Source of the DNA: a virus
IMG/VR virus record: IMGVR_UViG_3300046796_000317
Location: 1-22,963 of that record
Reading direction: 5' to 3' (one strand)
Length of the DNA stretch: 22,963 nt
The translations under genes and the position numbers were made by a program. The first letter of the stretch is position 1. The number at the start of each line of letters is the position of its first letter. This document shows positions 1 to 22,963 of the stretch, piece by piece. The notes beneath the pieces were generated by a model. The model was not told the DNA's origin, did not search any database, and saw only the letters and a list, made by a program, of their open reading frames with translations.

Positions 1-213
1 ATGTTGGTTTTAAGCAGGAAAATCGGTGAGAAGATTTACGTCGGTGCCGAAGGGCCCGACCAGGTGTGCGTGACCATCGTCGACATTTGTCGCGACAAGG
101 TGCGGGTCGGGATCGAAGCGCGGAAAGAAATCCCGATCTATCGACAGGAGCTGCGGCCGTTCGACCCGCTGCGGATCGCCCCGACGCCGACCGACCTGGC
201 CCCACAATCGTAA
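1..213 (+). CDS. csrA: CsrA/RsmA family post-transcriptional regulator
   Basis: Small RNA-binding protein of the carbon storage regulator family, which binds GGA-containing hairpins in mRNA leaders and controls translation or stability. The 70-residue product opens with the family hallmark MLVLSRKIGEKIYVG, continues through VTIVDI and VRVGIEA, and has the YRQEL segment carrying the conserved arginine of the RNA-binding edge (VxRxEI in typical CsrA). Usual length is about 60 residues; the C-terminal tail here is rich in proline and threonine. The window starts exactly on the ATG, so promoter and ribosome site cannot be seen. It sits 11 bases before a small unknown gene on the same strand and leads a row of phage genes, so it may be phage-borne rather than the host's main copy. 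Confidence 0.93.
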   Translation: MLVLSRKIGEKIYVGAEGPDQVCVTIVDICRDKVRVGIEARKEIPIYRQELRPFDPLRIAPTPTDLAPQS

Positions 214-224
214 AGGGATGCGCG

Positions 225-437
225 ATGCCCCGCGGCGAATTGCTCGACCGGTTCGACGTGCGGCTGCCCGAGGGCCGGGACTACGTCGGCCGAATGTACC
301 GCACCGCACGGCACAACGGGCGCCGGATCGTGGTCGAGGACCTCGACGGCGACCTGCTGTTCGATACCGGCGATTGTTTGGATTTCGCCACCGCGTCGAG
401 CCAGGTCGAGGCGTGGCTCGCCACGTTGAAACGATGA
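225..437 (+). CDS. Small hypothetical protein
   Basis: Unrecognised 70-residue protein. I chose the ATG at 225 because AAAGGG lies 8 bases upstream and because a longer reading in this frame would overlap almost all of csrA. The sequence looks like a compact beta-rich fold: VRLPEGRDYVGRMYRTARHN, then a strand pair around RRIVVEDLDGDLLFDTGD, then a helix ending AWLATLKR. No motif points to a function. It lies between csrA and an HTH gene and is probably co-transcribed with both. Confidence 0.6.
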   Translation: MPRGELLDRFDVRLPEGRDYVGRMYRTARHNGRRIVVEDLDGDLLFDTGDCLDFATASSQVEAWLATLKR

Positions 438-453
438 ACGGGAAACAAATCCC

Positions 454-1221
454 ATGATGAGCGAACAACAATTCGACGTGCGCATGAAGCACATCGAGGA
501 ACAGTACGCCGGCCTGCGCGAGTCCGCCGACGTCTACCGCGACCAGGAGATGGCCCGGCTGTTCGGCGAGTGCGGGTGGACGCAAGAGAAGATCGCGGCG
601 AAACTCGGACGGCGGCAGTCGCGAGTGTCCCAGATGCTCTGTTTCGGGCGGTTTTTGGATTTTATCACCAGTGGTGATACTCACGCCAACCTCACCGAAC
701 GCCGCTTCCGCGAACACTGGAACCGCACGAGTGGGAAGGAAGCCGACCGCTTCGCCCAGGTCGCGCATGTCCTGGAACACGGCATCCCGCACGGCATCGA
801 AGCGATGATCGACAAGCCCGGTATCAGCGCGGCCGTCGTGGAATGCCTTCAAGACGGCAAGTGGTACACAATTAAACAAATCACTGCGACCGTTGAGGAA
901 TCGCTGATCGGAGTAACAGAGAACCAAGTCACCGGATCGGTTCGAGCTATTAGGCGCACACCGCCGGCCGGGAAAAAGATCGAAGCAAAACCGATCGGTC
1001 GAATGCACCAATACCGGATGGTCAAACGCAAGGGCGGCGGCAGCGCGACCCCGATCGAAGAGGCCACGCTTGAGATTTACGAGCAGGTGCAACCGTTCAT
1101 CGAACAACTACGGCACTGGGGCAATTCCAGCCGATGGGAGCAAGCCCCGAGCGCCCTATTGCAGATTGCGGAAAGACTGGAACGCCTGTTTGAGGCACGT
1201 CTTTCCAAGGTGAAAACCTGA
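454..1221 (+). CDS. HTH DNA-binding protein, ParB/KorB-like arrangement
   Basis: Probable DNA-binding protein of 255 residues. A charged N-terminal helix (residues 1-40) leads into a clear helix-turn-helix around residues 42-62: WTQEKIAAKLGRRQSRVSQM, the pattern found in ParB/KorB-type and phage replication-associated regulators. A second, winged-helix-like part around residues 135-185 (DGKWYTIKQITATVEESL, then TENQVTGSVRAI) is followed by a helical C-terminus. Two ATGs are adjacent at 454 and 457; either may be used. Possible roles are a phage repressor or activator, or a replication or partition accessory protein. The sequence supports DNA binding but does not choose among these. Confidence 0.72.
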   Translation: MMSEQQFDVRMKHIEEQYAGLRESADVYRDQEMARLFGECGWTQEKIAAKLGRRQSRVSQMLCFGRFLDFITSGDTHANLTERRFREHWNRTSGKEADRFAQVAHVLEHGIPHGIEAMIDKPGISAAVVECLQDGKWYTIKQITATVEESLIGVTENQVTGSVRAIRRTPPAGKKIEAKPIGRMHQYRMVKRKGGGSATPIEEATLEIYEQVQPFIEQLRHWGNSSRWEQAPSALLQIAERLERLFEARLSKVKT

Positions 1222-1305
1222 CCGCTGTGGTCGGGTTGTTTCGAGTCCGGCCCTTCACTCCACGCCACGGGCGGCGGACAGGGGCCGATTCTAGAGGGTG
1301 TTGAG

Positions 1306-2262
1306 ATGGCGAATGCAACGAAGAACGGCACCAAGGTGGCACCCGCGGGAGCGCCGGCGGCGCCCGAGGCCAGGACCGAACGGTTCCGGCTCGTGAAGTC
1401 GGAAACGCTGTTCTTGGGGCGAGCGGCCGCGATCGAGGCCGCGCAGGCGCATCAATCGCTGCCGAAGTCTCCAACGGAGAGAGACCTCGAACCGCGGCGG
1501 GTGAAAGAGCTGTCGGACCGAATCGTCTCTGGGCTTTGGCTGCCGTGCCAGTGGTCTACCGTCGTTTACGACGCGGTGAAGTACAGAATGAACGGCCAGC
1601 ACTCCAGCACGTCGATGGTGGAAAAGTCTGAGTTTCTGCCCGAGCACGTCGCAATCCATCTCGACACGTTCGAGGCCGACAACTCCGCAGCGATGGGCGT
1701 ACTGTTCCGACAGTTCGACGCGCGATTTTCCGCGCGCTCGAAACACGACGTCGCCGGCGCCTACCACGGGCTGGTCAAGGAGCTGACCGGGGTGAGCAAG
1801 CGGAAAGCGAAGCTGGGGATCGAGGGCGTGGGGTGGTACGAGCGGGCGATCGAGGGTCTGCCGGTTCCGTCCGGCGACGACCTGTACGAGAAGCTGCTGG
1901 TGCCGACCTATCACGGTTTCATGCGGTGGCTGGAGAAAATCCTGGTTCACGGCAAAACCCGGGAGCTGGAAAAAGCGGCCATCGTCGCAGCGATGTACGC
2001 CACATTCATCACCAGTGAATCCGGATCGCAAGACTTCTGGCCGCACGTCGCCAAGTGCGACCTGCCCGACGACTCCGATCCGCGGATGGTGCTGGCCCGC
2101 GACTTCCAGGAAGCCATCGACCCCGAAAAGAAGGTCGACCCGTTGAAGCCGGCCGAATGCTACCACAAGTGCATCAAGGCGTGGAACGCCTTCCGGGCCG
2201 GCGAAAAGATTCGCTCTCTCAACATCAACACAAAGAAGGGGCTGCCAAACATCGCAGCCTAA
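1306..2262 (+). CDS. ParB/DGQHR-like hypothetical protein
   Basis: Conserved-looking 318-residue phage protein. Around residues 65-100 the order is a helix (RRVKELSDRIVSGLWLP), then WSTVVYDAVKYRMNGQHSST. This resembles the ParB/sulfiredoxin-type N-terminal fold in which a strand is followed by a DGHHR or DGQHR box; here the box reads NGQHSS, so the usual arginine is missing. The rest is helical and ends with CIKAWNAFRAGEK. AGAGGG at 1293-1298 serves the ATG at 1306. It lies between an HTH gene and an SMC-like ATPase gene, which fits DNA-transaction work, but enzymatic activity is not shown. Family assignment is inference from one motif. Confidence 0.5.
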   Translation: MANATKNGTKVAPAGAPAAPEARTERFRLVKSETLFLGRAAAIEAAQAHQSLPKSPTERDLEPRRVKELSDRIVSGLWLPCQWSTVVYDAVKYRMNGQHSSTSMVEKSEFLPEHVAIHLDTFEADNSAAMGVLFRQFDARFSARSKHDVAGAYHGLVKELTGVSKRKAKLGIEGVGWYERAIEGLPVPSGDDLYEKLLVPTYHGFMRWLEKILVHGKTRELEKAAIVAAMYATFITSESGSQDFWPHVAKCDLPDDSDPRMVLARDFQEAIDPEKKVDPLKPAECYHKCIKAWNAFRAGEKIRSLNINTKKGLPNIAA

Positions 2263-2278
2263 CCGCACCCCGCGGGTA

Positions 2279-2316
2279 GGGGCGGCCGCCCTCTCACGGG
2301 AGGCACCGGCCGCCCC
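2279..2316. other. Strong intercistronic stem-loop
   Basis: A perfect 10-base inverted repeat, GGGGCGGCCG at 2279-2288 and CGGCCGCCCC at 2307-2316, with further short pairing inside (CCTC with GAGG). It lies between the stop of the ParB-like gene and the start of the ATPase gene. No run of T follows, so it is not a typical intrinsic terminator. It could protect the upstream mRNA from 3' decay or partly attenuate transcription. Confidence 0.6.
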
Positions 2317-2335
2317 GAAATCACGGAGATTCCCC

Positions 2336-3835
2336 ATGCAAGCGACCGCGGAGGCCCGCAACGTCGGGCCGGTGGAACGTATCACGATTCCGGTACTAGC
2401 CGACGGCGGGATCGTCGTTTTCCGCGGCCGCAACGGCTCGGGGAAAAGCACCGTGCTCGACACGATCGACGCGGCGATCACCGGCAAGGGCCGGCCGCCG
2501 GTGCGCGACGGCGCACTCCGCGGGGAGTTTGAAGGGTTCGGCGTTCGCCTCACGATCGGTCGATCGACCCGGCGCACCGGCGAGGCCGAGGTCCATTCCC
2601 TCGAAGGGCGGTTCTCGGTCGCGGATCTGGTCGACCCGGGCGTCGTCGATCCGGAGAAAGCCGACGCGCATCGGATCAAGGCGCTGGCCGCGCTGGTCGG
2701 GGCGCGGGCGGACCCGGCGCTGTTTCACGAGCTGCTGGGCGGGCCGGCCGCGTTCGACGCGATCGTCGGGCCGTCGGCTCTGACTCACACCGACCTGATC
2801 CCGATGGCCGCGGCGGTCAAGCGCGACGTCGAGGCCGCAGCCCGGAAGTCGGCCGACGAGGCGGGCAACGCGTTCGCCCGCGCCGACGCCGCACGCAAGT
2901 CGGCCGAAGGGATCGACGTCGAGCAGGAGAGCGACTCGCGCACGTTGCAGGCGGAGCTGGAAACGGCGGTCCGCGATAAGGCGAAGATCGAGGCGGAACA
3001 GGCCCACGTCAAGCGGCAGACGGCCCAGGCTGAGCACTCCCGGGCGACCCTGGTCAAGATGGAGTCGGAATACACTGGACCCACGCCGGAGGCGGCCCAG
3101 CTCGACCTGGTCGCGGCAAATGAACGCTACCGCGAGGCCGCGGCCGCGATCGACGACGCCAAGGAACGATTGCGCATGGCTCAGAACGATTTCCAAAATG
3201 TCGTCGGCACCCGCAACGCCAAGGAACAGGCCGCGAAAGCCGCCGACAGTTACGCGAAGGCGGTCGCGTTTTGCCGCGAGCAGATCGACGCCGCGGCGAA
3301 TCTCCCGCCCTTGCGGGCCGGCGACCTGATCCGGGCCACGGCGGCGGTCGCCGAATGCCGCGACCGGCTCGAATACGCCGCGCTCGTGCGCCGGGCCCGC
3401 GGAGCGATCGCCGAGGCGAAAGCGGCCACGGTCGACGCCGAGGCGCACCAGGCCCGCGCCGACCGGCTGCGGGCGGCCGCTCGTGGGGTGGACGACGTGC
3501 TCTCCGGCGTCGTCGCGAAGGCGGGGGTGCCGCTCAAGATCGAGCCGGTGGAAAACCGCCTGCGCCTGACGCTCGACACCCGCCGCGGGCGGACCTGTTT
3601 CGGGGAGCTGTCGGACGGCGAGCGCTGGCAACTGGCGCTGGCGATCGCGACCCAGGCCGTCGGCCGGGGCGGCGAGCTGACGATCCCGCAGCACGCTTTC
3701 GAGGGGCTCGACCCGACGGCCCGCGCGGCGATCGCCCAGCAGCTCCGCGACGCCGGCGTGATCGCGTACACGGCGGAGGCCGCCGACGGCGAGCTGCGGG
3801 CGGAAGTGTTCAACGGCGAAGGGGTGAAGGAGTGA
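2336..3835 (+). CDS. SMC/RecN-like coiled-coil ATPase
   Basis: ABC-type ATPase of the SMC/RecF/Rad50 superfamily, 499 residues. The N-terminus carries Walker A, GRNGSGKST (residues 31-39). The middle, about 150-400, is rich in A, E, K, R and Q and reads as a long antiparallel coiled coil. The C-terminal lobe has the ABC signature LSDGE (425-429) and a D-loop-like EGLDP. The Walker B position is unusual: where hhhhDE is expected the sequence is LTIPQHAFEGLD, so the catalytic Asp and Glu appear to be Pro and Gln. It precedes the exonuclease and annealase genes, suggesting a role in phage recombination or end processing like SbcC. GGAG about 8 bases before the ATG supports the start. Confidence 0.8.
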   Translation: MQATAEARNVGPVERITIPVLADGGIVVFRGRNGSGKSTVLDTIDAAITGKGRPPVRDGALRGEFEGFGVRLTIGRSTRRTGEAEVHSLEGRFSVADLVDPGVVDPEKADAHRIKALAALVGARADPALFHELLGGPAAFDAIVGPSALTHTDLIPMAAAVKRDVEAAARKSADEAGNAFARADAARKSAEGIDVEQESDSRTLQAELETAVRDKAKIEAEQAHVKRQTAQAEHSRATLVKMESEYTGPTPEAAQLDLVAANERYREAAAAIDDAKERLRMAQNDFQNVVGTRNAKEQAAKAADSYAKAVAFCREQIDAAANLPPLRAGDLIRATAAVAECRDRLEYAALVRRARGAIAEAKAATVDAEAHQARADRLRAAARGVDDVLSGVVAKAGVPLKIEPVENRLRLTLDTRRGRTCFGELSDGERWQLALAIATQAVGRGGELTIPQHAFEGLDPTARAAIAQQLRDAGVIAYTAEAADGELRAEVFNGEGVKE

Positions 3836-3996
3836 GATTCTTTCGATTCTTGAAACTGCTGATCTCCGGGCATCATCGGTGGTCGCGCTGTTGGATGGGG
3901 TTTCACAAATGGGACATGCCGGGCGGTCATTGTGAACGGTGCGGCAAGTGCGATGAATTCTTCGGACCTCACAACGATTGCAGAAAACCACGTTAA
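3832..3996 (+). CDS. Small zinc-ribbon protein, DUF1660-like
   Basis: A 54-residue product starting at GTG 3832, overlapping the ATPase stop by 4 bases, with GAAGGGG about 8 bases upstream. The sequence FHKWDMPGGHCERCGKCDEF, followed by HNDC, supplies closely spaced cysteines and histidines for one zinc site. The HKW-x(n)-CxxCGK layout resembles the short prophage protein family DUF1660. Such proteins occur in many phages and have no established function. The N-terminus (FFRFLKLLI) is hydrophobic but too short to call a membrane anchor. Confidence 0.62.
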   Translation: MRFFRFLKLLISGHHRWSRCWMGFHKWDMPGGHCERCGKCDEFFGPHNDCRKPR

Positions 3997-4009
3997 AAGG
4001 ACCGAAACG

Positions 4010-4255
4010 ATGGTCACACCCGAAGGACTGCGCGACGCGATCCTGAGTTACATCGCGGACCACGAGCGCGAGGGCTGCCAGAACTCACCGACTCCCGGCG
4101 CGGCCTGCTGGGTCGAACGCGCGAACATTATCGCATTCCTTTGTCATTCGCTCGGCCTTCGCAGTGTCAACCTGCAACGCGTTTTGGCGGAGTGCGCGCA
4201 ATACGACCGCGCCTGTCCCGGTTGCTTTGGCTGTCGCGTGGCTCACGAGAATTAA
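4010..4255 (+). CDS. Small cysteine-containing hypothetical protein
   Basis: Unrecognised 81-residue protein. ATG 4010 is preferred because AAAGG (3996-4000) is correctly spaced and the upstream gene ends at 3996. It begins with an amphipathic helix (TPEGLRDAILSYIADHEREG) and ends with a cysteine cluster, CPGCFGC, plus two earlier cysteines that could bind metal. It is followed after one base by the exonuclease gene, so translation is probably coupled. Confidence 0.55.
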   Translation: MVTPEGLRDAILSYIADHEREGCQNSPTPGAACWVERANIIAFLCHSLGLRSVNLQRVLAECAQYDRACPGCFGCRVAHEN

Positions 4256-4256
4256 C

Positions 4257-5153
4257 ATGGATTGCGACATCGTTCTTCCCGCCGGCACGGATCGCGACAC
4301 CTGGCTCGCGGAGCGCCGTAAGGGCGTGACCAGCACGGACGCGGCCGCGATCGCCGGCGTCAGTCCGTGGGCGACGGCCCTCGACGTGTACCTCGACAAA
4401 AAAGGGTTGTTGCCTCAGAAGTTCGTCAGCAAGGCGATGGACTGGGGGACGCGGCTGGAAACGACGATCGCCCAGGCTTACGCCGACGTCGCCGGCGAGC
4501 CGCTCGACGTGCCGCCGATGTTGGTGCGGTCGCGCGAATGGCCGTTCCTGCTGGCGTCGCTCGACCGCGTCACGCGCGGCGGGCGGAAGATCGTCGAGTT
4601 GAAATCCGCCCGCACCGCGGAGGGTTGGGGCGAGGCCGGCACCGACGACCTGCCCGAGTATTACATCGCTCAGACGCAACATCAAATGGCGACGACCGGG
4701 ATCCACCAGGTCGACGTCGCGGTCCTGATCGGCGGCAGCGACTTCCGGATCTATCACGTCGAGCGCAACCACCATCTGATCGAGATCATGTTCGGCATGG
4801 CGTCGGATTTCTGGAAGCGGGTCGAGAGCAACCAACCGCCCGAGCCCGACTGGAAACACCCGCGCACGCCCGAGCTGGTCGGCAAGATGTACGGCGTCGC
4901 CGAGGCCCTCGACGTCTGGCTCGGTCACGACGTCCGCGACCTGGCCGAGCTGTACGTCGCCCTGGGCCGTGAAGAGAAGGAACTCAAAGAACGCCGCGAA
5001 AGTGTCAAGGCGAAGCTCCTTTTCGCGATGGGGATGGCGGGCAAGGCCAATTTGCCGGGCGGCGCCGTCATGACCCGCAAGACGATCCGCAACAAAGGGT
5101 ACACCGTCGAACCGTTTGAATACATCCGTTTGAACGTGAAAGGAACCGCATGA
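4257..5153 (+). CDS. YqaJ-family viral exonuclease (lambda Exo type)
   Basis: Phage 5'-3' double-strand DNA exonuclease of the YqaJ/lambda Exo class, which resects DNA ends for single-strand annealing recombination. In the 298-residue product the family blocks appear in order: GVTSTDAAAIAGVSPW (residues 23-38), MDWGTRLE with the first acidic ligand (E68), LLASLDRV with D103, VELKSA with E114 and K116 (the D-ExK nuclease core), and YIAQTQHQM with the conserved glutamine (137-144). ATG 4257 starts one base after the previous stop; a longer reading would eat into that gene. The stop overlaps the next start as ATGA, and the next gene encodes the likely annealing partner, the standard phage exonuclease/SSAP pairing. 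Confidence 0.93.
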   Translation: MDCDIVLPAGTDRDTWLAERRKGVTSTDAAAIAGVSPWATALDVYLDKKGLLPQKFVSKAMDWGTRLETTIAQAYADVAGEPLDVPPMLVRSREWPFLLASLDRVTRGGRKIVELKSARTAEGWGEAGTDDLPEYYIAQTQHQMATTGIHQVDVAVLIGGSDFRIYHVERNHHLIEIMFGMASDFWKRVESNQPPEPDWKHPRTPELVGKMYGVAEALDVWLGHDVRDLAELYVALGREEKELKERRESVKAKLLFAMGMAGKANLPGGAVMTRKTIRNKGYTVEPFEYIRLNVKGTA

Positions 5154-6352
5154 GCACCGCGACCGAAGTGACCGACCTGGTCGAGCGTTCGGAAATGTCG
5201 GGCGAACTGATGCCGTCGGCGGCGCAGGCCGCCGCCCAGCACGAGATCCAAGCCAGTTTCATCATGGCCCGCCGCTTCCCCCGCAACGAAGATGCCGCGT
5301 ACGCGCGGATCATAAAAGCCTGCGAGCGGCCGTCGTTCGCGGGGGAAGTTGAGTATTCCTACAAACGCGGCGGCGCGGTCGTCGCCGGGCCGACGATCTA
5401 CTTTATGCGAGAATTTGCCCGGCTGTGGGGCAACATCCGACACGGCACCCACATTGTCCTCGACGACGACGACTCGCGCACCGTGCGGGCGTTCGCCTGG
5501 GACCTCGAAACCAACCACAAAACCGAGCAGGACGTGACGTTCCAAAAGTTGGTCCAGCGCAAACGCGAGGGCGGGGGGACCGCCTGGGTCAAGCCGGACG
5601 AACGCGACCTGCGCGAGCTGACCAACAACCTCGGGTCGCGGGCCGAGCGCAACTGCCTGAAGGCGCAGTTCCCCGAAGATATGATCCAGGACGGAATCAA
5701 CGCGGCCCGCACGACGCTGCAGAACAAGGCCGCGCAGGATCCGGAAGCCTGGCGCAAGGCCACGCTGAAGGCGTTCGCCGGCATGGGCGTGACGGCGGAA
5801 AACCTCGAAGCGTTCCTCGGTCACAAGCTCGCGCAGGCCACGCCGGCGGAAATGACCGAGCTACGGACCGTGTACGCCGCGATCCGCGAGGGGTCGACGA
5901 CGTGGGCGGAGCAGGCCGCAGCCCGCAGCAAGTCGGACGCGCTCGCCGGCAAGCTCAGCTCGACGGCCAGCCCGGCGACGAGCGCCAACGGATCGCCCGC
6001 CCAGCCCCCAGCCGAGCCCACGCCGGCGCCAACACCCGCCCCCGTTCCCGACGCCCCGCCGCCATCACCGGATCCAAACGCCCCGCCGCCATCACCGGGC
6101 CCGGTGGATTCGACGCCGCCCGCGCCGCCCAAACGCGGCGCCAACAAGGCCCACGCGATCAAAACCTTACGGGCGATGATTAAGGACCGCGGGCTCGTCG
6201 AGGGCCAGGTCGCCGACGCGATGGTCCGCCTGGGCCTGCGCGGGTCGGAGGAGCAAAACCCGGTCGACTTCGGAATCTCGGGCCTGTCGGCCGACGACGC
6301 AAACCGCTTGATTGACGAACTGGCCGACAGCGCGAACCCTGGGGGGGGATGA
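5150..6352 (+). CDS. Putative phage single-strand annealing/recombination protein
   Basis: Likely recombination partner of the exonuclease just upstream, 400 residues. The conserved domain spans about residues 25-215: a helix with FIMARRFPRNEDAAYARI, then CERPSFAGEVEYSYKRGG, GPTIYFMREFARLWGNI, AFAWDLETN, and a helix beginning NNLGSRAERNC. I recognise this block from many phage genomes, where it usually sits beside an exonuclease; placing it among RecT/Rad52-like annealases rests mostly on position. Residues 280-330 are a proline-rich linker with a repeated nine-residue unit, and 333-400 form a small C-terminal helical domain. Annealases with a flexible tail that recruits SSB are common, so the tail may do this. 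The gene ends after a run of eight G (6341-6348). Confidence 0.72.
   Translation: MSTATEVTDLVERSEMSGELMPSAAQAAAQHEIQASFIMARRFPRNEDAAYARIIKACERPSFAGEVEYSYKRGGAVVAGPTIYFMREFARLWGNIRHGTHIVLDDDDSRTVRAFAWDLETNHKTEQDVTFQKLVQRKREGGGTAWVKPDERDLRELTNNLGSRAERNCLKAQFPEDMIQDGINAARTTLQNKAAQDPEAWRKATLKAFAGMGVTAENLEAFLGHKLAQATPAEMTELRTVYAAIREGSTTWAEQAAARSKSDALAGKLSSTASPATSANGSPAQPPAEPTPAPTPAPVPDAPPPSPDPNAPPPSPGPVDSTPPAPPKRGANKAHAIKTLRAMIKDRGLVEGQVADAMVRLGLRGSEEQNPVDFGISGLSADDANRLIDELADSANPGGG
6051..6098. repeat. Direct repeat in the annealase linker
   Basis: Two exact 21-base copies at 6051-6071 and 6078-6098, period 27 bases (nine codons), encode the units PDAPPPSPD and PNAPPPSPG of the proline-rich linker. 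Identical third positions indicate a recent in-frame duplication, or slippage, and not selection on the protein alone. Confidence 0.85.
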
Positions 6353-6355
6353 TCC

Positions 6356-6742
6356 ATGCCACGCCAGCACGACACGCCCAGCCTGTTCGACGCCGCGGAT
6401 CCGGCCCCGCGGCTCGGCGACGTCTGCGCGAACCGGCACCGCGGCGCACCCGGGTCGGTCGCGGCCAACGCGATCGCCGAGCCGCACAAGGCAGCCAGTC
6501 GGACCGAGGTCTACACCGAGATTCGCCGGGCCGGAACGCACGGCATGACCGTCGACGAGATCGCGGTGAAACTGGGCAAAACTCCGAATCAAATTTCGCC
6601 GCGGGTGACCGAGCTGCGATCCGCGAAGTACGGCCAACTGGTGCGGTCCAACGGGCGCACCCGCACGACCCGCACCCGCTCGCCGGCGGCGGTCTGGGTC
6701 GCGGTCGAATTCGTGCCGACGAACGGAGGGCGGGCGTCATGA
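6356..6742 (+). CDS. Winged-helix HTH phage protein
   Basis: 128 residues with a disordered, proline- and alanine-rich start (1-45) and a winged helix at about 48-118: SRTEVYTEIRRAGTHGMTVD, EIAVKLGKTPNQISPRVTEL as the recognition helix region, then a basic wing NGRTRTTRTRSPAAVWV. This MarR/IclR-like layout is common in small phage proteins near replication genes. A regulator or a replication accessory factor is possible. It starts 3 bases after the annealase stop and its own stop overlaps the next start as ATGA. Confidence 0.65.
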   Translation: MPRQHDTPSLFDAADPAPRLGDVCANRHRGAPGSVAANAIAEPHKAASRTEVYTEIRRAGTHGMTVDEIAVKLGKTPNQISPRVTELRSAKYGQLVRSNGRTRTTRTRSPAAVWVAVEFVPTNGGRAS

Positions 6743-6990
6743 AAGCGAACGAACACCGATGCCGCGCGCAGGACTGCGACGCTGTCATTCCGACGTCAAT
6801 GCTGATGTGCCGACCGCACTGGCGGCTCGTGCCGGCATACCTCAAAACCCGCGTCCTGAACGCCTACGCGGATTACTTGCGAGGGCGAGAGGGCAGCGCC
6901 CGCGAGGCCGCCGCCCGCGGCCAGGTCCTGCGCGACGCGCAGGCCGCCGCGGTCGAGGCCGTCGGGTCCGTTCGCGTGGGGGCGTCATGA
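6739..6990 (+). CDS. Small Cys/His protein of unknown function
   Basis: 83 residues starting at ATG 6739 in a 4-base overlap with the previous gene. The N-terminal half reads HRCRAQDCDAVIPTSMLMC then RPHW, a spacing of cysteines and histidines that suggests a small zinc site and is seen in many short phage proteins. The second half is an alanine/arginine-rich helix. It ends in another ATGA overlap with the J-domain gene, so three genes are translationally chained. Function unknown. Confidence 0.62.
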   Translation: MKANEHRCRAQDCDAVIPTSMLMCRPHWRLVPAYLKTRVLNAYADYLRGREGSAREAAARGQVLRDAQAAAVEAVGSVRVGAS

Positions 6991-7580
6991 GCGACGAACC
7001 CGCGACCGCGTTTCCGCTGTACTGGCCCACGGGCCGGCCGCGCGCCCGCACCCGCGAGCGCAGCCGCTTTAAGGTGACGTCGTTCACGCGCGTCCGCGAC
7101 GAACTGCTTCACCAGCTCGACCTGATGGGAGCGAAAAAGGTCATTCTGTCGACTAACATCGAATTGCGTCGCGACGGGCTGCCGATGGCCGGCCAGCGGG
7201 CCCCGCGGGATCCCGGCGTCGCGGTCTACTTCGAATACAAGGGCCGGACGGTCGCGTTCGCGTGCGACCGTTGGGACAAGATCGACGACAACCTGCAAGC
7301 CGTGCGGCACACGATCGACGCGCTCAGGGGCATCGCCCGCTGGGGGACCGGCGACATGGTCGACGCCGCGTTCCGCGGTTTTACCGCGCTGCCGGCCCAC
7401 GTCCCGCCCGAGCCGTGGCGTAGCGTGTTCCACCTGAACGGCGAGCCGGTGACGTTCGGCCAGGTCGAGGCCGCCTATCGCCTGCTGGCTATGGCGGCGC
7501 ACCCGGACCGCGGCGGGAGCGACGAGCGGATGGCCCGACTGAACGACGCCCTCGACCGGGCCCGGGCCGAGTTGAAATGA
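6987..7580 (+). CDS. Phage protein with C-terminal J domain
   Basis: 197 residues. The last 30 carry the J-domain loop HPDRGGSDE (HPD at 172-174) between helices ending YRLLAMAA and beginning RMARLNDALDRA. This is the signature by which DnaJ proteins stimulate DnaK ATPase. The rest (1-150) is a phage-specific domain with strands around KKVILSTNIELRRDG and VAVYFEYKGRTVAFACDRW. Phages use host DnaK/DnaJ to remodel replication complexes, as with lambda O/P, and this gene sits just before an O-like replication gene, so it may recruit host DnaK there. That role is inferred; the HPD motif is seen. Confidence 0.75.
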   Translation: MSDEPATAFPLYWPTGRPRARTRERSRFKVTSFTRVRDELLHQLDLMGAKKVILSTNIELRRDGLPMAGQRAPRDPGVAVYFEYKGRTVAFACDRWDKIDDNLQAVRHTIDALRGIARWGTGDMVDAAFRGFTALPAHVPPEPWRSVFHLNGEPVTFGQVEAAYRLLAMAAHPDRGGSDERMARLNDALDRARAELK

Positions 7581-7734
7581 CCCGCGAATCAAGGATTGAA
7601 TGAGGCAGGGCGGGCCCCACGCCGTCCTGGGTACTGAATCGGTAAGGACGACGACGGCTAGTGCGACGGCCGCTAGTACGCCCCGCACTCGATCGCCGGC
7701 CGCTGACAAGGTCCAAAACGGAAGGAGAATTTCC

Positions 7735-8583
7735 GTGACCGGGTGGGTGAAGCTCCATCGGAAGTTGCTCGGCAGCGCCATTTTCGCCGACGACTTTTTG
7801 ACGAGACTTTGGATATGGTGTTTGCTACGGGCGCACCACGCGGACCGGCCACTGCTAGGGAAAGGGACGTTGCGCGCGGGGTCGTTCGAGACGACTCGCG
7901 AGCTGGGCGGCGAGGCACTGAACGTCAGTCAATTCAAGTTCTATCGCGGACTAAAATGTCTGAAAAGCGCACAGATGATTTCCACAAAAGTGCACAGGAA
8001 AACGACCATCGTAACCGTGCTGAAATGGGGCGTTTATCAGGGTTTGGACGCCGACGACCCGGAAGAGCGCACAGCAGAAAACGCGAAAACGCGCGCGCCA
8101 GGCGCGCGCCAGGCGCACACGAAGCGCACAGCTATAAGAGAGAAGAATGGAAAGAATGGAAAGAACCCCCCATCCCCCCGCAAGCGGGGGGCGGGTTCTT
8201 CTTATGGTTCACAGAACGGCAAACCCGACCCGATCGACGAACTCCTCGACGCCTGGCTCGTGGTCTACCGCGGGCCGCACAAACGGGGGGAGAGCACCGA
8301 GCTCCGCGACGGGTTCGCCGAGCTGATGCGCCACGGCTGGACCGACGACGCGATCCGGCTCGCGATCACCGACCGCACCCGCACCCGCACCGAGTGGCCC
8401 TCGACGTTCTTCGCCCGGCTCATGAAGGGCCGGCCCGCGGGGACGCCGCCGCCGGAGTCGATGCAAGAGCGGACCGCGAAGATCGCCGCCAAGCGCCAGG
8501 CCCAGGCCGAGCACGATCGCGCGATCGAGGCCGAGCGCGACCAGGTCCTCGAAACCCTCAACAAGAGGAAAACCCGATCATGA
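7735..8583 (+). CDS. O-like phage replication protein (replisome organiser)
   Basis: 282 residues from GTG 7735, chosen because GAAGGAG (7721-7727) lies 7 bases upstream and the family start GWVKLHRKLLGSAIF follows directly. Residues 1-105 form a winged-helix DNA-binding domain typical of phage replication initiators (LTRLWIWCLLRAHH, then RELGGEALNVSQFKFYRGLK). Residues 110-165 are a basic, low-complexity linker. Residues 165-282 form a helical C-terminal domain (ELLDAWLVVYRGP, RDGFAELMRHGWTDDAIRLA) that may contact the host helicase or loader. The linker-coding DNA holds several direct repeats and a strong hairpin, the position of the origin within lambda O. The stop overlaps the next ATG. 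Confidence 0.75.
   Translation: MTGWVKLHRKLLGSAIFADDFLTRLWIWCLLRAHHADRPLLGKGTLRAGSFETTRELGGEALNVSQFKFYRGLKCLKSAQMISTKVHRKTTIVTVLKWGVYQGLDADDPEERTAENAKTRAPGARQAHTKRTAIREKNGKNGKNPPSPRKRGAGSSYGSQNGKPDPIDELLDAWLVVYRGPHKRGESTELRDGFAELMRHGWTDDAIRLAITDRTRTRTEWPSTFFARLMKGRPAGTPPPESMQERTAKIAAKRQAQAEHDRAIEAERDQVLETLNKRKTRS
7966..8131. repeat. Direct-repeat cluster inside the replication gene (possible origin)
   Basis: Three exact copies of AGCGCACAG at 7966-7974, 8066-8074 and 8123-8131. Between the second and third are tandem AAAACGCG x2 (8078-8093) and tandem GCGCGCCAGGC x2 (8093-8114). Just downstream, AAGAATGGA is repeated in tandem before a hairpin at 8161-8200. These lie in the part encoding the interdomain linker. 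By analogy with lambda, whose origin iterons are inside gene O, they may be the origin. This is inference; repeats and positions are seen directly. Confidence 0.5.
8161..8200 (+). other. Strong terminator-like hairpin within the replication gene
   Basis: Nested inverted repeat: AAGAACCC (8161-8168) pairs with GGGTTCTT (8193-8200), and inside it CCCCCCGC (8174-8181) pairs with GCGGGGGG (8184-8191). A T-rich stretch, TTCTTCTT, overlaps the right arm and continues past it, so in RNA it resembles an intrinsic terminator, yet it lies in frame inside an open gene. It may be an origin stem or an attenuator. Confidence 0.6.
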
Positions 8584-8789
8584 CCGACCAGGAACGCGCC
8601 GCGCTTCAGCGCGGCGATCGCGTGGTTGTTCGGATGGACGACGGCACGGAACGCAACTTTTTTGTGAAGTACGAGCCTTGGGTTCTTGCCCACGGCACCG
8701 CGTTGATCGGTCTGGACGGGATCGTCGGCGGCTACCTGCTTTCACGGGTCGTGAGGAAATGCCACCCCTTAACAAGAGGAAAACCCGAT
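8560..8789 (+). repeat. Duplicated 19-base translation leader
   Basis: AACAAGAGGAAAACCCGAT occurs exactly at 8560-8578 and 8771-8789, each time carrying the ribosome binding site (AAGAGGA) of the following gene (starts at 8580 and 8788). The copies flank the 8580-8810 gene, which therefore looks like a cassette that could be gained or lost by recombination between them. Confidence 0.85.
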
Positions 8790-8810
8790 GACACTGCGAC
8801 AACAGATTGA
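8580..8810 (+). CDS. Small hypothetical protein, beta-rich
   Basis: 76 residues, starting at ATG 8580 in a 4-base overlap with the replication gene and using AAGAGGA (8563-8569). RGDRVVVRMDDGTERNFFVK followed by a hydrophobic run, LIGLDGIVGGYLLSRVV, suggests a small SH3-like barrel. No function is recognised. The 19-base leader in front of it is repeated in front of the next gene. Confidence 0.6.
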   Translation: MTDQERAALQRGDRVVVRMDDGTERNFFVKYEPWVLAHGTALIGLDGIVGGYLLSRVVRKCHPLTRGKPDDTATTD

Positions 8811-9048
8811 CCACGCCCTCGGCGGCCTGGTCGGCGACCTCGACCAGCAGCACGCCCTATGCGTCGAGCTGATCGCCGCGCTACACCACCAGCCGCGCAG
8901 GCTCAGCGTGCTTTGCGGACGGGTCGCCCGGCTGGCCGACAGCGCGGACCCGGTGGCGGAAGCGCTCGGCCACTTCGCCGCGCTCGGGATCTTCCAATCG
9001 CTCATCACGCAAATGACGCCGACGCCGACCGACACGGAAGGAACGTGA
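8788..9048 (+). CDS. Small helical hypothetical protein
   Basis: 86 residues from ATG 8788 with AAGAGGA 7 bases upstream; it overlaps the previous gene by 23 bases. The whole product is predicted helical (LRQQIDHALGGLVGDLDQQH, VELIAALHHQ, VARLADSADPVAEALGHFAA) with a short disordered tail. Unrecognised. It is followed closely by the methylase gene. Confidence 0.6.
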   Translation: MTLRQQIDHALGGLVGDLDQQHALCVELIAALHHQPRRLSVLCGRVARLADSADPVAEALGHFAALGIFQSLITQMTPTPTDTEGT

Positions 9049-9049
9049 A

Positions 9050-9901
9050 ATGCAAATCAACGCGCTCATGCCCTGGGCCGGCGCCAAGCGCACCCAGGCC
9101 GATCGGATCGTGCAGCAGCTCGGGCCCCACTCGGCCTATTGGGAACCGTTCTGCGGCTCGGCCGCGGTGCTGCTCGCCAAGCCGCCGGCGACGATGGAAA
9201 CCGTCAACGATCTGCACGGCGATTTGATTAACTTCGCCCGCTGGGTTCAATCGGACCAATGGGTCGAGTTGTACGATCGGCTGCGGCGGACGCTGTTCGT
9301 CGCGGAGCTGTGGAACGCGTCGGCGGAATATTGTCTGAAAGAGGCTTTCGCGCCAACGCTCGACCGGGCGTATCACTATTTCGTCTACTGCTGGGCCGGC
9401 CGCAACGGATCCGCCGGCACAAAGTCGGGTCAGGGTTTTTGCGTGCGGTACACGTCGAACGGCGGCTCGCCCGGCACGCGCATGGTCGGCGCCGTCGACT
9501 CGATGCCCGAATGGCACGAGCGCCTGCGACCGGTGATTATCCTGAACCTCGACGGGTTCGGCATGGTGGCGCGAATCGAGGACAAGCTCGGCTCGGTCGT
9601 GTACGTCGACCCGCCCTATCTCAAAAAATCATTCAAGTACACGCACGACTTCGCCGCCGGCGATCACGCGCGGCTTGCGTCGCTCCTGTCCCAGTTCACG
9701 CAAACGCGGATTGTCGTGTCGTATTACGATCACCCGGACCTGGTGGCGCTCTACCGCGGATGGACGATAATCCCGCTCGACGTGACGAAGGGCCTGGGCA
9801 ACGCGGGGCGGCGCGATGAGGGCGGCGCGGTGGCCGCTCCCGAGGTCCTGCTCGTGAACGGGCCGGCGATCGACGACGCCGGCGGCATGTTCGGGGGGTG
9901 A
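9050..9901 (+). CDS. D12-class N6-adenine DNA methyltransferase
   Basis: DNA adenine methylase of the Dam/D12 class, transferring a methyl group from S-adenosylmethionine to adenine N6; 283 residues. Motifs: the N-terminal PWAGAKR (8-14), SAM-binding YWEPFCGSAAVLL (30-42, FxGxG-like with FCGSA), ETVNDLHGDLINFAR (51-65), and catalytic VYVDPPY (184-190). SYYDHPDLVALY follows as in the family. GGAAGGA (9036-9042) supports ATG 9050. Phages use such enzymes to evade host restriction or time packaging. The recognition site cannot be told from the sequence. Confidence 0.93.
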   Translation: MQINALMPWAGAKRTQADRIVQQLGPHSAYWEPFCGSAAVLLAKPPATMETVNDLHGDLINFARWVQSDQWVELYDRLRRTLFVAELWNASAEYCLKEAFAPTLDRAYHYFVYCWAGRNGSAGTKSGQGFCVRYTSNGGSPGTRMVGAVDSMPEWHERLRPVIILNLDGFGMVARIEDKLGSVVYVDPPYLKKSFKYTHDFAAGDHARLASLLSQFTQTRIVVSYYDHPDLVALYRGWTIIPLDVTKGLGNAGRRDEGGAVAAPEVLLVNGPAIDDAGGMFGG

Positions 9902-9904
9902 CTC

Positions 9905-10387
9905 GTGACCGCGACGCCCGATACCGTTGTCGTCAACCTGCCCTGGCCACCGAGCGACAACAACTATTTCAAACCGTTTATTGTGAAGGGCCGGCCCGCG
10001 ATCTTCACCACCGGCGAGGGGCAGCGCTATCAGAAACAGGTCAGGGCGATCATCGCGAAGGCCGGCGTCGAAATGTTCTTCGGCCGGCTGCGGGTCGCGA
10101 TCAACGCCTGGCCGCCCGATCGGAAAAAGGACGGCAGTCTGAATCGAAACCGGCGCGACATTCAGAACATCCTGAAATGCCTGCTCGACGCGCTGGAAAA
10201 GAGCGGCGCATACAAGAACGACAGCCAGATCGACCAGCTCGAAATCTGCCGGCAGACGCCGTTCGGCGAGGGCTCGGTCGAGGTGTCGATCCGCGAGTTG
10301 CCCGGTGACCCGAGTCTGTTTGACGGATCGGAGGACGACGATGCCCGACCAGCCGAAACTCGGGACGGAGAAGCTCCGCCGTTTTGA
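9905..10387 (+). CDS. rusA: RusA-like Holliday junction resolvase
   Basis: Homolog of phage RusA, a homodimeric endonuclease that cuts Holliday junctions; 160 residues from GTG 9905. Family features: WPPSDNNYF near the start (14-22), then RRDIQNILKCLLDAL (83-97) and GAYKNDSQI (101-109). In E. coli RusA the essential aspartates are D70, D72 and D91. Here the first (D85) and last (D106) appear kept, but the second falls on Gln87 (RRDIQN against the usual RRDLDN). An acidic C-terminal tail extends about 30 residues beyond the core. It overlaps the next gene by 47 bases. Confidence 0.85.
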   Translation: MTATPDTVVVNLPWPPSDNNYFKPFIVKGRPAIFTTGEGQRYQKQVRAIIAKAGVEMFFGRLRVAINAWPPDRKKDGSLNRNRRDIQNILKCLLDALEKSGAYKNDSQIDQLEICRQTPFGEGSVEVSIRELPGDPSLFDGSEDDDARPAETRDGEAPPF

Positions 10388-10706
10388 CGACGACGGGTGT
10401 GAGCGGCGCGAGCGCCTCGACGCGATCGCCCTGTGCCCGAAGTGCGGCGCCGACGTTCTCTGTTGGGCCGATACCGAAGAGTGGACGGAAGGCGACGACG
10501 GCCGCTGGCACCACTCCGGCTATGGCGGCGCGATGGGTGTTTGCGAGAAATGCAATCTTCTGATTGCCGATTGTCTAGCGGACGGCTTCCAAGTGTTCGA
10601 CCTGCGGAGAGTGGCGAAGGAGGACGACGATACACCCGACCCGCTCGACGGCGACGACGAGCGCGTGGCTCGCGGATCGACGGACCCGGACGGACCACAG
10701 TTTTAG
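10341..10706 (+). CDS. Zinc-ribbon hypothetical protein
   Basis: 121 residues from ATG 10341, supported by GGAGG at 10329-10333, although the start lies 47 bases inside the rusA gene. Two CxxC pairs, CPKCGAD and CEKCN, flank a stretch with WTEGDDGRWHHSGYGG, giving a zinc ribbon. The C-terminus is acidic and disordered (KEDDDTPDPLDGDDE). Function unknown. Confidence 0.6.
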   Translation: MPDQPKLGTEKLRRFDDDGCERRERLDAIALCPKCGADVLCWADTEEWTEGDDGRWHHSGYGGAMGVCEKCNLLIADCLADGFQVFDLRRVAKEDDDTPDPLDGDDERVARGSTDPDGPQF

Positions 10707-10750
10707 TCAAACCATTTCAACCCCAACCGAAATCTGCGGAGAGTGGCGAA
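10602..10750 (+). repeat. 17-base direct repeat, one copy at a gene start
   Basis: CTGCGGAGAGTGGCGAA occurs at 10602-10618, inside the zinc-ribbon gene, and again at 10734-10750, where GGAGAG is the ribosome binding site and the final A begins the next ATG. Spacing is 132 bases. It may mark an old duplication or a recombination junction. Confidence 0.8.
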
Positions 10751-11016
10751 TGATTCCGAGTGAGCGCGAAAACCCGAACGGGTTGCACCAACGGTACACC
10801 GTCGCAAAAGCCAACGGCGAGCCGACCGACCCGCGCGCCGTCTACTTCGTGCTGCGCCTCGACGGGTTCGCCGACGACGCGGCGCACCTGCAAGCGTGCC
10901 GCGCCGCGGCTAGAGGCTACGTCGAAGAGGCCGAGCGTGGTCGCGCGCCATGGCTGCAACTGATGGCCCAAGAATTGAAACGCCTCTTGGATTATTTCGA
11001 GTCTGGTCAAATGTGA
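10750..11016 (+). CDS. Conserved-looking small phage protein
   Basis: 88 residues, ATG 10750, with GGAGAG 6 bases upstream. The layout ENPNGLHQRYTVAKANGEPT, then AVYFVLRLDG, then AHLQACRAAARGYV is one I associate with small hypothetical phage proteins of unknown role. Mostly a strand pair followed by two helices. No catalytic motif. Confidence 0.6.
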   Translation: MIPSERENPNGLHQRYTVAKANGEPTDPRAVYFVLRLDGFADDAAHLQACRAAARGYVEEAERGRAPWLQLMAQELKRLLDYFESGQM

Positions 11017-11045
11017 CCCCAACCCCCGAAAGGACCCCGTGACCA

Positions 11046-11540
11046 ATGGCGAAGCGAAGAATGAATTTGATCGTCAAGTTCGGCGGCCTGTCCGTCGGCG
11101 AGTCGACGGCCCGCCTGGGCGTCGCGGTCGCCCGCGAGAACCTCGACCTGGACGACGCCGACGCCTCACTGTGCGGCCGGCGGTTGACGGCAACGATCAT
11201 CGGCCGATCGGTGGGCACGGCCAACGGCGACCAGACGGCGCTGCCCGGCATGGAGGCCGAGGACGCGAAGATCGACGGCGTGTTCGACGTTAAGAAGTTC
11301 GGCGTCACGGCGAGCCGGATCACGTTCGGCCTGACGGCGAACCTGAAGGACATCGACATATCGACCCTGAGCCATTTCCCCACGCGCGAAGGCGAGTTGC
11401 GGATCGACAAGATCGGGCCGCTGCCGGACGGCGACGACGAGGACGACGAGGACGACGACGGCGACGAGGACCCGAAGGACGAGGCCGAACCGCCGGCGAC
11501 CCGCGGCCGGCCGCGGCGCAAGACCGAGGCGACACCCTGA
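11046..11540 (+). CDS. Hypothetical protein with acidic tail
   Basis: 164 residues. Residues 1-118 look like an alpha/beta domain (MNLIVKFGGLSVGESTARLG, then LTATIIGRSV, then FDVKKFGVTASRITFGLTAN). Residues 128-150 are almost all Asp and Glu, encoded by a GAC/GAG tract, and the end is basic (RGRPRRKTEATP). An acidic tail of this kind can mimic DNA or recruit partners, but nothing fixes a role. AAAGGA lies about 12 bases upstream of the ATG. Confidence 0.6.
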   Translation: MAKRRMNLIVKFGGLSVGESTARLGVAVARENLDLDDADASLCGRRLTATIIGRSVGTANGDQTALPGMEAEDAKIDGVFDVKKFGVTASRITFGLTANLKDIDISTLSHFPTREGELRIDKIGPLPDGDDEDDEDDDGDEDPKDEAEPPATRGRPRRKTEATP

Positions 11541-11643
11541 GCCACGGCGGGGCGCGGGTGGGCGGTGCTTGTGGGAAGTGTCCGCCCTGCGGTTGGGACC
11601 GCGCCCCGCTGGCGTTCAACAGCAACCCGAGGAGCGAAACGCG

Positions 11644-12801
11644 ATGGCCGAAACATCGAAAATCCAGTGGACCGATTCGACATTCAATCCCTGGGAAGGA
11701 TGTTCCAAGGTGTCGCCCGGCTGCCAGAACTGTTACGCCGAGGCCCGGGCCAACCGCTGGAAGTCGGTGCAGTGGGGCCCGCACGGCACCCGCCGCGTCG
11801 CGGCCGAATCGAAATGGGAAGAACCGTTCAAGTGGTCCCGCGACGCCGCGGCCGCCGGCGAGCGGCGCCGGGTGTTCTGCGCGTCGCTCGCGGACGTGTT
11901 CGAGGATTGGAAAGGGCCGATGGTCAACGCGAAGGGCGACGTCCTTTGGCACAAGAGCGGAGCAATCGTCAGGGCGGGTCAGACGACGCCAGCGCTCGTC
12001 CTGGGGGAACGGCCGGCCACGATGAACGACGTGCGAACGCTACTCTGGCAGACGATCGACGCCACGCCGAACCTCGACTGGCTGCTGCTGACAAAGCGGC
12101 CTGAGAACGTCCTGCGCTTCGTCTACGATGCGTGGTGCAAGCGCGTGCCGGGGCATGTGTCCCAAAACGAAGGCGACGGCCGACGCTGGCATTTCCCGCC
12201 CAACGTCTGGCTGGGCGTCTCGGTCGAGGATCAACAGCGGGCCGACGAGCGGATCCCGATCCTGTTGTCGATCCCCGCGGCGCTGCGGTTCCTGTCGATC
12301 GAGCCGCAGCTCGGGCCGGTCGACCTGACCAGGGTTGACGGCAAACGAGAGGGTAAATTCAACGCATTCACGGGCCGGCTGGATCACTGGAAAGGCGTCA
12401 GAGTTCACCCAAAGGGAATTGATTGGGTGATCGTCGGCGGCGAGAGCGGCCCCGGCGCCCGGCCGTTCGACCTGGCCTGGGCGCGTTCGCTCCGCGACCA
12501 GTGCGCCGCGGCTCGCGTGGCGTTCTTCATGAAGCAGGCCGGGGCGCGTCCGTACACGATGGAGCAAGATCCGACCTACGCCTGCGAGCATGAGGAGGAA
12601 CGGACGCTGCGCCTGCTCGACCGCAAGGGCGGCGACCTGGCCGAGCTGCCCGAGGACCTGCGCGTGCGGCAGTTCCCGCGGGCCGCGGTTCGCGCGTGCC
12701 GCGTGTGCCGTTGCACCGACGCCGACTGCTCGGGTTGCATCGCGCGAACCGGCGAGCCGTGCCACTGGGTCGAGGCGGATCTCTGCTCGGCGTGCGTGTG
12801 A
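11644..12801 (+). CDS. DUF5131 (phage Gp37/Gp68) protein with Cys-rich C-terminus
   Basis: 385 residues from ATG 11644 (GAGGAG at 11629-11634). The N-terminus IQWTDSTFNPWEGCSKVSPG followed by CQNCYAE gives a C-x6-C-x2-C cluster (C20, C27, C30), the hallmark of DUF5131, a family often described as radical-SAM-like. Further family blocks are FCASLADVFEDW, LLLTKRPEN, VWLGVSVEDQ, RFLSIEPQLGP, and WVIVGGESGPGARPFD then FFMKQAG. Residues from about 350 add a second module, CRVCRCTDADCSGC, HWVEADLCSAC, probably a zinc-binding extension. Known homologs occur in phages and mobile elements without a settled reaction. Its position before ParB-like and ABC-GNAT genes suggests nucleic acid modification. 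Confidence 0.85.
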   Translation: MAETSKIQWTDSTFNPWEGCSKVSPGCQNCYAEARANRWKSVQWGPHGTRRVAAESKWEEPFKWSRDAAAAGERRRVFCASLADVFEDWKGPMVNAKGDVLWHKSGAIVRAGQTTPALVLGERPATMNDVRTLLWQTIDATPNLDWLLLTKRPENVLRFVYDAWCKRVPGHVSQNEGDGRRWHFPPNVWLGVSVEDQQRADERIPILLSIPAALRFLSIEPQLGPVDLTRVDGKREGKFNAFTGRLDHWKGVRVHPKGIDWVIVGGESGPGARPFDLAWARSLRDQCAAARVAFFMKQAGARPYTMEQDPTYACEHEEERTLRLLDRKGGDLAELPEDLRVRQFPRAAVRACRVCRCTDADCSGCIARTGEPCHWVEADLCSACV

Positions 12802-12814
12802 CCGAGGGCCAGGA

Positions 12815-13066
12815 ATGAAAAAGCTCATCCGCGACATGACCGAACCGGAGCTGCGGGCGTTCTTCAACGGCATCGCGGCCTGGCTCGAAAACGCACTGCC
12901 GCCCGGCCCCAGCGCGAAGGGGAAATGCCTCTTCGCGCTCCTGGTGACCGACACCCTGGAGCCGGGGATCGCCCAGTACGCGAGCAACGTGCAGCGGGCC
13001 GACATGGTCAAGATGCTCCGCGAGACGGCCGATCGACTCGAAAACCGTGAGGACGTGCCCCGGTGA
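12815..13066 (+). CDS. Small helical hypothetical protein
   Basis: 83 residues from ATG 12815. Predicted all-helical: LIRDMTEPELRAFFNGIAAW, then PSAKGKCLFALLVTDTLEPG, then VKMLRETADRLENRE. It starts 13 bases after the DUF5131 gene and its stop overlaps the next GTG start (GTGA, 13063-13066). Unrecognised. Confidence 0.6.
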   Translation: MKKLIRDMTEPELRAFFNGIAAWLENALPPGPSAKGKCLFALLVTDTLEPGIAQYASNVQRADMVKMLRETADRLENREDVPR

Positions 13067-13689
13067 AAAACCGCCCCAAGTCGCCGCGAAAACCGCCCCC
13101 GAAACCGCCGACCGAACCGGCGAATCCGACACCTAAAAAAGGGGCGGGCCGCCCGGCCCTCCGGCTGGAATGGCGAACGCCCGCGGAGCTGGCCGATAAC
13201 CCGGCCAACTGGCGCGTCCACCCCGACGCGCAGATCGCGGCCCTGACCGACGTCGTCGCCGAGGTCGACTGGGCCGGCGCGTGCCTCTACAACGAACGGA
13301 CCAAACGCCTGATCGACGGCCACGCCCGTAAGAAGATCGCGGTCGAGCAGGGGGTGAAGCGGGTGCCGGTGCTGGTCGGCTCGTGGTCGAAGGAGCAGGA
13401 GGCGAAGATCCTCGCCACGCTGGACCCCTTGAGCGCGATGGCGACCGCCGACGCCGACAAGCTCAATGCGCTCTTGGAGTCGGTGCAGACCGACTCGGAG
13501 CCGCTCACCCGGCTGTTGGAGAAACTGGCGAAGGCCAACCCGATCAACGACGGGTCCGCCGGCGACCAGTCCGGCGACCTCGACGAGAAATTCCACATCC
13601 TGGTCGAGTGTCGAACCGAGCGGCAACAGGCGACCTTACTCAAACGGTTTGCAAAGGAGGGGTTGACGTGCCGCAGTTTGATCTCGTGA
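13063..13689 (+). CDS. ParB-like nuclease-domain protein
   Basis: 208 residues from GTG 13063. After a basic, proline-rich leader (1-30) comes a ParB/Srx-type domain: LADNPANWRVHPDAQIAALT, then LYNERTKRLIDGHARKKIA (box II, LIDGHAR at 83-89), then VPVLVGSW and EQEAKILATLD. In many phage relatives this domain is followed by a DNA methylase; here that is absent and only the small C-terminal domain FHILVECRTERQQATLLKRF remains (residues 177-196). Such proteins are thought to bind or nick DNA and to pair with modification enzymes. Its end overlaps the ABC-GNAT gene by 22 bases. Confidence 0.75.
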   Translation: MKNRPKSPRKPPPKPPTEPANPTPKKGAGRPALRLEWRTPAELADNPANWRVHPDAQIAALTDVVAEVDWAGACLYNERTKRLIDGHARKKIAVEQGVKRVPVLVGSWSKEQEAKILATLDPLSAMATADADKLNALLESVQTDSEPLTRLLEKLAKANPINDGSAGDQSGDLDEKFHILVECRTERQQATLLKRFAKEGLTCRSLIS

Positions 13690-14801
13690 GATCGGTTGCC
13701 GTGAAACGATCGCCGCGGGTCCTTCAGCTCGAAGGGTTGTTCGACGTCCCGCCGACGACTCGCAGCAGTCAGTCCTGGAAAATCGACTTGCCGATCGAGG
13801 ACGGCAAGCCGTGGAACATCGGTTTGATCGTGGGCCCGTCCGGCAGCGGCAAGTCGACCGTGGCCCGCTCGGCGTTCGCCGATCACCTGGTCGAGGGATA
13901 CCACTGGCCCGCGGACAAGTCGATCGTCGACGCCTTCCCGGCAAAGATGGGGATCAAAGAGATTGTGGGCGCGTTGTCGTCGGTCGGTTTTTCGTCGCCG
14001 CCGGCGTGGCTGCGGCCGTTCGCGTGCCTGTCGAACGGCGAGCAGTTCCGCGCGACGATGGCCCGCGCCCTGGCCGAGTCGCCCGACCTGTGCGTGATGG
14101 ACGAATTCACGTCGGTGGTCGATCGCACCGTCGCCCAGGTCGGCAGCGCGGCGATCGCCAAGAGCGTGCGCCGGGCCGGGAAACAGTTCATCGCCGTAAC
14201 GTGCCACTTCGACGTCCTCGACTGGCTGCAACCGGATTGGGTTTTGGAAATGCCGCTCGGGACCTTCACCCGGAGGTTGCTTCGACGACGCCCAAAAATC
14301 CGGCTCACGATTGCCCGCGTGCATCGTTCGTCTTGGCAACTATTCAAACACCATCACTATTTAGACACGTCGATTGCCCCGACGTCGCGGTCGTTCGTCG
14401 CGTTCGTGGGCGAGCGGCCGGTCGCGTTTACGGCCGTCGTTCACGCGATGGGAAAAGCCAACTATTGGCGCGAGCATCGCACCGTCTGCCTGCCCGACTT
14501 CCAGGGCGTGGGGATCGGCAACGCGCTGAGCGAATACGTGGCGAGCTTGTTTCAGGCGACGGGGAAAGCGTACGCCTCGACGACGTCGAGCCCGTCGATG
14601 ATCGGCCACCGGGCGCGGTCCCCGCTGTGGCTGTTGACGCGCAAGCCGGGACTGGCGGGCCGAGACACGTCGGAGAAAAAAAGGACGAGCGGGCGGACGG
14701 GCGGTTGGCCCATCCATCGCGCGACCACGCGATTGACGGCTGGCTTCCGCTACGTGGGGCCGGCGCGATTAGAGGAGGCGAGGCGCTTCGGGCTGATCTG
14801 A
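13668..14801 (+). CDS. ABC-type ATPase fused to a GNAT (Mom-like) acetyltransferase domain
   Basis: 377 residues from GTG 13668, with AAAGGAGGGG 5 bases upstream. Residues 45-200 are a complete ABC ATPase: Walker A GPSGSGKST (56-64), signature LSNGE (121-125), Walker B LCVMDE (141-146) and switch histidine H180. There is no membrane domain, so it is not a transporter. Residues 211-330 form a GNAT-like fold: WQLFKHHHYLDTS, VAFVGERPVAFTAVV, and the acetyl-CoA pyrophosphate loop LPDFQGVGIGNALSEYVA (QGVGIG at 279-284). The HHYL segment and REHR...LPDFQG pattern recall Mu Mom and its phage relatives, which modify adenine in DNA. A DNA-modifying role is inferred. Its last 33 bases overlap the convergent ASCH gene. 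Confidence 0.85.
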   Translation: MPQFDLVRSVAVKRSPRVLQLEGLFDVPPTTRSSQSWKIDLPIEDGKPWNIGLIVGPSGSGKSTVARSAFADHLVEGYHWPADKSIVDAFPAKMGIKEIVGALSSVGFSSPPAWLRPFACLSNGEQFRATMARALAESPDLCVMDEFTSVVDRTVAQVGSAAIAKSVRRAGKQFIAVTCHFDVLDWLQPDWVLEMPLGTFTRRLLRRRPKIRLTIARVHRSSWQLFKHHHYLDTSIAPTSRSFVAFVGERPVAFTAVVHAMGKANYWREHRTVCLPDFQGVGIGNALSEYVASLFQATGKAYASTTSSPSMIGHRARSPLWLLTRKPGLAGRDTSEKKRTSGRTGGWPIHRATTRLTAGFRYVGPARLEEARRFGLI

Positions 14802-15176
14802 GCTGGCCGGGGCGGCAGCGGCCAGGACGTGGCCAGGCACGTCGAACAGGCCCTGCGCTCCACGGTAGGGGATGGGTGACGAGAATGGCTGAGGGTTGCG
14901 TAGGAGCCAGCAGAACGGGCCCTCCGCGAACGGCTGCCCCAGGACCTCGGCGAGCCGCACACAATCGACGACCTCGACCGTGCCGATCAGGGCGCCGAAC
15001 GCGAGGGCCGCCGGCTCGGGTTCCCCGACGCCGTAATGGCCCAGGCGGCGCCGGTTCTTGCCGGCGTGGATCAGGAGCGGGCCGCGGTGGTACGTCAGCC
15101 AGGTGCGGTTTTCAATCCGCTTGGGGCCGTGCACGATCGCCCAGGCCCACGGCTGCTGAACCGAGAGCGCTTTCAC
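14769..15176 (-). CDS. ASCH-domain protein
   Basis: 135 residues on the minus strand from GTG 15176, with GGAAGGGG upstream. The start KALSVQQPWAWAIVHGPKRI, then ENRTWLTYHRGPLLIHAGK, is the ASCH-domain core, a beta-barrel related to PUA that binds RNA or nucleosides. FGALIGTVEVVDCVRL is the central strand pair and GPFCWLLRNPQPF the final conserved block. Phage ASCH proteins are common; some family members hydrolyse N4-acetylcytidine, others are thought to act with antitoxins. The start overlaps the XRE gene's stop (GTGA), so the two are co-translated. Confidence 0.85.
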   Translation of the reverse strand: MKALSVQQPWAWAIVHGPKRIENRTWLTYHRGPLLIHAGKNRRRLGHYGVGEPEPAALAFGALIGTVEVVDCVRLAEVLGQPFAEGPFCWLLRNPQPFSSPIPYRGAQGLFDVPGHVLAAAAPASSDQPEAPRLL

Positions 15177-15352
15177 GTACGCCCCCCTTCCGGGAACAGG
15201 ACTTCGATCAGGCGGCGGGTCGCGGCGTTCATCTTGCGGCGGCCGTACTCCCACTGCTGGTAGGTCACGATCGCCACGCCCAACTTGTTGGCCATTTCCT
15301 GCTGGGTCATTTGCTCGCGTTCGCGCAAGGCTTTCAGGTCCGCCGGTTTCAT
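15173..15352 (-). CDS. Small XRE-family HTH regulator
   Basis: 59 residues from ATG 15352 (minus strand), with AGGGGG about 7 bases upstream. LKALREREQMTQQEMANKLG, then VAIVTYQQWEYGRRKMN, is a complete Cro/C1-type helix-turn-helix, and little else is present. It precedes and overlaps the ASCH gene, and lies divergent from the 15390 gene, with paired TGACTACAA repeats between them that could be its operator. Confidence 0.85.
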   Translation of the reverse strand: MKPADLKALREREQMTQQEMANKLGVAIVTYQQWEYGRRKMNAATRRLIEVLFPEGGRT

Positions 15353-15372
15353 GTCGCATCCCCCTATGTCAG

Positions 15373-15399
15373 TGACTACAATACGACCCATGACTACAA
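15373..15399. promoter_or_regulatory. Paired TGACTACAA repeats, possible operator
   Basis: TGACTACAA occurs at 15373-15381 and again at 15391-15399, start-to-start 18 bases. They sit in the 37-base divergent gap between the XRE gene (start 15352) and the zinc-ribbon gene (start 15390), the second overlapping the latter's start codon. Binding by the XRE protein here would repress both. Seen: the repeats. Inferred: their use. Confidence 0.4.
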
Positions 15400-15614
15400 A
15401 ATGCCCGCGCTGCGGTCGACCGCTGAGCCAGGTCGGCGAGGCGACGGTGGACGGCACGACGACCTACCCGGTTTTCCAATGTGACGACTGCATCGTTCAG
15501 GCCGACCTCGGCGGGGCCCAGTTCCCCGCCGCCTTCACGTTCGCGCTCGACGCCGACGGCCGGCCGTTCGACCCGGCCTCACCCGGCGACCCGCTTCCAG
15601 ACGGCGGCCAGTGA
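15390..15614 (+). CDS. Small zinc-ribbon phage protein
   Basis: 74 residues from ATG 15390. CPRCGRPL near the N-terminus and CDDC further on form a zinc ribbon. The second half, FPAAFTFALDADGRPFDPAS, is a motif I recognise from small phage proteins of unknown role. No good ribosome site is visible, so an ATG at 15368 is an alternative. The gene is isolated on the plus strand between minus-strand genes, and its last 36 bases overlap the convergent amidotransferase gene. Confidence 0.62.
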   Translation: MTTKCPRCGRPLSQVGEATVDGTTTYPVFQCDDCIVQADLGGAQFPAAFTFALDADGRPFDPASPGDPLPDGGQ

Positions 15615-16292
15615 GTTGTACACCACGTCCTTCTGATACCCGAACGTGTGGACGCTGCCGTTGCGGATCGCTTGCGGCTTGCCGGGCAGCTCGTCCGCGA
15701 GACTCCCGATATAAAGACCGTTTTTGTTCTTCCCGAAGTGCAGCGGGTTCCCCCGACGGACCACGACCAACCGGCCCGGGCGGCTCCACAACCCGAGCAT
15801 GACCAGCGGTTGCGACTGGTCGAACAGCCCGCCCGCCGGCGGCGCGGCGAGTCGGACCGCCTCGGCGCAGCGGGTGGTGAGGCTGCCGCTGAGCTGTTCG
15901 ACGAGTAACCCCAGGACCTCGGAGTCGCAGTGGGTCACCGGGGCGAGCCCGTGGCGGTCGATTACCCGCTGATATTCGGGCAGGGTGCCATTGTGCACGA
16001 CCCAGCCGCCGTCGGCGGGGTGCGGGTGGTTGTTGACGTTGCTCCGATAGTCGCCGTGGGTGGCGTAGCGGCAGTGGCCGATCAGCATCCGCGCGTCGGC
16101 CGCCATCGCGAGCAGGCCGAGCGAATCCGTGATCCGGCCCGTTTGCTTGAAGCAGTGGAGCCGGCCCTTGCTGTCGACCCACGCGAACCCGAAGGCGTGC
16201 GGGCCGCGTTGCTCAGTTACTTCCGCGATCCGCTTGACGCGGCCCAGGTCCATCTTGCCACCGTTCGACACAAAGGCGAATACACCGCACAT
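15579..16292 (-). CDS. Class II glutamine amidotransferase (stand-alone)
   Basis: 237-residue N-terminal-nucleophile glutaminase domain, releasing ammonia from glutamine. It starts with MCGVFAFVSN, so Cys2 would become the catalytic N-terminal nucleophile after Met removal. Other family signatures follow: EQRGPHAFGFAW (27-38), CRYATHGDY (74-82, substrate-binding Arg and THG), NNHPHPADGGWVVHNGTLPE (87-106, oxyanion HNG) and THCDSEVLGLL (120-130). There is no synthase or sugar-isomerase domain as in GlmS, PurF or AsnB, so the ammonia must go to a separate enzyme. An amidoligase gene lies two genes upstream on the same strand. GGAG precedes the start, and its own promoter is at 16338-16366. Confidence 0.9.
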   Translation of the reverse strand: MCGVFAFVSNGGKMDLGRVKRIAEVTEQRGPHAFGFAWVDSKGRLHCFKQTGRITDSLGLLAMAADARMLIGHCRYATHGDYRSNVNNHPHPADGGWVVHNGTLPEYQRVIDRHGLAPVTHCDSEVLGLLVEQLSGSLTTRCAEAVRLAAPPAGGLFDQSQPLVMLGLWSRPGRLVVVRRGNPLHFGKNKNGLYIGSLADELPGKPQAIRNGSVHTFGYQKDVVYNSLAAVWKRVAG

Positions 16293-16337
16293 AGCTGAGA
16301 CTCCAGGAGGGTTATCGGTCGTTTCGGGTACACTTCT

Positions 16338-16366
16338 ATCTTACGCTCAGCGACTGTAAAAGACAA
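16338..16366 (-). promoter_or_regulatory. Promoter of the amidotransferase gene
   Basis: Read on the minus strand: -35 TTGTCT (16361-16366), spacer of 17 bases, -10 TAAGAT (16338-16343). The transcript would begin near 16331, about 40 bases before the start codon. It lies within a conserved block, AAAGACAAGGCTTT on the plus strand (16359-16372), that is repeated upstream of the amidoligase gene. Confidence 0.7.
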
Positions 16367-16372
16367 GGCTTT

Positions 16373-16417
16373 CGGGCGGGGAATGACGGGTTTTTTCCCG
16401 TCAGTTCCCCGCGCCCG
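16373..16417 (-). terminator. Large hairpin, probable terminator of the 16428 gene
   Basis: GACGGG (16385-16390) and CCCGTC (16397-16402) pair around a TTTTTT loop; the stem continues with GGGGAA (16378-16383) against TTCCCC (16405-16410) and an outer CGGG/CCCG. It begins 11 bases after the stop of the minus-strand gene ending at 16428 and is followed in that direction by a T-rich CTTGTCTTTT. It thus separates this gene from the amidotransferase promoter. Confidence 0.55.
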
Positions 16418-16427
16418 TTCGCCCGTC

Positions 16428-16820
16428 TCAGTTCCGCACCAGCATCCCATTCACCATTCGGCACCCGCGGTACGATCGTGGGAAGTAGTGGCGGAACGTG
16501 GCGTGCGCCAGGTGAAGCGCCGCGCGTCGGCTGAGCCCGCACGCCGCAGCGAAGCAGAACAAGTACGTGACCACCGACAGCCGGCCGCGGAGCAGGATCT
16601 TGTTTTTCACCGGGTCGAACCGGCTCTCGCCGCTCGCCGCGTTGGGTTCGCTGTCGTCGCGGAGCAACATCGTTTCCAGGTTGTAGGCGTTGGTCAACCC
16701 GCGGTGCAGCTCGGCGAACTTGTCGCCCCGTTCCTCGATCGACCCTTGCCACGGCTTCGCGTCGCGGAACGCCTTGACCGCCGTTTTCGCTGCCGCGTTC
16801 AGACTGAATTCGCTGCGCAT
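16428..16820 (-). CDS. Metallopeptidase-like phage protein lacking HExxH
   Basis: 130 residues from ATG 16820 with AAAGG upstream. It begins MRSEFSLNAAAKTAVKAF, has KFAELHRGLTNAYNLET, then SRFDPVKNKILLRGRLSVVT and a hydrophobic helix YLFCFAAACGL (86-96), ending FRHYFPRSYRGC and MLVR. I associate this layout with phage proteins in which the helix reads YLHEFAHALG, a zinc-peptidase HExxH. In this copy that stretch is LFCFAAA, so both histidines and the glutamate are gone. It could be a catalytically dead scaffold between the amidotransferase and amidoligase. The family comparison is from memory; the missing residues are seen. Confidence 0.6.
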   Translation of the reverse strand: MRSEFSLNAAAKTAVKAFRDAKPWQGSIEERGDKFAELHRGLTNAYNLETMLLRDDSEPNAASGESRFDPVKNKILLRGRLSVVTYLFCFAAACGLSRRAALHLAHATFRHYFPRSYRGCRMVNGMLVRN

Positions 16821-16854
16821 GTTCGTTTCCTTTATTCGTGCGGACTTTGGACCG

Positions 16855-16875
16855 CCCGCCCCACGCTGGGGCGGG
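16855..16875. other. Intergenic hairpin after the amidoligase gene
   Basis: CCCGCCCC (16855-16862) and GGGGCGGG (16868-16875) form a perfect 8-base stem with a 5-base loop, 37 bases past the amidoligase stop in the direction of transcription. No T run follows, so full termination is doubtful; attenuation before the next gene (start 16820) or mRNA end protection is more likely. Confidence 0.5.
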
Positions 16876-16911
16876 TGCATTAACCGGGCGTGGGCGGCCC
16901 GGCCCATCTGC

Positions 16912-17958
16912 TTAGAACTCCAAGGGGGCGGGGGCGGCCGGGGCGACGATCGGGGCGACCCGCAGATATTGCAAGCGGATCCGGTAGCGGCGTCCGCTGG
17001 TGAACTGCACGACCGGCACGCAACGGGGACGGCGAAGAACGACCATTCCCTCTTGCCCGTGCTGGAAGCCGAACCCGCCCGGATATTCGACCGTGACCCG
17101 CGTGCCGACCGGAAAGGCCGCGTTGCCCGTCGTCGCCACCGGCACCGGCGCATCGTATTTCTTGGCGAGCCGCATCAGTTCCTTTTTCGTCCCTTTCAGG
17201 CTCGGCACCCGTTCGCCGGCGAGGTTGCCGTGTACGTGGCTCTGACGGCCTTTCGTCCATCCGAGCTGATAGAAAAGCCGATTCATGGCCGTCTCACCCG
17301 CGCCGCCCCGGTGGATCGGCGACGATTCGACGGGCGTCTTAGCGGTCCAGTTCGTCACCTTCGCGGCCCGCAGGGCCCGTTCCACCAGCCCAACACACAA
17401 GCGGATATACCCGACCAGTTTCACCGGGTTGAGGGTCGCGCCGAAGGCCCGGAACTCCACCGTCGGGTTGCAACTGCTCAGGTTCGCGACGTAATAACGG
17501 TTGTTGCGATTCGCCTGGACGGCGCGGGCGGCGTCGCCGTGCCGATTGATCCCGTGGCACCAGCGGCCCGTCTCGCGGCTCTTGCTCCCCGTCGAGGCGA
17601 AAATCGCCTTTTCGAAGTTGGCGACCAGCGTCAGGAGCTTCTCGACGGCGACCGTGTCGGTTTTGTTGAAACCGACGTGGACGTGGAGCCCGCAGCTCGC
17701 GTTGACCTTCGCCCCCATCCCCTTGATCACGGCCAGATCGGCGAGCAACTGCTGAAGGCCCGCGGACCCCGTGAACACGGGGGAGACGAATTCGCAGGCG
17801 ACGTGACCGCGGGTGGCGCGGATGGACGGGTCGTTGTCGGCTTTCCAGCCGGTCAACTGCGGGATGGCGGCCCCGCGGCTGTGCGGCCCGACCAGAATGG
17901 TGCCGGCGGGGATGGTCGTTTCAATCTCAACTCCGAAGGTCATTTGTTCCACGTTCAT
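16912..17958 (-). CDS. Amidoligase-family protein (PF12224-like) with C-terminal SH3-like domain
   Basis: 348 residues from ATG 17958 with GGGAGA upstream. It carries the blocks of the COOH-NH2 ligase/amidoligase family, an ATP-dependent glutamine-synthetase-like fold: FGVEIETT (8-15), CEFVSPVF (55-62), ASCGLHVHVG (87-96) and TVEFRAFGATLNP (166-178). The acidic and histidine residues would bind Mg-ATP. After residue 280 a short beta domain follows (PVGTRVTVEYPG, then GMVVLRR, then VVQFTSGRRYRI), resembling an SH3/KOW fold. Known relatives often sit with glutamine amidotransferases or cyclotransferases and are predicted to make peptide-like bonds. A glutaminase gene lies two genes downstream and shares its promoter type. 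The substrate is unknown. Confidence 0.82.
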   Translation of the reverse strand: MNVEQMTFGVEIETTIPAGTILVGPHSRGAAIPQLTGWKADNDPSIRATRGHVACEFVSPVFTGSAGLQQLLADLAVIKGMGAKVNASCGLHVHVGFNKTDTVAVEKLLTLVANFEKAIFASTGSKSRETGRWCHGINRHGDAARAVQANRNNRYYVANLSSCNPTVEFRAFGATLNPVKLVGYIRLCVGLVERALRAAKVTNWTAKTPVESSPIHRGGAGETAMNRLFYQLGWTKGRQSHVHGNLAGERVPSLKGTKKELMRLAKKYDAPVPVATTGNAAFPVGTRVTVEYPGGFGFQHGQEGMVVLRRPRCVPVVQFTSGRRYRIRLQYLRVAPIVAPAAPAPLEF

Positions 17959-18008
17959 TTCTGTCTCCCGTTTGTCGTTTCGTTGCGTTCGTTTCGTTCT
18001 ACACCAGT

Positions 18009-18037
18009 ATCTTAACGTCGCTGAATGTGAAAGACAA
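18009..18037 (-). promoter_or_regulatory. Promoter of the amidoligase gene
   Basis: Read on the minus strand: -35 TTGTCT (18032-18037), spacer of 17 bases, -10 TAAGAT (18009-18014), identical hexamers and spacing to the amidotransferase promoter at 16338-16366. The shared 14-base block AAAGACAAGGCTTT is at 18030-18043. The transcript would start near 18002, about 44 bases before the start codon. Confidence 0.7.
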
Positions 18038-18148
18038 GGCTTTTTAGCCGGAAAAAGGGCGGTTTTTGCCGGAAAGCCGGGATGCCCTTGGGCGGTAAGG
18101 AGTTAGGCTCACGGGTTTTTTTCGCTAAATTGACGGTTCGACCGAGCC

Positions 18149-18247
18149 GCACGCTGGCCCAGGGGCGGCCGCTGCACGCTGCACGCTGCACGCGGCGTAA
18201 CGTCTGCACCGCGTTGCACCACTCTGCACCGCGTTGCACGCTGGCCC
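18149..18247. repeat. TGCAC repeat array before terS (possible packaging or TerS site)
   Basis: Two copies of GCACGCTGGCCC (18149-18160, 18236-18247) bracket the array. Inside are three tandem CTGCACG units (18172-18192, period 7) and two copies of TCTGCACCGCGTTGCAC (18203-18219, 18223-18239, period 20). As a result TGCAC recurs at 18205, 18215, 18225 and 18235, exactly one helical turn apart. It lies about 50 bases upstream of terS, where pac or cos sites and TerS binding sites commonly are. Function is inferred. Confidence 0.6.
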
Positions 18248-18293
18248 GGCGCAACCTGGCCGCCGCAAACGCGGCCCGTGGAGCGTAACGCGC

Positions 18294-18671
18294 GTGAAAC
18301 GTCTAACGGAACCCGTCGTCGCCCAGGCCCTGGAAAAATTCGCCGGCAATATCGCCGCCTGCGCCCGGGCCCTGAAGGTGACGCGGTCGTCCGTTTACGG
18401 CTACATTCAAAGCCGGCCGGCGCTGGTCGAGCTGCTGCAAGACGTGCGCGAGGCCCGGCTCGACAACGCGGAGTCCGCGCTGGAGCGGGCGATCATCGCC
18501 GGCGAGGCGTGGGCGGTCTGCTTCACGCTCAAGACACTGGGCAAGGAACGGGGGTACGTCGAGCGGACCGAGCACCGGCACGGCGGCGATCCCGACAATC
18601 AAACGCCGATCCCGATTGCCCGCGAGGTCATTATCGAGGTCCCCCGTGAGTCTCTGGACGACGGACAATGA
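18294..18671 (+). CDS. terS: Terminase small subunit
   Basis: 125 residues from GTG 18294 with GGAG about 10 bases upstream; earlier in-frame starts would run into the repeat array. The N-terminal helix-turn-helix LEKFAGNIAACARALKVTRS, then SVYGYIQSRP, fits the DNA-recognition domain of phage small terminases. It is followed by helices LVELLQDVREARLDNAESAL and AIIAGEAWAVCFTLKTLGKE with GY, a block typical of small terminase-like proteins. It would bind the packaging site and load the large subunit. Its end overlaps the large-subunit start by 26 bases. Confidence 0.8.
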   Translation: MKRLTEPVVAQALEKFAGNIAACARALKVTRSSVYGYIQSRPALVELLQDVREARLDNAESALERAIIAGEAWAVCFTLKTLGKERGYVERTEHRHGGDPDNQTPIPIAREVIIEVPRESLDDGQ

Positions 18672-19992
18672 CGCGAAGGTCAAGGCCCGGCTGCACCCGG
18701 GCCAGGCCCGCGCCTGGCGTAGCGACAAGCGTCTGATCGCCGTGACCGCCGGCACCCAGAGCGGTAAGACGTCATTCGGTCCCTTGTGGCTCAAGCGCGA
18801 AATCGACCGCCGCGGCGCGGGCGACTATCTGGCCGGCACCGCAAGTTACGACATGTTCAAATTGAAAATGCTCCCCGCCATCCGCGAGACGTTCGAGCAC
18901 GTCTACCGGATCGGCCGCTACTGGGCGGGCGACCGCGTGCTGGAAATCCGCGACCCGGTAACCGAAACGTTCCTCGCGAACCGCGCCGACGACCCCATGT
19001 ATGCCCGCGTGATCCTGCGGTCCGCCGACGCCCCGGGCGGCTGGGAGTCGAGCACGGCCCGGGCCGGCTGGCTCGACGAGGTCGGGCTGTCAAACTTCAC
19101 CTTGGAGATTTACGAGGCGATCATGCGCCGCCTGGCCCTGGCCGTTGGCCGCCTGCTCATGACCACAACCGTCTACGGCCTCGGCTGGCTCAAGCGGAAG
19201 ATTTACGATCCGTGGAAGAAGGCCCGCCGCCGGCACCCGGACATTGACGTGATCCAGTTCGACTCGATCGAGAACCCCACCTTCCCCCGGGCCGAGTGGG
19301 AACGGGCCCGCCGCGACATGCCCGCATACAAGTTTAACCGTGCGTACCGCGGGTTCTTCGACCGACCCACGGGGTTGATCTTCGACGTGTTCGAACCGCT
19401 CACGCACGCCATGCCGCGGTTCCCGATCCCCGACGCCTGGCAGCGCTACGTCGGCCTCGACTTCGGCGGCGCCAACACCGCGGCGGTTTTTTGGGCAGAG
19501 GAGCCATGCAAGCCGCCGCGCTACTACGCCTACCGCGAATACTGGCCGCGCGTGGGGCGCACCGCGAAGCAACACGTCGAGGCGATGATGGAGGGCGAGC
19601 CGCGGCTGCCGACGGCGATCGGCGGCAGCTCAAGCGAAGATCAGTGGCGGTCGGAATTCTCCGCGGCCGGCCTGAGCGTGCGCGAGCCACCGGTGAAGGA
19701 CGTGGAGGTCGGCATTCAACGGGCGTATGCGTTCTTCACCCGTGACCAGATCCGCGTTTTCGACGACCTGGAATACACGCTCGCGGAATTGGAGAATTAC
19801 GGCCGCGTGCTCGACGACACGGGCGAGCCGACCGACAAGATCAAGGACAAGGAAATGTTCCATCTGATTGACGGCGGTTTTCGCTATCTGTTTTCGTGGC
19901 TGGAAAAGGCGCCGAACCGGTTCGACGTGGGCACGCGCGGCGGGCCGACCGGGTCGATCCTCGACGAAATGCCGAGCAGCACGTTTACCTGA
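18646..19992 (+). CDS. terL: Terminase large subunit
   Basis: DNA-packaging ATPase/nuclease of 448 residues from GTG 18646 (GAGGT upstream). ATPase domain: Walker A AGTQSGKTS (35-43), ARAGWLDEVG as Walker B with D144 and E145, and a coupling segment MTTTVYG (172-178). Nuclease domain: VGLDFGGANTAAVFW (269-283) with the first metal-binding Asp (272), and HLIDGGFRYLFSW near the end with another. It would cut concatemers and pump DNA into proheads. Unusually, no portal gene follows: the next genes are on the opposite strand, 6 bases away. Confidence 0.92.
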   Translation: MSLWTTDNDAKVKARLHPGQARAWRSDKRLIAVTAGTQSGKTSFGPLWLKREIDRRGAGDYLAGTASYDMFKLKMLPAIRETFEHVYRIGRYWAGDRVLEIRDPVTETFLANRADDPMYARVILRSADAPGGWESSTARAGWLDEVGLSNFTLEIYEAIMRRLALAVGRLLMTTTVYGLGWLKRKIYDPWKKARRRHPDIDVIQFDSIENPTFPRAEWERARRDMPAYKFNRAYRGFFDRPTGLIFDVFEPLTHAMPRFPIPDAWQRYVGLDFGGANTAAVFWAEEPCKPPRYYAYREYWPRVGRTAKQHVEAMMEGEPRLPTAIGGSSSEDQWRSEFSAAGLSVREPPVKDVEVGIQRAYAFFTRDQIRVFDDLEYTLAELENYGRVLDDTGEPTDKIKDKEMFHLIDGGFRYLFSWLEKAPNRFDVGTRGGPTGSILDEMPSSTFT

Positions 19993-19998
19993 CCGCGG

Positions 19999-20283
19999 TC
20001 ATTGCTCGACGTATTCCCGTCCCGCGTCGCCGTCGGGCCGGCGGCGGCCGGTCGCGGGGTGGCGCATCCAGCCGGCCGGCTCGCCCGCCCCGTCCCATGC
20101 GACCATTGCGGCGACCGCCGCGTCGATGGAGTCGTATCAGTACGCGGCGAACTGGTCGCCGGCGGCGTCGCATAGGCAAAGCCGAGCGCGGCCGTAGGTG
20201 AGCGGGTACACGTAGAGCAGCCGGCCGTCGAGCAGCCGTCGCTCCGGTAGATCCAGGGCCAGGCCGAATAGGTCCACGAGCAT
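19999..20283 (-). pseudogene. Small phage gene interrupted by in-frame TGA
   Basis: Begins at ATG 20283 with GGAGG 9 bases upstream and reads MLVDLFGLALDLPERRLLDG, then YVYPLTYGRARLCLC, ending QFAAY at a TGA (20137-20139, codon 49). The same frame then stays open for 45 codons: YDSIDAAVAAMVAWDGAGEP, AGWMRHPATGRRRPDG, REYVEQ, stop at 19999-20001. The second part has protein-like composition and ends 6 bases from terL, and I recall small phage proteins joining both halves. So it is probably one 94-codon gene broken by a nonsense mutation, or read through. A genuine 48-residue protein ending at 20137 remains possible. Confidence 0.6.
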
Positions 20284-20301
20284 CGTGTCGATCCTCCCCC
20301 A

Positions 20302-20336
20302 GGGCGGCGGGCCGCGCCATGTACGGCCCGCCGCCC
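20302..20336. other. Perfect 13-base stem-loop
   Basis: GGGCGGCGGGCCG (20302-20314) and CGGCCCGCCGCCC (20324-20336) pair perfectly around a 9-base loop. It starts 2 bases past the stop of the minus-strand gene ending at 20339 and lies just before the ribosome site of the next gene. No T run follows on either strand. It probably acts as an mRNA 3' barrier or partial terminator. Confidence 0.65.
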
Positions 20337-20338
20337 CC

Positions 20339-20830
20339 TTACTTCGCCGCGGCCGGGCCCTTCTCTTCAAGCCAGCGCATCGCGAGCCATCGCGCCATCG
20401 CCCGCACGCTCCCGCCACCGCGCCAGTCCTCCGAAATCGTGTCCCCGTCGATGGTCAGGCAGCCGTGCAGTTGTCCGTCCGCTCGCCGGGTGACCAGCAG
20501 CTCCCACTCCGCCGGCAGCCGTTGCACTTCCTTCGCGTCGCGGTCCGTCTTGCCGGTCCCGTAATCGAGCCGCCGGGCCGCGGCGATCCGCAGCTCGTGC
20601 GCGTGGTTCACGGCGTCGGCCGCTTGACGTTCCGCCTTTCGCTTCGCGGACGCGGCCTGTTGTTCCGCCTCGATTCTGGCGGCGCGTTCCTTGCGACAAC
20701 TCGGGCAGGTCAGTCGAGCGTGTTTCGCGCGCCGTTGCTTCGGGAATTGCTCCTGGTCGAAGATCAGAAATTCGCCCATATGTCCGCAGGCGTGCGGTAG
20801 CATTTCCTTCCCGACGACGGTTTTATTCAT
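20339..20830 (-). CDS. Hypothetical protein with zinc site and coiled coil
   Basis: 163 residues from ATG 20830, overlapping the upstream XRE gene's stop (ATGA). The N-terminus HACGHMGEFLIFD, then LTCPSCRKER, offers four Cys/His ligands for one zinc. Residues 60-100 are a charged Ala/Lys/Glu helix. The C-terminal part LPAEWELLVTRRADGQLHGC, then TISEDWRGGGSVRAMARWLA, is a small alpha/beta domain. Unrecognised. Coupling to an XRE gene suggests co-regulation. Confidence 0.65.
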   Translation of the reverse strand: MNKTVVGKEMLPHACGHMGEFLIFDQEQFPKQRRAKHARLTCPSCRKERAARIEAEQQAASAKRKAERQAADAVNHAHELRIAAARRLDYGTGKTDRDAKEVQRLPAEWELLVTRRADGQLHGCLTIDGDTISEDWRGGGSVRAMARWLAMRWLEEKGPAAAK

Positions 20831-21093
20831 GCCGCACCCCCGACCCGCGGCCCGCGTTTCCGGGCCTTCGCCGCGGCCTGGCCGTTCGCCGGCGTCCGGT
20901 CGAACACGGCGAGCGACACGCCCAGGCCCTCGACGAGCTGGATCAGCGTGCTGTAGCTCGGCTCGCGTCGCCCCTGTTCCAGATGCCGGATCGTCCCCAC
21001 CTTGATCCCGGTCCGCTCGGCCAGCTCGGGTTGCGACAGCGCCAGCTCGGCCCGCAGCGCCTTCAGCCGGTCCGCGAAAACAATACGATTCAT
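20827..21093 (-). CDS. XRE-family HTH regulator
   Basis: 88 residues from ATG 21093, with GAGGG 5 bases upstream. FADRLKALRAELALSQPELA, then ERTGIKVGTIRHLEQGRREP, is a canonical Cro/C1-type helix-turn-helix, followed by YSTLIQLVEGLGVSLAVF as the fifth helix. The basic C-terminal tail (NGQAAAKARKRGPRVG) is probably disordered. A repressor of nearby phage genes is likely, target unknown. Confidence 0.85.
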   Translation of the reverse strand: MNRIVFADRLKALRAELALSQPELAERTGIKVGTIRHLEQGRREPSYSTLIQLVEGLGVSLAVFDRTPANGQAAAKARKRGPRVGGAA

Positions 21094-21151
21094 GATTCCC
21101 TCGGTTTGAATGTCCCACGTTCATCCTACGCCACTTGCCGGACTGCGGCAT

Positions 21152-21463
21152 CTAGTTCCGATCCGCCGGCGGCAGCGCGAACCCGGCCCGCCGCAACCGG
21201 CGCTTGGTTTGCTTGACCGTCCCATAGCTGACGCCCAGGGCGGCCGCGACGCCGCGGATCGTGTGCGGCCCGCTGAGCAGGTCGAGCCAGACGAGCCGGG
21301 CCCGCGGCTTGAAGATCCGCTCGGCGGACAGCCGGCATTTCACCGACGGCAACGATCGGCCCAGCGCGTCGGCGATCGCCGACGTGCTCAGCCCGTCCAT
21401 TCGCATTTCTTCCAGGGCGTCGAGTTCCTTCGTCGTCCAGGTTTTCCAAGTTTTGTTTTTCAT
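21152..21463 (-). CDS. Two-HTH DNA-binding protein
   Basis: 103 residues from ATG 21463, overlapping the upstream membrane-protein gene by 4 bases. It opens with a Myb/GcrA-like unit, WTTKELDALEEMRMDGLSTS, AIADALGRSLPSVKCRL, and has a second HTH, HTIRGVAAALGVSYGTVKQT, then KRRLRRAGF. Double-HTH proteins of this size regulate phage late or early genes, but no target is indicated here. Confidence 0.75.
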   Translation of the reverse strand: MKNKTWKTWTTKELDALEEMRMDGLSTSAIADALGRSLPSVKCRLSAERIFKPRARLVWLDLLSGPHTIRGVAAALGVSYGTVKQTKRRLRRAGFALPPADRN

Positions 21464-21717
21464 TTCAGGATTCGGATCAGGATCCGGATCAGGCACACGA
21501 CGCCGCTCAGGACGAACCACGCCCCGGCGGCGACCCAGCCGAGCCCGACCAGGTACGCCGTCGAGTTGTTGGTCAGGCGATCCCCCATCAGGCAGACGGT
21601 AATCAGGGCCATCATCAGCAGGGGCCCGGTGACCAGCAGGAACATCATCCCGCCGCTCAGGCCGCGCGGCCGATTGTGCGGGTGGTTCGCATAGTCGTTG
21701 TAATAATCGGGTGACAT
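21460..21717 (-). CDS. Small membrane protein with two transmembrane helices
   Basis: 85 residues from ATG 21717 with GGAG upstream. After a polar start (NDYANHPHNRPRGLS), residues 24-43 (MMFLLVTGPLLMMALITVCL) and 54-75 (AYLVGLGWVAAGAWFVLSGV and on) are hydrophobic helices, ending in a basic LIRILIRILK. Size and topology would suit a holin, but no lysin gene is adjacent, so this is only one option. Confidence 0.68.
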   Translation of the reverse strand: MSPDYYNDYANHPHNRPRGLSGGMMFLLVTGPLLMMALITVCLMGDRLTNNSTAYLVGLGWVAAGAWFVLSGVVCLIRILIRILK

Positions 21718-21752
21718 GGTTTTCTCCGGTCGTTTCGCAGGTGAGGAACAAA

Positions 21753-21775
21753 GCGGCCGGCGACGTGCCGGCCGC
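21753..21775 (-). terminator. Hairpin, probable weak terminator
   Basis: GCGGCCGGC (21753-21761) and GCCGGCCGC (21767-21775) form a perfect 9-base stem with a 5-base loop, 8 bases past the stop of the minus-strand gene ending at 21784. In that direction it is followed by TTTGTT, a short U-rich stretch. Confidence 0.6.
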
Positions 21776-21783
21776 GGGGGACG

Positions 21784-22341
21784 TTATTTGAACTTGCGGG
21801 CGACGTCGTCGAACGTGAACCGCTGCGACGCGGCGTATTCCTTCACCAGCGCCCAGGCCGCGGCCTTCGTGCCGTTCTGCAACTTCGCCAGCTCGGGAAA
21901 GAACCCGTTGAGCCGCGCGGCGTCGGGGCTCGACGAGAGGAACCCCCGCACCCGCCGCAAGTCGACCGGCTCGACGACCTGGCCGGCGGGCGGGTGACCG
22001 GCGGGCGGGGCGGGCTCGGGCTCGCCGCCGTACACGTACCACCCGCGGCGGGGCATCGGGGCCCCGTCGTCGCTCTTGCGCTTGACGAACAACCCGCGGG
22101 CCACGTCCTTATACTGGCCGAGGTCGAGCGTCGCCCCGCAGTCCGTGCAAAGGACCTTGTAATACTTGTTGCCCTCGAATTCGCGGAGCTCGGGGCGGAT
22201 GTTGGCGGACTGACAGCAGCCGCAGCACGGCTCGGAGAAAACCTCTTCGAGCTGGGCGACGCCGGCGAACGCGTCCTTCACCGTGGGCGCTTCCATTTCG
22301 ATCTGAACGCGGCCGGTCGGCGTGGTGTAGGTGACTTTCAT
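21784..22341 (-). CDS. Zinc-ribbon phage protein
   Basis: 185 residues from ATG 22341, leader AAGGATCAAA. After a beta hairpin (MKVTYTTPTGRVQIEME) comes CCGCCQSANIRPELREFEGN, KYYKVLCTDCGATLDLGQ, a zinc ribbon with four or more cysteines. The middle (VYGGEPEPAPPAGHPPAG) is a disordered linker and the end is helical (KAAAWALVKEYAASQRFTFD). Zinc ribbon plus a helical tail suggests single-strand DNA or protein binding; not identified further. Confidence 0.68.
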   Translation of the reverse strand: MKVTYTTPTGRVQIEMEAPTVKDAFAGVAQLEEVFSEPCCGCCQSANIRPELREFEGNKYYKVLCTDCGATLDLGQYKDVARGLFVKRKSDDGAPMPRRGWYVYGGEPEPAPPAGHPPAGQVVEPVDLRRVRGFLSSSPDAARLNGFFPELAKLQNGTKAAAWALVKEYAASQRFTFDDVARKFK

Positions 22342-22344
22342 TTT

Positions 22345-22742
22345 GATCCTTGGTAGGGGGTTGGGTGGGGGGTTATCGGTGCCGCGCGGCCGTGCGCGTC
22401 AGCCCGCAGTGGTCGCATAGGTGGCGGATGGAGTCGCTTTCCACGAACGGGTGAACACGGATACCGAAACCGAGCATTCGCTCAGGGCCGTCGCCTTCGT
22501 CCTGGGGCGGGCCAGAGTGTAGCGCGTCGACCTGTCGGTCCAGTTCCTGCTCGACGCACCGCGGGCAGTGGTGCTCACCGTCGCGGACGCGCCACTTGCC
22601 GACCGTGACGGCCAGCCGGGCGATCACGTCCGCCGACGTGGCCACGTTGTCGCCAAACGATTCGTCGCAGGTGTCGCCGTCGCAATAAACGACGTGGGTC
22701 GTGATCTTGGTAATCATTGTGATCCTCGGTAGGGGGTTGGGT
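22345..22742 (-). repeat. Duplicated 22-base leader
   Basis: Copies at 22345-22366 and 22721-22742 differ by one base and lie directly in front of the genes starting at 22341 and 22717. Read on the minus strand each contains CTACCAAGGATC or CTACCGAGGATC, the GGA serving as ribosome site. The second copy also contains part of the stop of the gene further upstream. Confidence 0.85.
22373..22717 (-). CDS. Small cysteine-rich phage protein
   Basis: 114 residues from ATG 22717, leader GAGGATCACA. The pattern VVYCDGDTCDESFG, HHCPRCVEQELDRQ, and LCDHCGL supplies three cysteine pairs, enough for one or two zinc sites. A helix, SADVIARLAVTVGKWRV, lies between. Role unknown. Confidence 0.68.
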   Translation of the reverse strand: MITKITTHVVYCDGDTCDESFGDNVATSADVIARLAVTVGKWRVRDGEHHCPRCVEQELDRQVDALHSGPPQDEGDGPERMLGFGIRVHPFVESDSIRHLCDHCGLTRTAARHR

Positions 22743-22951
22743 CAGAACGCCGGGAGCGAATTGCCGCCCGGCCCGTGGTCGCGATATTCCTGCGCCGCCG
22801 TGCTCAGGCAAAGTGGGTTGGTTTCGGGGGTCGGGCCGTCGACTTCCCGCGGGTCGTATTCGCGCTCCGGCCCCGTGTCGTCGGCGGGGCGCTGCACGAT
22901 CGGCAGGGGCGGCTTGCGTTGACGTGTCGGGCGGGGGGCAATAGCTTTCAC
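22742..22951 (-). CDS. Small proline-rich hypothetical protein
   Basis: 69 residues from GTG 22951 with AGGAG close upstream at the window edge. The sequence is basic and proline-rich at first (KAIAPRPTRQRKPPLPIVQR), then polar (EYDPREVDGPTPETN), and probably disordered. It is the first gene of the minus-strand run that can be seen. Could be a short spacer reading, so confidence is moderate. Confidence 0.5.
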   Translation of the reverse strand: MKAIAPRPTRQRKPPLPIVQRPADDTGPEREYDPREVDGPTPETNPLCLSTAAQEYRDHGPGGNSLPAF

Positions 22952-22963
22952 TGGGATCTCCTG

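Follow-up and report, generated by a model that had tools for sequence, protein, structure and literature searches.

Phage cassettes that combine an amidoligase with a glutamine amidotransferase (GATase) have been annotated for more than a decade, and in the literature covered their roles are predicted or hypothesized. The cassette idea reportedly goes back to Iyer et al. in 2009, whose survey is also said to have linked peptidases to peptide ligases in general. In podoviruses of the RIO-1, phiEco32 and LUZ24 type, both enzymes form part of a predicted "peptidoglycan modification cassette", which would act on peptidoglycan side chains and serve superinfection exclusion (PMC5498523); a later paper repeats this prediction and reports amidoligase and GATase as auxiliary genes of the OM43 phages MEP401 and MEP402 (PMC10580990). 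A gene table has been published for the UFV-P2 cassette, with a GATase of 486 aa (PMC3890496). The pair has also been described as auxiliary genes of phage-ZRK32, which has a Planctomycetes host, carries a glutathione synthase and a GGCT in addition and has genes placed near those of Pseudomonas phages (PMC10945688).

The window analyzed here is the whole 22,963-base stretch of the virus record IMGVR_UViG_3300046796_000317 (66.1% G+C). Its minus strand carries an amidoligase (16912-17958; 348 aa), a protein of predicted zincin fold (16428-16820; 130 aa) and a stand-alone class II GATase, an N-terminal-nucleophile glutaminase (15579-16292; 237 aa). A small HTH DNA-binding protein (15173-15457; PF01381 HTH_3, E = 7.2e-7) belongs to the same gene run, and its stop is overlapped by the probable start of a minus-strand gene for an ASCH-domain (PUA-like) protein (about 14769-15176; PF04266, E = 1.1e-4; PHROG 3193, E = 1.5e-43), which is found beside the cassette again in close relatives. 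The initial annotation had placed the two enzymes two genes apart on one strand, beside terminase genes. Strand, neighborhood, coordinates and all of the sequence motifs that it cited were correct, but a single gene, which it did not mention, separates the enzymes. The small (18234-18671; phrog_4044, E = 1e-4) and large (18616-19992; phrog_2, E = 2.2e-25) terminase subunits lie on the plus strand, divergent from the amidoligase, and the run of amidoligase, zincin and GATase points away from them. At the other end, a plus-strand gene for an ABC-ATPase fused to a GNAT acetyltransferase (13680-14801; PHROG 11143, E = 3.6e-102; PF00005, PF00583) converges on the cassette, a position kept in relatives. 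Adjoining it, there as here, is a protein that we call ParB-like by its appearance (13063-13689, plus strand), for which a Pfam profile search matched no family; in one related contig (L167) the two genes are fused. Further out, the plus strand encodes a DUF5131 protein of the phage Gp37/Gp68 type with clustered cysteines (11569-12801; E = 6.9e-72).

Like the podoviral cassettes, that of the window unites a PF12224 amidoligase and a class II GATase in a single run of tailed-phage genes. The podoviral cassettes add a PF14395 ligase, an ATP-grasp enzyme and a GGCT, have larger GATases and sit among early and replication genes, whereas the cassette of the window lies against the terminase and includes the zincin-fold protein. 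The second ligase, PF14395, was absent from the window, which may be a fragment of a genome, and from eight relatives, while the positive control detected it in the records L004 and L005. The RimK ATP-grasp profile likewise found nothing in the window and eight related phage contigs, with a control positive in 13 genomes; GGCT was absent from the window and present in one of the eight relatives. Conversely, the hypothetical genes of the two podoviral/Arthrobacter-type cassettes that we checked contained no HExxH motif. A similar arrangement is that of Arthrobacter phage Salgado, where gp97, gp98 and gp99 include an amidoligase directly followed by a GATase on one strand, as in the window; there, however, a GGCT (PF06094) precedes the amidoligase, a zincin is lacking, and identity to the window is 29-30%. 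Phage-ZRK32 shares its host phylum with the window. The accessible descriptions of its cassette and of those of MEP401 and MEP402 do not mention a zincin (PMC10945688, PMC10580990), nor did we find mention of one in an amidoligase-GATase cassette in the part of the literature covered. The amidoligase-GATase pair is thus a known kind of phage cassette, already described in LUZ24-like phages, OM43 phages and a single phage of Planctomycetes. The novelty lies in the composition, with a predicted zincin-fold protein as a regular third member of the cassette in this lineage.

The amidoligase matches PF12224 Amidoligase_2 at 60.3 bits (E = 3.5e-16; curated cut-off 22) and PHROG 2443 "amidoligase enzyme" (E = 1.5e-24), which bears out the family that the initial annotation had named from short motifs. 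Residues 1-275 make up the enzyme, and the AF2 model is confident over this part (pLDDT about 95 at 1-270). Its best VIA-align match is YbdK (1r8g; Z = 13.0 over 245 residues), and it also resembles glutamine synthetases (Z about 12) and Dop (Z = 11.7); judged by the model, the protein belongs to the glutamine-synthetase/gamma-glutamyl-ligase fold. E11, E13, E56, H92, E168 and R170 are invariant among 33 relatives. In hhalign, CGLHVHV falls on SGMHCHM of E. coli GlnA, at a probability that is low since GlnA entered as a single sequence, and VEFRAFGATLNP of the amidoligase is similar to IEVRFPDPAANP of GlnA. A C-terminal extension of ~70 residues (about 276-348; 16912-17130) is absent from all aligned relatives in the fetched loci. 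The idea that it is a DUF4314/SH3-like domain gained no support, as it has no profile match, no relatives and low model confidence (low pLDDT at 290-340). We rejected a supposed tie between the second histidine of the HxH motif and GATase occurrence, since both forms are seen with and without a GATase.

The class II glutaminase that the initial annotation had recognized by its motifs is equally clear. The GATase exceeds the curated cut-off of PF13522 GATase_6 (E = 1.7e-8) and matches PHROG 14519 "glutamine amidotransferase" (E = 5e-22); the glutamine-site and nucleophile residues Cys2, R75, N101-G102 and D123 are the same in all 22 relatives compared, and the family profile aligns with the glutaminase domain of GlmS (1xff; E = 9e-27). 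No synthase domain is fused to the GATase of the window, for which we saw no candidate partner other than the amidoligase, and none of the loci examined holds an amidoligase-GATase fusion. The reading that we favor is a stand-alone amidoligase to which a stand-alone GATase would supply ammonia. The initial annotation, which had proposed such a system, is supported in this; it had missed the zincin gene that regularly accompanies the pair in this lineage.

In profile searches, the protein encoded between the enzymes matched neither Pfam nor PHROG. The twelve best VIA-align matches of its AF2 model (pLDDT 91.8, pTM 0.85) are all zincins, at Z = 4.8-6.2, values that can arise by accident. They include SPRTN (6mdw; Z = 6.2), IrrE (3dti; 5.9), jannalysin and selecase (5.9), and further zincins among the top matches are an IrrE-like regulator and CapP; the best Foldseek match in the PDB has E = 0.02. 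We predict the zincin fold because all of the top VIA-align matches agree with an independent HExxH motif. Intact relatives read HEFxHALGxDE at the matching helix, where the window copy reads FCFAAACGLSR. The full HExxHxxGxxE motif, in the form HEFxHAxGxxE, is intact in 6 of 18 aligned family members, and HExxH is kept in 10 of the 25 sequences of the tree set (L061, L014, L092, L018, L011, L091, L165, L166, L218 and L220) and lost in the window copy and 14 others. SPRTN, IrrE/PprI and jannalysin/selecase probably share their fold with the 130-aa protein, whose relatives carry HExxH on the corresponding helix, but the window protein has no sequence match to them and lacks the metal ligands. 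To judge by its residues, it cannot have the usual metallopeptidase activity and is predicted to be a pseudo-peptidase. Between the window and L006, codon positions 1 and 2 of its gene are better conserved than position 3, as in the neighboring genes, and the gene is therefore real and maintained. Parsimony gave two changes between intact and lost motifs; as 7 of the 22 inner branches are well supported and the HExxH-bearing L220 and L218 were scored as lost under the stricter motif, we claim no number of losses.

To define the linkage of the three genes, we scanned IMG/VR with alignments and obtained 80 loci for the amidoligase and as many for the GATase; a search of its viral contigs with the single amidoligase protein gave no matches, whereas the alignment searches succeeded. 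Counting only loci that were found through the amidoligase and had 2.5 kb of downstream sequence, a same-strand GATase lies within 3 kb in 27 of 31 distinct close viral relatives and in 28 of 47 overall, and no GATase profile match lies farther away in the 662 kb of sequence. Linkage of amidoligase and GATase is far beyond chance. Across all loci, the GATase lies downstream of the amidoligase in 149 of 155 pairs, with a median gap of 89 nt. Co-occurrence in related genomes, which the initial annotation had named as a test of its proposal, was thus found; an annotated phage collection adds Arthrobacter, Pseudomonas and Vibrio phages, and this phage is not alone in having the pair.

The position of the zincin varies, as it may precede or follow the GATase. 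A search of IMG/VR from the zincin alone returned 16 loci on 14 distinct contigs; amidoligase and/or GATase adjoin it in 13 of these 14, although the query was built from cassette members and the search is not fully unbiased. Among the 13 is one contig (L261) whose neighboring amidoligase lies on the opposite strand. In two loci (L008, L110) a GGCT stands between amidoligase and GATase, in the place of the zincin, and in a third (L102) GGCT and zincin are both present. One large-phage sequence, represented by three contigs of 112-192 kb (L258, L259, L260), carries a degenerate zincin with neither amidoligase nor GATase within 5 kb, and at L122:3315-5816 a single zincin and a single GATase are accompanied by two amidoligase genes, one on each strand. 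A search for HExxH near amidoligases gave 20 matches, of which several look out of frame or antisense and only two, in L103 and L104, have the appearance of genuine zincin genes. Both lie downstream of the pair: L104:8707-9735 encodes the motif together with LPD5 and LPD1 domains, and L103:9834-10265 encodes a small unclassified protein. Distance correlations are weak throughout (amidoligase-GATase 0.49, GATase-zincin 0.47, amidoligase-zincin 0.18, other neighbors 0.13-0.31), and we place no weight on them. The HTH family is rare among related loci, while the zincin is regular.

As both enzymes match families with complete catalytic motifs and are tightly linked, our main reading, to which we give about an even chance, is that amidoligase, GATase and zincin form a glutamine-dependent amidation cassette acting on a probable peptide carboxylate. 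By the chemistry of their families, the GATase would hydrolyze glutamine to ammonia, and the amidoligase would use ATP to activate a carboxylate as an acyl phosphate and convert it to an amide; we infer that ammonia passes from the former to the latter. Its linkage to both enzymes suggests that the zincin shares their substrate. Where the metal site is intact it could serve as a peptidase, and in the window it may be a non-catalytic partner, binding or presenting that substrate or bringing the two enzymes together. As substrate, a peptide-borne carboxylate is most likely, favored because the partner has a predicted peptidase fold. By analogy with the podoviral prediction, peptidoglycan stem peptides are the leading candidate and a host or phage protein the second; amidation of peptidoglycan would give an altered wall that guards the host against competing phages or lysins. 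A more specific version, which we consider improbable, holds that the dead metallopeptidase has been kept as a substrate receptor that recognizes one particular peptide or protein tail and offers its carboxylate to the enzyme pair, while its live relatives cut the peptide first. If so, a host or virion protein would undergo a cut-and-amidate or bind-and-amidate modification of a kind hitherto not known. The reduced form of this lineage, with two enzymes and one small protein, lends itself to reconstitution more readily than the podoviral form with its seven genes, and a zincin whose active site is intact in some phages and lost in others offers a natural comparison toward finding the substrate.

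Alternatively, the amidoligase-GATase pair could be an auxiliary metabolic module that helps the infected cell with nitrogen assimilation or with making a small gamma-glutamyl metabolite, and the zincin an unrelated passenger. Such a role was proposed by the authors of the work on a Planctomycetes phage of 21.9 kb, which has glutathione synthase and GGCT besides amidoligase and GATase and reportedly promoted growth on nitrate or ammonium; the growth effect was not attributed to single genes (PMC10945688). The RimK-type ATP-grasp enzyme missing from the window and its eight related contigs, and the GGCT missing from the window and all but one of those relatives, speak against this explanation, as does a zincin that is linked in both gene orders, unlike a passenger. 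We regard it as unlikely. Even less probable is that the zincin is an IrrE/ImmA-like regulator, which would control a phage switch via the HTH protein and be linked to the enzymes only through regulating them. IrrE is indeed among the fold matches, and an HTH gene does occur in the same run, but the active site of the window zincin is lost, and a regular zincin contrasts with an HTH family found in few related loci.

It is also conceivable, though again improbable, that the amidoligase joins an amine other than ammonia, as in protein tagging or crosslinking, and that the GATase performs another step or removes the tag as an Ntn hydrolase. The amidoligase fold is common to Dop/PafA and gamma-glutamyl-cysteine ligase, which use such amines, and many prophage amidoligases have no GATase match nearby. 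Against this stand the full glutamine-binding and nucleophile motifs, kept in 22 of 22 GATase relatives, and the best structural kin of the GATase, which are true glutaminases.

The amidation reading and its alternatives concern a cassette that we assign to hosts among the Planctomycetota, because its nearest relatives are there. The nearest amidoligases in GTDB genomes come almost entirely from this phylum, followed by looser relatives in Verrucomicrobiota. Three contigs of Planctomycetota MAGs (L165, L166, L167) carry amidoligase, zincin, GATase and ASCH protein, two of them with the ABC-GNAT gene as well. In 54 related loci, the amidoligase has a divergent terminase gene upstream of it. The same divergent arrangement marks the prophage-like loci L169-L193, from chromosomes and MAGs of Rhodopirellula, Stieleria, Rubripirellula and their kin, in which a GATase profile match is absent; in these many planctomycete prophages, the GATase is therefore dispensable or replaced. 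Many of these loci have a small DUF4314 gene downstream of the amidoligase.
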